A stretch of DNA of 64,000 nucleotides, from contig NZ_CP026121.1 in assembly GCF_003330845.1 (NCBI RefSeq), positions 3,639,501 through 3,703,500 of the forward strand, in the 5' to 3' direction. Every line of letters begins with the position of its first letter. Position 1 is the first letter of the stretch. The DNA is from Streptomyces sp. Go-475 (GTDB lineage Bacteria > Actinomycetota > Actinomycetes > Streptomycetales > Streptomycetaceae). The notes beneath the pieces are model-generated. The model was not told the DNA's origin, searched no databases, and worked only from the letters and a program-made list of their open reading frames with translations. The translations under genes were made by a program, and so were the position numbers. Positions 1-64,000 of this stretch are shown here, piece after piece.

Positions 1-354
1 GGCCCGGCGTTGGACCTGCTCCCGCCACTTGGCGAGGATCAGCTCGCTGACCTCCTCATCTCGGTGTTCACCCCGCCGGTGACGCGGCTGGAGATGATCG
101 CTGACCAGTTGGAGCGAACGGGGACGCTCACGTCGGATGCCCTTCGTGAGCTGCGCAATATCGTCACTGTCATGTCGGACAAGTCCGGTGGCCTTGAAGC
201 AGATAGCGCTCGACGATTGGCTTATGCGGCAGAGGTTTTCGACGCTCAAGGACTTCGGGGGTCCGCGAACTCGCTCGCGCATGCTGCTGAGATCCTCCCA
301 TCGCTCTTGAAGCAGCTCGATCAGCGGCTCAAAAGGCTTGGGAACTTCATGTAG
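1..354 (+). CDS. C-terminal part of an unrecognised protein (5' end outside window)
   Basis: The reading frame is open from base 1 and ends at a TAG at 352-354. The first possible start inside the window is a TTG at 10 without a ribosome site, so I read it as the end of a longer gene. The about 117 visible residues are predicted mostly helical, with heptad-like leucines and an amphipathic end (LLKQLDQRLKRLGNFM). I see no domain I can name. Its codon use is visibly less GC-biased at third positions than the next 60 kb (for example AAT, GAT and CTT are frequent), which hints at recent acquisition. Function unknown. Confidence 0.5.
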   Translation, partial: GPALDLLPPLGEDQLADLLISVFTPPVTRLEMIADQLERTGTLTSDALRELRNIVTVMSDKSGGLEADSARRLAYAAEVFDAQGLRGSANSLAHAAEILPSLLKQLDQRLKRLGNFM

Positions 355-410
355 GTACGAGCACGCCCGGCCGCTGGCAGGACTGCGGCGGCAAGCTCAT
401 CCCACGGTGG

Positions 411-1355
411 TCAGTTCCTGCGGCGGGCGGAGGGCAGCGGTACCGGAGCCACCCCCTCGACGACGGTGTTGGTCAGGGTGCCGATGCCCTCGACCGTGAG
501 GGTGACCGTGTCTCCGGGCACGAGGGGCGGGGGTTGCAGGGCGCCGCCTCGGCCCCAGAGTTCGGCCAGGCAGCCGCCGTTGCCGCAGGTTCCGGAGCCC
601 AGGACGTCGCCGGGGCGGATCCAGGTGCCGCGGGAGGCGTAGGCGGCCATCTCCTCGAACGTCCAGGCCATGTTCGCCAGTCGGTCCTGGCCGATCGTCT
701 CGCCGTTGACGGCGACGGTGAGGGCGAGGTCGAGGAAGCCGTCGGCGTCGCGGTGGGGTTCGAGTTCGTCGGCGGTGACGAGCCAGGGGCCGAGGGTGGT
801 GGAGGTGTCCTTGCCCTTGGCCGGGCCGAGTCTGACCCTCATTTCGCGGCCCTGGAGGTCGCGGGCGGACCAGTCGTTGAGGATCGTGTAGCCGAGGATG
901 TGAGCGCGGGCCTGGTCGGGGGTCAGGTCGCGGCCCGCCTTGCCGATGACCGCCGCGACTTCCATCTCGAAGTCGAAGCGCTCGCAGCCCGGCGGTACCG
1001 GCACGTCGTCGTGGGCGCCGATCATCGCGTACGGGTTGGTGAAGTAGAACGCCGGTGCGGCGTACCACTCCTCGGGGACGGTGTCGCCGTATCCCCGCGC
1101 GACTCCCTCGACGTGGCCCTCGAAGGTCATGTAGTCGCGGACGGTGGGCGGTTGCAGGGGAGGCAGCAGGCGCGCGTCGGTCAAGGGTACGGGCAGGGAC
1201 GCGGTCAGGGCGCGTTCTCCCGCCTCGCGCAGGGCCTCCTCGCCCTCCACGATCAGGTCCAGCAGGTCAACGGAGTGTGAGAGGGGGTGGAGTTGGTCGT
1301 CGGCTACGACTCCCGACTGCCGTTTTCCGTCGTGGACGAAGCTCGCGAACTTCAC
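411..1355 (-). CDS. Fumarylacetoacetate hydrolase (FAH) family protein
   Basis: This 314-residue FAH-fold enzyme should cleave a carbon-carbon bond in (or decarboxylate/isomerise) a beta-diketo acid, using a divalent metal in the cytoplasm. The family signature is present: FDFEMEVAAVIG supplies acidic metal ligands, followed by GYTILNDWSARDLQ, a KGKDTSTTLGPW segment and GDVLGSGTCGNGG near the C-terminus. The GTG start at 1355 overlaps the stop of the upstream MFS gene by four bases (GTGA), so the two are translationally coupled. It is the last gene of a three-gene operon with an MBL-fold hydrolase and an exporter. That suggests breakdown and export of one small, perhaps aromatic-derived, compound; the substrate is not readable from sequence. 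Confidence 0.85.
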   Translation of the reverse strand: MKFASFVHDGKRQSGVVADDQLHPLSHSVDLLDLIVEGEEALREAGERALTASLPVPLTDARLLPPLQPPTVRDYMTFEGHVEGVARGYGDTVPEEWYAAPAFYFTNPYAMIGAHDDVPVPPGCERFDFEMEVAAVIGKAGRDLTPDQARAHILGYTILNDWSARDLQGREMRVRLGPAKGKDTSTTLGPWLVTADELEPHRDADGFLDLALTVAVNGETIGQDRLANMAWTFEEMAAYASRGTWIRPGDVLGSGTCGNGGCLAELWGRGGALQPPPLVPGDTVTLTVEGIGTLTNTVVEGVAPVPLPSARRRN

Positions 1356-2953
1356 GCCGCGCTCCCCTCCGCCTCGGCCGGCGCCGTGCCGCCGCGCCGG
1401 AAGCCGACGAAGACGGCGGCGATCACGGCGGCGGTCACGCAGGCGGCGGCGGTGAGGATCAGTCCGTTGTTGTAGCCGTGGGCCAGGGCGTCCGTGGTGT
1501 AGGGGGCGAGCTTGGCGCTGAGCGGCCCGAGGTCGGCGGTGTGCAGGGCCAGCGGGCCACCTTCGTGGAGGACGGCGGAGGCGATGCCGTGCTCCTTGGG
1601 GGTCAGTCCGGCGTTCGCGAGGCTGCCGGTGAGCTGGCTCGCGGCCATGCCGAGGGCGAGGGCGCCGACGACGGCCGGGCCGAGGGTCTGGCCGAGGTCG
1701 CGGACCAGGCTGGTGGTGGCCGCCGCCATGCCGGTCAGGTTCTGCGGTACGACGTTGACGGCGGCGGCGGTGATCGCGGCGACGACCAGGCCGAAACCGA
1801 CGCCGTTCAGGATCAGCGGGCCCAGCATGGGCAGCAGAGCGGTCTCGTGGATCGGCAGCGCCCGCAGCCACAGCTGGCCCGCGGCCATCGCCAGGAAGCC
1901 GGTGACGAGCATGGGGCCGGGCCCGATGCGGTGCAGCAGGCGGACCAGCAGGGGCCAGATGAACGGCGTGCACGCCTGGATGATCATGACCGGTATCGCG
2001 GCCTCGAAGGGGCCCTGGTGCTGGATGACACCGAGGCGGATGCTCAGGTCGTACGCGCCGCCGAGGAAGCCCAGCATGCCGATCACCGCCATGGCGGCGG
2101 ATGCGGCGAACGCCGGGATGCGGAAGAGGGTCAGCCGCAGCATCGGGGCCGCGCTGCGGTTCTCCACCACGACGAACGCGGCGATGAAGGCGGCGAAGGT
2201 GACGAAGGACGCGACGATGGGTGCCGAGCCCCAGCCGTCCGAGGGGCCTTGGATGATGCCGTACAGCAGGGCGAGCATGGCCACGGCGATGGTGATCTGC
2301 CCGGGCCAGTCCAGCGAGCGGCCCTCCGGGGCGCTGGACTCGGTGGCGAGCAGCCAGGCCGCGGCGGCGGTGATCACGGCGAGCACGCCGGTCACGCCGA
2401 ACGCCCACTGGAACGGCGCGTGTTCGACGATGCCGCCGGACATGAGCGGGGCGAGGAAGGCGCCGAGCGACAGGGCTGTGGTCCAGGAGGCCAGGCCCCT
2501 GGCGCGTGCGGCCGGGGTGGTCGTGATCGCGGTGATCATCGTCAGGGAGGCGGGGAAGAGCGCGGCGGCCCCGATGCCGGAGACCGCCTGGCCGGTGATC
2601 AGCTGGGCCGGGGTGTCGGAGGTGGCGGACACCAGGTAGCCGACGGCGGCCAGCAGCGCCGCGCCGACGACGAGTTTCTTACGGCCGTAGCGGTCGCCCA
2701 CGACGCCGAAGGTCAGGGCGAGGACGGCGGCGGGCACCAGGAAGGCGTCACTGATCCAGGTCAGTTCCGCGCCGGACGTGTGGAGCGTGCGCTGCATCTC
2801 GCCGTTGATCGCGGCGGGCAGCACCAGGCCGATCTGGGCCAGGCAGACGGCCAGACAGCCGGCGATGATCGTGCCGGTGTGGCGTGCCGCAGCGGCCGGT
2901 GCGGCGTCGGAGGGCGGGGCGGCGGGTGGGTCGTAGGCAGGGGTGGAGACCAT
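1352..2953 (-). CDS. MFS transporter, DHA2 (14-helix) drug-exporter type
   Basis: This 533-residue integral membrane protein belongs to the proton-driven major facilitator superfamily. Motif A lies between helices 2 and 3 (GVVGDRYGRKK), and the motif-C-like stretch ALSLGAFLAPLMSGG in helix 5 is typical of drug:H+ antiporters. Length and hydrophobicity fit 14 helices. The N-terminus is a short Ala/Pro-rich cytoplasmic tail. The GGAGG upstream of ATG 2953 supports the start. It lies between the MBL-fold hydrolase gene (73 bp away) and the FAH gene (4-bp overlap). Divergent TetR control with a nearby dyad suggests efflux induced by its own substrate. Confidence 0.88.
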   Translation of the reverse strand: MVSTPAYDPPAAPPSDAAPAAAARHTGTIIAGCLAVCLAQIGLVLPAAINGEMQRTLHTSGAELTWISDAFLVPAAVLALTFGVVGDRYGRKKLVVGAALLAAVGYLVSATSDTPAQLITGQAVSGIGAAALFPASLTMITAITTTPAARARGLASWTTALSLGAFLAPLMSGGIVEHAPFQWAFGVTGVLAVITAAAAWLLATESSAPEGRSLDWPGQITIAVAMLALLYGIIQGPSDGWGSAPIVASFVTFAAFIAAFVVVENRSAAPMLRLTLFRIPAFAASAAMAVIGMLGFLGGAYDLSIRLGVIQHQGPFEAAIPVMIIQACTPFIWPLLVRLLHRIGPGPMLVTGFLAMAAGQLWLRALPIHETALLPMLGPLILNGVGFGLVVAAITAAAVNVVPQNLTGMAAATTSLVRDLGQTLGPAVVGALALGMAASQLTGSLANAGLTPKEHGIASAVLHEGGPLALHTADLGPLSAKLAPYTTDALAHGYNNGLILTAAACVTAAVIAAVFVGFRRGGTAPAEAEGSAA

Positions 2954-3026
2954 GTCTCCTCCTTGGAGGGGTTGGCGGGTCGTGCGGCCCGAGGGGGACG
3001 GAGGGACGTTGGTGCGGGGAGCGGCG

Positions 3027-3965
3027 TCAGAGGCTGGGGCAGAGTTCGGCCATGCAGCCGAACAGGCCGGGGCCGTCGAGCGGGGGCAGTGAGGGGTCGA
3101 GCTCCCGGTAGACGGTGTGCACGTTGACGGCGAGGCGTTCGCTCTCGTCCAGGTCGGCGAAGCGGCCCAGGCGGATGTCGCGTGCCGCGTCCATGGCGGG
3201 CATGCCGGCGGTGAAGCGGGCGGTGGCCTGCTCGTGGACGTATTCGAGGTAGTCGCGGATCTCGCGGACGGCCTGCTTGGTGGTGACGGGGCCGTGGCCG
3301 GGTACGACGATGTCGGCGTCGAGGCCCAGGAGGAGGTCGCAGGCGGCGAGCCAGCGGGCGAAGGGGCCGTGCCAGACGACCGGCGCCGCTCCGGCGAAGA
3401 CGATGTCGCCGGTGTAGACGGTCCGGGCCCGCGGCACGTGGACGATCGTGTCGCCGGCGCTGTGCGCGGGGCCCACGTCGATGAGGCGGACCTCCGTCCC
3501 GCCGATGTGGAGAACGGTCTCGCCGTCGAAGACCCGGTGCGGCAGGACGGGTTCGATGCCGGTGTGGTCGAAGCGGCCGAAGATCCGGCGGGCGAAGCGT
3601 CCGGCCGGGCCGTCCATGCCGGTCAGCGCCCGCATCTCGGCGGGGCCCACCTGCCGCATGTCCGTCACGGACCCGCGGGCCGCGATGATCTCGGCGTGGG
3701 CCACGAGCTGGTTGCCGAACCAGTGGTCGCCGTTGCCGTGGGTGTTGACCACGGTGGAGATCGGTGCCGGGGCGGTCAGGGGCGTCAGCGCGTCGAGCAT
3801 GGTCTTGGTCAGCCGCAGGTCGTAGAGGGTGTCGACGAGCAGTGACGCGCCCCGGCCGGTGATCAGCCCGGCGTTGCTCATGCCCCATCCGGCGTCGCCC
3901 GCGATCCAGGCGTAACAGCCGTGTCCGAGCTCGACACAGCCCGTACGGGTTGTCACGGAAGCCAC
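3027..3965 (-). CDS. MBL-fold metallo-hydrolase
   Basis: A 312-residue metallo-beta-lactamase superfamily enzyme, predicted cytoplasmic with a dinuclear zinc (or iron) site. The canonical HxHxDH motif appears as H76-G-N-G-D80-H81, the NTHGNGDHxxGN variant in which the second histidine is Asn. Other ligands are visible: H168 (GPAHSAGD), D187 (YTGDIVF) and H224 (VPGHGPV). It is the first gene of the operon and starts at ATG 3965, facing the TetR gene. The missing histidine may change metal occupancy. The family includes lactonases, thioesterases and sulfatases, so the reaction cannot be fixed. With the FAH enzyme and exporter it probably detoxifies or degrades a single compound. Confidence 0.85.
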   Translation of the reverse strand: MASVTTRTGCVELGHGCYAWIAGDAGWGMSNAGLITGRGASLLVDTLYDLRLTKTMLDALTPLTAPAPISTVVNTHGNGDHWFGNQLVAHAEIIAARGSVTDMRQVGPAEMRALTGMDGPAGRFARRIFGRFDHTGIEPVLPHRVFDGETVLHIGGTEVRLIDVGPAHSAGDTIVHVPRARTVYTGDIVFAGAAPVVWHGPFARWLAACDLLLGLDADIVVPGHGPVTTKQAVREIRDYLEYVHEQATARFTAGMPAMDAARDIRLGRFADLDESERLAVNVHTVYRELDPSLPPLDGPGLFGCMAELCPSL

Positions 3966-4048
3966 GTTGCCTCCTTGTCGGCGTCCAGCGCGATCAGAGC
4001 CCGATCAGCAGCGCTGACAGCAGCACGATCAGCACGCCAGACTTGCAT

Positions 4049-4076
4049 CCATTGCTGGACTTGAGTCCAACAATGG
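4049..4076. promoter_or_regulatory. Putative TetR operator (28-bp dyad)
   Basis: The half-sites are CCATTGCTGGACT and AGTCCAACAATGG around a central TG. Twelve of the 13 positions in each arm pair. The dyad lies in the 176-bp space between the divergent MBL-hydrolase and TetR genes. A TTGAGT at 4061-4066 inside it and a TAGATA at 4086-4091 could be the TetR promoter (19-bp spacer), so a bound repressor would block that promoter and probably the other one. Position and symmetry are seen in the sequence; binding is inferred. Confidence 0.75.
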
Positions 4077-4141
4077 AGAGGAATCTAGATAGGTGCCGGG
4101 AACGGGTCAAGAGGTGTGCGGCCCTGTGTTGTACTGGGGCC

Positions 4142-4804
4142 ATGAAGATCCGGGACGCGGCAGCCGCCTCCGGGGGCGGCCCGACCGTCGGGCGCCAGGA
4201 GCGCAGGCGCAGGAAGCTGCACGACCAGCTGTTCGAGACGGCGGTCGGCCTCTTCGTCGCCCAGGGATACGAGGCGACCACCATGGAGCAGATCGCGGAG
4301 GCCGCCGATGTGGCCCGGGCCACGGTCTTCAACCACTTCTCGCAGAAGGTCGGCTTCCTCGAGGAATGGGGAGTCCGCCGCCGCGCCCGCGTCGCTGAGA
4401 TCCTCGGCGCGGAGCACGCCGAGGACCTGCCGGTCGGCGACCGGCTGCGCCGGTACCTGAAGGAGATGGGCGACCTCAACGTCGCATCCCGTGCGGAGAC
4501 CACCGTCCTGATGGACGCCTCGGCGCGGTACGGGCACCTCCTGCAGGACCCGTCCCTGGACATCGAACTCGCCAGGATCGTCGAGCAGGGGCGGCAACGC
4601 GGGGAGATCAGGGCGGGCGTCGACTGCGACCAGGCCGGCCAGCTGCTGGCCGCCTGCTACTTCTCGACGATCCTGCGCTGGATCCGCGAGGAACCGGCCC
4701 CCTTCGACCTGCACGAGCGCCTCGCCGGGGCGCTCGACATCATCCTGCTGGGCCTTCTCGCCGAGGGTTCGCATCCTGCCGGGGGCACGACGCAATCGGT
4801 CTGA
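4142..4804 (+). CDS. TetR/AcrR family transcriptional regulator
   Basis: A 220-residue repressor. Residues about 20-75 form the TetR helix-turn-helix, including TTMEQIAEAADVARATVFNHFSQK with the typical T-[FY]-x-[YH]-F recognition helix. The remaining helices form the ligand-binding and dimerisation domain. I chose ATG 4142; the open frame continues upstream to 3950 but would run through the 28-bp operator. It is transcribed away from the MBL/MFS/FAH operon, so it most likely represses both itself and that operon until an inducer binds. Confidence 0.88.
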   Translation: MKIRDAAAASGGGPTVGRQERRRRKLHDQLFETAVGLFVAQGYEATTMEQIAEAADVARATVFNHFSQKVGFLEEWGVRRRARVAEILGAEHAEDLPVGDRLRRYLKEMGDLNVASRAETTVLMDASARYGHLLQDPSLDIELARIVEQGRQRGEIRAGVDCDQAGQLLAACYFSTILRWIREEPAPFDLHERLAGALDIILLGLLAEGSHPAGGTTQSV

Positions 4805-4823
4805 CCTGGGTTTTCTCCCCAGG
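4805..4823. terminator. Small inverted repeat between convergent genes
   Basis: CCTGGG (4805-4810) and CCCAGG (4818-4823) are separated by TTTTCTC. It follows directly on the TetR stop codon and faces the end of the EIIB-like gene, so it may stop transcription from both sides. The stem is only six pairs. Confidence 0.4.
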
Positions 4824-4863
4824 AGGCGTGGCGTTCCGCTCGGCCTCGGGCTCCTCGTCCGGG

Positions 4864-5163
4864 TCAGGGCGCGGCGATGTCGCCGAGCGCGTTCCGTACG
4901 TCCTCGAAGAGCCGGAACAGGTCGCGCCGGGGTGCGATGTGCAGCTCGTCCGCCTGCCATACGGTGAACGCCACGAGCGGATGGGTGGCGAGAGCGTCGA
5001 GGTCGGCGGCCGCCGGGTCGCGCAGCCGGAACCGGAGGCGGACGAAGCAGTGCGTCAGCCGGGTGACGTTCTCCCGGCCGCCCACCCCCCGCAGGATGGC
5101 GTCCGCGGCGTGGTCGCCGTCCTGCGTCGCGTCCGCGGCGTGGTCGCCGCTAGACGTCGACAC
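4864..5163 (-). CDS. Stand-alone PTS EIIB-like domain protein
   Basis: A 99-residue protein resembling the EIIB domain of glucose/beta-glucoside permeases. The stretch ILRGVGGRENVTRLTHCFVRLRF matches the phospho-cysteine region (normally HCATRLRF), with the cysteine at residue 39. There is no membrane domain or EIIA part. The gene's first 14 bases overlap the end of the antiterminator gene, so both are co-translated, and a complete EIIB already exists in the permease of the same operon. Since EIIB domains phosphorylate the first PRD of LicT/BglG proteins, I infer a dedicated regulatory phosphate donor or sink. The N-terminus contains a duplicated GDHAADA from a DNA repeat and may be disordered. 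An alternative is a decaying permease fragment. Confidence 0.7.
   Translation of the reverse strand: MSTSSGDHAADATQDGDHAADAILRGVGGRENVTRLTHCFVRLRFRLRDPAAADLDALATHPLVAFTVWQADELHIAPRRDLFRLFEDVRNALGDIAAP
5099..5149. repeat. Direct repeat (21 bp, period 30 bp)
   Basis: A 21-bp unit containing GTCCGCGGCGTGGTCGCCG occurs at 5099 and again at 5129. It encodes the GDHAADA duplication at the N-terminus of the EIIB-like protein. Confidence 0.85.
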
Positions 5164-6013
5164 GATCGCCCTCCGACCTGTCCGGCTGTGCCGTCAGACG
5201 GCTGACGTGCAGCGCGAGGTAGAGGATCTCCTCCCGGCCGACCTGCCAGTCGAACAGCTCCTCCATCCGGCGGGCCAGCCGCTCGGCGCAGGCGTACTCC
5301 AGCGGCCTGGCGTTCCTGACGGCTTCGCCGATCTGGTCGTCGGCCGCGCGGGCCTGCTTGCCGTCCCGGGCGCGCAGGAAGAGGTAGCGCAGATGCGTGA
5401 TGAACCGCGCCGCGTCCAGCGAGCGCTGGTCGATGGCGACTCCGAGGTCCTCACCGATCGTCTCGAGCGCGACCCTCAGCCATTGCGTCATCTGCATGGT
5501 CGCCGCGATGTCGCCGGATCCGATCTGCGCGTTGACGAAGTGGAGGGCCAGCGGCAGCGCCTCGGTCTCGTCCAGCCGCACCCCGAGCCGGCGCTCGATG
5601 ATCTCCAGGGCGGCCGCGCCCATCTCCGTCTCCGCCGGATAGAGGTTCTCGATCTCCCACTTGAGCGGGTACTCGATCAGGGCTCCGGTCCGGGCGCGGG
5701 CGAGGGCGAAATGGACGTGGTCGGCCAGGGGCAGCAGGATGTGCTCGCTGATCTTCTCGCCGAGCCGCCCCCGGGCAGCGGCGACGACCTCTTCCATGAC
5801 CTCGATCACACCGAGCGGGATCTCGGCGGCCAGGGCGGCGAGGCGTTCGGCGGGCATCGTCTTCGCCACGAACCGGCGCTCGGCGCGGCCGGTGTCCACG
5901 ACTTCTCCCGGCTTGACCTGGAAACCGATCCCCCGCCCCATGAGCACGGTTTCGGCACCGTGCTCGTCGACGCCGAGCACGACGTTGTTGTTGAAGACTT
6001 TTTTCACGCGCAT
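5150..6013 (-). CDS. BglG/LicT family RNA-binding transcriptional antiterminator
   Basis: A 287-residue protein with the three LicT domains in order: a CAT RNA-binding domain (residues 1-57, including the diagnostic FNNNVVL), PRD1 (about 65-170) and PRD2 (about 172-280). The phosphorylation histidines are in register with LicT: H99 and H158 in PRD1, H207 and H269 in PRD2. Known family members bind a RAT hairpin and stop an overlapping terminator from forming; EIIB phosphate on PRD1 inhibits them and HPr phosphate on PRD2 activates them. Here two RATs (9709-9737 and 9902-9932) lie upstream of the PTS permease and of HPr, the obvious targets. It is the third gene of the permease operon, so it should raise its own level. 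Confidence 0.93.
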   Translation of the reverse strand: MRVKKVFNNNVVLGVDEHGAETVLMGRGIGFQVKPGEVVDTGRAERRFVAKTMPAERLAALAAEIPLGVIEVMEEVVAAARGRLGEKISEHILLPLADHVHFALARARTGALIEYPLKWEIENLYPAETEMGAAALEIIERRLGVRLDETEALPLALHFVNAQIGSGDIAATMQMTQWLRVALETIGEDLGVAIDQRSLDAARFITHLRYLFLRARDGKQARAADDQIGEAVRNARPLEYACAERLARRMEELFDWQVGREEILYLALHVSRLTAQPDRSEGDRVDV

Positions 6014-6157
6014 CGTGTGGAGTCCTTGCTGGCCGGGCCCCCGGGGCAGGGTACCTGGCCTTCGCTCCGGCCCGGCCCTGGCGCGTGGCCGGTGCGGCCG
6101 CGGGGGCTGTGGTCTTCTCCTCGCCGCGGAGGTTGTGGTCGTCCCGCGCCGCAGGGG

Positions 6158-9575
<3,418 letters not shown>

Positions 9576-9651
9576 GGCTCCTCCTCGAGCCCCGCTGTCC
9601 TGGAACCGCGTGCCGACCGTCGTGCCGACCGTCGTGCCGATCTTCGGCAAC

Positions 9652-9710
9652 AAAAAAACCCAAGCCGTGACCCTGCGAGCCGCTTGGAAAGCGGCGGGTC
9701 TCAGCTTGGG
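9652..9710 (-). terminator. Leader terminator of the PTS operon (antitermination target)
   Basis: Read on the minus strand, CCCAAGCT pairs with GGCTTGGG around an inner stem (GCCGCTT/AAGCGGC), followed by seven Ts (9658-9652). Its upstream arm overlaps the RAT at 9709-9737, so RAT and terminator are mutually exclusive. It lies 77 bp upstream of the permease start. Confidence 0.9.
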
Positions 9711-9737
9711 TTTTGCCTGTGGTCCAGTAACAATCCC
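9709..9737 (-). promoter_or_regulatory. RAT (ribonucleic antiterminator), permease leader
   Basis: On the minus strand the element begins GGGATTGTTACTG, then a short loop, and ends CAGGCAAAACC. This matches the LicT/SacY-class RAT pattern GGATTGTTACTG-N-GCAGGCAAAACC almost base for base. Its 3' end forms the first arm of the leader terminator. The antiterminator encoded at 5150-6013 should bind here. Confidence 0.93.
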
Positions 9738-9746
9738 AGCTTTGGT

Positions 9747-9767
9747 AAGACGCCCTTGGGGTGTCTT
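9747..9767 (-). other. Small hairpin at the 5' end of the PTS leader RNA
   Basis: AAGACACC (minus strand) pairs with GGCGTCTT across CCAAG, with one wobble pair. It begins about two bases after the predicted transcription start and precedes the RAT, so it may protect the 5' end of the leader RNA. Confidence 0.45.
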
Positions 9768-9775
9768 GGGGCGAG

Positions 9776-9805
9776 ACAGTAGACGCCGTCTTTCACGACT
9801 GTCCA
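9776..9805 (-). promoter_or_regulatory. Predicted promoter of the PTS operon
   Basis: On the minus strand, TGGACA (9805-9800) and TACTGT (9781-9776) are 18 bp apart, as for a housekeeping sigma factor. Start of transcription would be near 9769, about 30 nt before the RAT. Confidence 0.65.
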
Positions 9806-9862
9806 GACGCTGGGCATCACATTTTTCCGCCGGGTGATCCATAGGGTGTGGCGGTCGTCTCA

Positions 9863-9892
9863 TTGACGCCTGGGCGGATACGCGGCTAGCGT
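9863..9892 (+). promoter_or_regulatory. Predicted promoter of the HPr gene
   Basis: TTGACG (9863-9868) and TAGCGT (9887-9892) are separated by 18 bp. The expected transcription start near 9899 falls only a few bases before the RAT at 9902, so the leader RNA would begin almost with the RAT. Confidence 0.75.
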
Positions 9893-9901
9893 GCGCGACA
9901 C

Positions 9902-9932
9902 GGATTGTGACCGGCGTGAGCCGGGCAAGACC
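9902..9932 (+). promoter_or_regulatory. RAT (ribonucleic antiterminator), HPr leader
   Basis: The element runs from GGATTGTGACCGG through a short loop to CCGGGCAAGACC. It keeps the GGATTG...GGCAA.ACC core of LicT-class RATs with a longer closing stem. Its end overlaps the first arm of the terminator at 9928-9975. It is the second RAT in this divergent region. Confidence 0.85.
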
Positions 9933-9975
9933 TGGGACGAGTTGCCTTGAGGCGACCGCTCCCGGGTCTTTTTTT
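9928..9975 (+). terminator. Leader terminator of the HPr gene (antitermination target)
   Basis: AGACCTGGGA pairs with TCCCGGGTCT (one T-G wobble) around an inner GTTGCC/GGCGAC stem, and seven Ts follow (9969-9975). Its first five bases lie in the RAT. It stands 91 bp upstream of the HPr start codon. Confidence 0.9.
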
Positions 9976-10066
9976 ATGCGTCGACCGGTCCGGCATTGAC
10001 GGACCTCTTCCCTTTTCCGACTCCGTGAAATGACGGCGCATACGCAATGGAACCCAAGGAGTGGAA

Positions 10067-10339
10067 ATGCCGGAACGCTACGCGACCGTCCAATGCTCGC
10101 GGGGACTGCACGCCCGCCCTGCGGCCGCCCTCGCCCGGGAGGCCGCGGCGACGAGCCATCGCATCACCATTCGCAGACCCGACGGCAACCCGGTACCGGC
10201 GAGCAGCACGCTCATGGTGCTGAGTCTGGGCCTCAAGGAGGGCGAGAAGGTCATTCTCACCTCCGACGACGAGACAGCCGGCCCCGCACTCGACCAGCTG
10301 GCAGCCCTTCTCGCCACGGACCTCGACGCACAGGGATGA
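10067..10339 (+). CDS. HPr-family phosphocarrier protein
   Basis: A 90-residue HPr, exactly the family length. The phosphohistidine is H15 in GLHARPAAA and the regulatory-site serine is S46 in PASSTLMVLSLG. It should pass phosphate from EI to the EIIA domain of the neighbouring permease and to PRD2 of the antiterminator. I chose ATG 10067, five bases after AAGGAG; a GTG at 10061 overlaps that ribosome site. The gene has its own promoter, RAT and terminator, so its expression is probably induced together with the permease. Since Streptomyces needs a general HPr elsewhere, this is likely a second, pathway-dedicated copy. Confidence 0.93.
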   Translation: MPERYATVQCSRGLHARPAAALAREAAATSHRITIRRPDGNPVPASSTLMVLSLGLKEGEKVILTSDDETAGPALDQLAALLATDLDAQG

Positions 10340-10347
10340 CCCCCTAC

Positions 10348-10384
10348 GCCCACGGACGGTGGCGGTCAGCGTGGCCCGTGGGGC
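10348..10384. terminator. Inverted repeat between convergent HPr and LysE genes
   Basis: GCCCACGG (10348-10355) pairs with CCGTGGGGC (10376-10384) with one bulged base. It lies between the HPr stop and the end of the LysE-type gene and could end transcription in both directions. Confidence 0.5.
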
Positions 10385-10386
10385 GT

Positions 10387-11046
10387 TCAGCGTGTGGTCG
10401 TGGCCAGGCGCAGGCCCAGGGCTACGAGTACGCCTCCGCTGACCGCGTCGACGCGGCGTCGGATCCTGGGCCGGCGGAACCAGGCTCCGGCGCGGCCCGC
10501 GACGGCGGCCAGGCCGAGGTAGAACGCCGTCTCGATGAGCACCTGCACCGCGGCCAGCAGCGCGGTGGTGGCGAACAGGGGGCGGTTCGCCGGAACGAAC
10601 TGCGGATAGAACGCGATCATGAAGAAGGCGGCCTTGGGGTTGGCCAGCATCACCACGGTTCCCTCACCGAAGGCCGCCCACCATCCCCCTCGGCTGACGG
10701 GCGGCGTGATCGACGCGTCCGTGTCCGCCGGTGCGGCCTCGGCGCCGGTGCGGCTACGCCAGGCCGTGCGCCATGCCTTGACGCCGAGACAGACGAGGAA
10801 CACCGCGCCGACCACACGCAGCACGACGAACGCCACCTCGGAGGCCGCCACGAGGGCGGCCAGACCGGCACCGGCGGCCAGGGCCCACAGGTACAGGCCC
10901 GCTTCGAGCCCCAGGACGGTGGGTACTGCCGCCCGCGGGCCGCGGAACGCCGCCTGGCGGAAGACCAGGAGCATCGCCGGCCCCGGTGACGCCGAGATGA
11001 GCAGCACGGCGACCGCGAACGCGGGTAACAACGCGAGGATGTCCAT
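10387..11046 (-). CDS. LysE/RhtB family amino-acid exporter
   Basis: A 219-residue membrane protein with about six helices. The conserved N-terminal SPGPAMLLVFRQAAFRGPRAA segment and the later LANPKAAFFMIAFYPQFV segment are both hallmarks of the LysE/RhtB superfamily. Members export basic amino acids, homoserine, threonine or related compounds; the substrate here is unknown. ATG 11046 has no clear ribosome site. The gene follows the secreted-protein gene on the same strand after 38 bp and could share its transcript. Confidence 0.85.
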   Translation of the reverse strand: MDILALLPAFAVAVLLISASPGPAMLLVFRQAAFRGPRAAVPTVLGLEAGLYLWALAAGAGLAALVAASEVAFVVLRVVGAVFLVCLGVKAWRTAWRSRTGAEAAPADTDASITPPVSRGGWWAAFGEGTVVMLANPKAAFFMIAFYPQFVPANRPLFATTALLAAVQVLIETAFYLGLAAVAGRAGAWFRRPRIRRRVDAVSGGVLVALGLRLATTTR

Positions 11047-11084
11047 GAGTTGATCGTGCCAGCGGCTCCCAGGCCGCTCAACCG

Positions 11085-11870
11085 CTAGCGGACGTCGACG
11101 AAGTCGCCGGTCGCGTTGACCGCCGGAGTCGTCGCCGTGCCCGCGAAGCTGTAGCGGAAGTAGCCGTCGGTGGAGGCGGTGACGGTCGTCTTGAGGTTGC
11201 CCGTCGAGTTGGACTTGATCGTCTTCACCGTGGTGTAGGTGTTGCTGCCCTTCTTGCGGAACTGCAGCTTCACCGGCTGGTTCGCGTAGCCGTGGTACAG
11301 GTTGTCCTCCCAGTTGGCCCGGGAGAGCTTGCCGGTGACCGTGATGGTCTTGCCCTTCTTCACCGGCTCCGGCGAGGCGTCGACCGTCAGCTTCGAGTGG
11401 CGCTGCACCTTGAACGTGGTGGCCGCGTCCCGGTGGATGTAGTCGTAGTCATGGGCGGAGACCAGCGTCCTGAGGTTCCAGGTGGCCGCCGCCTTGTTGT
11501 CGACGAAGCCGGTCGCCGCCTGCGGGTCGAAGGTCAGCGTGCCCGTGCAGGTCGACGTGGTGGCGCTCACCTCGACGCACGTGATCTCGCCGTCCTCGTA
11601 CCAGATCTGCGCGTAGTTCGGCTTGGGGCCGGAGGCGCTGATGTACGTGGTCTCCTTGATGCCCGAGTCGTCCGACGCGGTCACCGAGACCTTGGCGGTC
11701 ACCGCCTTGGTGGTGCCGACGACGACCGGTTTGCCGCCGTTGACGACGACCTTGTCGATCGTGATGTCGCCCGAGCCGCCGTCTTCCGCCTGGGCGGCGG
11801 TGCCGCCGAGGGCGGTGGCCACCAGTGCGACGCCGGTGCCGAGCAGGGCAAGGCGCGTGGTCGCGCGCAT
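11085..11870 (-). CDS. Secreted beta-rich protein of unknown function
   Basis: A 261-residue exported protein. Residues 1-28 are a Sec signal peptide (basic start, long hydrophobic stretch, AQA cleavage). The mature part is rich in Thr, Val and Lys. It has two halves: residues about 35-150 with a cysteine pair (ITCVEVSATTSTCTG), and residues about 155-260 resembling an immunoglobulin-like or 'bacterial repeat' sandwich (SKLTVDASPEPVKKGKTITV). The start at ATG 11870 has GGGGA upstream. No catalytic motif is visible. A wall-associated or adhesin-like role is possible but not shown. Confidence 0.65.
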   Translation of the reverse strand: MRATTRLALLGTGVALVATALGGTAAQAEDGGSGDITIDKVVVNGGKPVVVGTTKAVTAKVSVTASDDSGIKETTYISASGPKPNYAQIWYEDGEITCVEVSATTSTCTGTLTFDPQAATGFVDNKAAATWNLRTLVSAHDYDYIHRDAATTFKVQRHSKLTVDASPEPVKKGKTITVTGKLSRANWEDNLYHGYANQPVKLQFRKKGSNTYTTVKTIKSNSTGNLKTTVTASTDGYFRYSFAGTATTPAVNATGDFVDVR

Positions 11871-12050
11871 GCGTGTCCCCCCATGAAGTTTTCGAGTGGT
11901 CGGAGGGAGAGTAATCCGTTGGCCAAGGGTTCACCACCGCGTTGTTTCGACGCCTCCCCCGAAAACTCGTGGCAGATCCGTGCGCCGTTGCGGAAGACTC
12001 GAGGGCTGACCGATGAGTTCTGCCGGGTGTGCCGGTCTTCATCGGTGTCA

Positions 12051-12074
12051 TCGATCCATTGATCCATCGATCCA
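12051..12074. repeat. Three 8-bp tandem repeats (YYGATCCA)
   Basis: TCGATCCA, TTGATCCA and TCGATCCA follow each other without gaps, 64 bp upstream of the MFS start, in the 267-bp divergent space between the secreted-protein gene and the MFS exporter. The position suits a regulator binding site, but no cognate regulator lies next to it. Confidence 0.6.
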
Positions 12075-12137
12075 CTTCCGGCCGGCGACCCTCGGCTGCG
12101 AGGCGACTGTGATCAGGAACCCCAGCGAGGAGCTGTC

Positions 12138-13706
12138 ATGTCAGCTGTGATGCGAGAACGGCCGGCCGTGCGGGCGGGCCGCACACCGATGGTGGTGCGG
12201 CTGCTGGTGCTGGCCACGTTCGTGGTGATCCTCAACGAGACCATCATGATCAACGCGATCCCGCGGCTGATGGAGTCGTTGCACATCACCGAGCAGTCGG
12301 CGCAGTGGGTGTCCACCGCCTTCATGCTGACCATGGCCGCCGTCATCCCGGTCACCGGCTGGTTCCTGCAGCGGGTCACCACCCGCCAGGCCTACGCCAT
12401 CGCCATGGGCGTGTTCCTCGCGGGTACCGCCCTGTCGGCCGTCGCGCCGACCTTCGAGGTGCTGCTGCTGGGCCGGATCGTGCAGGCCGCGGGCACGGCC
12501 GTGATGATGCCGCTGCTGATGACCACGTTGATGATCGTGGTGCCCGAGCACGACCGCGGCCGGGTGATGGGCAACGTCACCCTGGCGATCTCGGTGGCGC
12601 CGGCGCTCGGTCCCGCCGTGTCCGGACTGATCCTCCAGGTCGGGTCCTGGCGGCTGCTGTTCGTGGTCGTCCTGCCGATCGCGGCTCTGGTGACCGTGTT
12701 CGGGCTGCGCAAGGTGGAGAACATAGGCGAGCCGCAGGTGAGCTCCATCGACTGGTTCAGCGTCGGCGTGGCGGCGCTCGGCTTCGGCGGGCTGGTGTAC
12801 GGCCTGAGCCTCTTCGGGGACACCGACGGCAGTGTCGCCTCGGCCATCGGCATCGCCGTCGCCGGGGCCGCGGCCATCGCGGTGTTCGTCGTCCGCCAGC
12901 TCAAGCTGCAGCGCACCGATGTGCCGCTGATGGACCTGCGCACCCTCGGGCACCGCACCTACGCCCTGTCCCTGGCCCTGATGTCCATCGGGTTCCTGGC
13001 GATGCTCGGGTCGATGATCCTGCTCCCGCTGTACCTGCAGAACCTGCGCGGGCTCAGCCCGCTGGAGACCGGCCTGCTGCTCATGCCGGGCGGTCTGGTC
13101 ATGGGCCTGCTGGGCCCGACCGTCGGGAAGGTGTTCGACAAGTTCGGCAGTCGTCCGCTGGTGCTGCCCGGCTCGGTCGGCATGGTGCTCGCCCTCGGCG
13201 GGTTCACCCAGGTCTCGATGACGATGCCGTACTGGCAGGTGCTGGGGCTGCACGCGCTGCTGATGGTCAGCCTGGCGGCGACGTTCACCCCGGTCTTCAC
13301 ACTCGGCATGGGCGCGCTGCCCCCGCACCTGTACTCGCACGGCAGCTCGATGCTCGGGACGCTGCAGCAGGTCGCCGCGGCGTTCGGAACCGCGCTGGTG
13401 GTGACCGTGATGTCCGCGCGCACCAGCCACCTGGTAGCCGACGGCATCGCCGCAGCGCCCGCGCAGGTGGGCGGGATGAAGCTGGCGTTCGGCGTCGCGG
13501 CCGCCCTCGCCCTGCTGACGATCGCCGTCGCGGCGAAGCTGCCGCACCGCATCGCGGACGCCGGCGCCCAGGAGCACGACGGCGCCGACACGGACGTGCC
13601 CGCCGACGGACGCCCCGGCCACGGGGAGCCCGCCACCGCCGACACGGACGTGCCTGGCGACGGACGCCCCGGCCGGGGCGAGCCCGTCACCGCCGACGAG
13701 ATCTGA
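12138..13706 (+). CDS. MFS drug transporter, DHA2/LmrB-EmrB type
   Basis: A 522-residue, 14-helix exporter. Helix 1 has ETIMINAIPRLMESL (the family's D/E-x-x-IVNVALP-like start), a WVSTAFMLTMAAVIPVTGW segment follows, and motif C is ISVAPALGPAVSGLI in helix 5. A GAGGAG precedes ATG 12138. The C-terminal cytoplasmic tail holds an 18-residue unit repeated twice (ADTDVPADGRPGHGEPAT), encoded by a 54-bp duplication. No regulator is adjacent. It probably expels a hydrophobic drug or metabolite. Confidence 0.88.
   Translation: MSAVMRERPAVRAGRTPMVVRLLVLATFVVILNETIMINAIPRLMESLHITEQSAQWVSTAFMLTMAAVIPVTGWFLQRVTTRQAYAIAMGVFLAGTALSAVAPTFEVLLLGRIVQAAGTAVMMPLLMTTLMIVVPEHDRGRVMGNVTLAISVAPALGPAVSGLILQVGSWRLLFVVVLPIAALVTVFGLRKVENIGEPQVSSIDWFSVGVAALGFGGLVYGLSLFGDTDGSVASAIGIAVAGAAAIAVFVVRQLKLQRTDVPLMDLRTLGHRTYALSLALMSIGFLAMLGSMILLPLYLQNLRGLSPLETGLLLMPGGLVMGLLGPTVGKVFDKFGSRPLVLPGSVGMVLALGGFTQVSMTMPYWQVLGLHALLMVSLAATFTPVFTLGMGALPPHLYSHGSSMLGTLQQVAAAFGTALVVTVMSARTSHLVADGIAAAPAQVGGMKLAFGVAAALALLTIAVAAKLPHRIADAGAQEHDGADTDVPADGRPGHGEPATADTDVPGDGRPGRGEPVTADEI
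13584..13691. repeat. 54-bp tandem duplication in the MFS C-terminus
   Basis: Two in-frame 54-bp units encode ADTDVPADGRPGHGEPAT and ADTDVPGDGRPGRGEPVT. They lie beyond the last membrane helix. Confidence 0.85.
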
Positions 13707-13708
13707 CG

Positions 13709-13740
13709 GGCGTGGGCGTCCCGCGCGGGACGCCCACGCC
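13709..13740. terminator. Perfect 32-bp palindrome after the MFS gene
   Basis: GGCGTGGGCGTCCCGC is followed directly by its reverse complement, two bases after the MFS stop codon. There is no T-tract, as is usual for GC-rich actinobacterial terminators. Confidence 0.7.
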
Positions 13741-13797
13741 GGGCGAGACGTACGCGCCGGAACACCTGGAAGATTCCTCGTCGCCAGGAGGAGAGCC

Positions 13798-14406
13798 ATG
13801 GGCAGGGTCATCTGTGACATCACCGTCTCGGTCGACGGCTATGCGGCGGGGGTCGGCCAGAGCGAGGAACGGCCGTTCGGTGCCGACGGCGGAGACGGGA
13901 CCGGGAACAGGCTGCACGCCTGGATGTTCGAGACTCCCGACGAGAACCGGGCCGAGGTCGAGGCGATGACCGCCGCCGGGGCCTTCGTCATGGGGCGGAA
14001 CATGTTCGGCCCGGTGCGGGGTGCCTGGGACCGGCGGTGGAACGGCTGGTGGGGCGGCGATCCGCCGTTCCACGCGCCGGTGTTCGTACTGACCCATCAC
14101 CCGCGTGAGCCGGAGCCGATGGACGGCGGCACGACGTACCACTTCGTCACCGACGGGATCGCGTCGGCGCTGGAGCGGGCGCGTGCGGCGGCCGGTGGCG
14201 GCGATGTCCTGGTCCTCGGCGGCGCGACCACCGTCAACCAGTACCTCGCCGCCGGTCTGGTCGACGAGCTGCGGCTGCACATCGTGCCGCTCACGCTCGG
14301 CGCCGGCACGCGGTTGTTCGACGGCGTGCCCCCGCTGGACCTGGAGCAGGTGGCGTCGCGGTCGGCGAGGCAGGTCACCCACGTGCGCTACCGCGTGCTG
14401 TCCTGA
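13798..14406 (+). CDS. Dihydrofolate reductase / RibD C-terminal family protein
   Basis: A 202-residue soluble NADPH-dependent reductase of the RibD-C/DHFR-like family. ITVSVDGYAAG opens the fold, VMGRNMFGP is the central strand, and VLVLGGATTVNQYLAAGLVDELRLHIVP is the conserved C-terminal nucleotide-binding and dimer segment. A strong AGGAGG precedes ATG 13798. These small enzymes are common in Streptomyces and their substrates are mostly unknown. No neighbour points to folate or riboflavin synthesis. Confidence 0.82.
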   Translation: MGRVICDITVSVDGYAAGVGQSEERPFGADGGDGTGNRLHAWMFETPDENRAEVEAMTAAGAFVMGRNMFGPVRGAWDRRWNGWWGGDPPFHAPVFVLTHHPREPEPMDGGTTYHFVTDGIASALERARAAAGGGDVLVLGGATTVNQYLAAGLVDELRLHIVPLTLGAGTRLFDGVPPLDLEQVASRSARQVTHVRYRVLS

Positions 14407-14506
14407 GCCGCACGCGGGGGGAAGTACGACGACGGACGCGACAACTCCGCTCCGCGCGCGGGAAATTCCGTTGCCCGGGCCGGAGGGCGGTGGACACCCT
14501 TCCGGT

Positions 14507-15433
14507 ATGACCACGAGTTCTCCCGCCGACGGCCGTGCGGGTATCGACGCGGCGTTGGTGAGGCGGCTGATCGCCGCGCAGTTCCCGCAGTGGAGCCGTC
14601 TGAGCGTGACACCGGTCGAGGTCGACGGCTGGGACAACCGGACCTACCGGCTCGGCGAGACGATGACCGTGCGGCTGCCCACCGCCGAGCACTACGCCCC
14701 CGCCGTCGCCAAGGAAAACCGCTGGCTGCCGGTGCTCGCGCCGTCGCTGCCGGTCCCTGTTCCGCCGATCGTGGCGCGCGGCCGGCCCGGGGAAGGCTAT
14801 CCCTACGACTGGTCGGTCCGCGGCTGGCTGGACGGTGAGGTGGCCCGTCCCGAACGCATCGCCGACCTGCCGCGGTTCGCGGAGTCGGTGGCCGGGTTCC
14901 TCCGCGCCCTGTGGGCCGTCGACCCCACGGGCGGGCCGCCGGCCGGGGCGCACAGCTTCTACCGGGGCGCGCCGCCGGCCCACTACGACGACGAGACGCG
15001 CCGCGCCCTGGCGGCGCTCGCCGGACGCGTCGACACCGACCGGGCCGCCGCGGTGTGGGACGCGGCGCTGCGGGCGACCTGGCGGGGGCGGCCGGTCTGG
15101 TTCCACGGCGACGTCGCCGCCAACAACCTGCTGGTCAGGGACGGCGAGCTGGCCGCCGTCATCGACTTCGGCACCTCCGGTGTCGGGGATCCGGCCTGCG
15201 ATCTGGTGATCGCCTGGACGATGTTCACCGGCGACAGCCGCGAGGCGTTCCGCCGTGCCGTGGACCAGGACAGCTCTGCCTGGGCACGGGCGCGCGGGTG
15301 GGCGCTGTGGAAGGCCCTGATCTGCCTGGCGCGGGACATCGACACGGATGCCGAGGAGGCGGCCGTCCATCGCCGGGTCATCGACGAGGTCCTGGCCGTG
15401 AATTGGCGGTTAATCGGGGCTGACGGGCAATGA
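14507..15433 (+). CDS. Aminoglycoside phosphotransferase (APH) family protein
   Basis: A 308-residue kinase-like protein. WDNRTYRLGETMTVRLPT is the nucleotide-binding lobe. The catalytic loop is WFHGDVAANNLLV (Brenner motif HGD-x4-N), and the metal site is VIDFGTSGVGDPACDLV. I chose ATG 14507; an upstream frame to 14105 lies over the preceding gene. A CACCCT about six bases before the ATG suggests a leaderless mRNA. The family phosphorylates sugars or small hydroxylated compounds, and resistance cannot be claimed from sequence alone. Confidence 0.82.
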   Translation: MTTSSPADGRAGIDAALVRRLIAAQFPQWSRLSVTPVEVDGWDNRTYRLGETMTVRLPTAEHYAPAVAKENRWLPVLAPSLPVPVPPIVARGRPGEGYPYDWSVRGWLDGEVARPERIADLPRFAESVAGFLRALWAVDPTGGPPAGAHSFYRGAPPAHYDDETRRALAALAGRVDTDRAAAVWDAALRATWRGRPVWFHGDVAANNLLVRDGELAAVIDFGTSGVGDPACDLVIAWTMFTGDSREAFRRAVDQDSSAWARARGWALWKALICLARDIDTDAEEAAVHRRVIDEVLAVNWRLIGADGQ

Positions 15434-15530
15434 ACCATTGGAAATGGAGAGATCCCACCACACAACCAAACCCAATTCCCCGCCGTCACACCACATTGCG
15501 AGAACCATTCCCTTTCACGGAGGTTTTGCA

Positions 15531-16448
15531 ATGTCCTCTTCCCGGACCGGCCGTCGTTCCTTACGGCTCTCGTCGGCGCTGACGCTGCTGCTCGGCGCGG
15601 GCATGGCGTCCTCGCTCCTCCTGGGCGGCACCGCCGCCGCGGCGACGCCCGCCGCACCAGCCACCGCAGCCGTCGCGTCCGACGGGCGGGCGATCGTCTA
15701 CACCGCCGCCCCCGGGCAGACCAACGACGTGACCGTCACCGCGACGATCAACGACGACTCCTCGCGGATCACCTACCTGATCGACGACTCGGTCCCGATC
15801 GGCGCGGGCACCGACTGCGCGTACCCCAGCGCCACGGACCGGACCAAGGTCGCCTGCACGGTCGGCACCCTGGAGAGCCAGGACCCGTACCCCGCCCTGA
15901 GGATGTCCCTCGGCGACGGCGACGATGTCGTCGCCTACGCCAACGCCACCGACCAGGCGTACTACTTCGCCTCCCTCGATCTCGGCGCCGGCCGGGACGC
16001 GTACACCGAGACCGGCGACGTCAGCGGCAACGGCGTCTCCGGCGGCGCGGGCGACGACCACCTCACGGTCGGCGAGGTCACCGTGGTGTGGGGGGACGCC
16101 GGCGACGACACCCTCCGCGGCGGCGCCGGGTCCCTCGCGAAGGGCGGCGACGGCGACGACACGATCCGCTCCTCGGGCGAGGACAGCCACGCCGACGGCG
16201 GCGCGGGCGGGGACACGCTCCTCGGCGGGGCCGGCCGGCAGCACCTGTCCGGCGACGACGGCGACGACCTGATCCGCGGCGGTGCCGGCAACGACTTCCT
16301 CTACGGCGGGAGGGGCCACGACATCCTCCACGGGGAGGACGGCGACGACACGATGTACGGGAACAGCGGGAACGACGAACTGTACGGCGGCCGGGGCACG
16401 GACACGCTCTCCGGCGGGCCCGGCAGGAACGTCGTCCGCCAGGACTGA
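15531..16448 (+). CDS. Secreted RTX-type calcium-binding repeat protein
   Basis: A 305-residue exported protein. Residues 1-40 are a long signal peptide (arginine-rich start, LLLGAGMASSLLLGG core, AAAA end). Residues about 45-160 form an unrecognised beta-rich domain with a cysteine pair (TDCAYPS, VACTVG). From about 165 to the end there are about a dozen GGxGxDxxx nonapeptides (GGAGDDHLT, GDAGDDTLR, GGAGNDFLY, GGRGTDTLS and others), which bind Ca2+ and form a parallel beta-roll. CGGAGG precedes ATG 15531. No type I secretion genes are nearby, so export is by Sec. It has no visible catalytic site and its role is unknown. Confidence 0.8.
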   Translation: MSSSRTGRRSLRLSSALTLLLGAGMASSLLLGGTAAAATPAAPATAAVASDGRAIVYTAAPGQTNDVTVTATINDDSSRITYLIDDSVPIGAGTDCAYPSATDRTKVACTVGTLESQDPYPALRMSLGDGDDVVAYANATDQAYYFASLDLGAGRDAYTETGDVSGNGVSGGAGDDHLTVGEVTVVWGDAGDDTLRGGAGSLAKGGDGDDTIRSSGEDSHADGGAGGDTLLGGAGRQHLSGDDGDDLIRGGAGNDFLYGGRGHDILHGEDGDDTMYGNSGNDELYGGRGTDTLSGGPGRNVVRQD

Positions 16449-16501
16449 CCACAACACTCCTCTTTGATCCGGAAGCCATCCGAAACATTCGAAGACCGGA
16501 A

Positions 16502-16529
16502 CCCTGCCCTCCGAGCCGGAAGGGCAGGG
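16502..16529 (+). terminator. Hairpin after the RTX-type gene
   Basis: CCCTGCCCT (16502-16510) and AGGGCAGGG (16521-16529) form a nine-pair stem with a ten-base loop in the 280-bp space before the xylanase. Confidence 0.7.
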
Positions 16530-16641
16530 CACTTCCCGCACACACGACACCCGCCCGCTCCAAGTACCGCCTGAGCAGCGGCAATTGCCAGAACCCGGGA
16601 CACGAGTCGCCACGAACATTTCGCAACACTCGCCGAAACTA

Positions 16642-16654
16642 TTGACAGTTGACA
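16642..16654 (+). promoter_or_regulatory. Possible -35 region of the xylanase operon
   Basis: Two TTGACA hexamers occur back to back (16642 and 16649), just after CCGAAACT, 75-87 bp upstream of the xylanase start. I see no convincing -10 box, and the CGAAA may be part of a xylanase-regulator site. This is suggestive only. Confidence 0.3.
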
Positions 16655-16728
16655 GGGCCAGGCCAACACTCCCGATGACAGAGCTCCCCCGTCACCCACC
16701 CCCACGAGGACGAGGAGGAAGCACCCCC

Positions 16729-17412
16729 ATGAAGAAGTCATCAGGCAGGCTGCGGCTGTTCCTCAGCGGTGTCTGCACCCTGCTGCTGGTCGCGGCGGCG
16801 GCCATCGCGCTGCCGGGCACCGCCCACGCCGACACGGTCGTCAACCGGAACCAGACCGGCACCCACAACGGGTACTACTACTCGTTCTGGACGGACGCAC
16901 CGGGCACGGTGTCCATGACCCTGTCCGGGGCCGGCAGTTACAGCACCTCCTGGCGGAACACCGGCAACTTCGTCGCCGGCAAGGGCTGGAGCACCGGCGC
17001 CCGCCGCACGGTGAGCTACTCGGGCACGTTCAACCCGTCCGGCAACGCCTATCTGACCCTCTACGGCTGGACGGCGAACCCGCTCGTCGAGTACTACATC
17101 GTCGACAACTGGGGCACGTACCGGCCCACGGGCACGTACAAGGGGACCGTCACCAGCGACGGCGGCACGTACGACATCTACAAGACGACGCGGTACAACG
17201 CCCCGTCCGTGGAGGGCACGCGCACCTTCGACCAGTACTGGAGCGTCCGGCAGTCGAAGCGGACGGGCGGCACCATCACCACCGGCAACCACTTCGACGC
17301 GTGGGCCCGCGCCGGCATGCCCATGGGCAGCTTCAAGTACTACATGATCATGGCGACCGAGGGTTACCGGAGCAGCGGCAGCTCCAACATCACCGTGCAC
17401 ACGGGACCGTGA
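16729..17412 (+). CDS. GH11 endo-1,4-beta-xylanase, secreted
   Basis: A 227-residue xylanase. Residues 1-34 are a signal peptide ending AHA-D; the mature enzyme is a single GH11 jelly roll of about 193 residues. The nucleophile is E121 ([13 protein letters not shown]) and the acid/base is E211 ([13 protein letters not shown]). There is no carbohydrate-binding module. The start is ATG 16729 with an AGGAGGA upstream. The stop is two bases before the start of the deacetylase gene, so the two form an operon that cuts and de-acetylates xylan outside the cell, a pairing known from other streptomycetes. Confidence 0.95.
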
Positions 17413-17414
17413 CG

Positions 17415-18107
17415 ATGAGCACCGGCGCACCTTCCCCGCGCGCACTGCTCACGGCGCTGACGGTCCTCGCGACGGCCGCCGCCGCCACCCTCACCGCCGC
17501 GGCCCCCGCCGGCGCGGCGCGGGCGGCGGCCTGCACCGGGTACGTCGGGCTCACCTTCGACGACGGGCCGTCCGGCAACACGACGAGACTGCTCGACGCG
17601 CTCCGGCGGAACGGGCTGCGGGCCACGATGTTCAACCAGGGCCAGTACGCCGCCGCCAACCCGGCGCTGGTCCGGGCCCAGGTGGCGGCCGGCATGTGGG
17701 TCGGCAACCACAGCTACACGCACCCGCACCTGACCCGGCTGGGCCAGGCGCAGATCGACTCCGAGATCTCCCGCACCCAGCAGGCCATCGCCGGCGCGGG
17801 AGGCGGCACCCCGAAACTGTTCCGCCCGCCGTACGGCGAGACGAACTCGACGGTGCGGTCGGTCGCGGCCCGCCACGGCCTGACCGAGATCATCTGGCAC
17901 GTGGACTCCCAGGACTGGAACGGCGCGAGCACGGACGCGATCGCGCAGTCGGCCGCCCGCCTCACCAACGGCCAGGTCATCCTCATGCACGACTGGTCCG
18001 CCAACACCCTCGCCGCGATCCCCCGCATCGCCCAGAACCTGGCCTCCCGAGGCCTCTGCCCGGGCACGATCTCCCCCCAGACGGGACGCGCGGTGTCCCC
18101 CGGCTGA
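17415..18107 (+). CDS. Secreted CE4 polysaccharide deacetylase (probable acetylxylan esterase)
   Basis: A 230-residue carbohydrate esterase family 4 enzyme with a signal peptide of about 38 residues. Catalytic motifs are complete: TFDDGPS (D49 base, D50 metal ligand), H99 and H103 in NHSYTHPHL, RPPYGET, WHVDSQDW and H192 in ILMHDW. It has only the catalytic domain, without the C-terminal binding module found in some relatives. ATG 17415 lies two bases after the xylanase stop. Operon context favours acetylxylan over chitin as substrate. Confidence 0.92.
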   Translation: MSTGAPSPRALLTALTVLATAAAATLTAAAPAGAARAAACTGYVGLTFDDGPSGNTTRLLDALRRNGLRATMFNQGQYAAANPALVRAQVAAGMWVGNHSYTHPHLTRLGQAQIDSEISRTQQAIAGAGGGTPKLFRPPYGETNSTVRSVAARHGLTEIIWHVDSQDWNGASTDAIAQSAARLTNGQVILMHDWSANTLAAIPRIAQNLASRGLCPGTISPQTGRAVSPG

Positions 18108-18215
18108 CCCGACGACCCCGGAACCTCGCAGCACATCCCCGGCCGCCCCCGCCGGCCTTCGTACCTGAGTACGTGTGCTCATGACGGTCCCCTCCCGGGC
18201 CGGGATCCTGGTGGT

Positions 18216-18710
18216 ATGAGGAACTGGGGATTGCTCTCGGCCGGGGCCGCGCTCGTCGGTGGTGTGCCCGTTGCCGCTTGGGGACTGATGGGGCAGCAGA
18301 ACCACGAGGGGCTGCCGGCGAGTGAGCTCGACTACGCCTTCCAGCCGTGGGACATCGGGGACGGCGTCGCCGCGGTGCTCGGCGGGCTCGCGCTGGTGCT
18401 GGCGGGGCTGGGCGCGACCGTGCTCGTGCGGGGTGCCCGGCGCGGGGCGCTGGATCCGCGCTGGTGGGGGGTGATCGGGCCGCTGGTGGTCGTCGGGCTG
18501 ATGACCGGGGTGGGCTGGCGGATCCTCACCGCGGGGGGTGTCGGCGCCAACATCGGGGCCGGGCTGTTGATCATCTTCGGTACGCCGTTCGTCGCCGGGC
18601 TGTCGCTGTGGGCCCTGGCGTGGGGCGTGTGGCTGGTGACCGACCGGAGCGGGGACGGCGGCCGGGCCGGCGGCGGGGAGCTGGGCGGGTTCGCCTCCCG
18701 GGGGGTGTGA
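18216..18710 (+). CDS. Small integral membrane protein, unknown function
   Basis: A 164-residue protein with four predicted membrane helices (residues about 5-25, 48-70, 85-105 and 115-140) and a glycine-rich cytoplasmic tail. The start at ATG 18216 follows a GATCCT by six bases and may be leaderless. No family motif is recognised. It stands alone between the deacetylase and a methyltransferase. Confidence 0.6.
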   Translation: MRNWGLLSAGAALVGGVPVAAWGLMGQQNHEGLPASELDYAFQPWDIGDGVAAVLGGLALVLAGLGATVLVRGARRGALDPRWWGVIGPLVVVGLMTGVGWRILTAGGVGANIGAGLLIIFGTPFVAGLSLWALAWGVWLVTDRSGDGGRAGGGELGGFASRGV

Positions 18711-18837
18711 CGGCCGGGCTGCTTGGCCGAAAATCCCCGACGGGTCGACGGCAGGGGCGGCAACGTCCGTATCCCCGGGGGAGGTTCACCTAGGTTGGTG
18801 GACCGGTGTCCTTTCCCACCCCCCAGGAGGCCCTGCC

Positions 18838-19632
18838 GTGCCCGACGACAGCCTGCGCGCCCGTATCGACACCTCCAAGCCGCACTCGGCCCGCTTCTGG
18901 AACTACTTCGTCGGCGGCAAGGACAACTACGAGGTCGACCGCGAGATCGGCGACCAGATCAAGTCGATCTTCCCGGGCCTGGTCGACGTGGCGGTCACGA
19001 GCCGCCGGTTCCTGGGGCGCGCGGTCCGGTACCTGGCCGGGGAGCAGGGCGTGCGGCAGTTCCTGGACGTGGGCACCGGGCTGCCGACCGCCGACAACAC
19101 GCACGAGGTCGCCCAGCGCGTGGCCCCGGACGCCCGGATCGTCTACGTCGACAACGACCCCATCGTCCTGGCCCACGCCAACGCGCTCCTCACGAGTACG
19201 CCCGAGGGCAGGACGGCGTACCTGGACGCCGACCTCTACGACCCCGAGGCCGTCCTGGAGGCCGCGGCGGGCACGCTCGACCTCTCGCGGCCGGTGGGGC
19301 TGATGATCCTCAACACGCTGGGGCACGTCGCCGAGTACGAGCGGGCGCGGGAGCTGGTGCGGCGGCTGATGGCCGGGCTGCCGGCCGGGAGCCATCTGGT
19401 GATCAGCGACAGCACGGCGACGAGTGAGGGCATGATCGCCGCGTCCGAGGCCTATAACGCGAGTGGGGCCGTGCCGTACTACGTGCGGCCGGTCGCTGAG
19501 GTCGCGGGGTTCTTCGAGGGGCTGGAGCTGGTCGAGCCGGGGATCGTGCGGGTGCCGGAGTGGCGGCCGGACTCGGAGGACGCCGATGCCAGTGCGGTGG
19601 ACGCGTACTGCGGTGTCGGACGCAAGCCGTAG
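18838..19632 (+). CDS. SAM-dependent methyltransferase, DUF574 family
   Basis: A 264-residue protein of the actinobacterial DUF574 group. The N-terminal SKPHSARFWNYFVGGKDNYEVDRE is the family signature. The SAM-binding glycine loop is FLDVGTGLPTADNTHE, followed by IVYVDNDPIVLAHA (motif II) and LMILNTLGHV. GTG 18838 follows AGGAGG. Streptomyces genomes carry many copies and the substrate is unknown. Confidence 0.82.
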   Translation: MPDDSLRARIDTSKPHSARFWNYFVGGKDNYEVDREIGDQIKSIFPGLVDVAVTSRRFLGRAVRYLAGEQGVRQFLDVGTGLPTADNTHEVAQRVAPDARIVYVDNDPIVLAHANALLTSTPEGRTAYLDADLYDPEAVLEAAAGTLDLSRPVGLMILNTLGHVAEYERARELVRRLMAGLPAGSHLVISDSTATSEGMIAASEAYNASGAVPYYVRPVAEVAGFFEGLELVEPGIVRVPEWRPDSEDADASAVDAYCGVGRKP

Positions 19633-19656
19633 GTCCGTGGGTCGGTGCGGCGCCGT

Positions 19657-19687
19657 GGGGGCTGGTCGCGCAGTTCCCCGCGCCCCC
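19657..19687. repeat. Dispersed 30-bp intergenic repeat, copy 1
   Basis: The sequence around GCTGGTCGCGCAGTTCCCC, bounded by G and C runs that can pair, recurs in inverted orientation at 61304-61333. It lies just after the methyltransferase gene. I recall this motif as very common between Streptomyces genes; the second copy here is direct evidence of dispersal. Confidence 0.75.
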
Positions 19688-19762
19688 AGGACAAGCCAGG
19701 CCCCTTCACCCGTCCGGGTCCGTCACCCCGGCCCCCACCGCCCCCCACGCGATAATCAGGAC

Positions 19763-20446
19763 ATGCCCGACCCATCCCCCGTCCCCCAGCCGATCAGCCG
19801 GCTGCTCGGGGATCTGGTCGCGGTGGGTGAGGCCCACTCCCTCGTTCTCGCCGGCGGGTACGCGGTGCTGGCCCACGGCCTCGTGGCGCGGGCCGGGCGG
19901 GACGTGGATGTCGCCACCGAGCACCCCGCCGGGATGGACGCCATCGCCGACACGGTCCGGACCGGGCTGGTGGCACGCGGCTGGCTGGTGCGGACCCTGG
20001 AGACCGGCCCGCTGGCCGCCCAGTTCCTCGTCACCGACGCGGCGAGCGGTGAGGAGTTCGAGGTCGGCCTGCGCAAGGAGGTGCTGTGGCGCCCGCCCGT
20101 GCTCACGGAGCTCGGGCCGGCCCTGTCCCTCGAGGACCTCGTCGGCACCCGGGTGCGGGACCTGGCCGACCGGGGACTCACCCGCGACCTGGTCGACGTA
20201 CACGCCGCCTCGGCCCGCTGGAGCCACCCCGAACTGGAGGAGCTGGGCCGCCGGCACGCCCCCGACACCTTCGACCTCACCGATCTCCAGGCCCGGCTGA
20301 CCGGCACGGACTGGCTCGACGACAGCGCGTTCACCGCCCAGGGCCTCGATGTCGGGGCCGTCGCGGGGCTCCGCCGCTGGGCGCAGGAGTGGGCCGACGA
20401 CATCGCGGAGCGGCTCATCGAGGGCGAGGCTCCCGACGAGGAGTGA
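19763..20446 (+). CDS. Orphan nucleotidyltransferase-like protein (AbiEii-type fold)
   Basis: A 227-residue protein whose N-terminus carries a minimal nucleotidyltransferase signature: the glycine pair G31-G32 in LVLAGGYAVLAHGL and the acid pair D47/D49 in GRDVDVAT, as in AbiEii and related DNA-polymerase-beta-like toxins. The rest is helical and has LEDLVGTRVRDLADRGLTRDLVDV, which fits the C-terminal part of that family. No AbiEi-like antitoxin lies next to it. A GATAAT six bases before ATG 19763 suggests a leaderless transcript. It may be a toxin remnant or a housekeeping enzyme with the same fold. Confidence 0.6.
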   Translation: MPDPSPVPQPISRLLGDLVAVGEAHSLVLAGGYAVLAHGLVARAGRDVDVATEHPAGMDAIADTVRTGLVARGWLVRTLETGPLAAQFLVTDAASGEEFEVGLRKEVLWRPPVLTELGPALSLEDLVGTRVRDLADRGLTRDLVDVHAASARWSHPELEELGRRHAPDTFDLTDLQARLTGTDWLDDSAFTAQGLDVGAVAGLRRWAQEWADDIAERLIEGEAPDEE

Positions 20447-20459
20447 CCCGCGGGACTTA

Positions 20460-20479
20460 CCGGTCGGTACCCTGACCGG
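20460..20479. promoter_or_regulatory. Putative MarR operator overlapping a leaderless promoter
   Basis: CCGGTC and GACCGG flank GGTACCCT. The inner TACCCT (20468-20473) is a likely -10 box, and the right arm ends directly at the ATG of the MarR gene, so a bound dimer would cover the promoter and the start codon. Confidence 0.6.
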
Positions 20480-20953
20480 ATGGGGAAAGGGGCAGGCGGG
20501 CAGGTGGGAGTCGTGGCCGCGCTGGTACGGGCGGCGTTCCTGGTGGACGGGGTGTACGCGGAGGCCAGCCGGTCGTACGGGCTGACGCCGCAGCAGGGCC
20601 AGCTGCTCTGTGTGCTGCTGCCGCAGCCGTACGGGATGGGTGAGCTCGGCGAGACGCTGGGGCTGGCGAAGTCGAGTCTGACCGGGCTGGTGGACCGGAC
20701 GGTGCGGCGGGGGCTGGTCCGGCGGGAGGCCGATCCCCGGGACGGGCGGGCCGTGCGGGTGGGGCTGACGGAGGAAGGGGCCGCGCTCGCCGAGGAGTTC
20801 TACGCCGAGACCTGCCGCCGGATTCGGGCGCTGCCGTCCGGGCTCAGCGGCGCCGAGCGGGACCGGCTGGCCGCGCTGCTGTCGCGGGTCGTGGTCGACA
20901 ACGAGGTGCCCGAGGTGTTCGTGGAGACCGGGACGGTCTCCAACAGCAAGTAG
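20480..20953 (+). CDS. MarR family transcriptional regulator
   Basis: A 157-residue winged-helix regulator. GMGELGETLGLAKSSLTGLVDRTVRRGLVRREADPRDGRAVRVGLTEEG contains the HTH (about residues 60-82) and the wing with the DxRD core. The long helices at both ends form the dimer. It probably controls itself through the dyad at 20460-20479, and perhaps the convergent MFS gene, but that gene's start is 1.2 kb away. The ATG has no ribosome site, in line with a leaderless mRNA. Confidence 0.85.
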   Translation: MGKGAGGQVGVVAALVRAAFLVDGVYAEASRSYGLTPQQGQLLCVLLPQPYGMGELGETLGLAKSSLTGLVDRTVRRGLVRREADPRDGRAVRVGLTEEGAALAEEFYAETCRRIRALPSGLSGAERDRLAALLSRVVVDNEVPEVFVETGTVSNSK

Positions 20954-20971
20954 CGGGATCCCGGGGGGCGT

Positions 20972-22159
20972 TCACCGCCCGGGCACCGGTGTCGTCGCGT
21001 GCTGCTCCCGTCGTCCCGCCGCCATCAGGGACAGTGTCACCGCGGCCGACGCCACCGCCATCGCCGTCATCGCCAGGGCCGGGGAGGTCAGTTGGGCCAC
21101 CGATCCCGCGAGCGCCGCCGCGACGCCCTGCATGGTGAGCATGCCCGACGAGTGCAGCCCCAGGGCGTGGCCGGTCAGGTCGTCGGGGGTCAGGGCCACC
21201 AGCCGCTCCTGCTGCACGAGGCTCGCGCCGAAGCCGACGGACGCCAGCGTGACGGCGGCCACCGCGAGCGGCAGCGGCGGACGCAGCAGGAACGGCACGT
21301 ACGGGACGGCCAGGAGCAGCAGCAGCGGCAAACCCAGGCGGGGGCGCAGCCGCGGCGGGAGCAGACGGCCCACCAGCACGTCCCCGGCCAGCATGCCCAG
21401 CGCGGCGCAGGCGAACAGGGTGCCGGCGGACTCTGGGGCGTAGGGGACGAAGAGGGATTCGCAGCCGACGACCAGGCCGTTGGGGATCCAGAGGGCCAGA
21501 TAGACCTGGCGGCGGGGTGGGGACGACCAGAGCAGCGCGTTGGCGCGCCAGGTCGCCGACACCGAGGGGCGGCCCGTCGCGCGGGGCGGGCGCGGGGTCA
21601 GGCGCAGGCGGATCGCGACCGCCGCGACGCCGTACAGCGCCGCCGCCAGCAGCAGGGACACGCGTGGGGAGAGGACCGCCACCAGGACGCCTCCGGTGGC
21701 GTATCCGAGGATCTGCACGACCCCGGACATCATGTTGAAGACCGAACGCCCCAGCAGGTAGCCGTCGTCGGAGAGGATCTCGTTCACCAGCCCCCAGCGC
21801 ACTCCCCCGCCGAGCGAGGCGGCCAGGCCCTGGCCGAGGAGGACGGCGAAGACGGCCCAGACGGGCAGCGCGGGCAGGGCGAGTACGGCCGTGCCGGCGG
21901 CCAGGACGAGGGAGATGCCGGTCAGGGCGGACCGCGGGGGCAGACGGTCGGCGCCCGAGAGCAGGAACGTCGCGCCGAGCACCTGGGTCAGCGACTGCCC
22001 GAACATGCTGAGCGCCGACAGCAGCGGTGAGTCCGTCGCCCGGAACACCAGGACGCCCAGGGCCAGTCCGCCGATCGTCTGGGCCATGACTCCGGCCGAG
22101 GAGGCGAGGAAGAGGGGGGTGAACTCCGGGGTGCGGAAGAGCTGCCGGTAGCTGCGCAT
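20972..22159 (-). CDS. MFS transporter, 12-helix type
   Basis: A 395-residue membrane protein with two six-helix halves separated by a basic loop (RLRLTPRPPRATGR). VFRATDSPLLSALSMFGQSLTQVLG and LGQGLAASLGGGVRWGLVNEIL resemble actinobacterial MFS exporters of the enterobactin-exporter/macrolide-efflux type. It starts at ATG 22159 and is divergent from a DUF5937-type regulator. A perfect dyad lies 39 bp upstream of it. Its substrate is likely the ligand of that regulator. Confidence 0.82.
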   Translation of the reverse strand: MRSYRQLFRTPEFTPLFLASSAGVMAQTIGGLALGVLVFRATDSPLLSALSMFGQSLTQVLGATFLLSGADRLPPRSALTGISLVLAAGTAVLALPALPVWAVFAVLLGQGLAASLGGGVRWGLVNEILSDDGYLLGRSVFNMMSGVVQILGYATGGVLVAVLSPRVSLLLAAALYGVAAVAIRLRLTPRPPRATGRPSVSATWRANALLWSSPPRRQVYLALWIPNGLVVGCESLFVPYAPESAGTLFACAALGMLAGDVLVGRLLPPRLRPRLGLPLLLLLAVPYVPFLLRPPLPLAVAAVTLASVGFGASLVQQERLVALTPDDLTGHALGLHSSGMLTMQGVAAALAGSVAQLTSPALAMTAMAVASAAVTLSLMAAGRREQHATTPVPGR

Positions 22160-22197
22160 GCGCCGAGTCTGCGAGCAGCGCGGGCACCTCGTTATTG

Positions 22198-22215
22198 TTT
22201 CGCGGCAGCGCGAAA
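22198..22215. promoter_or_regulatory. Putative operator of the DUF5937/ArsR-type regulator
   Basis: TTTCGCGGCAGCGCGAAA is a perfect 7-bp inverted repeat with a four-base centre, between the divergent MFS (start 22159) and regulator (start 22231) genes. Confidence 0.7.
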
Positions 22216-22230
22216 GGTGGTGGGGTGGGC

Positions 22231-23214
22231 ATGGGCTGGTGGCAGATCAACGCCGATACCCTCGCCGCGAGTCGCTTCTGTCTCTCCCCGCTCGCCGAGA
22301 CGTTCGCCGCGCTGAAGCTGCTGCACGCGGGCGTCGCCGCCCACCCCGGTGAACGCGTGTGGCTGGACGCCCATCTGCCGGACTACCGGGCCCGGCTGGC
22401 CGCCGACCCGGTGACCGCGCGGCTGGTGCGGGCCGGGCTCGGCAAGGACTGGATCGCCGACTTCCTCACCCCGGCCCCGAGGGACGGCGAGTCCTTCGCC
22501 GACGGCGTCGCCCGGGTGCGCGCGGCCGACCCCCGCCGGGCCCGTGCCCACCTGACCGTCTCCCTCGCCGGCCCCCTCCCCGCCGTGCTGGACCGCGACG
22601 ACCTGCCGGAGCGTGCGGCCGCGCTGCTGGAGTACGTCTGGGCGCGGGCCGTACGCCCGGACTGGGAGCGGCGCCGGCGTGTCCTGGAGGCCGACGTGGT
22701 GGCTCGGACCGCGCAGGTGAGCCGGGGCGGCTGGGCGGCGGTGGTGGACTCGCTGCGGCCGGGACGCACGCGGTGGCTCGGCGGCAACCGGCTGCAGGTG
22801 AACCTGCACGAGTATCCGCCGCGTGAGATCTCGGGCGCCGAGCTGCTGTTCGTGCCGGTCACCCCGAAGTGCGGCTGGGTGTCCTGGGAGGAGCCCGGCC
22901 GGTACGCCCTGGTCTATCCGTGCGCGGGCGCGCTCACCGACCCCGCCGCCCGTGCGGCGCCCGCGAGTCTGGGCGCGCTGCTCGGTCCGGCGCGCGCCGC
23001 GGTGCTCGTGCTGCTCGACTCCCCGCTCAGCACGACCCAGCTGGTCGCCGTGACGGGCCAGGGCCTCGGCTCGGTCGGGCGGCATCTGCGGGTGCTGCTG
23101 GACGCGGGGCTGGTGCAGCGGCGCCGGGCGGGCAGGTCGGTGCTGTACGCGCGGACGGCGGCGGGGCAGGTGCTCGTGGAGGCCCAGCACCGGCCCGGCA
23201 TCCGCCGGAGCTAG
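22231..23214 (+). CDS. ArsR-type winged-helix regulator (DUF5937 group)
   Basis: A 327-residue protein. The C-terminal 90 residues are a winged helix (LSTTQLVAVTGQGLGSVGRHLRVLLDAGLVQRRRAGRSVLYARTAAG), as in ArsR/HTH_20 proteins. The first 230 residues form the long domain found in the actinobacterial DUF5937 regulators (WWQINADTLAASRFCLSPLAETFAALKLL). I took ATG 22231, ten bases after AAAGGTGG; GTG 22225 is a close alternative. The perfect dyad just upstream and the divergent MFS gene suggest a local efflux switch. Confidence 0.8.
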   Translation: MGWWQINADTLAASRFCLSPLAETFAALKLLHAGVAAHPGERVWLDAHLPDYRARLAADPVTARLVRAGLGKDWIADFLTPAPRDGESFADGVARVRAADPRRARAHLTVSLAGPLPAVLDRDDLPERAAALLEYVWARAVRPDWERRRRVLEADVVARTAQVSRGGWAAVVDSLRPGRTRWLGGNRLQVNLHEYPPREISGAELLFVPVTPKCGWVSWEEPGRYALVYPCAGALTDPAARAAPASLGALLGPARAAVLVLLDSPLSTTQLVAVTGQGLGSVGRHLRVLLDAGLVQRRRAGRSVLYARTAAGQVLVEAQHRPGIRRS

Positions 23215-23223
23215 CATCCGCTC

Positions 23224-23727
23224 ATGACGACTACCAACGGTTCCTCTCCCCTCGACGTCGAGATCGGTGCGCTTCAGGGCGGTTCCGCCGACCTGTCCCA
23301 GTACGCGGGCAAGGCGGTGCTCGTGGTGAACGTGGCCTCCAAGTGCGGCCTGACCCCGCAGTACAACGGGCTGGAGAAGCTCCACGAGCGGTACGCCGAG
23401 CGCGGCTTCACCGTGCTCGGGGTGCCCTGCAACCAGTTCCTCGGCCAGGAGCCGGGCAGCGCCGAGGAGATCGCCGAGTTCTGCTCCGCGACCTACGGTG
23501 TGACCTTCCCGATGACCGAGAAGGTCGAGGTCAACGGCGGGAACCGGCACCCGCTGTACGAGCGCCTGACCGGCTTCGCCGATGCCGAGGGGCACAGCGG
23601 GGACATCCGCTGGAACTTCGAGAAGTTCCTGATCGGCAAGGACGGCACGGTCGTCGCCCGCTTCTCCCCGCAGACCGAGCCGGAGTCGGCGGAGATCGTG
23701 ACGGCGATAGAGGCCCAGCTCGGCTGA
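23224..23727 (+). CDS. Glutathione peroxidase family thiol peroxidase
   Basis: A 167-residue thioredoxin-fold peroxidase that reduces peroxides with a thiol donor (thioredoxin or mycothiol systems are more likely than glutathione in this group). The peroxidatic cysteine is C41 in VASKCGLTPQY. GVPCNQFLGQEPG supplies the glutamine and the probable resolving cysteine, and IRWNFEKFLI supplies the Trp-Asn pair. The -10-like TAGCAT at 23212-23217 includes the stop codon of the preceding gene and is six bases from the ATG, which predicts a leaderless mRNA. Confidence 0.92.
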   Translation: MTTTNGSSPLDVEIGALQGGSADLSQYAGKAVLVVNVASKCGLTPQYNGLEKLHERYAERGFTVLGVPCNQFLGQEPGSAEEIAEFCSATYGVTFPMTEKVEVNGGNRHPLYERLTGFADAEGHSGDIRWNFEKFLIGKDGTVVARFSPQTEPESAEIVTAIEAQLG

Positions 23728-23736
23728 CGGCCCTGC

Positions 23737-23767
23737 TTGACCTTGCCCCTGGGGCAGGGCCGAGCGT
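23737..23767 (+). promoter_or_regulatory. MerR-type promoter with long spacer and internal dyad
   Basis: TTGACC (23737-23742) and GAGCGT (23762-23767) are 19 bp apart. The dyad CCTTGCCCC/GGGGCAGGG (23741-23759) fills the spacer. This is the layout that MerR-family activators use to correct an over-long spacer. The next gene encodes such a regulator. Confidence 0.75.
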
Positions 23768-23810
23768 CCTCGTCATCGGGTGGAAGAGCCGCCCGATGAC
23801 GGAGGATGCC

Positions 23811-24674
23811 GTGGTGGACGTACCGGACCGGGATCTGCTCACCATCGGGGCGTTCGCCGCGCGCGCCCGGCTGTCGGCCAAGGCCCTGCGGCTGTACGAC
23901 CGGCTGGGGCTGCTGGCCCCGGCGTACGTCGACGAGGCCACCGGCTACCGCTACTACCGCGCCGACCAGGTGGATCAGGCCCGGCTGGTGGCGATGCTGC
24001 GGCAGCTGGACATGCCGCTCGCCCGGATCGCCGAGGTGGTCGCGGCGGGCGACGGGCTCGCGGCGGCCGAGCTGCTCGGCGCGTACTGGGCGGATGTCGA
24101 GGCGCGGGTGGCGGGGCAGCGGACGCTCGCCGAGTACCTCCGTGGACGGCTGTCGGGGAGGAGCTCCGAGATGTACGGGAAGTTCACGGTCGAGACGGTG
24201 CAGATGCCCGCGCAGGTGGTGATCACCGAGAGGCGGCACACGCTGGCGGACGAGCTGCCGACGTGGATCGGGGCGGCGCTGGGCCGGCTGGAGGAGGCGG
24301 CCCGGGAGTGCGGCGGCGTGGCCGGGGTGCCGTACGTCGCCTACTACTCCGAGGTGTCGATGGAGAGCGACGGTCCGGCGGAGGCGTGCGTGCCGGTCGC
24401 CGACGAGGCGGCGGCCCGGGCCTGGGCGGAACGGCGGGGGCGGCCCTGGGAGACGGCCGTGCGGGTGGAGCCGGCCGGGCGGCTGGCGTACACCAGGATC
24501 ACCAAGGCGCAGGTGGCGCATCCGCAGATCCTGGCCGCGTTCGAGGCGGTGGAGGAGTGGATGGCGGCGGAAGGGCTGACGGCGACCGGTCCCTGCCGGG
24601 AGCTGTACTTCGCCGACTGGGCCGCGGCGGGACCCGGGGACCCGGTGTGTGACGTGGCGTTCCCGGTGGACTGA
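23811..24674 (+). CDS. MerR family regulator with GyrI-like ligand domain
   Basis: A regulator of about 287 residues. LLTIGAFAARARLSAKALRLYDRLGLLAPAYVDEATGYRYYRADQ is the MerR winged helix; a coiled-coil follows; the last 150 residues (from VETVQMPAQVVITERR) match the GyrI-like effector-binding domain of BmrR-type multidrug sensors. The start is uncertain: GTG 23811 or 23814 has GGAGG at good distance, while ATG 23796 does not. It probably activates its own promoter at 23737-23767. No exporter is adjacent, so other targets lie elsewhere. Confidence 0.85.
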   Translation: MVDVPDRDLLTIGAFAARARLSAKALRLYDRLGLLAPAYVDEATGYRYYRADQVDQARLVAMLRQLDMPLARIAEVVAAGDGLAAAELLGAYWADVEARVAGQRTLAEYLRGRLSGRSSEMYGKFTVETVQMPAQVVITERRHTLADELPTWIGAALGRLEEAARECGGVAGVPYVAYYSEVSMESDGPAEACVPVADEAAARAWAERRGRPWETAVRVEPAGRLAYTRITKAQVAHPQILAAFEAVEEWMAAEGLTATGPCRELYFADWAAAGPGDPVCDVAFPVD

Positions 24675-24694
24675 GGCCCCTGCAGGGACCGCGG

Positions 24695-24763
24695 GCACAA
24701 GCGGAGCCCTCTCGGCTAGGACGGCGATGCTGGTCGAGAGGGCCCTGTCAGCGCTGCTTGTGC
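24695..24763. terminator. Large nested hairpin between convergent MerR and DUF397 genes
   Basis: GCACAAGC pairs with GCTTGTGC (24695-24702 and 24756-24763), and inside it GCCCTCTCG pairs with CGAGAGGGC (24706-24714 and 24735-24743). It lies in the 106-bp convergent gap and most likely terminates both transcripts. Confidence 0.75.
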
Positions 24764-24780
24764 GGGCGTCGTTGCCGGGG

Positions 24781-24972
24781 TCAGGCCTTGACCGAGGCCA
24801 CGAAGGCGTTCCACGCGTCGGCGGGAAACGCCAGCTTGGGGCCCTCGGGGACCTTGGTGTCCCCGAGTTCCAGGGCCTCTTCGACGGTCGACCTGACCAT
24901 CACGCAGGCGCCGTTGTTGTTGGTGTAGGAGGACGTCGTCCACGTTTCCGTGGCGCCCAGACGAATTGCCAT
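24781..24972 (-). CDS. DUF397 protein (partner of XRE regulator)
   Basis: A 63-residue protein of the actinobacterial DUF397 family: W-x-x-SSYTNNNGACVMV and ALELGDTKVPEGPKLAFPADAWNAFVASVK are the typical start and end. DUF397 genes almost always follow a DUF5753-type XRE gene, and in studied cases (the WhiJ/AbaA-like and Scr1/Scr2 systems) the two proteins act together. Here the XRE gene lies 209 bp upstream on the same strand, a larger gap than usual. Confidence 0.85.
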   Translation of the reverse strand: MAIRLGATETWTTSSYTNNNGACVMVRSTVEEALELGDTKVPEGPKLAFPADAWNAFVASVKA

Positions 24973-25181
24973 GTTCGCTCCGTAGCCAGTTGCGTTTACG
25001 CCAACCCGTGCTGGTGGTTGGCGTGATCGACGCTACTCGCCCACATCCTCGTTCGGAGCAGTCATTCACTCGACCGGATGGCATATTCCAGGGGAGACTT
25101 CCAGTCAGGCGTGTCAGGGGTGTAGCATCCCGCGCTTTGCCCGGGGGAAGTCCCCTTCCGGCAGCCGCTTCCGGCAGCGGT

Positions 25182-26039
25182 TCAGCGTGCGTAGTCCTTG
25201 GCCAGGCGCTCGATGAGCTGCCGCGACTGGTCCACGTTCAGCGACTGGGCGCGCAGGTGCTCGTACATCACCGTGTACTTCTGCACGTCGAGCGGCTTCT
25301 CCAGGTACAGGTCGCTGGTGACGCCCTCGATGTAGACCACGCTGGAGTCGGCCGCGTCGGCGAACTCCAGGATCGAGTACTGGCCGTTGATGCCGGCGTG
25401 CGCGCCGACCTCGAACGGCAGCACCTGCACGGTGATGTGGGGCAGCTGCGACATCTCGATCAGATGCTCCAGCTGCTCGCGCATCACTTCCTTGTTGCCC
25501 ACGACCCGGTGCAGGGACGCCTCGTCCAGCACCACCCACAGCCGCAGCGGGTCCGTCTCGGCGGTGATACGGCCCTGCCGGCGCAGCCGGACCTCGACGC
25601 GCTTGTCGTTGTCCGCCTCCGTCGCCTCGGGCGAACCGCCCCGGATGATGGCCTCGGCGTACGCCCGCGTCTGCAACAGGCCGGTGATGATCTGGGGTTC
25701 GTAGACCCGCAGCGACTCGGCGTCCGTCTCCAGGCCGATGTAGACGCTGTACGGGATGTCCCCGAAGGCGTGCCACCAGCCCTGCTGGCGCGAGTCCTTG
25801 GCCATCTGCATCAGCGAGTCGACGATCCGCTGGTCCTCGACCTCGTAGACCCCGCACAGGTCGCGCACGTCGCGCTGGCTGATGCTGCGCCGCCCGTTCT
25901 CCAGGCGGCTGATCTTCGACTGCGACACCAGCAGCCGCTCGGCCACTTCCTCGGCCGTCATGCCCTTGAGCTCCCGGAGCCTGCGGAGCTCCTGGCCCAG
26001 CCGGCGCCGCCTGACGGTGGGATTGACATTGGACGCCAC
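25182..26039 (-). CDS. XRE family HTH regulator with DUF5753 domain
   Basis: A 285-residue DNA-binding protein. Residues about 15-70 are the XRE HTH (ELRRLRELKGMTAEEVAERLLVSQSKISRLENGRR); residues about 95-280 are the DUF5753 domain (LRVYEPQIITGLLQTRAYAEAII, LPHITVQVLPFEVGAH). With the DUF397 gene downstream it forms the first of two such pairs in this window. Related pairs influence development and antibiotic production; the target here is unknown. Confidence 0.88.
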   Translation of the reverse strand: MASNVNPTVRRRRLGQELRRLRELKGMTAEEVAERLLVSQSKISRLENGRRSISQRDVRDLCGVYEVEDQRIVDSLMQMAKDSRQQGWWHAFGDIPYSVYIGLETDAESLRVYEPQIITGLLQTRAYAEAIIRGGSPEATEADNDKRVEVRLRRQGRITAETDPLRLWVVLDEASLHRVVGNKEVMREQLEHLIEMSQLPHITVQVLPFEVGAHAGINGQYSILEFADAADSSVVYIEGVTSDLYLEKPLDVQKYTVMYEHLRAQSLNVDQSRQLIERLAKDYAR

Positions 26040-26169
26040 GGGACGTGCACCTCCGGCTGCGTGCCTCTACTTTGCGTATCTGCTGTTGAGCAGACTGCCA
26101 CCAAGGTGCTTCCTACCGCTGGGAAACGGTGGATATGCGACGGGTACACGCCAGTTCGGGCACGGCACG

Positions 26170-26213
26170 CCGAGCGGGGCGGTGAGAGTCTGCACTCTCT
26201 CCGCCCCGCTCGG
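26170..26213. terminator. Strong hairpin between the XRE and GPP34 genes
   Basis: CCGAGCGGGGCGG and CCGCCCCGCTCGG pair (13 bp), and inside, after one T-T mismatch, GAGAGT pairs with ACTCTC over a CTGC loop. It follows the GPP34 stop codon on the minus strand by about 110 bp and precedes the XRE gene's upstream region, so it should end GPP34 transcription. Confidence 0.75.
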
Positions 26214-26325
26214 ACAGCGGCTCCCGGTGACCGGGTTCTGGGGTCCCGTGCTGCGTGTGCCGGTCGTCGGTCGTACTGGTGCGGTGCCGTGTGCTGGTGG
26301 TGCGCTGCCGTGCTGCCGGCGCGGC

Positions 26326-27081
26326 TCAGTGGGCCGCGACGCGCGCCATGGGGCCGCGGCGCGGCTGCATCGGAACACCGCGGGCGGGTTCCGCTGCGGC
26401 CCGGGTTCCGCCGGCGGCCTGACGGCCGGACGGGGCCGGGCTGCGGCGCGGCTGGGCCGCCACGCCGTTCTGGACGTCCATCACGGCGTGCGCCACGAGG
26501 CCGCCCATGGGGTCGTGCCTGATCAGGTCCCGCAGCCGGGAGCGGGACGAACGTCCCTCGTTGCCCGGATACAGGTGCTTGCCGAGGCCGACCGCGTGTG
26601 CCAGGGCGGCGAGCGCCGCGGTCCGCGGGTCCGGCGGTACGCCGGTGCGGATCGCCGAATCCAGCCGGGCCCTGATCTCCCGGCTGATCTCGTTGTCCGT
26701 CGCCTGGTAGCGAGTCGTCGGCAGCACTCCGCACATCTGGCCCGCCACGGCATGCACCATGCCGCACCGCTCCAGATGCGAGAGGTAGGTCTGGCGGAGC
26801 CCGAGACGCGGCCCGCCAATCCAGTTCACTGCCCGCACGGGAGCGCCGCGCCTACGCAGCAACTCCAACGCGCAGTCCAACGTTGGATCTCCAGTCGGCC
26901 GTGGTACGACCACGGCGATACGATCCCCGTCTGGGGCTATCCGTCCGGCCAGCGCCAGCTCTACCAGCTGTGCTCCGGCCAGACCGAGGTCGAGCGACTG
27001 CGGCTGCGCAGTGGTACCCGTGGTCGGGTCCAATGCCAGCAACAGAAGCTCCTCCGGAAGTGTTCTGCGGCTCCTGCCCAT
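26326..27081 (-). CDS. GPP34 (Golgi phosphoprotein 3-like) family protein
   Basis: A 251-residue protein of the GPP34/GOLPH3 fold. TLPEELLLLALDPTTG is the conserved N-terminal helix, LGLAGAQLVELALAGRIAPDGDRIAVV the first core, and GLLVAHAVMDVQ-like (GGLVAHAVMDVQNGVA) the end of the domain. The last 40 residues are Pro/Arg-rich and may be disordered. In eukaryotes the fold binds phosphatidylinositol-4-phosphate; the actinobacterial role is unknown. It is divergent from the carboxypeptidase gene with 235 bp between. Confidence 0.78.
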   Translation of the reverse strand: MGRSRRTLPEELLLLALDPTTGTTAQPQSLDLGLAGAQLVELALAGRIAPDGDRIAVVVPRPTGDPTLDCALELLRRRGAPVRAVNWIGGPRLGLRQTYLSHLERCGMVHAVAGQMCGVLPTTRYQATDNEISREIRARLDSAIRTGVPPDPRTAALAALAHAVGLGKHLYPGNEGRSSRSRLRDLIRHDPMGGLVAHAVMDVQNGVAAQPRRSPAPSGRQAAGGTRAAAEPARGVPMQPRRGPMARVAAH

Positions 27082-27316
27082 CCATGCCTCCCCGCGTGGA
27101 TGAATGACAGGGTGACCCCTCTCACATTGGTCTGTCGAGGGTGCGTGACCGGTTCGTAGTGGAACCAGTAGGTATGTCGTTCTCGTCTACCGGATGGGTC
27201 CGGTCCGCGCACAGGACACTGGTACATGGTTCGGACAGCGCCGGGGAGCGGTGTCAGGGCGGCGGTTCACGGTTCGTACGCGCACGCGGGGAGTGCGGCG
27301 CGAGGAGGAGGCATCG

Positions 27317-30223
27317 GTGGCGGGCGAGTCCCCCGACAGGTCGAAGCAGCGCGAGTCGTCGGCAGAACCGACGTCGGGGAGCGCGGGTCCGGTTCCCGGG
27401 GCCAGGAGCGAGACGGCGGACACGCGCGAACCGCGCGACCCGCGCCTCGCGGTGGCCCGGGACGCGGAGAGGTCCTCGGGGCGCGGGGGTGTCGACACGG
27501 CGACCCGCGTCCTGTCCACGCGCCCGTCCGACGACACCGCGACACCCCCGGCTGACGCCGGGCAGGATGAGAGCGACTCGGACAGCGAGGGTGCGGCGGC
27601 TGACGCCGGGCAGGAGGCTGTGAAGGGGGCCGGGGAGCCTTCGGGTGCGGGCTCCGGCTCCGGTGAGCCGGGCGATGGCGCCACTGCCGGTGACGGGCGG
27701 CTGCGGGACGCCGTCGCCGCGTGGGTCGCTTCGGCGGACGAGGGCAAGGAGCCTGCCGGTGGGGCTGAGAGGCCCACGAAGGCCGCCACGGACGCCCAGG
27801 AGGCTGGTAAGCCCACCGGGGCCCCAGAGGCCGACAGGGACGCCGGTGACGGCCGTGAGGCCGAGCGCGCGGACGAGACCACGGACGTCGACACGGACGC
27901 GCAGGACGGCCAGGAGGCCGCCGAAGGCGCGGGGGAGGTTGCTGACCCCCGGGACAGCCGTGAAGGCGAGTCCAAGGGCGGCCAGGAAGCCGCTGGAGCG
28001 GCGTCCGAGAAGGCCGAGGAGGGCCCTGGCGGGGTCGGTGCGGCCGAGGCGGACCGTTCCGGCAGCGCCGGTGGCGCGGGAGCGGCGCAGGCCGACTCCG
28101 GCAGCGAGGAGGGCCCTGCCGCGTCCGCGGCCGAGCCGAAGACTGAGCCGAAGGCCGATTCGAGGGCCGGGTCGAAGACCGAGCGGGAGAACGCCGGGAA
28201 GGCCGAGCCCAAGGCCGACGCGGACACCAAGCCGGACGCCGACCCCGAGGCCGACCCGAAGACCCAGCCGAAGACCGATTCGAGGGCCGGGTCGAAGACC
28301 GAGCGGGAGACCGCCGGGAAGGCCGAGCCCAAGGCCGACGCGGACACCAAGCCGGACGCCGAGCCCAAGGCCGACCCGAAGACCCAGCCGAAGGCCGGAT
28401 CTGAGGCCGGCGCAGACGCAGGCGCAGCCGTTGCCTCCGGCGACGGTGACAAGGGCGCCGAAGACGACGTCGAGCCCGACGCCGAGGACGCTCGCGAGGA
28501 ACCCGAGCCCGCTGACAAGCCCGGCGGCGGCGAGAAGGCCGCGTCCGGCAGCAAGCCCAGCGACGAGAAAGCCGCGTCCGACGACACCGGCGACACCGAG
28601 GCCGACGCCGGCGACACCGGCGGCACCGATGACGACCGCCGCGGCCGGCCCGTCGATCAGCCCACCGCCGTTTTCAAGGCCGTCCGGCCGCCCGTCGATC
28701 AGCCCACCACCATGCTGAAGCTCGGCGGGGCCGCCAAGGACGTTCCCGAAAGGGAAGCCGAGCGGACGAGCAAGTTCGTCGCGCTCAAGCCCCTCGACGA
28801 CCCGTCGACCCGGAGGCCGGCCGGCTCCGCACCAGCCCCGCAGGGCTCGCAGGCCCCGGCCGCGCCCCAGGCCGCCCCCGCCGACGCCACCGCCCCCGTG
28901 CCCACCGTCGGCCCGGAGCGGACCACGCAGCAGCCGCTGCCGCCGAAGCCGCCGCTGGATCTGCTGGCCGAGCTGACGAACACCCCGCCGCCCCCGGACA
29001 CCCCGCTGCGGACGGCCGTACGGCGGGTGAAGATCTGGACGCCGCTGGTGCTGCTGCTGGTGGTCGTCTTCGCGGTCGTACAGAGTGTCCGGCCGCTGCC
29101 GGCACCCACCCTCGACCTCACCGCGAAGGACAGCTACACCTTCAAGGGCGGCAACGTCGACATCCCCTGGCCCGCCAAGGGCCAGGCCGCGCTGGACGTG
29201 CAGGGCATCGGTACGTTCGGCTCGTCCGGCGAGCAGAAGCCCGTGCCGATCGCCAGTGTCGCCAAGGTCATGACCGCCTACGTCATCCTGCGCGACCACC
29301 CGCTCAAGAGCGGCGCCGAGGGGCCGAAGATCGAGATCGACCAGGCCGCCGAGGACCAGTCCGACGCCGGCCAGGAGTCCACCGTCGACGTCACCAAGGG
29401 CGACAAGATCAGTGAGCGGGAGGCTCTGGAGAGCATCCTGATCGCGTCCGCGAACAACGTGGCGCGGCTGCTCGCCCGCTGGGACGCGGGGTCCGAGAAG
29501 GCGTTCGTGCAGAAGATGAACGACGCCGCCAAGGACCTCGGCATGAAGAACACGACGTACACCGACCCCTCGGGCCTGAACAACACGACCGTCTCCACGG
29601 CCGTGGACCAGGTGAAGCTCGCCAAGGCCGCCATGCAGCAGCCCGCCTTCCGCGAGGTCGCGGCGATGATGTCGTACGTCGACTACAAGGGCACCAAGCA
29701 CGACAACTGGAACCGCCTGGTCGGCTCCAACGACGTGACCGGCATCAAGACCGGCACCACCACCTCGGCGCTCGGCAACCTCGTCTTCGCGGCCAAGAAG
29801 GACGTGAACGGCGAGACGCGCCGGATCATCGGCGCGGTGGTGCGCCAGCCCGCGGGCGGCCCGGACAACACCATCCTGGGCGCCGCGCTCTACGAGGGCG
29901 ACAAGCTGATCCGGGCCGCGCAGGGCGCGCTGGAGTCGGCGACGATCCTGAAGAAGGGCACGGTCGTCGGGTACGCGGACGACGGTCTCGGCGGCCGCAC
30001 CCCGGTCGCCGTCACCGAGGACGTCACGGCCGTCGGCTGGTCGGGCCTGTCCGTCAAGCTGACGTTCGCCGCGGACGACCTGCCGCACACGGCGAAGGCC
30101 GGCACGAAGGTGGGCACGCTCACCGTCGGTGACGGCACGACCAGCGCCGTGAAGGTCCCCGTCGCCCTCCAGGAGGACCTGGTGGAGCCGGGCTTCGGGG
30201 CCAAGCTCACGCGTCTCGGCTGA
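27317..30223 (+). CDS. D-alanyl-D-alanine carboxypeptidase (S11/PBP5 type) with long acidic repeat-rich N-terminus
   Basis: A 968-residue membrane-anchored enzyme that trims pentapeptides in peptidoglycan. The first 570 residues are cytoplasmic, low-complexity (Glu/Asp/Lys/Ala/Pro/Gly) and certainly disordered. One helix follows (about 572-592, WTPLVLLLVVVFAVVQSV), and the extracellular S11 domain has all three catalytic motifs: S647-VAK, S711-AN and K811-TG. A C-terminal beta domain ends the protein. GTG 27317 has GAGGAGG nearby; the frame continues to 27194 without a ribosome site. The enzyme domain alone is about 370 residues, so the tail is unusually long. Two or more 40-residue repeats lie in it. 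Confidence 0.9.
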   Translation: MAGESPDRSKQRESSAEPTSGSAGPVPGARSETADTREPRDPRLAVARDAERSSGRGGVDTATRVLSTRPSDDTATPPADAGQDESDSDSEGAAADAGQEAVKGAGEPSGAGSGSGEPGDGATAGDGRLRDAVAAWVASADEGKEPAGGAERPTKAATDAQEAGKPTGAPEADRDAGDGREAERADETTDVDTDAQDGQEAAEGAGEVADPRDSREGESKGGQEAAGAASEKAEEGPGGVGAAEADRSGSAGGAGAAQADSGSEEGPAASAAEPKTEPKADSRAGSKTERENAGKAEPKADADTKPDADPEADPKTQPKTDSRAGSKTERETAGKAEPKADADTKPDAEPKADPKTQPKAGSEAGADAGAAVASGDGDKGAEDDVEPDAEDAREEPEPADKPGGGEKAASGSKPSDEKAASDDTGDTEADAGDTGGTDDDRRGRPVDQPTAVFKAVRPPVDQPTTMLKLGGAAKDVPEREAERTSKFVALKPLDDPSTRRPAGSAPAPQGSQAPAAPQAAPADATAPVPTVGPERTTQQPLPPKPPLDLLAELTNTPPPPDTPLRTAVRRVKIWTPLVLLLVVVFAVVQSVRPLPAPTLDLTAKDSYTFKGGNVDIPWPAKGQAALDVQGIGTFGSSGEQKPVPIASVAKVMTAYVILRDHPLKSGAEGPKIEIDQAAEDQSDAGQESTVDVTKGDKISEREALESILIASANNVARLLARWDAGSEKAFVQKMNDAAKDLGMKNTTYTDPSGLNNTTVSTAVDQVKLAKAAMQQPAFREVAAMMSYVDYKGTKHDNWNRLVGSNDVTGIKTGTTTSALGNLVFAAKKDVNGETRRIIGAVVRQPAGGPDNTILGAALYEGDKLIRAAQGALESATILKKGTVVGYADDGLGGRTPVAVTEDVTAVGWSGLSVKLTFAADDLPHTAKAGTKVGTLTVGDGTTSAVKVPVALQEDLVEPGFGAKLTRLG
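28141..28400. repeat. 120-bp tandem repeat in the carboxypeptidase tail
   Basis: A 120-bp unit beginning near 28141 recurs at 28261 with about 95 percent identity by eye, and a partial third copy begins at 28381. Each encodes a 40-residue charged block containing DSRAGSKTERE and KADADTKPDA. Confidence 0.9.
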
Positions 30224-30269
30224 CCCGGGACGCGCCCCGCACGACCGCACTCCGCCGGTGACGGCCCGT

Positions 30270-30284
30270 CCGGGCGCCGCCCGG
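30270..30284 (+). terminator. Short GC hairpin after the carboxypeptidase gene
   Basis: CCGGGC-GCC-GCCCGG, 47 bp after the stop codon. A TAGCGT further on (30296-30301) could be the -10 box of the next gene. Confidence 0.4.
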
Positions 30285-30421
30285 CGGGGTGCGTGCTAGC
30301 GTCCCGAACCGGGACAGGTCGCCGTTCGCGGCGGCCACGGCCGTGAACCGGGGGAACGGAACACGGCCGGGAGGAAGAACGAGCCGAGAACAGAAGATCG
30401 GGACACGGGGAGTGCCTTCGA

Positions 30422-32287
30422 GTGGCCACTGCGGAGCCGACACGCGCCGACGACGCCGATCCGGGACCGGTAGCCGGCCCGCGAATACGGGTGCCCGCGG
30501 AGCCGGAAGGCACGCCTCGGGAGGGCGCCGGCGCGCCCGGCCCTGACGCCGCATCGGGGCTGCCTCCCGCCCTGCTGGCCCTGCGTGAGCGCATGCTGCG
30601 GCACCCGGTGCTGTCCGTCACGGGGCTGGCCGGGGTCCTCCACGTCGTCTGGTTCTTCACGTTCGCGAACAGCGGTGGCGATCTTGCCGCGCAGGACGCC
30701 TGGGCCGAGTTCGTCGGCCGCCATCCGGACTCGGCGTACAACCTGGCCTGGTACGGCGGTATGCACCCGGTGTCGTACAGCATGGTGTCGCCGTATCTGA
30801 TGTCGGTGCTCGGCGTGCGGACGACGATGATGATCGCGGGGACGGCCTCGGCCGGGCTGCTCACGCTGCTCCTGCTCCGCAGCCGCGCCGTGCGCAACCC
30901 CCTGTGGGCGTCCCTGGCCGGGGTGTTCGGGCTGTTCTGCAACGCCGTGTCGGGCCGGGTGACCTTCGGCCTGGGCATGATGTTCGCGCTCGGCGCGGTC
31001 GCCGTGGTGTTCTGCTGGCCGTACCGCTGGCGTCACAAGCGCTGGGCGAAGGCCCTGTGCGCGGCGCCGCTGGCCGCGCTGGCCACGATGTCGTCCCCGG
31101 TGGCGGGCCTGTTCGTGGGGCTGGTGGCGGTGGCGCTGTTCCTGCAGAAGCGCCGTCCCGGTGCCTGGGCGCTGGGTCTGGCGCCGAGCGCGGTGGTGGC
31201 GGTGTCGGCCTGGCTGTTCCCCTTCTCCGGGACGCAGCCGATGGCCATCGGCTCGGTCATCCTGCCGCTGGCCTTCTCGATCCTGGTCTACGCGCTGGTG
31301 CCGCGGGACTGGAAGACGGTCCGGCTGACGGCCGCGGTGTACGGCCTGGGGGTCGTGCTGGTGTGGCTGATCAGCTCCCAGATCGGTTCGAACATCACGC
31401 GGCTGGCGATGCTGTTCGCGGGTGTCGCGCTGGTCGCCGCGCTGCCCTTCACGGTGCCGCGCAGCCGCAAGTGGTACGCGATCGTGGTGGCCTTCGTCGG
31501 TTTCACGGCGTGGATCGGCTTCAAGTCGACCGACGACATCGTCCACACGGCCCCGGCGGCGTCCTGGTCGCGTGAGCTGGCGCCGCTGGTGAACGAGTTG
31601 CAGGAGGTCGGTGCCGAGAAGGGCCGGGTCGAGGTCGTCCCCGCCCGCTCCCACCGGGAGGCGTCCGCCCTCGCCCCGTACGTCAACCTGGCCCGCGGCT
31701 GGAACCGCCAGGCCGACATGGAACGCAACCCCCTCTTCTACGACGACACGCTCAACTCGGCGAACTACCACGAGTGGCTGAAGCGCTGGGCGGTCCACTA
31801 CGTCGTCCTGCCGAAGGACGAGCCCGACGGTGACGGCGGCGAGCGCGAACGCGCACTGGTGCAGCGCGGTCTGCCCTATCTGACGCAGGTCTGGGGCGAC
31901 GCCAACTGGCAGCTGTTCAAGGTGACCGCCCCGACGCCGCTGGCCGAGCCGAACGCGGTCGTCGAGCGGGCCGAGCAGGGCGAGATGGTCCTCCGGGTGA
32001 AGAAGGCGGGCCGGATCCTGGTCCGCATCCCGTACTCGCCGTGGCTGAGCATCGTCGACGCGGAGGGCAAGAGCCTGGAGCCGCCCCAGGAGACGCCGGA
32101 GTCCCGGGACCGCCCCGAGGGCGAGCCGAAGACGTACGTCAACGTCAACGGCTGCCTGACGGAGACGGAGGAGGACGCGCACGGCGACCGGTGGACGGAA
32201 CTGCTGGCCCCGAAGGCGGGCACGTACCGCCTGGCCGCGCCGTACCAGCTGCCCCGGGGCACACCGTGCCCGGAGGAGCTGCGCTGA
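30422..32287 (+). CDS. Polytopic membrane protein of unknown function (GT-C-like layout)
   Basis: A 621-residue protein. About 60 residues of cytoplasmic tail precede roughly ten membrane helices (residues 60-380), and a soluble C-terminal domain of about 235 residues lies outside (from WSRELAPLVNELQ to LPRGTPCPEELR). The first loop, AQDAWAEFVGRHPDSAYNLAWYGGMHPVSYS, has an Asp pattern like the large first loop of GT-C glycosyltransferases and related 'YfhO-like' proteins. GTG 30422 is assumed. It follows the carboxypeptidase gene, which suggests an envelope role; activity is not demonstrable here. Confidence 0.72.
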   Translation: MATAEPTRADDADPGPVAGPRIRVPAEPEGTPREGAGAPGPDAASGLPPALLALRERMLRHPVLSVTGLAGVLHVVWFFTFANSGGDLAAQDAWAEFVGRHPDSAYNLAWYGGMHPVSYSMVSPYLMSVLGVRTTMMIAGTASAGLLTLLLLRSRAVRNPLWASLAGVFGLFCNAVSGRVTFGLGMMFALGAVAVVFCWPYRWRHKRWAKALCAAPLAALATMSSPVAGLFVGLVAVALFLQKRRPGAWALGLAPSAVVAVSAWLFPFSGTQPMAIGSVILPLAFSILVYALVPRDWKTVRLTAAVYGLGVVLVWLISSQIGSNITRLAMLFAGVALVAALPFTVPRSRKWYAIVVAFVGFTAWIGFKSTDDIVHTAPAASWSRELAPLVNELQEVGAEKGRVEVVPARSHREASALAPYVNLARGWNRQADMERNPLFYDDTLNSANYHEWLKRWAVHYVVLPKDEPDGDGGERERALVQRGLPYLTQVWGDANWQLFKVTAPTPLAEPNAVVERAEQGEMVLRVKKAGRILVRIPYSPWLSIVDAEGKSLEPPQETPESRDRPEGEPKTYVNVNGCLTETEEDAHGDRWTELLAPKAGTYRLAAPYQLPRGTPCPEELR

Positions 32288-32300
32288 CCCTCAGCGCAGC
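32278..32300. terminator. Bidirectional terminator overlapping two stop codons
   Basis: GCTGCGCTGA-CCC-TCAGCGCAGC is a perfect ten-pair stem. It contains the stop codon of the membrane-protein gene and that of the convergent gene, which are three bases apart. Confidence 0.75.
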
Positions 32301-33130
32301 CGGTCCACGTACCGGTCGGTGCCGGGCACCGTCGGGATGAACGGCGCCACCAGTTCCACCCTGCCCAGACCCGACTCCGCCACCGCCGTGTCCAGGCCGG
32401 TGAAGGAGTGCTCCCAGCACTCCCTCGGATCCGCCTGGAGGAACCACAGCAGGGTCAGTCGGGTGTCGACGCCCTCGACCTGCTTGACGTAGGTCATGCG
32501 GTCGCCGGGGAGGGGGGTGGGGCGGAAGACGGTCACCAGGGCGGCCGGGGAGCCCGCGAGGCGCTCGGGGAGGTGGCGGGTGCGCAGCCACTCCAGCAGG
32601 GCTGCGCGCTGCTCGGAGCTGTCGGACTCGACGACCTGGAGGACCAGGCCCGCGTAGGGGTGGTCGAGGGCGTGGACGTCCCGGGGTCCGGCCGCGCCGT
32701 CGCGGTACACCGTCGCCTCGTGGTCCTGGAACGCCGTGAGGACGTGCGTGCGGTCGTGGTAGACGCGGCCGTCGCGGTTGAGGCGCCTGTTGATGGCGAC
32801 CGTCCAGCGCATGTGGTCGTCGTAGCGGCCGGCGGTGATCCAGTACGTGGAGAGGTAGCAGCCGGTGGTCACCGGCCGGGCGATCGCCGACGTCTCGGGG
32901 TAGCGCAGGAGTTGGAGGTCCCGGGTCGCGACCCAGCGGCGGCCGGCGTACATCCAGGGCATGGCCATCGCGCCGGCGTAGTAGTGGTCGTCCTCGTACC
33001 AGCGGTTGTAGGCGTACTCGTGGCCCGGGTGCGGCTCGACCATGGTGATCAGGGCGTGGCCGGGGCGGGGGCCGTAGGGGCCGACGGCGGCCAGTTCCGC
33101 GTACAGCTCACTGCGGGTGTCGTCACTCAT
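32291..33130 (-). CDS. Unrecognised protein with EthD/dimeric alpha-beta barrel-like features
   Basis: A 279-residue soluble protein. The segment HEYAYNRWYEDDHYYAGAM resembles the ExxfNxWYdeeH core of EthD-type dimeric alpha-beta barrels, which accept small hydrophobic ligands; a second weaker copy may lie in the C-terminal half (LRTRHLPERL). I chose ATG 33130 with GGGGAAGG upstream. It is divergent from an SDR gene across a perfect CTGACG-N3-CGTCAG dyad, the same site that controls the LLM cluster near 62.5 kb. Probably it acts in the same catabolic programme. Confidence 0.6.
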   Translation of the reverse strand: MSDDTRSELYAELAAVGPYGPRPGHALITMVEPHPGHEYAYNRWYEDDHYYAGAMAMPWMYAGRRWVATRDLQLLRYPETSAIARPVTTGCYLSTYWITAGRYDDHMRWTVAINRRLNRDGRVYHDRTHVLTAFQDHEATVYRDGAAGPRDVHALDHPYAGLVLQVVESDSSEQRAALLEWLRTRHLPERLAGSPAALVTVFRPTPLPGDRMTYVKQVEGVDTRLTLLWFLQADPRECWEHSFTGLDTAVAESGLGRVELVAPFIPTVPGTDRYVDRLR

Positions 33131-33162
33131 TGCCTTCCCCTTCGTCGGCGGCTGGCCCATAC

Positions 33163-33179
33163 TCTGACGGCCCGTCAGA
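33163..33179. promoter_or_regulatory. Operator TCTGACGG-C-CCGTCAGA (copy 1 of 3)
   Basis: A perfect 17-bp palindrome between the divergent genes at 32291-33130 and 33211-33996. The core CTGACG-N3-CGTCAG is repeated at 62504-62522 and 62564-62582. Symmetry and length are typical for a TetR-family repressor. Confidence 0.8.
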
Positions 33180-33210
33180 TAATGCGCCAGAGGTCCGGGG
33201 AGGTCCTGCC

Positions 33211-33996
33211 ATGTCGCTGCTCGCGGGGAAGACCGTCGTGGTGTCGGGGGTGGGGGCCGGGCTCGGGCGGCAGGTCGCGGCGGCCGTGGTGCGGGACGGG
33301 GGGCGTGCCGTGCTCGGGGCCCGGACGGAGGCGAACCTGGCGAAGACCGCCGGGGAGCTGGACCCGGGCGGGGCGCGCACGGCGTACCGGGCCACCGACA
33401 TCTGCGTCGAGGCGCAGTGCGAGGCCCTGGCCGGGCTGGCGGTCCAGCGGTTCGGGCGGATCGACGCCGTGGTGCATGTGGCCGCGCTCGACGGGCACTT
33501 CGGCGGGCTCGAGGACGCCGACTTCGAGGCCTGGCGTTCCGTCCTGGACGTGAACCTGCTGGGCACCCTGCGGATGACGCGGGCCTGTCTGCCGGCGCTG
33601 AAACGGGGCGGCGGGTCGGTGGTGTTCGTCGGGACGCAGTCGGCGGTGGCGGCTCCGTCGCAGGTGCGGCAGGCGGCGTACGCGGCGTCGAAGGGGGCGC
33701 TGACGAGCGCGATGTACTCGCTGGCGCGGGAGCTCGGCCCGTACCGGATCCGGGTCAACACCGTGCTGCCGGGGTGGATGTGGGGGCCGCCGGTGCGGGC
33801 GTACGTGCGGTCCGCCGCGCGGGCGGAGGGCGTGCCCGAGGCGGCCGTTCTGGAGCGGCTGGCGGGACGGATGGCGCTGCCCGATCTGGCCACGGACACG
33901 GATGTGGCCGACGCGGCGGTGTTCCTGGCGTCGGACCGGGCGCGGGCGATCACCGGGCAGTCGTTGCTGGTCAACGCGGGGGAGCTGATGCGCTGA
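33211..33996 (+). CDS. Short-chain dehydrogenase/reductase (SDR)
   Basis: A 261-residue NAD(P)-dependent oxidoreductase. VVVSGVGAGLGRQVA is the nucleotide-binding glycine motif (GxxxGxG), VVHVAALDG replaces the usual NNAG, and Y-x-x-x-K is in AAYAASKGALTSAM. A GGGGAGG precedes ATG 33211. It shares the operator region with the divergent barrel-like gene, so both should be derepressed together. The NAAG-to-HVAA change is common in divergent SDRs. Confidence 0.88.
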   Translation: MSLLAGKTVVVSGVGAGLGRQVAAAVVRDGGRAVLGARTEANLAKTAGELDPGGARTAYRATDICVEAQCEALAGLAVQRFGRIDAVVHVAALDGHFGGLEDADFEAWRSVLDVNLLGTLRMTRACLPALKRGGGSVVFVGTQSAVAAPSQVRQAAYAASKGALTSAMYSLARELGPYRIRVNTVLPGWMWGPPVRAYVRSAARAEGVPEAAVLERLAGRMALPDLATDTDVADAAVFLASDRARAITGQSLLVNAGELMR

Positions 33997-34122
33997 GTTC
34001 AGATAGCTGAACCAAGGCCAGCACGCCGAACATCTTTACCTCCCTTTGACCCTACCGTCACTTGTCGTGTTCACGCAGTAGCGCCCACGATGAGCGCCGG
34101 GCTGATCCCTGGGAGGGCGCAC

Positions 34123-35697
34123 ATGAACGGTCTCGACTGGGCCGTGCTCATCGGCTACTTCGCCGTGATGGTGGCGATCGGCGTCTGGTCGCACAAACGC
34201 GTGGACAACGTCAGCGACTTCTTCACCGCCGGCGGCAGGATGCCGTGGTGGCTCTCCGGCATCTCGCACCACATGTCGGGCTACAGCGCGGTGATGTTCA
34301 CCGGGTACGCGGGCATCGCCTACACCCACGGCGTCACGTCGTTCGTCACCTGGTCCTTCCCCATCGCCCTCGGCATCGCCATCGGCTCGAAGCTGTTCGC
34401 CCCGCGCATCAACCGGCTGCGCTCCCGGCTCCATGTGGCCTCCCCGCTGGAGTACCTGAAGAACCGCTACGACCTGAAGACCCAGCAGGCGCTGGCCTGG
34501 TCGGGCATGCTGCTGAAGATCGTGGACGTGGGCGCCAAGTGGGCCGCGATCGCGACCCTGCTGTCCGTCTTCACCGGGATCTCCCTCAACCAGGGCATCC
34601 TCATCACCGGCACCATCACCGCGATCTACTGCACCATCGGCGGCCTGTGGGCCGACGCGCTGACCGAACTCGGCCAGTTCGTCATCCAGTTGCTGGCCGG
34701 CGTCGCGATGCTCGTCGCGGTGTGGGTACGGCTCGACGACCACGGCGGCTTCTTCGGCGTGTGGGACCAGCCGGAGCTCCAGGGCCACGAGAAACCCCTG
34801 GTCGGCGACTACGGCACGGTCTTCCTGCTCGCGTTCCTCTTCATCAAGCTCTTCGAGTACAACGGCGGCATGCTCAACCAGGCCCAGCGTTACATGGCCA
34901 CGCCCAACGCCAAGGAGGCCGAGCGGTCGGCCCGGCTGTCGGCGATCCTGTGGCTGGTCTGGCCGCTGGTGCTGTTCTTCCCCATGTGGATGTCGCCGCT
35001 GCTGGTCGAGTCGCAGAAGCCGGACGGCTCCGACTCCTACGCCCTGATGACCGAACAGCTCCTCCCCCACGGCCTGCTGGGCCTGGTCATCGTCGGCTTC
35101 TTCTCGCACACCATGGCCATGTGCTCCTCCGACGCCAACGCGATCGCGGCCGTGTTCACCCGGGACTGCGCGCCCGTGGTGTGGCGCCGGGCGCGGGCGT
35201 GGAGCGAGGGGCAGGGCCTGCGGGTCGCCCGGATCGCGACCGTTGTCTTCCTCGGCCTGTCCATGGCGGCGGCGACACAGGTCAACTCCCCCACCTTCAA
35301 GGACATCATCACCGTCGTCATCAAGTGGGTGGCCGGTCTCATGGGCCCGATGGCCATCCCGATGATGCTCGGCCTGCTGCGGCCCTTCCGCCGCTCCGGC
35401 CCGACGGCGGCCCTCACCAGCTGGTCGATGGGCCTGCTGGCCTTCTGGCTGGTGAACTACCCGATCAACTGGAACGTCGAGGGCGGAGTGCCGCTCCAGT
35501 ACCAGGTGTCGATCCCGCTCGCGGTGTCGCTGGTCCTCTACATCCTGATCGGCTTCGTGAAGCCGGAGGACACCCCCGAGCGGCTCGCGATCATCGAGAA
35601 GATCAACACGGACGGGGACGGAGCCGCCGCGGCCGCGATCCCGACACCGGCGGGCGGGGCGCGGGACGGTGCGGTGCGCACGCCGGTGAAGGACTGA
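34123..35697 (+). CDS. Sodium:solute symporter (SSS family)
   Basis: A 524-residue transporter with about 13 helices. The N-terminal VWSHKRVDNVSDFFTAGGRMPWWLSGIS is diagnostic of SSS proteins, and AAIATLLSVFTGI and GFFSHTMAMCSSDANAIAAVFTRD are the later conserved segments. ATG 34123 has GGGAGG seven bases upstream. The substrate (sugar, proline, pantothenate, or an anion) cannot be told. It is not clearly tied to its neighbours. Confidence 0.88.
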   Translation: MNGLDWAVLIGYFAVMVAIGVWSHKRVDNVSDFFTAGGRMPWWLSGISHHMSGYSAVMFTGYAGIAYTHGVTSFVTWSFPIALGIAIGSKLFAPRINRLRSRLHVASPLEYLKNRYDLKTQQALAWSGMLLKIVDVGAKWAAIATLLSVFTGISLNQGILITGTITAIYCTIGGLWADALTELGQFVIQLLAGVAMLVAVWVRLDDHGGFFGVWDQPELQGHEKPLVGDYGTVFLLAFLFIKLFEYNGGMLNQAQRYMATPNAKEAERSARLSAILWLVWPLVLFFPMWMSPLLVESQKPDGSDSYALMTEQLLPHGLLGLVIVGFFSHTMAMCSSDANAIAAVFTRDCAPVVWRRARAWSEGQGLRVARIATVVFLGLSMAAATQVNSPTFKDIITVVIKWVAGLMGPMAIPMMLGLLRPFRRSGPTAALTSWSMGLLAFWLVNYPINWNVEGGVPLQYQVSIPLAVSLVLYILIGFVKPEDTPERLAIIEKINTDGDGAAAAAIPTPAGGARDGAVRTPVKD

Positions 35698-35894
35698 GCC
35701 ACGGGTACACCCGGCACCGGCCGGCGCCCTGCCCGTTCCGCTCCGACCCCGGAGCGTACGCCGGGAACGCCGGGAGTACTTCTCACGTGACGCCACGACG
35801 GAAGACGGCCACGCCGGTCTGAGACTCCGATCGCCCGGACACCTTCGTCATGATCAAGCCCAGCCAGTGTCAACAACGCTCGTGATCAATACAC

Positions 35895-37013
35895 CTAGGC
35901 GCCCCGCGGATACCGGGCCAGCCAGCCCGGGGAGGAGCCCGCCGGGCCGTGCAGGGCCGGGCCCTGGGTCATCTCCATGGCGAAGTCGTCGGCCAGTTCC
36001 AGGATGGTGGGGCGGCCCTCCAGTTCGGCCAGCCAGGCCGGCGGCAGGGCCGTCTCGCCGTGCAGGGCGCCGAGCAGGCCGCCGGTCAGCGCGCCGGTGG
36101 CGGCGGAGGGGCCGTCGTGGTTGACGGCGAGACACAGCCCGTGCCGGACGTCGGCGGCGACCAGCGCGCAGTACACGGCGGCGCCGACGAGCCCCTCCGC
36201 CGTCCCCGCCCCGCTCAGCTCGGCGACCCGCTCGGGCCCGGGCATGCCCTGCCGTACGGCGCCCAGCGCGTGCTGCAGCGCCTCCGACACGGGCTGGTGC
36301 CCGGGCCGGGCGGCGAGCAGGGCGAAGGCCCGCTGCACGGCACCGTCGAGGCTCTCGCCGAGGGCCAGGGCGTGCACGATCACGGCGTACGCGCCCGCCG
36401 CGAGGCAGGCCGTGGGATGCCCGTGGGTCTGCGCCGCGCACTCCACCGCGAGCTGGACGACCAACTGCGGCTCCCACCCCACGAGCAGCCCGAACGGCGC
36501 GGACCGGGCGGCCGCCTCGGGCCCGGCCTCGCCGGGGTTCTTCGGCGCGTCCGGGGTCCCCATGGTGTCGTCGCCGAGCCCGAGGAGCAGGGCGCGGGTG
36601 GGGTCCCTGCGCGCGTACAGCCACTCCTCCCGCGCGAGCCACCCGTCGTCCTTGCGGCGCTCGTCGGGTCCCCAGTCCCGCTGGGTGGCGGCCCAGCGCA
36701 GATAGGCCCGGTGCAGGTCGGTCGGCGGATGCCAGGCGCCGGTGTCCCGCCGCACCTGGGCCCGGATCAGCCCGTCGACGGAGAACAGGGTGAGCTGCGT
36801 GAGGTGGGTGACGGCACCGCGTCTGCCGTAGGCCGGGGCCAGGTCCACGAGCCCCTCCGCCCCGTACGCCTCCCGGATCCCCGCGACGGTCACGCCGTCG
36901 ACAGGCGCCCCCAGCGCGTCCCCGACGGCCACACCGAGCAACGTCCCCCGCACCCGGCTCCGAAAGTCCTGCTGCTCCGTACGGCCCCAGACAGCACCGG
37001 CAGTCCCACCCAC
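35895..37013 (-). CDS. ADP-ribosylglycohydrolase family protein
   Basis: A protein of about 372 residues of the ADP-ribosyl-hydrolase (DraG/ARH) fold. LLGVAVGDALGAPVD is the N-terminal signature, and NHDGPSAATGALTGGLLGALHG is the C-terminal metal-binding part (usually HxGDSDTxGxxxG). It removes ADP-ribose from proteins or hydrolyses related glycosidic bonds. I prefer GTG 37013, with GGGGAGGA before it; GTG 37058 overlaps a likely -10 box (TACAGT). In place of a canonical second aspartate it has NHDGPSA, so the metal set may be incomplete. Confidence 0.8.
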   Translation of the reverse strand: MGGTAGAVWGRTEQQDFRSRVRGTLLGVAVGDALGAPVDGVTVAGIREAYGAEGLVDLAPAYGRRGAVTHLTQLTLFSVDGLIRAQVRRDTGAWHPPTDLHRAYLRWAATQRDWGPDERRKDDGWLAREEWLYARRDPTRALLLGLGDDTMGTPDAPKNPGEAGPEAAARSAPFGLLVGWEPQLVVQLAVECAAQTHGHPTACLAAGAYAVIVHALALGESLDGAVQRAFALLAARPGHQPVSEALQHALGAVRQGMPGPERVAELSGAGTAEGLVGAAVYCALVAADVRHGLCLAVNHDGPSAATGALTGGLLGALHGETALPPAWLAELEGRPTILELADDFAMEMTQGPALHGPAGSSPGWLARYPRGA

Positions 37014-37136
37014 CCAGTCCTCCCCAGGGAACCGTCCATACGTCCGACAGCTCTGCACTGTATTCGAACGGGGACGGGGGGTTGAGGGGGCGGAATGGTG
37101 TGGGGGTGTGGACGGAGTGCTCCCGTGGTTCGGTTG

Positions 37137-37397
37137 TCAGCCGTACCAGGTCACGTTGCAGACATAGACACACTCATGCCGCGGTACGGCCAGAAAGCTG
37201 ATGAATCCACGCCCGCCGAGCAGGTCGAACTCACGCAGTCCGGCCTCCCGGTCGTAGGGCCTGCCGACCCTCACGGCGTCGTGGCCGAGCGCCGCCAGTT
37301 CGGTGGCGAGTCGTTCCACTTCCGCCACTACCCCGGGTGGCAGCCCATTCGTCACATAGTCGGCGCTCGGGTTGTAGTCCCAGGACCAGTCCGTCAC
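37137..37397 (-). CDS. Small protein, possible RelE/ParE-like toxin
   Basis: An 86-residue protein. A helical first half (LPPGVVAEVERLATELAALGHDA) is followed by a beta-rich end (GLREFDLLGGRGFISFLAVPRHECVYVCNVTWYG). That is the order in RelE/ParE toxins, although the match is remote. GTG 37397 overlaps the upstream gene's stop by four bases (GTGA). Size, order and coupling fit a toxin after its antitoxin. No activity is proven. Confidence 0.55.
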   Translation of the reverse strand: MTDWSWDYNPSADYVTNGLPPGVVAEVERLATELAALGHDAVRVGRPYDREAGLREFDLLGGRGFISFLAVPRHECVYVCNVTWYG

Positions 37398-37741
37398 AGC
37401 CCGGCCTCTGCCTCCGCGGCCTCCCGGATGGCGTGGATCTCCGCGATGGCCTCGGTCGGGTCCTGTTCGCCGGCATCCACGATGCGCTCCAGTTCGCGCA
37501 GGCGTTCGGCACGAGCAGGGTGACGCTCGATCGCGACGAACACACCCCAGGAGTGCACGAAGGCGCGCAGGGGGGCCAGGCTCTGGGTCTGCTGGGCATG
37601 GGTCGTGGCCTCGAAGAGGTGCTGCGTGAGCGTGGGAAGCCGGCTGGGGGCGATCCGTGCGACGGCATCACGCAGCGCGTCCGGCGTCAGCTGAGGCATG
37701 GGGATCAGCGGCCCGTAGGGGCCGTCGCTCTGAGCACTCAC
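37394..37741 (-). CDS. DUF6247-like small protein, possible antitoxin
   Basis: A 115-residue helical protein (MPQLTPDALRDAVARIAPSRLPTLTQHLFEA and HPARAERLRELERIVDAGEQDPTEAI), similar to the actinobacterial DUF6247 group that sits upstream of small toxin-like genes. I chose GTG 37741 with GGAGG five bases upstream; the frame extends to 37840 without a ribosome site. It overlaps the toxin-like gene by four bases. Confidence 0.6.
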   Translation of the reverse strand: MSAQSDGPYGPLIPMPQLTPDALRDAVARIAPSRLPTLTQHLFEATTHAQQTQSLAPLRAFVHSWGVFVAIERHPARAERLRELERIVDAGEQDPTEAIAEIHAIREAAEAEAGL

Positions 37742-37841
37742 AGTGACCTCCGGTGCAGGTGGTTCGCTCCTCGTACGGTACCGGCGAACGCCCTGGGGAA
37801 CCGCTGAGACGGAACAGACCACGTGACTCGTTCCCGGCACG

Positions 37842-38621
37842 CTACGCCGCCTTCCGCTCGCCGGTTCGGCAGTCGCGGCAGTGGCCCGGCTGTGCTGCCC
37901 GGAAGGCGCGGTCGCAGCCGTCGCAGGTCTGGAGCGGGGCCGGGCGGAAGGTGGGTGCGGTGGGTGGTGCCGCGGGGAGGGGCGGTGGGAGGAGGGTGGT
38001 GAGGCGGTGGGCGAGGAAGGCCGCCGGGTGCTTGATCGGGTCCTGAGGGAGGCCCGCCGTCAGGGTGCGCTGGACCGCCGTGGCGGGCACGCCCCGCTCC
38101 AGCCAGGCCGACACCTGCGGGGCCAGGCGGTGCACGTCCCGCTCACTGAGCAGCAGGCGGGAGTCGAGGGCGCGCAGGCCGGTGAGGAGGTCGGCGGCGG
38201 TGCCGTCGGGCTTCGGGGCGGCGGGCTCCGGCCTGGGCGGCGGGGAGGCCGGGCGGCGCTCGGGGACGACCGGGCGGTGGGGCTTGTTGTACGAGACCGT
38301 GCGGGTTACGACTCGGCCCGATTGAAGACGCTCCTTGGCGCGCGTCAGGTAGCCGTGGGTCTCCAGCTCCCGCAGGGCCGCGGCGATCCGGATCTCGCCC
38401 TCGCGGAACTTGGCCGCCAGCGCCTTGATGCCGACCGGCGTCCCGGCGGGCAGCGACTGGATGTGGACCGCGAGGCCGATCGCTGTGAGCGACAGGTCCG
38501 GGTGCTGGGCGAGGTGGTTGCCCACCACCGTGAAGTTCTCGTCGTGGCGTTCCGTCACGTGCTGGACACCGGAAGTGCCGGACTGCGGGCGTGCGGGCGC
38601 GCTAGGCTGCTGGTCAGTCAT
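37842..38621 (-). CDS. Helix-turn-helix protein with C-terminal zinc ribbon
   Basis: A 259-residue protein. Residues about 25-115 form a winged helix (LSLTAIGLAVHIQSLPAGTPVGIKALAAKFREGEIRIAAALRELETHGYL), like those of replication or transfer proteins of plasmids and integrative elements. A Pro-rich linker follows, and the last 25 residues hold CDGCDRAF...GHCRDC, a four-cysteine zinc knuckle. Such proteins are common in Streptomyces chromosomes. Function unknown; DNA binding is likely. Confidence 0.65.
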   Translation of the reverse strand: MTDQQPSAPARPQSGTSGVQHVTERHDENFTVVGNHLAQHPDLSLTAIGLAVHIQSLPAGTPVGIKALAAKFREGEIRIAAALRELETHGYLTRAKERLQSGRVVTRTVSYNKPHRPVVPERRPASPPPRPEPAAPKPDGTAADLLTGLRALDSRLLLSERDVHRLAPQVSAWLERGVPATAVQRTLTAGLPQDPIKHPAAFLAHRLTTLLPPPLPAAPPTAPTFRPAPLQTCDGCDRAFRAAQPGHCRDCRTGERKAA

Positions 38622-38848
38622 CGGGAAGGGTCTCTGCTTCCTTGGTGATCAGGCCCTCGCACCGGGATGCCAGTCCCGGCGGGGGCCGTATTCGTTTGTT
38701 CGGTTGTCTGTGCCGACGGTGCACCACCGACTCCCCGCCACGCCAGCCGAGTTGGTGATGTTCACTCCTGCGGGTGAGCCGCGGGGGCGGTGGGGGCGGG
38801 TTGGTTCTTTCCCCGGTTCTTTGGTCTTTGGCGTCGGGACCGGCCGGG

Positions 38849-39301
38849 TCATGACGGGCCGCGATCCGGCGACAGTTCCGCCCACACGGTCTTGGCGTGA
38901 GCCGGTGCCGCCTCCACGCCCCAACGGGCCGCGTACGCCGAGACGATCCGCAGGCCGCGGCCCCGTTCCGCATTGTCCGCCACCGGGTCCGGGACCCGCG
39001 GCATCCGGTCACCCCGGGCATCGGTGACCTCGACGCGGAGGGTGCGGTCCGGGTGCAGCTTCATTCCCAGCCGGAAGTCCCTTCCCTGGACGCGTCCGTG
39101 CAGCACCGCGTTCGACGCCAGCTCCGCCACCACGTGCCCCGCGGCCTCGTACGGCTCGCCCCACTCGTCGAGTTGGCGCTCGGCGAGCAGGCGGGCCAGT
39201 CGCGCTCCCCTTCGAGTGGCTGACAGTTGAATCGTGAAGTGGCGTACGGGGGTGGAGATCACGGAGAGGGATTTCTGACTCATGTCACCCAGCGTGGCCA
39301 T
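38849..39301 (-). CDS. RsbW-like ATP-binding protein (HATPase_c_2)
   Basis: A 150-residue GHKL-type ATPase of the anti-sigma-factor/serine-kinase class. HVVAELASNAVLHGR is the N-box, VEVTDARGDRMP the G1 box, and RGRGLRIVSAYAARWG the G2 box. ATG 39301 is used; ATG 39283 is an alternative. It is divergent from an XRE/DUF397 pair, a very common arrangement in Streptomyces, where the three genes probably form one regulatory unit. Confidence 0.85.
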   Translation of the reverse strand: MATLGDMSQKSLSVISTPVRHFTIQLSATRRGARLARLLAERQLDEWGEPYEAAGHVVAELASNAVLHGRVQGRDFRLGMKLHPDRTLRVEVTDARGDRMPRVPDPVADNAERGRGLRIVSAYAARWGVEAAPAHAKTVWAELSPDRGPS

Positions 39302-39396
39302 CCGTCCCTACCCTGAACAGCAACGACCCCGGTACGGAGGGTGACTGTCCGGACACTTGGCGGGGTCGTCCGGCTCGTACGTCAGGAGGGGAACGC

Positions 39397-40209
39397 GTGG
39401 AGGACGAGGAAGCGGCGGCCGTGCTCAGGGCGGTCGGGCGGCAGATCAAGATGTGGCGCGAGGCCGCGGGTCTGAAGCAGGCGGAGTTGGGGTCGGCCAT
39501 CGGGTACGGCGAGGAGATGGTGTCGTCCGTGGAGCGGGCGCGCCGGATCCCCAAGCCGGATTTTCTCGACAAGGCGGATGAAGTGCTGGGTGCGGGCGGC
39601 AAGCTCTCCGCGATGAAGAAGGACGTGGAGGAGGCTCGGTATCCGAAGAAAGTGCGGGACCTGACGAGGCTGGAGGACGACGCCGTCGAACTCGGGGCTT
39701 ATGCCAGCCTCCACATCCACGGACTGCTCCAGACACCGGAGTACGCACAGGCCTTGTACGCGATGCGGCGGCCGGCCTACACCGAGGAGGAGATCGACCG
39801 ACACGTCGCCGCGCGGATGGCACGGAAGGCCGTCTTCGAAAGGGTGCCCCGTGCGCTGGTCACTTTTGTCCAGGAAGAGATGACACTGCGGCGCCCGCTC
39901 GGGGGCAAAATGGTGTTGCGCCGACAACTCGAACACCTGTTGGAGGTCAGTCAGTTGCGGCACGTCGAGATCCAGGTGATGCCCACGGACCGGGAGGATC
40001 ACGCGGGCTTGATGGGCCCTTTCCGGGTGCTGAAGCTCCGAGACGGCAAGACACTGGGGCACTCAGCGGGCCAGTTGCACGACAGGGTCATCAGCGATCC
40101 CCGGGACGTTCAGGTGCTGGAGATGCGCTATGGAATGATCCGGGCGCAGGCACTCTCGCCCCGGGAGTCCCAGGCCTTCATCGAGAAATTGCTGGGAGAA
40201 GAGACATGA
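39397..40209 (+). CDS. XRE family HTH regulator with DUF5753 domain (second pair)
   Basis: A 270-residue regulator. The HTH is at residues about 10-62 (IKMWREAAGLKQAELGSAIGYGEEMVSSVERARR), followed by the DUF5753 domain (ASLHIHGLLQTPEYAQALYAM, LRHVEIQVMPTDREDHAG). GTG 39397 has AGGAGGGG upstream. Its stop overlaps the DUF397 start by four bases (ATGA), so the two are coupled, unlike the looser pair at 25 kb. Confidence 0.9.
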   Translation: MEDEEAAAVLRAVGRQIKMWREAAGLKQAELGSAIGYGEEMVSSVERARRIPKPDFLDKADEVLGAGGKLSAMKKDVEEARYPKKVRDLTRLEDDAVELGAYASLHIHGLLQTPEYAQALYAMRRPAYTEEEIDRHVAARMARKAVFERVPRALVTFVQEEMTLRRPLGGKMVLRRQLEHLLEVSQLRHVEIQVMPTDREDHAGLMGPFRVLKLRDGKTLGHSAGQLHDRVISDPRDVQVLEMRYGMIRAQALSPRESQAFIEKLLGEET

Positions 40210-40388
40210 TCTCCGTGCTGGAGTGGTCCAAGAGCAGCTACAGCGGCAACGACGATGCGGATTGCGTCGAGGTCGCGATATCCGAACCCACCATCCACAT
40301 CCGCGACTCCAAGAACAAGGACGGTGCCCGTCTGGCCTTCAGCGACGGTGCCTGGTCCGAGTTCCTGAGGTTCACGGCGGAAAACTGA
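40206..40388 (+). CDS. DUF397 protein (second pair)
   Basis: A 60-residue DUF397 protein: EWSKSSYSGNDDADCVEVAI and IRDSKNKDGARLAFSDGAWSEFL are both canonical. It overlaps the XRE gene by four bases and so should be made in equal amounts. Confidence 0.9.
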   Translation: MISVLEWSKSSYSGNDDADCVEVAISEPTIHIRDSKNKDGARLAFSDGAWSEFLRFTAEN

Positions 40389-40416
40389 TCCTCAGCTCTC
40401 CGGGCGTTCGAGTCGC

Positions 40417-40554
40417 TCAAGGCGTCGCTGAGGTGGATGCAGTCTCGCTGTCCTCCACCTCGGCGGTCTCCTCGTCCTGCTTCTTCTGGGCGAGTTCGCG
40501 CGCCAGCCTTTCCGAGTACAGCCTCATTTCCGCTTCTTTGCGCTCGTCGAACAC
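40417..40554 (-). CDS. 45-residue charged helical protein
   Basis: A short gene that I found by its ribosome site: AAGGAGG stands five bases before GTG 40554, and the frame runs 45 codons to TGA at 40417. The product (VFDERKEAEMRLYSERLARE...) is a highly charged single helix with an acidic tail (DEETAEVEDSE), probably a coiled-coil. It converges with the DUF397 gene. Codon use is GC3-rich, as for real genes here. Function unknown; a small partner of the regulator pair is conceivable. Confidence 0.65.
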   Translation of the reverse strand: MFDERKEAEMRLYSERLARELAQKKQDEETAEVEDSETASTSATP

Positions 40555-40634
40555 CGATGCCTCCTTGAATGCAGGGGTGTTGGAAGGAAAAACCCAGGGG
40601 GGTGGGGACGGTCCGGCAGCCCGGCAGGGGCGCG

Positions 40635-40712
40635 CTAGGACCGGGGAAGGCTGGGAGCCGGGAGTGAGGGTGCCGAACGGTGGGGTTCGTCAGGGATCAG
40701 CCGCCGCACCAT
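40635..40712 (-). CDS. Possible 25-codon leader peptide
   Basis: ATG 40712 stands six bases after GGGAGG and opens a 25-codon frame (MVRRLIPDEPHRSAPSLPAPS...). It lies 80 bp upstream of the 45-residue gene on the same strand. Only the ribosome site supports it. Confidence 0.3.
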   Translation of the reverse strand: MVRRLIPDEPHRSAPSLPAPSLPRS

Positions 40713-40831
40713 CGCACACCTCCCGGAAATAACTCGACCAGACCACAATCCTCTTGGCCAGAAGATTACCCCACCGGCGCCCCATTCGTCACGGTCGGAT
40801 TACGCCCGCACACAGGTAATTCGCATGCCGT

Positions 40832-43342
40832 TCACCCGGCGAGGACAGGTCCCAGTACCGCGCGGTCGGTATCCGAAAAGTTCTCCGCCGCCTCGGAATC
40901 CAGCGCGCGGACGCGGTCCACATCGGCCCGGGCCTCCTCCGGCCGGCCCACGGCCGCGTGGAGCACGGCGCGGCGGCACAGGGCCCAGACGTAGTCCGGC
41001 CGTAGCTCCACCGCCCGGTTCAGGTCGGCCAGTGCCTCCGCGTGGCGGCCCAGGGCGGCCAGGGACGCGCCGCGGCTCGCGTAGGCCGAGGCGTAGGCGG
41101 GGTCCAGGGTCAGCGCGACGTCCAGGTCGGCGACCGCCTCCTCGTCGCGGCCCGCGGCCCGCAGCGCGTCGCCGCGTTCGCAGCGGGCCCAGGGCCAGTC
41201 GGGGCTCAGGGCGAGGGCCCGGTCGAGGTCGGCCAGTTGGCGTGCGGAGTCGCCGCTCGCCCGCCACACCCGGGCGCGGCGGGCGAGCGCCCAGGCGTAG
41301 TCGGGATCGAGGTCCAGTGCGCGCCCGAGGTCGGCGAGGGCGGCGTCCAGGTTTCCGGCGCGTGCGTGGGTGGCGCCCCGGGAGGCCCAGGCGAACGCGG
41401 CGGCGGGGTCGAGGCGGATGGCTCGGGTCAGGTCGCGGATCGCCTCGCTGTCGTGCCCGGCGATGCGGTGGTGTTCGCCGCGCAGGGCGACGTGCCAGGC
41501 GTTGCCGGGCTCCAGCGCGACGGCCCGGTCCAGGTCGGCGATGGCCGCCTCGTGGTCGCCCAGCTCGCCCCGGACTCCGGCCCGTTGCCGGTAGGCGGGA
41601 GCCAACTCCGGGTCGAGGGCTACGGCCTGGTCGTATTCGGCGAGGGCCTGCGCGTAGGCGCCCTCGCCGCGCAGCTCGCCGCCCCGTACGAGCCGGGCCC
41701 GGGCCTGGGCCGGCGCGTCGAGGGCGGCGTGGCGCAGGAGGAGGCCGAGCGCGGCGGTGACGCCTTCCGTGTCGAGGGCCGCCGTCAGGTCCCTCCCCCA
41801 CCGGGCCGACGCCTCCGCGTCCGCGTCGTGTCCGGCGTCGAGCAGCGCGCGGGCCCAGCGCGCCGCCACCCCCGCGCCGGCGTCGCACGCGGCGACGAAG
41901 TCCCGCAGCGCCCGAGGCAGCGCGTCCCGCTCCCCGGCGCACAGCAGGTGGTACGTCTCCGCCAGCCGCAGTTCCCGCCACGCCTCGTCCGCCCACAGGT
42001 CCGCGGTGTCCCGGCCCGCGCCGGTCTCCTCGCGCCAGGCCCGGAACGCCCCCGCCAGCCGCCGCTGCCGCTGCGCCCACGCGCGCGGCGACCGGTGCCG
42101 CTCGGCGCGCAGCATCGGTGCCCGTACGACGTCGTGGTAGCGCAGGCGGCCGCCGTCGCGGTCGGTGACGAACGGCAGGGACCGCAGCCAGTCGTAGACG
42201 GCCTCGGCGTCCTCGTCGGGGCAGTCGGCCGCCGCCCGGAACACGTCCCCGTCCAGCCACCTCGGCAGCGCGCAGGACCGGGCTGCGGCGCGGCGGGCCG
42301 GGTCGCGCTCCCACTTCAGGAAGCGGTCCACGGCCGTGGCGCTCGGGTCGCCGACATCGCCCGGGTCGGTGGGGCGGGACTCGGCGAGGGTGGAGACCAG
42401 GACGGGGAGGCCGCCGGTGAGGCGCAGGACCTCCTCGACGACCGGTTCGGCGGTCACGCCCCGGGCGGCCAGCAGGCCACGTGCCTCCGTCTCCGTGAAG
42501 GGGGCGAGGGGCAGGTCCGTCACGAAATCGCCCAGGCCGCCCCAGAGAGCGGTGTCCAGGGGGCGCTGTCCCGCCGTGACCACCACCGTCGTGGCGGGCA
42601 GGGGGCCGTGGCGGTCGGTCGTCATCGTGGCGTGGAGCCAGGGGTCCAGGTAGGGGCCCGTGCGCTCGTACGTGTCGAGGAAGAGCACGATCCAGGGGGC
42701 GTCCGCGTCGGCGAGTTCGCGCAGCAGGACCGGGGTGAGCACCTGCTCCGGGGCCAGGACCAGCTGGAGGTCCTCGTGGTTGCGGAAGCGGGCGACGAGG
42801 CTCGCGCGCAACCGGCCCGCGCCCTCGGCGACTTGGTCCGGGTCGAGCAGTCCCGCCAGGGGGCCGACCACCGGCACCATCCCGGCGGCCACCACCCCCG
42901 CCCGGGCCGCCAGCCGCCCGCCCGCCGAGGGCTGGCCGGTCTCCTCCGCCTCCGTGTCCTGGGCCGCGAGGGCCGCCAGCTCCGCCTCGTGCCGGCGCTC
43001 GCGGTGGGCGGCGAGCAGCCGGTCCAGGTCCTTCAGGCGGCTGCCCTGGGCGGCGAACTGGCGGCTGATCTCCGCCATCGCCTCCGGCACGCTGCCGGCG
43101 CTGTCGTCGACGTACGCGGTCAGCGCGCCGCGCTCGCGGGCGATCTGCTCCAACTCCCTGAGCAGGAAGGTCTTTCCGACGCCCGCGTGCCCGTGCACGT
43201 GGAAGCGGAAGCGGTGGCGTTCGTCGTGCGGTGCGGTGTCGAAGTTGGCGCGGAAGGCGGACCGTTCGGCGGACCGGCCGACGAACCCGGCCCGGCTGCG
43301 CCGGCGTATCAGCTCCTGCACCGACGGCATCGCCTGCGCCAT
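40832..43342 (-). CDS. STAND-type P-loop ATPase with C-terminal TPR array
   Basis: A protein of about 836 residues. After SRAGFVGRSAERSAF (the family's FVGR entry motif) comes a P-loop GHAGVGKTFLL (about residues 51-61), a Walker B strand WIVLFLDTYERTG, and the arm LPLAPFTETEARGLLAARG (LPxF.Exxa) typical of STAND/AP-ATPases. The last 300 residues hold seven or eight tetratricopeptide repeats (for example YAQALAEYDQAVALDPELAPAYRQRAG). I chose ATG 43342, nine bases after GAGGGGG; TTG 43411 is possible. STAND proteins oligomerise on ligand sensing. No effector domain is visible, so signalling or a regulatory role is as likely as defence. Confidence 0.75.
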   Translation of the reverse strand: MAQAMPSVQELIRRRSRAGFVGRSAERSAFRANFDTAPHDERHRFRFHVHGHAGVGKTFLLRELEQIARERGALTAYVDDSAGSVPEAMAEISRQFAAQGSRLKDLDRLLAAHRERRHEAELAALAAQDTEAEETGQPSAGGRLAARAGVVAAGMVPVVGPLAGLLDPDQVAEGAGRLRASLVARFRNHEDLQLVLAPEQVLTPVLLRELADADAPWIVLFLDTYERTGPYLDPWLHATMTTDRHGPLPATTVVVTAGQRPLDTALWGGLGDFVTDLPLAPFTETEARGLLAARGVTAEPVVEEVLRLTGGLPVLVSTLAESRPTDPGDVGDPSATAVDRFLKWERDPARRAAARSCALPRWLDGDVFRAAADCPDEDAEAVYDWLRSLPFVTDRDGGRLRYHDVVRAPMLRAERHRSPRAWAQRQRRLAGAFRAWREETGAGRDTADLWADEAWRELRLAETYHLLCAGERDALPRALRDFVAACDAGAGVAARWARALLDAGHDADAEASARWGRDLTAALDTEGVTAALGLLLRHAALDAPAQARARLVRGGELRGEGAYAQALAEYDQAVALDPELAPAYRQRAGVRGELGDHEAAIADLDRAVALEPGNAWHVALRGEHHRIAGHDSEAIRDLTRAIRLDPAAAFAWASRGATHARAGNLDAALADLGRALDLDPDYAWALARRARVWRASGDSARQLADLDRALALSPDWPWARCERGDALRAAGRDEEAVADLDVALTLDPAYASAYASRGASLAALGRHAEALADLNRAVELRPDYVWALCRRAVLHAAVGRPEEARADVDRVRALDSEAAENFSDTDRAVLGPVLAG

Positions 43343-43441
43343 CCGTTCCATCCCCCTCGCCTCGCCCGACCGCCCTCGGTCGTCATTCTCGCTCAGCGGT
43401 TGGGGGGACAATCGCGGTCGCGCCCGGGAAGAATGATCGAC

Positions 43442-43954
43442 ATGGCCACCTCCACAACCTCACGCGGCGGGCTGTCCCTCGCCGCCTTGCTGCTCACCGC
43501 CACCATCGCCCTCTACATGGCGCTCGTCGCCTTCGGGAACATCACCGACTTCGGAACCAACCAGCAGTTCGTCCGTCATGTGCTGGCCATGGACACCACG
43601 TTCAAGGACGAGGACCTGATGTGGCGGGCCATCACGAACCAAACGCTCCAGGACGCCGCCTACGTCGTGATCATCGTGTGGGAGACCGTCGCCGCGCTCG
43701 TCCTCATATACGGGAGCTGGCTGTGGGCCAGACGCGACGCGGCGCGGGCCCGGCGGATGTCGACGTACGGGCTGCTGATGGTGATGCTGCTGTTCGGGGC
43801 CGGGTTCATCGCGATCGGCGGTGAGTGGTTCTCGATGTGGCAGTCGAAGAGCTGGAACGGGCTGGACGCCGCGACCCGGATCTTCCTGTTCAGCGGGGTC
43901 GTGCTGATCGTCAACCAGCTGTCGGCCCCGCGGTCGGAGTCGTCCGCTACTTGA
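43442..43954 (+). CDS. DUF2165 family small membrane protein
   Basis: A 170-residue protein with four predicted helices. LAALLLTATIALYMALVAFGNITDFGTNQQFVRHVLAMDTTF and the WRAI segment are typical of DUF2165. ATG 43442 follows GGGAAGA by nine bases. It converges with and overlaps the transpeptidase-like gene by eight bases. Function unknown. Confidence 0.82.
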   Translation: MATSTTSRGGLSLAALLLTATIALYMALVAFGNITDFGTNQQFVRHVLAMDTTFKDEDLMWRAITNQTLQDAAYVVIIVWETVAALVLIYGSWLWARRDAARARRMSTYGLLMVMLLFGAGFIAIGGEWFSMWQSKSWNGLDAATRIFLFSGVVLIVNQLSAPRSESSAT

Positions 43955-44507
43955 CCACCGTCACGGTCGTGCCGACCGTGCCGAACGCCCACAGGGCCGA
44001 GCCGTCCGCCTTCCGCATCCGGACCCCGCCCGTCTGCGTGCCGGACGCGGCGGGCGGCGGCGAGGCCCCGTCGACCGCGTTGGAGAAGGCGACGGAGACG
44101 CCGGACTTCGCGGCGAAGTAGACGATGTGCTCGATCCGGACGCCGTCCGAGCCGGTGGTGGCCGGGTTGCGGAACGACACCGTGTACGTGCCGGGGTCGG
44201 GGCTGACCGTGCCCGGCCAGACCGTGAACGTGCGGCGGGTCGCCTCGCTCGCGTCGACCAGCCACACCCGCTTCTCGCCGAGGGAGTAGACGATGCGCCG
44301 GCCGGTGCCGGAGCCGTCGGGCACCCGGACCGGGGCGGACGCCGTGGGCGTGGGCTGCGTCGACGCCGTGCTGCTCGGCTTGGCCGAGGTGGCGGTGGGG
44401 TGCGGGCCCTGGTCCGCCTGCACGGCCAGGACCGTCACCGCGGCTATCGCTCCTACGGTCAGCCCGGTCGTCCAGGCCCACGAAGGAAGTCGGGCAGGCA
44501 CCGGCAC
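43947..44507 (-). CDS. L,D-transpeptidase-like protein lacking the catalytic cysteine
   Basis: A 186-residue secreted or membrane-anchored protein: one helix (residues about 12-30), a Thr/Pro-rich linker (35-65), then a YkuD-like domain. RIVYSLGEKRVWLVDASEATRRTFTVWPG is the usual start of the domain and GVRMRKADGSALWAFGTVGTTVTVV its end. In active enzymes the latter begins with HGCVRM; here residues 149-154 read TGGVRM, so the cysteine (position 151) is glycine and the preceding histidine is threonine. It should be catalytically dead. A role in binding peptidoglycan is possible. Confidence 0.7.
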   Translation of the reverse strand: MPVPARLPSWAWTTGLTVGAIAAVTVLAVQADQGPHPTATSAKPSSTASTQPTPTASAPVRVPDGSGTGRRIVYSLGEKRVWLVDASEATRRTFTVWPGTVSPDPGTYTVSFRNPATTGSDGVRIEHIVYFAAKSGVSVAFSNAVDGASPPPAASGTQTGGVRMRKADGSALWAFGTVGTTVTVVK

Positions 44508-44604
44508 GCATCTCCTCAGTCACGGGACCCCGCACACCCGGGGTTCCGATCATCGTACTGCGCGCGTGCCGGTCCCCTGGCGGTTCAGGGCCCCCTCCGG
44601 CCGC

Positions 44605-45597
44605 TCAGGGCCCGCCGAGGGGCTTGCGGACCGGGACGGGGCCCGTGCCGGCGCCGTGGGCCGTGTAGCGGGGGGAGCGCACCGGCGCCGGGTAGGCGAG
44701 GTGCACCAGCCGGGACTGCTCCTGCCGCATGTGCGTGAGCGACTCCAGGATGTAGCCCACGAGCAGGACGAGCGCCGCGATGGTCATGATCGCGGCGGCG
44801 AGCACCGCCGTGGGCAGGCGCGGCACGCTGCCCGTCCGCACGAACTCGGTGACGACGGGGATGCCGAGCACGACCGAGACGAGGGCCAGCACGCCCGCGA
44901 CCAGGGTGTGCACGAGGGAGGGCCGCTCGCGGCGCGCCAGGTCGAGGATGACCCGCAGGATGCGCCAGCCGTCCCGGTAGGTGCGCAGCTTGCTCTCGCC
45001 GCCCGCGGGCCGGACCCGGTAGTCCACGACGACCTCCGCCGTGGGGAGCCGCAGGTGCAGCGCGTGGATGGTCATCTCGGTCTCGGTCTCGAACTCGCGG
45101 GCCAGGGCCGGGAAGGACTTCACGAACCGCCGCGAGAAGACCCGGTAGCCGCTGAGCATGTCGGTCACGTCGTTGCCGAACAGCGACCGCACCGCCCCGG
45201 TGAGCAGTTTGTTGCCGGCCGCGTGCCCGGTCCGGTAGGCCCCGTCGACCGTCACCCGGCGGGCGCCGACGACCTGGTCGTACGGCCCCTCGAAGAGCAG
45301 GTCCACGAGGTCCCGGGCGCGGGAGGCGTCGTAGGTGTCGTCGCCGTCGATGAGGAGCAGGGCGTCCGCGTCGACGTCCGCGAAGGCGCGGCGGACGACG
45401 TTGCCCTTGCCCTTGCGGGGCTCCGTCCGGACGATCGCGCCCGCCTCCCGGGCGATCTCCACCGTGCGGTCGGTGGAGGCGTTGTCGTAGACGTAGATGT
45501 CGGCCTCGGGGAGGGCCGCGCGCAGGTCGCGGACGACCTTGCCGACGGCCGCCTCCTCGTTGTGACACGGCACGACACACGCGATCGTCGGTTCCAC
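44605..45597 (-). CDS. Family 2 glycosyltransferase, polyprenyl-phosphate type
   Basis: A 330-residue inverting GT2 enzyme. IACVVPCHNEEAAVGKVV is the UDP/GDP-binding start, YVYDNASTDRTVEIA and ALLLIDGDDTYDA (DxD) bind the nucleotide-sugar and metal, and MLSGYRVFSRRFVKSFP is the acceptor region. Two C-terminal helices (about 225-285) anchor it, as in dolichol/polyprenyl-phosphate mannosyl- or glucosyltransferases. I chose GTG 45597, six bases after GAGGA. The divergent GtrA gene supports a role in flipping or supplying lipid-linked sugars. Confidence 0.85.
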   Translation of the reverse strand: MEPTIACVVPCHNEEAAVGKVVRDLRAALPEADIYVYDNASTDRTVEIAREAGAIVRTEPRKGKGNVVRRAFADVDADALLLIDGDDTYDASRARDLVDLLFEGPYDQVVGARRVTVDGAYRTGHAAGNKLLTGAVRSLFGNDVTDMLSGYRVFSRRFVKSFPALAREFETETEMTIHALHLRLPTAEVVVDYRVRPAGGESKLRTYRDGWRILRVILDLARRERPSLVHTLVAGVLALVSVVLGIPVVTEFVRTGSVPRLPTAVLAAAIMTIAALVLLVGYILESLTHMRQEQSRLVHLAYPAPVRSPRYTAHGAGTGPVPVRKPLGGP

Positions 45598-45696
45598 GAC
45601 CACTCCTCACCCGGACCGATGTCTCGTTCGGTAGGAAATCATGCGATATGAGCGCGTCTGGGCGGTGAGGGCGCGCCGGGTCGTTACGCTCGCCGT

Positions 45697-46167
45697 GTGC
45701 CGGTCCTCGCATCTGTGACACTGCGCGTGCGCGACACCCTCCGGGGCATCTGGCGCGAGGCCGCCAAGTTCGGCGTCGTCGGGGCCCTGGCGTTCGTCGT
45801 CGACAACGGCGGCTACAACCTGCTCGTCTTCGGACTGCCCGGCGGCGCCGGGGGCGGGGCGATGCGGGACGCCCCCGTCCAGGCGTCGGTCGTCGCGACC
45901 GGCGCGGCGGCCCTGTTCAGCTGGGCCGGGAACCGCTACTGGACCTACCGCCACCAGCACCGCGAGCAGGTGAGCCGCGAACTCGCCCTGTTCCTCGTCG
46001 CGAACGGGGTCGGGCTGGCCATCACGGCGGGCACGGTCTTCGCCTCCCGGCACCTGCTCGGGCTGGACTCGGCGCTCAGCGACAACACGGCCCGCATCCT
46101 CGGCTGGACGCTGGCGACGCTGTTCCGCTTCTACGCCTACCGGCGCTACGTCTTCGTCGCCCCCTGA
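45697..46167 (+). CDS. GtrA family membrane protein
   Basis: A 156-residue four-helix protein of the GtrA/DPMS3 family (FGVVGALAFVVDNGGYNLLVF, FSWAGNRYWTYRH, RILGWTLATLFRFYAYRRYVF). Members help lipid-linked sugars across the membrane. A TACGCT six bases before GTG 45697 suggests leaderless translation. It is divergent from the GT2 gene and 18 bp upstream of the next membrane-protein gene. Confidence 0.85.
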   Translation: MPVLASVTLRVRDTLRGIWREAAKFGVVGALAFVVDNGGYNLLVFGLPGGAGGGAMRDAPVQASVVATGAAALFSWAGNRYWTYRHQHREQVSRELALFLVANGVGLAITAGTVFASRHLLGLDSALSDNTARILGWTLATLFRFYAYRRYVFVAP

Positions 46168-46185
46168 GCCGTTAGCATCCGGCAT

Positions 46186-47595
46186 ATGAGACAAAAGGGA
46201 CGGTTGCCGTTCGCGGAGCGCTGGATGTGGACTCTGGCCGCCGTCGCCGCGCTCTGCTGTCTGAGCACGATCCTGGTCTTCGCCCCGGGCTATCTGAGCC
46301 CCGACAGCCTCGACCAGCTGCAACAGGCGGAGGGCAAGAGACCCCTGACCGACTGGCATCCGCCCGTGCTGAGCCTGGTGTGGCGGGCGCTGATCGCCGT
46401 GACCGGCTCGATCACCTCCCTGCTCGTCCTCCAGGCCGTCGTCTTCTGGGGCGCGCTCGGGGTGCTGGCCTGGTGCGTGTGGGGGCTGACCGGGAGCCGG
46501 GGCGGTTCGCTCGCCGTGCTCGGCCTCGGGCTGACGCCGTTCGTGCTGACGTTCGCCGGGGTGGTGTGGAAGGACGTCCACGCGGCGTTCGCGCTGCTCG
46601 CCGCGTGCGCGGTCGCGTTCACCGGGCTGCGGCTGCGGGACACCCGCCCGCGTCCGGCCGTGCGCTGGGCGCTGCTCTGGCTGGGCGTGCTGTTCCTCGC
46701 CTACGCCATGCTCGTGCGCAAGAACGCCTTCGTCGCCGCGCTCCCCGTCTTCGTGATGCTCGTCCTCGCCCTGTGGCGGGCTCCCGGGCGCCGTACGTGG
46801 GTGACGTGCACGGCGGCGCTCGCGGCCGCGCTCCTCGTGCCCGCCATGGCCGTCTCCCTGTTCGCGCAGCCGCTGCGGACCGAACAGGGCGCGCAGATCA
46901 TGATCGACGACCTGGTGCACGTGCTGAGCACGGACGAGCTGCGGTCGGCGGACGTGTCACCCGGCCTCAGGGACCGGCTCGTGGCCGCCGCGCGGGAGTG
47001 CCGTCGCACCGGGGCCCTGTCGGACGCCTACTGGGCCTGCTACGAACGCCCGGCGGACGGGCTGCGCGGCGACTCGGACGAGATCACGTCCCTGTGGCTG
47101 CGCGAGATGAGCGGGCATGTGCCGCACTACGTCCAGTACCGGCTGCGGCTCTTCACGAGCCTGCTGTTCGAGACCGGCTATCCGTACCACCCGGGAGTCA
47201 GCCGCAACGACGAGGGCATCGAGGTGGCGCACCCCCGGCTCGAGGACATGCTCGACACGTACGTCACCGGCATGGCCACGGACCTGCGGTGGCTGTTCCG
47301 CGGCTGGTTCTGGCTCGCCGTGGCGCTCGTGCTCGCCGTCCGCCCGGGCAAGGGCACCTTCGCGATGCCCGTCCGGGCCCTCGGCATCAGCTCGGCGGCC
47401 TACATCCTGGGCTATCTCCCGATCATGCCCGCGACGAACTACCGCTACCTGTACTGGCCCGCGATCGCCTGCGCCCTCGGCCTGCTGCTCCTCCGGCTCG
47501 GCCGGCGCACCCCTCCCCCGCCACCGGCACCCCCCGGCGCCACGGCCGACCGCGCCCTGACGGCACACCAGCCGGCGGACGCCGGGGGGCAGTAG
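46186..47595 (+). CDS. Polytopic membrane protein, GT-C/DUF6020-like
   Basis: A 469-residue protein with about nine helices. The first extracellular loop (YLSPDSLDQLQQAEGKRPLTDWHPPVLSLVWRAL) holds acidic residues and a WHPP motif typical of GT-C-fold and related membrane glycosyltransferases. A large loop (residues about 225-345) lies between helix groups. The end is Pro-rich. A TAGCAT seven bases before ATG 46186 suggests a leaderless start. With GT2 and GtrA it likely builds a cell-surface glycan. Confidence 0.7.
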   Translation: MRQKGRLPFAERWMWTLAAVAALCCLSTILVFAPGYLSPDSLDQLQQAEGKRPLTDWHPPVLSLVWRALIAVTGSITSLLVLQAVVFWGALGVLAWCVWGLTGSRGGSLAVLGLGLTPFVLTFAGVVWKDVHAAFALLAACAVAFTGLRLRDTRPRPAVRWALLWLGVLFLAYAMLVRKNAFVAALPVFVMLVLALWRAPGRRTWVTCTAALAAALLVPAMAVSLFAQPLRTEQGAQIMIDDLVHVLSTDELRSADVSPGLRDRLVAAARECRRTGALSDAYWACYERPADGLRGDSDEITSLWLREMSGHVPHYVQYRLRLFTSLLFETGYPYHPGVSRNDEGIEVAHPRLEDMLDTYVTGMATDLRWLFRGWFWLAVALVLAVRPGKGTFAMPVRALGISSAAYILGYLPIMPATNYRYLYWPAIACALGLLLLRLGRRTPPPPPAPPGATADRALTAHQPADAGGQ

Positions 47596-47604
47596 CCGGT
47601 CGCC

Positions 47605-50190
47605 TCAGTCCAGCACCGGCAGCAGCTCCGGCAGGTGCCCGTCCGACTCCTGCGCCGCCCGCTGCCGCTCCTCCGGGACCTCCCCGTACAGGGTGGTGCG
47701 GGGCTTGGCGGGACGGCCCGCGGCCTCCGCCACCGCGATCAGGTCCTTGACCGACTTGTACGAGCCGTACGACGAGCCCGCCATCCGGGAGATCGTCTCC
47801 TCCATGAGCGTGCCGCCGAGGTCGTTCGCGCCGGAGCGGAGCATCTCGGCCGCGCCTTCCGTGCCCAGCTTCACCCAGCTGGTCTGGATGTTGGGGATGT
47901 GCGGGTGCAGCAGCAGCCGGGCCATGGCCGTCACCGCGCGGTTGTCCCGCATGGTCGGGCCCGGGCGGGCGATCCCCGCCAGGTACACCGGCGCGTTGGT
48001 GTGCACGAACGGCAGGGTCACGAACTCGGTGAAGCCGCCGGTGCGCTGCTGGATGGAGGCGAGGGTGCGCAGGTGCCCGAGCCAGTGGCGGGGCTGGTCC
48101 ACATGCCCGTACATCATCGTCGAGGACGACCGGATGCCCAGCTCGTGGGCGGTCGTCACGACCTCGATCCAGTCGGCGGCGGGCAGCTTGCCCTTGGTGA
48201 GGATCCAGCGGACCTCGTCGTCGAGGATCTCGGCGGCCGTGCCCGGGATGGTGTCCAGGCCCGCCTCCTTGGCCGCCGTCAGCCACTCGCGGATCGACAG
48301 GCCGGTGCGGGCCGCGCCGTTGACGACCTCCATCGGCGAGAAGGCGTGCACGTGCATGCCGGGGACGCGCTCCTTCACCGCCCGCGCGATGTCGAAGTAC
48401 GCCGTGCCCGGCAGGTCCGGGTGGATGCCGCCCTGCATGCAGACCTCCACCGCGCCCACGTCCCACGCCTGCTGCGCCCGGTCGGCGACCTGGTCCAGGG
48501 AGAGGGTGTAGGCGTCGGCGTCCGTGCGGCGCTGGGCGAAGGCGCAGAAGCGGCAGCCGGTGTAGCAGACGTTGGTGAAGTTGATGTTCCGGGTGACGAT
48601 GTAGGTGACGTCGTCGCCGACGGCCGACTTCCGTACGTCGTCCGCGACGCGGGCGAGGGCGTCCAGCGCCGGGCCGTCCGCGTGCAGCAGGGCCAGCGCC
48701 TCGTCGTCGGTGAGCTTCGTCGGGTCGTCGGCCGCGGTGCGCAGGGCCTCGCGTACGTCGGTGTCGATGCGCTCCGGTGCCATGCCCGGGGCGGCGGCCT
48801 CGCGCAGGGCGCCCCAGTCGCCGTACACCTCGTCGAAGTCGTCCCGGCGGTCCGAGGTACGGCCCTCGGAGTCGATGGTCGTGTGCAGGTCGGTGCGGCC
48901 CGAGGCGACGAAGACCTCCTCCGGCTCCTGCCAGGGCAGCCCCTGCGGGAGGGCCTCGGGGCGGGCCATGCCGGTCTCGGGGTCGGCCAGCGCGGCCACG
49001 TGCGGGCGCAGCCGCGGGTCCAGCCAGGGCTCGCCGCGCCGCACGAACTCCGGGTACACACAGAGCCGTTCGCGCAGCTCGAACCCGGCCGCGCGGGACT
49101 TCTCGGCGAGCTGCTCGATCTGCGGCCAGGGCCGCTCGGGGTTGACGTGGTCGATGGTGAGCGGGGAGACACCGCCCCAGTCGTCGATACCGGCCCGGAT
49201 CAGCCGCTCGTACTCGTCGTCGACGAGGTTGGGCGGGGCCTGGATGTTGCCGCTCGGGCCCATGAGGAGGCGGGCGACGGCGACCGTGGCGACCAGTTCG
49301 TCGAGTTCCGCGTCGGGCATGCCGCGCATCGCGGTGTCCGGTTTGGCGCGGAAGTTCTGGATGATCAGCTCCTGGACGCCGTGGTAAGCGCGGGAGACCT
49401 TGCGCAGCGCGAACAGCGACTCGGCGCGCTCCTCGTAGGTCTCGCCGATGCCTATCAGCACCCCGGAGGTGAAGGGCACGGAGGAACGGCCGGCGTCCTC
49501 CAGCACCCGCAGGCGGACGGCGGGCTCCTTGTCCGGGGAGCCGTGATGGGGGCCACCGGGCTCCGACCAGAGACGGGTCGCGGTGGTCTCCAGCATCATG
49601 CCCATGCTCGGCGCGACGGGCTTGAGGCGCTGGAAGTCGGTCCAGGACATGACGCCCGGGTTGAGGTGGGGCAGCAGGCCCGTCTCCTCCAGGATGCGGA
49701 TGGAGATGGCGCGGACGTAGGCGAGGGTGTCGTCGTAGCCGTGCGCGTCGAGCCACTCGCGCGCCTCCGGCCAGCGGTCCTCGGGCTTGTCGCCGAGGGT
49801 GATGAGGGCTTCCTTGCAGCCCAGGGCGGCGCCCTTGCGGGCGATGTCCAGCACCTCGTCCGGGGACATGAACATCCCGTGGCCCTCCCGGCGGAGCTTG
49901 CCGGGGACGGTGACGAACGTGCAGTAGTGGCACTTGTCCCGGCACAGCCGGGTCAGCGGGATGAAGACGCTCTTCGAGTACGTGATGACGCCGGGCCGGC
50001 CGGCCGCCTCCAGGCCCGCGTCCCGCACCCGGGCGGCCGAGGCCGACAGGTCCTCCAGGTGCTCACCTCGCGCCTGGAGCAGGACCGCCGCCTCGGCGAC
50101 GTCGAGGGAGACGCCGTCCCTGGCCCGTTTCAGGGCGCGACGCAGGGAGTTCTCGGTGGGGCCGGTTCCGGAGGTCGCGGAAGTCGTCAT
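47605..50190 (-). CDS. fbiC: FO synthase, bifunctional CofG/CofH
   Basis: An 861-residue double radical-SAM enzyme that makes FO (7,8-didemethyl-8-hydroxy-5-deazariboflavin), the chromophore of coenzyme F420, from tyrosine and a riboflavin precursor. The N-terminal half (CofG) has its [4Fe-4S] cysteines C83, C87 and C90 in CRDKCHYC; the C-terminal half (CofH) has C542, C546 and C549 in CYTGCRFC. Each half has the usual barrel segments ([21 protein letters not shown]; HSxxP-like segments). AAGG precedes ATG 50190. Several F420-type oxidoreductase genes lie downstream in the window (50480, 54554, 61360, 63357). Confidence 0.97.
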
Positions 50191-50233
50191 CCTTCGAGCA
50201 TACGAGTGCGCTGATCAACAGGACCGAGCCCTG

Positions 50234-50440
50234 TCAGTGGAAGGCCAGCCATCCGATGCCCAGGGCCGAGACGAGACCGCTGAGGACCACGGCGAGGGGC
50301 CTGTGGCGCTGCAGCGTGAACCAGACCAGCAGGGCGGTCACCAGGACCGCGAGCGTGCCGATCGCGCCGCGCAACAGGCCCTGGCTGTAGCCGTACTCGG
50401 CGAAATGCCGCCCGAGCCACGCTAACCAGGCGATCCTCAT
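50234..50440 (-). CDS. 68-residue single- or two-helix membrane protein
   Basis: A short protein (MRIAWLAWLGRHFAEYGYS...) with two predicted helices (about 25-42 and 50-66) around a short basic loop (QRHRPLA). It lies between fbiC and the LLM oxidoreductase on the same strand. No family recognised. Confidence 0.6.
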   Translation of the reverse strand: MRIAWLAWLGRHFAEYGYSQGLLRGAIGTLAVLVTALLVWFTLQRHRPLAVVLSGLVSALGIGWLAFH

Positions 50441-50479
50441 GACTCTGTGCTGCTCCCCCCACGCACCCCGACCGGGTTG

Positions 50480-51334
50480 TCAGGTACCTGGAAGATATCG
50501 CGTGAGGCCGTCCAGCGCCTTCAGCACCTCCGCCTCCCCCGCCGGCGGCAGCTGCACCACGACCTCCTCGATGCCGAGGTCGGCGTAGTGGGCGAGCTTG
50601 CCCGGGGTCGGGTGGACGGCGTACGGGACGACCTGGAGGGCCCGGGGGTCGCGGCCCGCCTCGGTCCAGGCGGCGCGCAGCCGCGGCAGGGACTCGGACA
50701 GACCGCGTCCGCCGATGGGCAGCCAGCCGTCGGCGTACGCGCAGACGTCGGCGAACAGCTTCGGCCCGGCGGCCCCGCCGAGCAGCGTGCGCGGGCCGAC
50801 GACCGGGCCGCGGGGCTGCTGCACGGGCTTGGGGTGCGCGAGGCTCGCCCGTACGCTCCCGAACTCCCCCTCGTACGGGGTGGGTTCCTCCGCCCACAGG
50901 GCCCGCATCAGCCCCATCCGGTCCCGGACCAGCTCGCGCCGGGTGCGCCACCGGACGCCGTGGTCCGCGGCCTCCTCCACGTTCCAGCCGAAACCGACCC
51001 CGAGGGTGAAGCGGCCGCCGGAGAGGTGGTCCAGGGTCGCGACCTGCTTGGCCAGGTCGATCGGGTCGTGCTGGGCGACGAGCGTGATGCCCGTGCCGAG
51101 CCCGAGCCGCTCGGTGACGGCGGCGGCCTGGCCGAGCGCCACGAACGGGTCGAGCGTACGGCCGTACTCGCGCGGCAGCTCCCCGCCCGCCGGGTACGGG
51201 GTGGTCCGCTCGACGGGGATGTGCGTGTGCTCGGGCAGGTACAGCCCGGCGAGACCGCGCTCCTCCAGCTCCCGGGCGAGCCGGGTCGGAGTGATCGTCT
51301 CGTCGGTGAGGAAGATCGTCACGGCGATGCGCAT
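50480..51334 (-). CDS. LLM-class F420-dependent oxidoreductase
   Basis: A 284-residue luciferase-like monooxygenase-fold enzyme. FLTDETITPTRLARELEERGLAGLYLPEHTHIP is the first strand-helix unit, VATLDHLSGGRFTLGVGFGWN is the family signature in F420-dependent members, and LGGAAGPKLFADVCAYADGWLPIGG follows. I chose ATG 51334; the frame is open to 51466. With fbiC nearby, F420 is the probable cofactor; substrate unknown. Confidence 0.88.
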   Translation of the reverse strand: MRIAVTIFLTDETITPTRLARELEERGLAGLYLPEHTHIPVERTTPYPAGGELPREYGRTLDPFVALGQAAAVTERLGLGTGITLVAQHDPIDLAKQVATLDHLSGGRFTLGVGFGWNVEEAADHGVRWRTRRELVRDRMGLMRALWAEEPTPYEGEFGSVRASLAHPKPVQQPRGPVVGPRTLLGGAAGPKLFADVCAYADGWLPIGGRGLSESLPRLRAAWTEAGRDPRALQVVPYAVHPTPGKLAHYADLGIEEVVVQLPPAGEAEVLKALDGLTRYLPGT

Positions 51335-51542
51335 GCAGCATCTGTACCCGAGGGAGACTCGACTGTCCATACCGACCGGTCGGACTCCTGTGATGCTCCG
51401 GCCGGCGTCCCAACCTGTTCCGCGGAACAGCGTCGGCGGATTCCCTTCCCTTGCACGCCAGTTCACGGGGGACTACAAGAGTTCCCACGCACCACCCTGC
51501 ACCGCCCGTGCCACGTCACCGACGACACCTGGGAGCAGCAGC

Positions 51543-53057
51543 ATGTGCGAGGACCACCACGGCGGGCTCGGACGGCGGGCGCTGTTCGTGACGGGAGCGG
51601 CCGCCGCGCTTACCGTGGGGAGCGTGAGTTTCGCCGCAGCGGACGACGGCGGCCGGGAGAGCAGAACGGTGCGCGGCACCCTGCCGCCCGGGTCGCCCGA
51701 CTTCGTGTACGTGCCGGTCGAGGTCCCGGGCGGGGTCCGGGAGATCAAGGTCGCCTACACCTACGACCGGCCGACCGTCCCGGCCGGCACCACCGGCAAC
51801 GCCCTCGACATCGGCATCTTCGACGAGCGCGGCACCGAGCTGGGCGGCCGGGGCTTCCGGGGCTGGTCGGGCGGGGCGCGCACGGAGTTCTTCATCCGCG
51901 CCGACGACGCCACGCCCGGCTACCTGCCGGGCCCGGTGCGCGAGGGCACCTGGCACATCGCGCTCGGCCCGTACACGGTCGCCCCGCAGGGCCTCGCCTA
52001 CGAGATCACGATCACGCTGACGTACGGCGAGCCGGGCGAGGCCGTCGAGCCCGTGTACCCGCCGGAGCGGGCCAGGGGCCGGGGGCGTGCCTGGTACCGG
52101 GGCGACTGCCATCTGCACTCCTGGTACTCCGACGGCCGCCGCACCCCCGCCGAGATCGGCGAGCTGGCCCGGGCGGCGGGGCTGGACTTCATCAACTCCT
52201 CCGAGCACAACACGCACGCGGCGCACGCCCACTGGGCCGACGTGGCCGGGGACGACCTGCTGGTGATGCTGGGCGAGGAGGTCACCACCCGCAACGGTCA
52301 CGTGGTCGCGCTCGGCACCGACCCGGGCACCTTCGTCGACTGGCGCTACCGGGCCCGCGACAACCGCTTCGGCCGGTTCGCCCGGCAGATCCGGCGCGCC
52401 GGCGGCCTGGTCGTCCCGGCCCACCCGCACGCCACCTGCGTCGGCTGCAACTGGAAGTTCGGCTTCGGCGAGGCCGACGCGATCGAGGTGTGGAACGGCC
52501 CCTACACGCCCGACGACGAGGTGGCCCTCGCCGACTGGGACAGCATGCTGGTGGCGTCCGTGCGGGACGGGCGCGACTGGATCCCGGCGATGGGCAGCAG
52601 CGACGCGCACCGCGCCCCGGACCCGGTGGGCAGCCCGCAGACCGTCGTCCTCGCCGACGACCTGACCCGCCGGGCCATCCAGGAGGGCATCCGGGCGGGA
52701 CGGTCGTACGTCGCCGAGTCCGCCAGGGTCGAGCTGGCGTTCCGGGCGTCGGGCGGGCGCGGGGAGCACGCGGGCATCGGCGAGCGGCTCACCGTCGGCC
52801 GCGACACCCCTGTCACCGTCCGCCTGGAGGTCACGGGCGCCCCGCGCTGCACGGTCCGCTTCGTCACCGACCAGGGGGTGCTGCACACCAGTGCCCCGCT
52901 GCCGGTGTCCGGCTCGGGTGTCGTCGAGTGGCGGACGACGCCGTCGTACGCGGCCTACGTTCGGGCGGAACTGCGCCACGAGGCGGCGGCGGGCCCGGTG
53001 CCGGGGGCGTTGGCGGCGTTCACCAACCCGATCTTCCTGGGGCGCGGCTCGGGGTGA
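51543..53057 (+). CDS. Tat-exported PHP-domain metallohydrolase (CehA/McbA type)
   Basis: A 504-residue exported protein. Residues 1-35 look like a Tat signal (GLGRRALFVTGAAAALTVGS). Residues about 40-165 form a beta-domain; then a PHP phosphoesterase domain begins with GDCHLHSWYSDGRRTPAEIGELARAAGLDFINSSEHNTH (HxH and the SEH metal ligands), with PAHPHA and SSDAHR as later ligands. A C-terminal beta domain follows. GGGAG lies seven bases before ATG 51543. CehA/McbA relatives hydrolyse esters, carbamates or phosphoesters; the substrate here is unknown. Confidence 0.85.
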   Translation: MCEDHHGGLGRRALFVTGAAAALTVGSVSFAAADDGGRESRTVRGTLPPGSPDFVYVPVEVPGGVREIKVAYTYDRPTVPAGTTGNALDIGIFDERGTELGGRGFRGWSGGARTEFFIRADDATPGYLPGPVREGTWHIALGPYTVAPQGLAYEITITLTYGEPGEAVEPVYPPERARGRGRAWYRGDCHLHSWYSDGRRTPAEIGELARAAGLDFINSSEHNTHAAHAHWADVAGDDLLVMLGEEVTTRNGHVVALGTDPGTFVDWRYRARDNRFGRFARQIRRAGGLVVPAHPHATCVGCNWKFGFGEADAIEVWNGPYTPDDEVALADWDSMLVASVRDGRDWIPAMGSSDAHRAPDPVGSPQTVVLADDLTRRAIQEGIRAGRSYVAESARVELAFRASGGRGEHAGIGERLTVGRDTPVTVRLEVTGAPRCTVRFVTDQGVLHTSAPLPVSGSGVVEWRTTPSYAAYVRAELRHEAAAGPVPGALAAFTNPIFLGRGSG

Positions 53058-53067
53058 GGCCCGTACG

Positions 53068-53589
53068 TCACCCGGCGGGTTCGATCCGGAGGACGGCGGC
53101 GGTGTCGCGGATCTCGACGATCTCCAGGCTCATGGCGTCGTTGATGGTCGCCACGGTTCCCCGGTCGCAGCGCAGTTCGACGCCGCCGCCGCCCGCCGAC
53201 GACACGCCGCCGCCACCGGAACAGCCCGAAACGCTGTAGCCCGGCCCCGTCAGCGGCGCGGCCATCTCGACCCCGTCGCCGGTGATCGCCGTCACCTCGA
53301 TCGGCCCGAGGCCGTACCTGGCCGGCACCGTCACGACGTCCCCCACGGCGACCTCGGTCTCGCACGTCCCGTCGGCGCACGGCCCGGTCGGCGAGGGCGA
53401 CGGCCGGGCCGTCTCGGTGGGAGTCGGCATGGGGCCGGTCGCCGGCGACCCGGAGCCGGACACGCCCGGCCGGGCCTCGGCCGCGGAGCCGTCCGCAGAG
53501 TCCGAGGAGCACGAGGTGAGAGCGGTGAACACACCGGCGGCGAGGAGGGCGACGGCGGTGGATGACGTTCTGCGCATCATGCCCGCCAT
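53068..53589 (-). CDS. Secreted lipoprotein, unknown function
   Basis: A 173-residue (or 170 from ATG 53580) lipoprotein. A basic start and a hydrophobic stretch end in a lipobox LTSC, followed by a Ser/Thr/Pro-rich linker (residues about 30-68). The folded part, about 100 residues, is beta-rich with four cysteines (GPCADGTCE, SVSGCSGG, LRCDRG). No catalytic motif. It converges with the PHP hydrolase gene, ten bases apart. Confidence 0.7.
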   Translation of the reverse strand: MAGMMRRTSSTAVALLAAGVFTALTSCSSDSADGSAAEARPGVSGSGSPATGPMPTPTETARPSPSPTGPCADGTCETEVAVGDVVTVPARYGLGPIEVTAITGDGVEMAAPLTGPGYSVSGCSGGGGVSSAGGGGVELRCDRGTVATINDAMSLEIVEIRDTAAVLRIEPAG

Positions 53590-53623
53590 GAAACCCCGCC
53601 CCGGCCGGGACCCCTCCCGGGGA

Positions 53624-54454
53624 TCAGCCGCCGTCCGTGGCCGCCAGGTCGGCGACGACCGCCGCGTGGTCGGAGGGCCAGACGCCGTCGACCGGGCCGG
53701 CGCAGGCGCGGCGCACCGAGCGGACGTGGCCGAGGCCGTGGGGGCCGGGCGGGCCCACGTGGATGTAGTCGATGCGGACGCTGGGCTCGTGGGTCGGCGC
53801 CACGTACGGGTTGGCCGCGTCCCAGGTGGCGGAGGGGGCGGCCGGGTCGGCGTACTCCCAGGCGTCCAGGAGCACTTGGCCGGGCACGGCCGGGGCGGTC
53901 TTGTAGCCGCCGAGGAGGCGGACCTCGTCGGAGTCGGGCCAGGCGTTGAGGTCGCCGGTGACGACGGTGGGGAACGGGGTGTCGCCCCGGTGCCGGGCGA
54001 TGAACGCGGCGAGCGCGGCGACCTGGCCGCGGCGGACCGCCGAGGCGTGCACCGCGGAGGTCAAGTGGGCCGTGAAGAAGGGGATGTCGTGGCCGGGGCC
54101 GGCCAGGCGGGCGTAGAGGGCCAGCCGGCCGTCGTCGGTGTCGGCCGGGGCGGGCAGCGGCAGCACGTCCTGGTCGACGACCGGCCACCGGCTGAGCACG
54201 GCGTTGCCTATGTCGACGGTGGGGTCGCCGATCCGCCGCCGCCAGCGCTCCGGGGCGTGCGAGGCGGCCCAGGCGCAGTGCAGGCCCAGCTCACCGGCGA
54301 GCCACTCGGCGAGGTTCTCCCCGTCGGCGGCCCACACCTCCTGCAGGCCGACGACGTCGGGGCGCAGCTCCCGCAGGGCCGTGAGGATGGCCTTCTGCCG
54401 CGCCTGCCACGGCCCGAAGCGCCACCACAGGTTCCAGGTCACGATCCGCACCAC
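53624..54454 (-). CDS. Endonuclease/exonuclease/phosphatase family protein
   Basis: A 276-residue protein with the EEP fold. IVTWNLWWR (metal Asn), VVGLQEVWA (metal Glu), TGDLNAWPDS (catalytic Asp/Asn) and WPSDHAAVVADL (SDH) are all present and in order. It hydrolyses a phosphodiester (DNA, RNA or phospholipid headgroup) or phosphomonoester. No signal peptide, so cytoplasmic. Specific substrate unknown. Confidence 0.85.
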   Translation of the reverse strand: MVRIVTWNLWWRFGPWQARQKAILTALRELRPDVVGLQEVWAADGENLAEWLAGELGLHCAWAASHAPERWRRRIGDPTVDIGNAVLSRWPVVDQDVLPLPAPADTDDGRLALYARLAGPGHDIPFFTAHLTSAVHASAVRRGQVAALAAFIARHRGDTPFPTVVTGDLNAWPDSDEVRLLGGYKTAPAVPGQVLLDAWEYADPAAPSATWDAANPYVAPTHEPSVRIDYIHVGPPGPHGLGHVRSVRRACAGPVDGVWPSDHAAVVADLAATDGG

Positions 54455-54553
54455 CGGCCACCCGCTCCCGTCCCGCCACGTCAGGGGAGCATCATTGAAG
54501 CAGGAACCATTGGAGAAACCGTGAGAGCCTCGTGTGAAGGAGTGCCGCCGCCG

Positions 54554-54948
54554 ATGTCCCGCCGCACCGACCTGAGGTTCCGCGCCACGACCGCCTTCCA
54601 GCGCCGCGTCAACCCGCTCCTGCGGCGCCTGCCGTTCCAGACGGTCCTGGAGACCAGGGGCCGCGTCTCCGGGCTGCCCCGCCGGACACCGGTGGGCGGC
54701 CGCCGCGTCGGCGACTCCTTCTGGCTGGTGTCCGAGTTCGGCGAACGCTCCCAGTACGTGCGCAACATCAAGGCGGACCCGCGCGTGCGGGTGCGGATCC
54801 GGGCCGGTGGCACGAGGGGACGGCGCGGCCGCTGCCGGACGACGATCCGGTGGCCCGGCTGCGGCGGCTGCCCCGCGTCAACAGCCTGGGGGTGCGGGCG
54901 TTCGGGACGGATCTGCTGACGGTGCGCGTGGATCTGACGGACGTCTGA
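54554..54948 (+). pseudogene. Deazaflavin-dependent nitroreductase (DDN-type), frameshifted
   Basis: The first part (MSRRTDLRFRATTAFQRRVNPLLRR, LETRGRVSGLPRRTPVGGRRVGDSFWLVSEFGERSQYVRNIKADPRVRVRI) matches F420-dependent DDN/nitroreductase-family proteins. Near 54800-54806 (GGGCC run) the family sequence continues in another frame: RWHEGTARPLPDDDPVARL, then LRRLPRVNSLGVRAFGTDLLTVRV, ending at TGA 54946-54948. One missing base explains it; a total of 131 residues would fit the family. As written, translation would enter a wrong frame and stop at 54919. Either a real recent inactivation or a sequencing error. Confidence 0.85.
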
Positions 54949-54958
54949 ATCCTTTTGC

Positions 54959-57709
54959 TCAGGTCAGGTTCATGTCGTCCCAGGTCCAGCGGCCGGCGGG
55001 TCGACCGTCGAGGGCGATGCCCCAGGGAAGCGCCGGCTCCTCGGGCGGCGGCACTTCGTCGTCCTCTTCGAGGTCCGGGGCACGGCCGAGCAATGTGCTG
55101 ACGGCCTCCTTCTGCCCGACCTCCTCCAAACGCTCCAGCAGCACGTCGACCGCCTCCGGGTCCGAGACGTCGGTGTCAGAGGCGGCCCGGCGCGCGAGCG
55201 ACGCCAAGGCCTCGCCCTCGTCCAGACGGTCGAGGGCGACGAGGAGTTCCCCGATGCCCTCGGGGTCGTCGACGTCCGCGTGCGTCACCACCCCGCGGTC
55301 CAGCAACGCGGCGACCTCGGCCCGCATGCCGAGTTCATGGAGCAACTCCAGCAGCTCCGCGACAGGCGAGGGGTGGAGGATGTCGCTCTCACCGGCCGCG
55401 CGAGCGGCCACCGCGACGGCCTCCTCGGGCCGGTCGTAGGTCAGCAGGGTATGCACCAGCCAGGGGACGGCATCCGGGTCGGAGCAATCCGCGGAGGCGC
55501 CTGGGTCTCGGGCGAGGAGAGCGTGCACGGCTTCCGTCTGCCCGAGTTCCTCAAGGGCCTGGATGAGCCAGGACACGGCTTCCGGGTCGGCGAGGTCGGC
55601 GTGCGTCTGTGGAGCCCGGCCGAGCAGTGCGGTGATCGCGTCGCGCAGATCCTGCTCCCGCAGCGTGTCGAGAAGCGTCGCCACGTTGTTGGTGTCGCTG
55701 ATGTCGGTCTCGGCCACCACCCGCTCGGCCAGAACAACGGCGTGTGCCGGGCTATGGGTGTTCAGTTCCCTCAGCAGAGCCGGAAGGAGGGCCATGTCTG
55801 CCGCATCGGCTTCGTGGGCGGCGCGAGCGGCGAGTACGCGGTAGGCATCGTCGAGCCCCAGGGTGCGCAGAGACGCCAACAGGTCGGCGCAGGGACCGGC
55901 ATCGGTGGCGTCCGACGTTTCCACGGCGCGTGCGGCCAGCAGCACGGCGGCACCCTGAAGTCCTGCCGTCCGCAACCTCTCCAGCAAGTAGGCGACCGCC
56001 TCGGCGTCATCGCAGTCGACGTGGATCTCGGGCTCCCGCCGCATCAGCGCGTCGACCGCCGCACACTGCTCTGCCCCGTGGAGCGCGTCGAGGAGGAGCC
56101 GCACACCGTCCGGATCGTGCAAAGGGGCGTGGTGGGCGACCCACAGGCGGCCCGTGCCTCGCGGGTCGTTGTCGTCGTCCAGCAGGTCGGCCAGAAAACT
56201 GGCACACGTCGGGTGACCGACGGCGACGGCCTTGTGCCACAGGCGGGCCGCCTGCGTCAGGTACCCGCGCTGGAAGGCGGACCAGCCGAGATCCATGAGG
56301 TCGTCCGCGTCCGCGGTGTGGTCCAGCATGGCGCGCCACAGGGAGGGCGTCCCGGGCCGGTCGGCGGGCTCGACGCGGACGTGCTGGACGAGGTAGTCGG
56401 CCGGTTCGTACACGGCATCGCTGCCGGACCGGGTGAGTGGTGTGTGCATCGCGGTCAAGGTGTGCCGTATGTCGGTGCGCCGCCCGTCATCCCGTTCCCC
56501 CGTGCTCAGGGCCTTCAGGACGGCGTCGGCCCAGCCCGCACCATCGGGTCGGCGCCGCGGGTGCAGCGCGCCGTCGGCGGCGTCCGCGAGGAGTCCGGCA
56601 GGAAGGGGACGACGGTGACCCAGGTGCCGTGCGTCGAGGGCAGCTGTGAGCACGGCGTGTTCCACGTGGCTGAAGTGGCTCCCGGGTCCGCATCGGTAGG
56701 CGGCGAGAAGGGCAGGGCCTCCGCTGAGGTGCTGCACGACCCGGCCGTCCGCCACCCCCGCGCGCAGCGCGTCGGCGGGCCGACGGTCCCCACCGGCTTC
56801 GGCGACTTGTGCCACGGTGCGCCATTCCCGCAGTTCGGCAGCCGAGAAGTGGTCGGGCACCATGACCCGGCGGCATGCGGCGCAGTCGAGCAGTCCCCGG
56901 ACCTGGCCGTGCGGATCTCCGGCACGGCCGGGGCGCGTCAGTTCCTCCCAGTACGGATCGGTCCACAGGGTGCCCACGGCGGTGAGTCCGCGGGTCGCAA
57001 CCAGTAACCGGCGCAGCTCGGCCGCCGCCTGCTCCGCGTCGTGGCCGTAGAAGAACCGCTGGGCCTCGTTGAGCCAGAGGACCGTCCTCGGCTCGAAGTT
57101 CCCTTCCAGCAGAAGGCGCAGCAGTTCACCGGAGGTCGACGGGCGCAGAAGCCGGTGATGGGGAGCGAGCTCGCCCAACGCCTCGAACAACGCCCGGGTC
57201 TTACCGGTGGCCGAGTCGCCCGTGAGCATCAGCAGCACCGATTCCCTGCCCGCCAGGGCCGGCGTGAGGTACGTGCGCAGTTCGGCATCGTGCGCTCTGG
57301 GCATGTAGGGGGTGAGGAAGGGGTAACCGCCGGGGTCGGGAGCCGCCAGCACGGCTCGGTGCACTTCGAGAGCTTGCGGGTCCACGTCGGCGACGCACGG
57401 CTCATCGGTCTTCACGCGAGCCCGGTCCGCGCGCCGTCCGCCGGAGGCCGCCGGAGGCTTGGCCGCTGTCCACAGTGCGCGAAGCTCGTCCACATCGGCG
57501 GTATCGGCTCCCATGTGCCGGGCGAGTGCGGCAACCGTGGTCCACGTGGGGTCTTTCGGGTGGTTGTTGAAGGCCTGGCTGATCGTGGTGCGTCCGAGCC
57601 CGGTACGTGCTCGCAGCTGGTCGATCGTGAGCCCGGCGCGCCCGCGCAGGTCCCTGAGCCGCTCCCGCACTTTCGCCATGTTCCCGGAGTGCGCCGGATC
57701 GCCTTCCAC
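54959..57709 (-). CDS. XRE-type HTH plus P-loop NTPase with long helical repeat array
   Basis: A 916-residue protein. Residues about 12-68 are an XRE/Cro HTH (LRDLRGRAGLTIDQLRARTGLGRTTISQAF). The NTPase core has a P-loop G164-DSATGKT and a Walker-B-like LWLNE (211-215). From about residue 460 to 890 runs an array of 32-34-residue helical units, each with D-x-x-D-P/A-x-x-V...LL...L...G...A...LL.R (for example SDPEAVDVLLERLEEVGQKEAVSTLLGR). I keep GTG 57709; ATG 57679 is possible. The layout is like NLR/STAND sensors with a DNA-binding N-terminus. No nuclease or other effector domain seen. Function unknown; a regulatory or defence role is speculation. Confidence 0.7.
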   Translation of the reverse strand: MEGDPAHSGNMAKVRERLRDLRGRAGLTIDQLRARTGLGRTTISQAFNNHPKDPTWTTVAALARHMGADTADVDELRALWTAAKPPAASGGRRADRARVKTDEPCVADVDPQALEVHRAVLAAPDPGGYPFLTPYMPRAHDAELRTYLTPALAGRESVLLMLTGDSATGKTRALFEALGELAPHHRLLRPSTSGELLRLLLEGNFEPRTVLWLNEAQRFFYGHDAEQAAAELRRLLVATRGLTAVGTLWTDPYWEELTRPGRAGDPHGQVRGLLDCAACRRVMVPDHFSAAELREWRTVAQVAEAGGDRRPADALRAGVADGRVVQHLSGGPALLAAYRCGPGSHFSHVEHAVLTAALDARHLGHRRPLPAGLLADAADGALHPRRRPDGAGWADAVLKALSTGERDDGRRTDIRHTLTAMHTPLTRSGSDAVYEPADYLVQHVRVEPADRPGTPSLWRAMLDHTADADDLMDLGWSAFQRGYLTQAARLWHKAVAVGHPTCASFLADLLDDDNDPRGTGRLWVAHHAPLHDPDGVRLLLDALHGAEQCAAVDALMRREPEIHVDCDDAEAVAYLLERLRTAGLQGAAVLLAARAVETSDATDAGPCADLLASLRTLGLDDAYRVLAARAAHEADAADMALLPALLRELNTHSPAHAVVLAERVVAETDISDTNNVATLLDTLREQDLRDAITALLGRAPQTHADLADPEAVSWLIQALEELGQTEAVHALLARDPGASADCSDPDAVPWLVHTLLTYDRPEEAVAVAARAAGESDILHPSPVAELLELLHELGMRAEVAALLDRGVVTHADVDDPEGIGELLVALDRLDEGEALASLARRAASDTDVSDPEAVDVLLERLEEVGQKEAVSTLLGRAPDLEEDDEVPPPEEPALPWGIALDGRPAGRWTWDDMNLT

Positions 57710-57841
57710 CCCTGCTCCCCCGCCTCGGCCAGTCCGCCCACCGTTCAGCGTTGTTCATTCTCGTCCAGGTGAACCATGGCGAACACAGGAATCGCCAGAG
57801 TCTGCGGCACAGGCGGAAGCAAGCTGACCTAGGAGATCCTG

Positions 57842-58051
57842 ATGCCTCTCGCGTTCCTGGCCACCCTGACGGTCCTGGCCGTGATCACGGCCGTGATCAT
57901 CGCCGCCCTCACCGGCGCGGTGACCGCCTTCCTCGCGCGGGCGGACGGCGCGACGGCGGCCGGCGCCCTCATCCGCGCGGGCGTCGCCTTCGGAGCCACC
58001 CTCACGTTGATCGCGGTCCTGGTCACCACGGTGGCCGGGCTGCTGAGCTGA
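57842..58051 (+). CDS. 69-residue two-helix membrane protein
   Basis: A short protein with two hydrophobic helices (about residues 4-28 and 40-66) and a short loop ARADG. AGGAGATCCTG leads directly to ATG 57842. It converges with the aldehyde dehydrogenase gene. No family recognised. Confidence 0.65.
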   Translation: MPLAFLATLTVLAVITAVIIAALTGAVTAFLARADGATAAGALIRAGVAFGATLTLIAVLVTTVAGLLS

Positions 58052-58087
58052 CACGGGGCGATGCCGATCCGCAGTGCGAGCCGCTCG

Positions 58088-59539
58088 TCACCCCGGCCAG
58101 ACGATCGCCTGCACCTCGCTGTAGGCGTGCAGCGCGTACGAGCCGACGTCCCGGCCGACGCCGCTCTGCTTGAATCCGCCGAAGGGGGCCTCCATGTTGC
58201 GGCCCACGGTGTTGATGCCGACGCCCCCGGCCCGCAGCCGCCGTGCCACCCGGAAGGCGCGGGCCACGTCGTCCGACCAGACGTAGTCGATCAGGCCGTA
58301 GTCGGTGTCGTTGGCGAGCGCGATGCCCTCCTCCTCGTCGTCGAAGGGGATGACGACCACCACCGGCCCGAAGATCTCCTCGCGGGCCACGCGCATGGCG
58401 TTGGTGCAGTCGGCGAGGAGGGTGGGGGCGACGTAGAAGCCGGTCGGCAGGTCCGGGCGCTCGCCGCCGGTGACCACCACCGCGCCTTCCTCGCGGCCCA
58501 CTTCGACGTACGACTCCACCCGGTCCCGGTGCGCCGCCGAGATCACCGGCCCGACGACCGTGTCCGGCTCCCGCGGGTCGCCGACCTTCAACCGGCTCGC
58601 GTAGGCCGCCAGTTGATCGACCAGCCGGTCGTAGATCCCGCGCTGGGCCAGTACCCGCGTGGGGGCCGTGCAGATCTGGCCGCTGTAGAAGGAGAACGTG
58701 GTCCCGATCCCGGCCACGGCCGAGCCGAGGTCGGTGTCGTCGAAGACGACCGCCGCGCCCTTCCCGCCCAGCTCCATCAACTGGCGTTTCATACCGCGAC
58801 CGCACACCTCGGCGATCCGCCGCCCGACCGCGGTGGAGCCGGTGAAGCTGACCATGTCGACGTCCGGGGACGCGACGGCCGCCTCGCCGACGCCGGTCGA
58901 CCGGCCGGACACCACGTTCACCACGCCCGGCGGCACGCCCGCCGCCTCAAGCGCCTCCGCCATCCGGTAGACCGACAGCGGATCCTGGGGCGCCGGCTTC
59001 ACCACGACCGTGTTGCCCATCGCCAGGGCGGGGGCGATCTTGCCGGCCGGGTTGGCCCAGGGGTTGTTGTACGAGGTGACGCAGGCGACGACCCCGACGG
59101 GCTGGCGGACGGCCAGCGCGCCCATCACGCCCGCCTTCCCCATCGGCCCGGCCTCGTTGATCTGCGGCGGGATCGCCCACTCGGCGGGCTCCACGCGCGC
59201 GTAGCGGCGGAAACGGGCGGCGGCGACGCCGACCTGCAGGCCGCGTGCGGTGCCCGTGGTCGCGCCGGTCTCGGCCCGGGCCAGCTCCGCGTACGGCACC
59301 AGGTTCTCCCGGATGACGCCCGCGGCCCGGCTCAGCAGCGCCGCCCGCTCCTCCGGAGGCGTCCGCGACCACGGCCCGAAGGCCTCCCGGGCCGCGGCAC
59401 AGGCCGCGATCACCTGGTCCCGGGAGGCCTCCGGCGCCCATCCGACGGTCTGCTCGGTCGCCGGGTCGATCACCTCGTAGTGCCCGCCGTCCGGCTCCGT
59501 CCAGGAGCCGCCGACGAACAGCGGCTGCCGTGCCGTCAC
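58088..59539 (-). CDS. Aldehyde dehydrogenase
   Basis: A 483-residue NAD(P)-dependent ALDH. VTSYNNPWANPAGKIAPALAMGNTVVVKP is the cofactor/folding region, FTGSTAVGRRIA the Rossmann turn, LMELGGKGAAVVF holds the general base Glu, and YSGQICTAPTR the catalytic Cys. IFGPVVVVIPF and MEAPFGGFKQSGVGRD end the fold. GTG 59539 overlaps the amidohydrolase stop by four bases (GTGA). It is the last gene of the LLM-amidohydrolase-ALDH operon and should oxidise the aldehyde formed there. Confidence 0.92.
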   Translation of the reverse strand: MTARQPLFVGGSWTEPDGGHYEVIDPATEQTVGWAPEASRDQVIAACAAAREAFGPWSRTPPEERAALLSRAAGVIRENLVPYAELARAETGATTGTARGLQVGVAAARFRRYARVEPAEWAIPPQINEAGPMGKAGVMGALAVRQPVGVVACVTSYNNPWANPAGKIAPALAMGNTVVVKPAPQDPLSVYRMAEALEAAGVPPGVVNVVSGRSTGVGEAAVASPDVDMVSFTGSTAVGRRIAEVCGRGMKRQLMELGGKGAAVVFDDTDLGSAVAGIGTTFSFYSGQICTAPTRVLAQRGIYDRLVDQLAAYASRLKVGDPREPDTVVGPVISAAHRDRVESYVEVGREEGAVVVTGGERPDLPTGFYVAPTLLADCTNAMRVAREEIFGPVVVVIPFDDEEEGIALANDTDYGLIDYVWSDDVARAFRVARRLRAGGVGINTVGRNMEAPFGGFKQSGVGRDVGSYALHAYSEVQAIVWPG

Positions 59540-61266
59540 CTCGTGCTCACCGTCTCCGTGTCGCGCCCCGAGCGCAGCACCCGGCCCGGCACGGCACCCG
59601 TCACCACGTCGTCCCGGATCGTCTCGACGCCGTTGACCCAGACGGCCCGCACGCCGAGCGCCCGGGAGTCCAGCCGCGGGCTGTCGCCGGGCAGGTCGTG
59701 CACCAGGGTGGCCGGGCCCGCGTCGATCCGCTCCGGGTCGAAGAGGACGAGGTCGGCGTGCCAGCCCTCCCTGATCCGCCCCCGCTCGCGCAGCCCGAAG
59801 AGCCGGGCCGGGTCGTCGGTCAGCATCCGCACGGCCCGTTCCAGACCGACCAGCTTCCGCCCGCGCAGGCAGTCCCCGAGGAACCGGGTGGTGTACGGCG
59901 CCCCGCACATGCGGTCCAGGTGGGCGCCCGCGTCGGACCCGCCGAGCAGCACGTCCTCGTGCTGCCAGGTCTCCGCCCGCAGCGCCCAGGACGCCGGGTC
60001 GTTGTCGGGCGGCATCGGCCACAGCACCGTGCGCAGCCCGTCGTTCGCGCAGATCTCCACCAGGCACGCGAACGGCTCCTGGCCGCGCTCCTCGGCGATG
60101 TCCCGCACCACGCGCCCGGTCAGCCCGGCGTTGGCCTCGCTGTAGGTGTCGCCGATGACGTACCGGCCGAAGTCGGCGAGCCTGCGGAAGACGCCCGCCT
60201 CCTTGGAGTCGGCGCGCCTCAGCATCTCGGCCCGGACGTCCGGGTCGCGCAGCTTCTCGATCCGCTCGGGGACGGGCAGCCCGAGGACCGGCCCCCACCC
60301 GGGGATGAGGTTGAGCGCGCAGAACGTGCCCAGGGACATGTTCATGGGCGTGAGGATCGGCATGGTGAGGGCGACGACCCGGCCGCCCGCCTTCCTCGCC
60401 CGCTCGCTCGCCAGCAGTTGCCGGGGCACGCGCTCGGGCACCGCCGCGTCGATGGTCAGCACGTTCCAGTTCAGCGGCCGCCCCGCCGCCGCGCTCATCT
60501 CCACGAACAGGTCGATCTCGGCGTCGCTGAACTGGTCGAGGCAGCCCGCGACGATCGCCTCGATCTGCGTGCCCTCGTGCTCCCCGACGGCCCGGGACAG
60601 CGCGAGCAGTTCGGCGGGCCGGGCGTGCCGCGAGGCGACGGGCTCGCCGTCCCCGTCCGAGTGGCTCCTCGACTGGGTGGTGGACAGCCCCCAGGCCCCG
60701 GCGTCCATGGCCTCCCGCAGCAGCCGCACCATGGCGTCGAGCTGCTCCTGGGACGGCTGCCCGCCCACGGCCTGCGGCCCCATCACGTACCGCCGCAGCG
60801 CGCAGTGCCCCACCATGAACCCGGCGTTGACGGCGATCCGCCCCTCCAGGGCGTCCAGGTACTCCCCGAAGGAGTGCCAGTTCCAGGGCGCCCCCTGCTC
60901 CAGCGCCACCAGCGCCATGCCCTCGACCTTCGACATCATCCGCCGCGTGTAGTCGGCGTCCTCGGGCCGCTCCGGGTGCAACGGCGCGAGCGTGAACCCG
61001 CAGTTCCCGCCGACGACGGTGGTGACCCCGTGGTTGAGGGAGGGCGTGGCGTACGCATCCCAGAAGAGCTGGGCGTCGTAGTGGGTGTGCGGGTCGACGA
61101 AGCCGGGCGTGAGGACGAGACCGGAGGCGTCCTCGGTGGTGCGGGATTCCTGGGTGACAGTGCCGATGACGGCGATCCGACCGTCACGGATACCGACGTC
61201 GGCGGTCCGGCCGGCGGCACCGGTCCCGTCGACGACCGTCGCACCTTTGATGACGTGATCGAGCAC
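59536..61266 (-). CDS. Amidohydrolase family protein (N-acyl-D-amino-acid deacylase-like)
   Basis: A 576-residue metal-dependent hydrolase. LTPGFVDPHTHYDAQLFWD carries the HxH metal motif, GGNCGFTLAPL and MVGHCALR the next ligands and the bridging region, and GGSDAGAHLDRM the catalytic aspartate. N- and C-terminal beta sandwiches are typical of D-aminoacylases. I chose GTG 61266, eight bases after AGGAGG; GTG 61275 overlaps that ribosome site. It is coupled to the ALDH gene and belongs to the operator-controlled catabolic cluster. The substrate is unknown; many relatives with LLM and SDR neighbours act in cyclic amide or ester breakdown. Confidence 0.88.
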   Translation of the reverse strand: MLDHVIKGATVVDGTGAAGRTADVGIRDGRIAVIGTVTQESRTTEDASGLVLTPGFVDPHTHYDAQLFWDAYATPSLNHGVTTVVGGNCGFTLAPLHPERPEDADYTRRMMSKVEGMALVALEQGAPWNWHSFGEYLDALEGRIAVNAGFMVGHCALRRYVMGPQAVGGQPSQEQLDAMVRLLREAMDAGAWGLSTTQSRSHSDGDGEPVASRHARPAELLALSRAVGEHEGTQIEAIVAGCLDQFSDAEIDLFVEMSAAAGRPLNWNVLTIDAAVPERVPRQLLASERARKAGGRVVALTMPILTPMNMSLGTFCALNLIPGWGPVLGLPVPERIEKLRDPDVRAEMLRRADSKEAGVFRRLADFGRYVIGDTYSEANAGLTGRVVRDIAEERGQEPFACLVEICANDGLRTVLWPMPPDNDPASWALRAETWQHEDVLLGGSDAGAHLDRMCGAPYTTRFLGDCLRGRKLVGLERAVRMLTDDPARLFGLRERGRIREGWHADLVLFDPERIDAGPATLVHDLPGDSPRLDSRALGVRAVWVNGVETIRDDVVTGAVPGRVLRSGRDTETVSTR

Positions 61267-61303
61267 TGGGCGCACCTCCTGGTGGGCGGTGGGACTGGTA
61301 CCT

Positions 61304-61333
61304 AGGGGCGCGGGGAACTGCGCGACAAGCCAC
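61304..61333. repeat. Dispersed 30-bp intergenic repeat, copy 2
   Basis: GGGGCGCGGGGAACTGCGCG followed by ACAAGCC is the reverse complement of the element at 19657-19687 (one or two changes). It lies in the 93-bp gap between the LLM and amidohydrolase genes. Confidence 0.75.
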
Positions 61334-61359
61334 GACGCACCCGCACCCGCCGACGACGC

Positions 61360-62478
61360 TCAGCCGATCCCCCGGAACCGCGAAGTCCGATGCACGGGAT
61401 CCGTGTCGATCTTGGGAATCACGTGCTCCCCGACCAGCCGTATCGTCTGCAGCGTCTCCTCCTTCGGCACCCCCACCGGCAACCCGAAGCTCAACTGATC
61501 CGCCCCGGCCTGCTCCCACCGCTCGCACTGCCGCAGCACCTCATCGGGATCCCCGCAGATCAGCAGCTCCTCCTCGATGAGCACCTCCACGAACTCCTCG
61601 GTGTACTCCGGCAGCGTCTCCGGCCACACCGGGAACCCCTCGGGCCGAGGAAACGTGTCGTGGTACCGGAACACCAGCGAGGGCAGATAGTGCAGCCCCC
61701 CGTTCGCGGCGATCCGCACGGCCTCCTCATGCGTCGGCGCGCAGATCGCCGTGGTCGTCACCATCACGTTGTCGTTGACGAACGCCCCGACCGGCTCCGC
61801 GTCCACGATCGCCGTCTTGTACTGCTCCAGCACCCACTCCATGTCGGAGACCTTCTGCACGCTGAAGCCCAGCACGCCGAGCCCCTTCCTCGCGGCCATG
61901 GCGTAGGAGGGGGGCGAACCGGCCGCGTACCACATGGCCGGGTGCGCCGGACCGTACGGCTTCGGCAGGACCTTCCGCGGCGGCAGCGACCAGTGCTTGC
62001 CCTGGAAGCCCTCGTACTCGTCCTGGAGCCACATCTTGGGGAACTCGGCGATGGTCTCTTCCCAGATCTCCTTGGTGTGGTTCATGTCGGTGATGCCCGG
62101 CAGGAACCCGAGGATCTCGTGCGAGCCGGCGCCCCGCCCGCTGCCGAACTCGAAGCGGTTGCCGCTGAGGTGGTCGAGCATGGCGACCTTCTCGGCGACC
62201 TTCACGGGGTGGTTGACCTGGGCCAGCGGGTTGAAGATCCCCGAGCCGAGGTGGATCCGCTCGGTGGCGTGGGCCAGGTAGCCGAGGAAGACGTCGTTGG
62301 CGGAGAGGTGCGAGTACTCGTCCAGGAAGTGGTGCTCGGACGCCCAGGCGTACTTGAAGCCGGACCTGTCCGCCTGGATGACGTACTCGGTCTCCTCCAT
62401 CAGCGCCTTGTGCTCGGCGAGCGGGTCGGTCTCGGCCCGTTTGCCGACGTATCCCTGTACGAAGATGCCGAATTCCAA
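61360..62478 (-). CDS. LLM-class flavin/F420-dependent oxidoreductase
   Basis: A 372-residue luciferase-like monooxygenase. EFGIFVQGYVG, FKYAWASEHHFLDEYSHLSANDVFLGYLAHATERIHLGSGI and VAMLDHLSGNRFEFGSGRGAGSHEI are the diagnostic stretches of the bacterial LLM family. The only start in frame is TTG 62478, since a TGA lies three codons upstream; there is no ribosome site (the mRNA reads AACCTCCTT there). Two operators and a promoter precede it. The product may feed the amidohydrolase and ALDH downstream. Flavin versus F420 cannot be decided. Confidence 0.85.
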   Translation of the reverse strand: MEFGIFVQGYVGKRAETDPLAEHKALMEETEYVIQADRSGFKYAWASEHHFLDEYSHLSANDVFLGYLAHATERIHLGSGIFNPLAQVNHPVKVAEKVAMLDHLSGNRFEFGSGRGAGSHEILGFLPGITDMNHTKEIWEETIAEFPKMWLQDEYEGFQGKHWSLPPRKVLPKPYGPAHPAMWYAAGSPPSYAMAARKGLGVLGFSVQKVSDMEWVLEQYKTAIVDAEPVGAFVNDNVMVTTTAICAPTHEEAVRIAANGGLHYLPSLVFRYHDTFPRPEGFPVWPETLPEYTEEFVEVLIEEELLICGDPDEVLRQCERWEQAGADQLSFGLPVGVPKEETLQTIRLVGEHVIPKIDTDPVHRTSRFRGIG

Positions 62479-62503
62479 GGAGGTTCACCGCCCCACGGGT
62501 CTT

Positions 62504-62522
62504 ATCTGACGGTTCGTCAGAT
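62504..62522. promoter_or_regulatory. Operator ATCTGACG-GTT-CGTCAGAT (copy 2 of 3)
   Basis: A perfect 19-bp palindrome with the core shared with 33163-33179. It lies just downstream of the predicted LLM transcription start (near 62527), where a bound repressor would block elongation. Confidence 0.82.
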
Positions 62523-62533
62523 GCATGGCTCCG

Positions 62534-62562
62534 ACTGTTCCACCGGCCCTCATGAGCGTCAA
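62534..62562 (-). promoter_or_regulatory. Predicted promoter of the LLM-amidohydrolase-ALDH operon
   Basis: On the minus strand TTGACG (62562-62557) and AACAGT (62539-62534) are 17 bp apart. It is flanked by two copies of the operator. Confidence 0.55.
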
Positions 62563-62563
62563 T

Positions 62564-62582
62564 AGCTGACGAGCCGTCAGAT
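62564..62582. promoter_or_regulatory. Operator AGCTGACG-AGC-CGTCAGAT (copy 3 of 3)
   Basis: The CTGACG-N3-CGTCAG core is perfect, with one mismatch in the flanks. It abuts the -35 hexamer of the LLM promoter and includes the stop codon of the SDR gene (62577-62579). Confidence 0.8.
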
Positions 62583-63347
62583 AACGCTGACGCCCGCCAG
62601 CCACCCCCCGTCGATCACGAACGGCTGCCCCGTGATGTACGACGAGTCCTCCGACGTGAGGAACAGCGCGAGCCTGGCCACCTCCTCCGGCTGCCCGACC
62701 CGCCCCAGCGGCACCAGCTTGCGGTACAGCCGGTCGAGGCCCTTCGCGCTCTCCTCCGGATCGGCGTCCGGGTCGAGCCGCGCCGGGTTGGACATCGCCG
62801 TGTCGACGGCCCCCGGGCAGACGGCGTTCACGCGTATCCCCCGCCCGGCCAGTTCCAGGGCGGCGACCCGGGTCAGCCCGAGCACGGCGTGCTTGGTCGC
62901 CGCGTAGGAACCCACCCCCGCCATCCCGGTCAGGCCGGTGCAGGACGCGGTGTTGACGATCGTGCCTCCGTCGGCCATCTGCGGGGCGACCGTACGGATG
63001 CCCAGGAAGCAGCCCACCTGGTTGACCTGGACGACCTGCATGAACTCGTCGAGGGGCGTGTCGAGGAGGGAGTTGAAGCGCAGGATGCCGGCGTTGTTGA
63101 CGAGCCCGTCCAGGCGGCCGTAGGCGTCCTTGGTCGCGGCGACAGCAGCCTGCCAGTCGTCCTCCCGGCCGACGTCGAGATGGACGTACCGCGCGCCGAT
63201 CTCCTTGGCGAGGGCCTCGCCGCAGTCGTCGAGGACGTCGGCGACGACCACCCGGGCGCCCTCGGCCGCGAACAGCCGGGCCTCCTGCTCGCCCTGGCCG
63301 CGGGCGGCGCCGGTGATGATGACGACCCGTCCGTCGAGCTTGCCCAT
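62577..63347 (-). CDS. Short-chain dehydrogenase/reductase (SDR)
   Basis: A 256-residue classical SDR. VVIITGAARGQGEQEA (TGxxxGxG), VVVADVLDD, LVNNAGI, NTASCTG (catalytic Ser region) and SYAATKHAVLG (YxxxK) are all standard. A GGGAG stands five bases before ATG 63347. It follows the partial LLM gene by nine bases and ends inside the operator region of the next operon. Likely a 3-oxoacyl- or hydroxysteroid-type dehydrogenase of the same catabolic cluster. Confidence 0.92.
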   Translation of the reverse strand: MGKLDGRVVIITGAARGQGEQEARLFAAEGARVVVADVLDDCGEALAKEIGARYVHLDVGREDDWQAAVAATKDAYGRLDGLVNNAGILRFNSLLDTPLDEFMQVVQVNQVGCFLGIRTVAPQMADGGTIVNTASCTGLTGMAGVGSYAATKHAVLGLTRVAALELAGRGIRVNAVCPGAVDTAMSNPARLDPDADPEESAKGLDRLYRKLVPLGRVGQPEEVARLALFLTSEDSSYITGQPFVIDGGWLAGVSVI

Positions 63348-63356
63348 GGCTCTCCC

Positions 63357-64000
63357 TCACAGCTCGGGGGCGACCTCGGCGCCGAACGCCGCGATCTGGT
63401 CGGTGAGTTCGGCACGGCTCCGGCTGCGGAAACGCACCTGGATCTGGTCCACGCCCATCGCCCGGTACGCCCGCAGCGACTCGGCGAGCACCCGCGGACG
63501 GCCGGTGAGGGTGCGGCGGCCCACGTCCCAGCCGGGGGTGCCGACGTACAGCGGCTCGGTGATCGCGCCCACGGTGAACGGCCCCCGCGCCTCCGCCCGT
63601 TCGCGCAGCTCCCGGATCCGCGCGAGCTGCGCGGGCAGCCGGTCCCTGGGGTCCCCCTGCGGGAGCCAGCCGTCGCCCTTGAGCGCGGCCCGGCGTACGG
63701 CGGCGGGCGAGGAGCCGCCGACCCACAGGGGTACGCGTTCCTGCGCGGGGCGGGGCCGCTGCCCGAGGCCCTCGAAGTCGTACCGCTTGCCGTGGTGCTC
63801 GGGGAACTCGTCCGGTCCGAGAGCGGCGCGCAGGGCGTCGAGGCACTCGTCGAGCACCGGCCCGCGCTGCCGGAAGTCCACGCCCAGGGCCTCGAACTCC
63901 TCCCGGACGTGTCCGGCGCCCACCCCGAGGACGAGCCGGCCGCCGCTGAGGTGGTCGAGGGTGGCGTACTGCTTGGCGGTGAGCAGCGGGTGCCGCAGTC
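63357..64000 (-). CDS. LLM-class F420-dependent oxidoreductase (N-terminus outside window)
   Basis: The frame is open to the window edge and reads ...KQYATLDHLSGGRLVLGVGAGHVREEF..., the LLM signature. Downstream come VPLWVGGSSPAAVRRAALKGDGWLP and a C-terminal helix region to AEVAPEL. About 214 residues are visible. The first gene of the minus-strand cluster as seen here, nine bases upstream of the SDR gene. Confidence 0.88.
   Translation of the reverse strand, partial: LRHPLLTAKQYATLDHLSGGRLVLGVGAGHVREEFEALGVDFRQRGPVLDECLDALRAALGPDEFPEHHGKRYDFEGLGQRPRPAQERVPLWVGGSSPAAVRRAALKGDGWLPQGDPRDRLPAQLARIRELRERAEARGPFTVGAITEPLYVGTPGWDVGRRTLTGRPRVLAESLRAYRAMGVDQIQVRFRSRSRAELTDQIAAFGAEVAPEL

Follow-up and report, generated by a model that had tools for sequence, protein, structure and literature searches.

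Two divergent RAT/terminator switches in a Streptomyces beta-glucoside PTS locus and their predicted control by one LicT-like antiterminator

Results

Two RAT/terminator switches point apart within the 491 bp that separate a minus-strand operon from a plus-strand gene in this Streptomyces genome (RAT, antiterminator-binding hairpin). We read the locus as a substrate-induced antitermination regulon with two arms under one LicT-like protein, a reading to which we give a probability of about 0.8. The window analyzed here, by which we mean the whole 64-kb stretch (72% G+C), carries the switches, each counted as RAT plus terminator, at positions 9736 to 9652 (minus strand) and 9902 to 9975 (plus strand). 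The intergenic region extends from 9576 to 10066, limits that are valid if the flanking genes start at 9575 (GTG) and 10067 (ATG). An initial annotation had described two oppositely facing antiterminator targets in this region; this observation is confirmed, with both RATs in place.

On the arm that leads into the transporter operon (EII arm), the RAT is 28 nt long (9736 to 9709, minus strand; GGATTGTTACTGGACCACAGGCAAAACC) with the upper stem CUG/CAG, and the intrinsic terminator (9714 to 9652, minus strand) has the 5' arm AAAACC in common with it. The RAT on the other arm (HPr arm) is 31 nt long (9902 to 9932, plus strand; GGATTGTGACCGGCGTGAGCCGGGCAAGACC) with a longer upper stem, CCGGC/GCCGG, and its terminator (9927 to 9975, plus strand) shares the 5' arm AAGACC. 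As proposed earlier, the 3' end of each RAT is the first arm of a terminator with a T7 tail; the last 6 bases of the RAT are shared on both arms. The A7 and T7 runs at the switch terminators are the only such runs in the window. Two minor features lie in the leaders: a 12-bp tandem repeat (GTGCCGACCGTC) at 9610 to 9640 of the EII leader, which is found in neither L004 nor L041, the two closely related loci described below, and a short terminator-like hairpin (9987 to 10005, plus strand) in the stretch that separates the HPr-arm terminator from the HPr gene, of a kind for which 0.7 would be expected by chance.

Folding indicates that RAT and terminator exclude each other. Left free, both leaders folded into the terminator (-42.1 kcal/mol on the minus arm and -41.5 kcal/mol on the plus arm); forcing the RAT cost 8.4 and 9.4 kcal/mol, respectively, and the hairpin that remained stopped short of the T tract. 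By folding, only one of the two overlapping structures can form on either arm. RAT plus terminator was more stable than shuffled sequences on the plus arm (9902 to 9975, z = -5.2) and on the minus arm (9645 to 9737, z = -4.7), as was the HPr-arm terminator (9926 to 9975; MFE, -30.8 kcal/mol; z = -6.5). The plus-arm RAT by itself folded at -13.2 kcal/mol (z = -2.9). The case for the minus-arm RAT rests on its sequence and conservation because its stability by itself (-3.9 kcal/mol) did not exceed that of shuffles (z = -0.1; 74 shuffles in 200 were as good).

The RATs had been assigned to the LicT/SacY class. Since a model that included the window's RATs would be circular, we rebuilt the covariance model (R2) from 16 RATs of other loci, all outside the window's own group (group A). 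In the 8.57-Mb genome, R2 scored the EII-arm RAT at 36.4 bits (E = 1.4e-6) and the HPr-arm RAT at 31.4 bits (E = 5.0e-5), which upholds the assignment, and it returned no further site up to E = 10 among the 150 first-look candidates, out of 3425, that were scored. With the window RATs included, the full model gave the same two sites.

Conserved sequence and a two-part stem are evident both from R2 and from an alignment (A2) of 20 RATs, to which the window and L004 contributed alongside further loci of actinobacteria and of Firmicutes or enteric bacteria. In A2, 95.0% of 180 cells are paired, and both sides of a pair have changed in 18 cells, against 7.1 ± 2.0 in shuffles and 0 to 5 in slid structures; further pair types did not exceed shuffles (101 of 500 shuffles reached the count). 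A fuzzy search for the outer motif supplied the sequences for A2, so that part of the conservation in helix 1 and in the first pair of helix 2 reflects this selection. The three upper-stem pairs (columns 11 to 13 with 26 to 28) are free of it and hold 17 of the 18 double-change cells; the window's two RATs differ from each other by such paired upper-stem changes. A2 used 10 of 17 Firmicute or enteric pattern matches, omitting those of L006 (2), L008 (2), and L009, one of three in L013, and the one in L014, as well as both L041 RATs, the enlarged RATs described below, and the degenerate RAT of L056.

At gathering thresholds, Rfam matched neither window RAT, nor did it match in three group B loci (the operons with enlarged RATs). 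A permissive scan with RF03530 (bglG-cis-reg) aligned the EII arm (9636 to 9751) across the whole model, 1 to 137, yet at 34.7 bits (E = 1.5e-4) against a gathering threshold of 80; the HPr arm gave no match. Permissive scans of the leaders of L050 (group B) and L099 (actinobacterial) gave no bglG-cis-reg match. Elsewhere in the window, at 38622 to 38841 (minus strand), lies the Streptomyces sRNA scr4677 (RF02673; 107.9 bits).

The EII-arm switch precedes a gene for a beta-glucoside EIIBCA transporter and sensor (634 aa; 7671 to 9575, minus strand) with Pfam EIIA, EIIC, and EIIB domains. Its TIGR01995 score of 615.2 bits lies barely above the cutoff of 614.7, and its substrate is a prediction. 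The following gene encodes a GH1, 6-phospho-beta-glucosidase-like enzyme (500 aa; 6158 to 7660, minus strand; PF00232, 452.7 bits), for which the best NCBIfam models are 6-phospho-beta-glucosidases, every one scoring below its cutoff. Third is a LicT-like CAT-PRD-PRD antiterminator (287 aa; 5150 to 6013, minus strand), which alone in the genome matches CAT_RBD and which has the domains of BglG/SacY proteins (PF03123, 70.1 bits, cutoff 25; PF00874 in two stretches, 101 bits, cutoff 23). By sequence, its nearest solved relatives are the BglG/LicT chains 6twr, 1tlv, 1h99, and 1l1c. The best of four antiterminator models was the NCBIfam LicT equivalog NF046042, at 253.9 bits below its cutoff of 300, and we therefore call the protein LicT-like rather than LicT by that model.

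Alignment bears out the earlier description of a LicT-like protein, encoded in the same operon, with all four PRD histidines. These are H99, H158, H207, and H269, which we take to correspond to LicT H100, H159, H207, and H269. All four are present in 120 of 120 homologues (the best 120 of 658), and at ten CAT positions the commonest residue occurs in 83 to 120 of the same 120. Overlapping the antiterminator stop codon is a gene for an orphan EIIB-like protein (99 aa; 4864 to 5163, minus strand; PF00367, 40.6 bits) with a catalytic-type cysteine, Cys39. All four group A loci that we inspected carry the orphan EIIB with its THC motif, and the cysteine is found in all 23 proteins retrieved, the window's included; those named by organism are all from Streptomyces.

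The plus-strand gene encodes an accessory HPr (90 aa; 10067 to 10339, plus strand) with a GLHARPA active site, His15, and, by eye, a AAGGAGTG ribosome-binding site; it matches PF00381 (71 bits) and TIGR01003 (65.3 bits, cutoff 47.9). The genome holds two HPr matches and one EI match, with EI elsewhere. The initial annotation had spoken of HPr itself being under a RAT, which does not hold: the gene is a second HPr, 47% identical over 87 aa to the housekeeping protein, the gene for which is 2.9 Mb away (G000:6507733), and the canonical ptsH locus (L001, 3.2 kb) gave no RAT match with model R1. The HPr proteins of the window, L004, and L041 form a separate long-branched clade apart from canonical ptsH in a tree of this short protein with weak resolution elsewhere. 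Given that clade and the 47% identity, we rejected a recent ptsH copy as the origin of the window's HPr.

Does an accessory HPr always mean antitermination? We chose 54 genomes, namely all 17 Streptomyces genomes with an antiterminator gene and 37 without; at least two HPr matches were present in 4 of the 17 and 7 of the 37, and we rejected this idea too. In one of these genomes (G019), the second match is weak with an in-frame stop, and in another (G257), the contig of the antiterminator carries neither HPr. What sets the window apart is the RAT and not the HPr paralogue. Still, HPr does turn up beside antiterminators: in L095, which belongs to a different family of the class, RAT, EII, antiterminator, and HPr follow one another in a single row, and in L056 HPr is divergent from the EII operon. 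The HPr side of L056 has no RAT match (R1) and no T run longer than 4 in the HPr direction. Of the 17 genomes, the 14 that remain (group B plus L046) gave no match in the stretches taken from them when queried with the window's or the canonical HPr. The link between HPr and antiterminator recurs but is not a rule. The L056 spacer between the EII and HPr starts reads, by eye, like the remnant of a second PRD antiterminator.

A promoter had been proposed for each RAT. A relaxed scan (TTGAC with one mismatch/TANNNT) found exactly one match upstream of each, and both candidates are kept in L004 and L041 (alignment, by eye; EII-arm spacing there, 17 to 18); the proposal stands to this extent. A strict sigma-70 scan of the region found no promoter upstream of either RAT. 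On the HPr arm, the likely vegetative promoter (9863 to 9892, plus strand) consists of TTGACG at 9863, an 18-nt spacer, and TAGCGT at 9887 to 9892, and its transcript would start a few bases ahead of the RAT. The likely EII-arm promoter (9805 to 9776, minus strand) consists of TGGACA at 9805, an 18-nt spacer, and TACTGT at 9781 to 9776. Between the EII-arm -10 element and the RAT lies an imperfect palindrome, AAGACGCCCTTGGGGTGTCTT (9747 to 9767), partly kept in L004 and L041 (by eye), a possible operator or leader hairpin.

The complete two-switch arrangement is present in three loci: the window, L004 (Streptomyces sp. A012304; antiterminator 90% identical), and L041 (84% identical). Both relatives share the layout with both RATs; in L005 (antiterminator 78% identical), the contig ends before the switch region. 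The EII-arm RAT is identical in L041 and has one change in L004, and the HPr-arm RAT has one loop change in each. Across the alignment of L004 and L041, both promoters, both RATs, and the outer stems of the terminators are kept, and the plus-arm spacer is not. The cassette as a whole (window, about 4863 to 10344; L004:3509-9121) is inverted in L004 relative to the flank at window positions 2728 to 4764 (about 94.6% identical), which suggests an inversion or a re-insertion.

In L041, the plus-arm switch is followed by genes for a Gfo/Idh/MocA oxidoreductase (13868 to 14896) and a histidine phosphatase (14893 to 15513) and only then by HPr. L004 keeps fragments of this stretch (72 nt at 81% and 45 nt at 76% identity), and in the window, where 91 nt lie behind the plus-arm switch, segments of 17 and 18 nt just before HPr match this part of L041. 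The simplest reading of these remains is a stepwise loss of the oxidoreductase and phosphatase genes with retention of HPr, and the window looks like the shortened form of a longer operon. The plus-arm switch might then serve chiefly the lost genes, the closeness of HPr being a by-product of deletion. We consider this unlikely, although it deserves weight: HPr is kept in all three loci, with its ribosome-binding site, and HPr also stands in the row of L095 and beside the EII operon in L056.

An unlikely alternative to the two-arm regulon, somewhat less probable still, is that only the EII arm is switched, the RAT of the HPr arm being vestigial or weak and HPr expression coming from leak or from another promoter. 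It would accord with B. subtilis, where ptsH is expressed mainly from its own promoter despite an upstream RAT (PMC12445079); with the absence of a RAT match on the HPr side of L056; with the restriction of the RF03530 match to the EII arm; and with the greater stability of the plus-arm RAT by itself (-13.2 versus -3.9 kcal/mol), which might make it less dependent on the protein. Against it, the RAT, terminator, and promoter of the plus arm are as conserved across the three loci as those of the minus arm, while the spacer behind them has changed, and the relaxed scan found no second TTGAC/TANNNT promoter between the HPr-arm terminator and HPr. If HPr indeed lacks a second promoter, the switch would govern it more directly than in B. 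subtilis.

A CAT_RBD gene is present in 17 of 392 Streptomyces genomes. The exact compact RAT pattern has 5 sites in 3 of the 392, all 3 with an antiterminator gene, and its reversed control has none among the matches listed. A long-insert RAT pattern occurs in 15 genomes, 13 of them within the 17, with control matches in two genomes. Altogether, a RAT pattern is present in 16 of the 17 genomes with an antiterminator gene versus 2 of the 375 without (Fisher P = 2.4e-25, a value that ignores relatedness and overstates certainty because related genomes are not independent). The two exceptions (G173 and G285) have long-RAT matches that look like chance on reading and are still counted. The search for RATs beside antiterminator genes that the initial annotation had suggested found its association, through the covariance model in this genome (2 sites) and the patterns in the 392. 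The seventeenth genome (G242, locus L056) has a degenerate RAT-like stretch before EII (model R1, 17.4 bits, E = 0.04).

That the hairpins are ordinary factor-independent terminators of neighboring genes, or chance repeats in GC-rich DNA, is strongly disfavored and in our estimate highly improbable: a simple terminator scan of 1.1 kb did list 3 sites with 0.7 expected, neither switch terminator among them, but both hairpins lie upstream of their genes with full RAT motifs, the only two sites in the genome are at this locus, and the reversed compact pattern had no match among those listed for the 392 genomes.

Beyond these genomes, a search across the class gave matches in 15 of 394 genomes, of which 4 had only weak ones (E > 1e-4), and contributed one extra Streptomyces (G638, locus L096); a search among relatives matched 4 of 199 and added none. 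Model R1 found no RAT match in the stretches taken around the antiterminator-like loci L094, L097, and L102. The antiterminator-like gene of L102 (9482 to 10220) is in two pieces in different frames with one in-frame stop and is probably broken.

Most of the remaining antiterminator loci belong to group B, with an enlarged RAT of 73 to 82 nt ahead of an EIIBC/EIIA-antiterminator operon in 13 of the 392 Streptomyces genomes (L042 to L045 and L047 to L055; for example, L050:7241-7321). L096 supplies a fourteenth, of 81 nt, by model match and reading, and L046 has a similar operon with a 37-nt RAT. In an alignment of the 13, 98.4% of 307 cells in the core and a nested apical stem can pair. Seven pairs have changed on both sides, against 3.3 ± 1.3 in shuffles (5 of 500 reach 7) and at most 1 in slid structures, a comparison favored by the structure having come from the very sequences tested; further pair types did not exceed shuffles. 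The enlarged RAT looks like an RNA domain added onto the antiterminator hairpin.

Discussion

PRD antitermination is a textbook mechanism of Firmicutes and enteric bacteria. The earlier proposal that the antiterminator encoded in one of the two divergent arms controls both, in the manner of LicT and SacY, is supported at the level of sequence, and the steps below are modeled on the biology of those proteins. In PRD antiterminators, phosphate from the transporter on PRD1 inactivates and HPr~P acting on PRD2 activates (PMC6148471). As long as no aryl-beta-glucoside or cellobiose-type sugar is available, EII~P would keep PRD1 phosphorylated and the antiterminator inactive, and both leader RNAs would stop at their terminators. 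With the sugar present, EII would pass its phosphate to the sugar, and the antiterminator would become active, with PRD2 phosphorylated by HPr~P. The CAT domain would bind the RAT on each nascent leader, the 5' arm of the terminator would be drawn into the RAT hairpin, and transcription would continue. The EII arm would then yield the transporter, the phospho-beta-glucosidase, the antiterminator, and the orphan EIIB, and the HPr arm would yield the accessory HPr, so that a phosphate carrier would be made alongside the transporter that needs it.

By the same analogy, feedback through HPr may be positive. The positive loop put forward in the initial annotation does not follow from the parts, because HPr~P also feeds EII, that is, the inactivating branch. 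A bolder extension of the two-arm regulon, which we hold only tentatively and think rather improbable, is a self-contained phosphorelay in which transporter and private HPr are made together and the orphan soluble EIIB serves PRD1 specifically, as a donor or a sink of phosphate. If true, the beta-glucoside PTS would operate in isolation from the housekeeping HPr and would have its own induction threshold, possibly with all-or-none induction.

The window resembles the LicT/bglPH, SacY, and SacT systems of B. subtilis in its CAT-PRD-PRD protein, in RAT sequence and fold, and in the overlap with a terminator (for SacT and SacY, PMC6148471), and it shares with LicT/bglPH the beta-glucoside EII and phospho-beta-glucosidase as targets. 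It differs from all three in having two divergent switches in one intergenic region, HPr behind one of them, an orphan EIIB, and an actinobacterial host; its relative L041 differs further in the oxidoreductase and phosphatase behind one switch. The GlcT/ptsGHI system of B. subtilis likewise has an HPr gene downstream of a RAT/terminator switch. There, ptsG comes first, and ptsHI has a strong promoter of its own, with the switch having little effect on ptsH (PMC12445079). The window, in contrast, has its accessory HPr first behind its own switch with no second promoter by the relaxed scan, and it lacks the GlcT-type order of ptsG, then ptsH and ptsI, behind one RAT.

The mechanism is a known one in a new arrangement: the pairing of the switches and their use in Streptomyces look new. 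The initial annotation had called such antitermination little described in Streptomyces, and in agreement with this we found no report among the papers that our literature searches listed, from which most subscription journals are absent. With a dedicated HPr first behind one switch, feedback through the carrier becomes testable, and the private HPr could be turned off without touching the housekeeping one.

The nearest parallel within the genus is group B (L042 to L055 except L046, plus L096), in which an EIIBC/EIIA-antiterminator operon likewise lies behind a RAT/terminator switch. Unlike the window, group B has one switch per genome by the patterns, an enlarged RAT of 73 to 82 nt with a structured apical part, and no HPr match in the stretches L042 to L055. 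The enlarged RAT is a second type within the streptomycetes, and with its large, covarying apical part it provides a naturally occurring variation on an RNA-protein switch that has been studied in depth. Directly before the RAT and after the -10 element, L042 to L055 (group B and L046) carry a near-palindrome, GATCGATCTCGATC, with small variants in some; the palindrome of the window at 9747 to 9767 differs from it yet occupies the same place, and both are possible operators.
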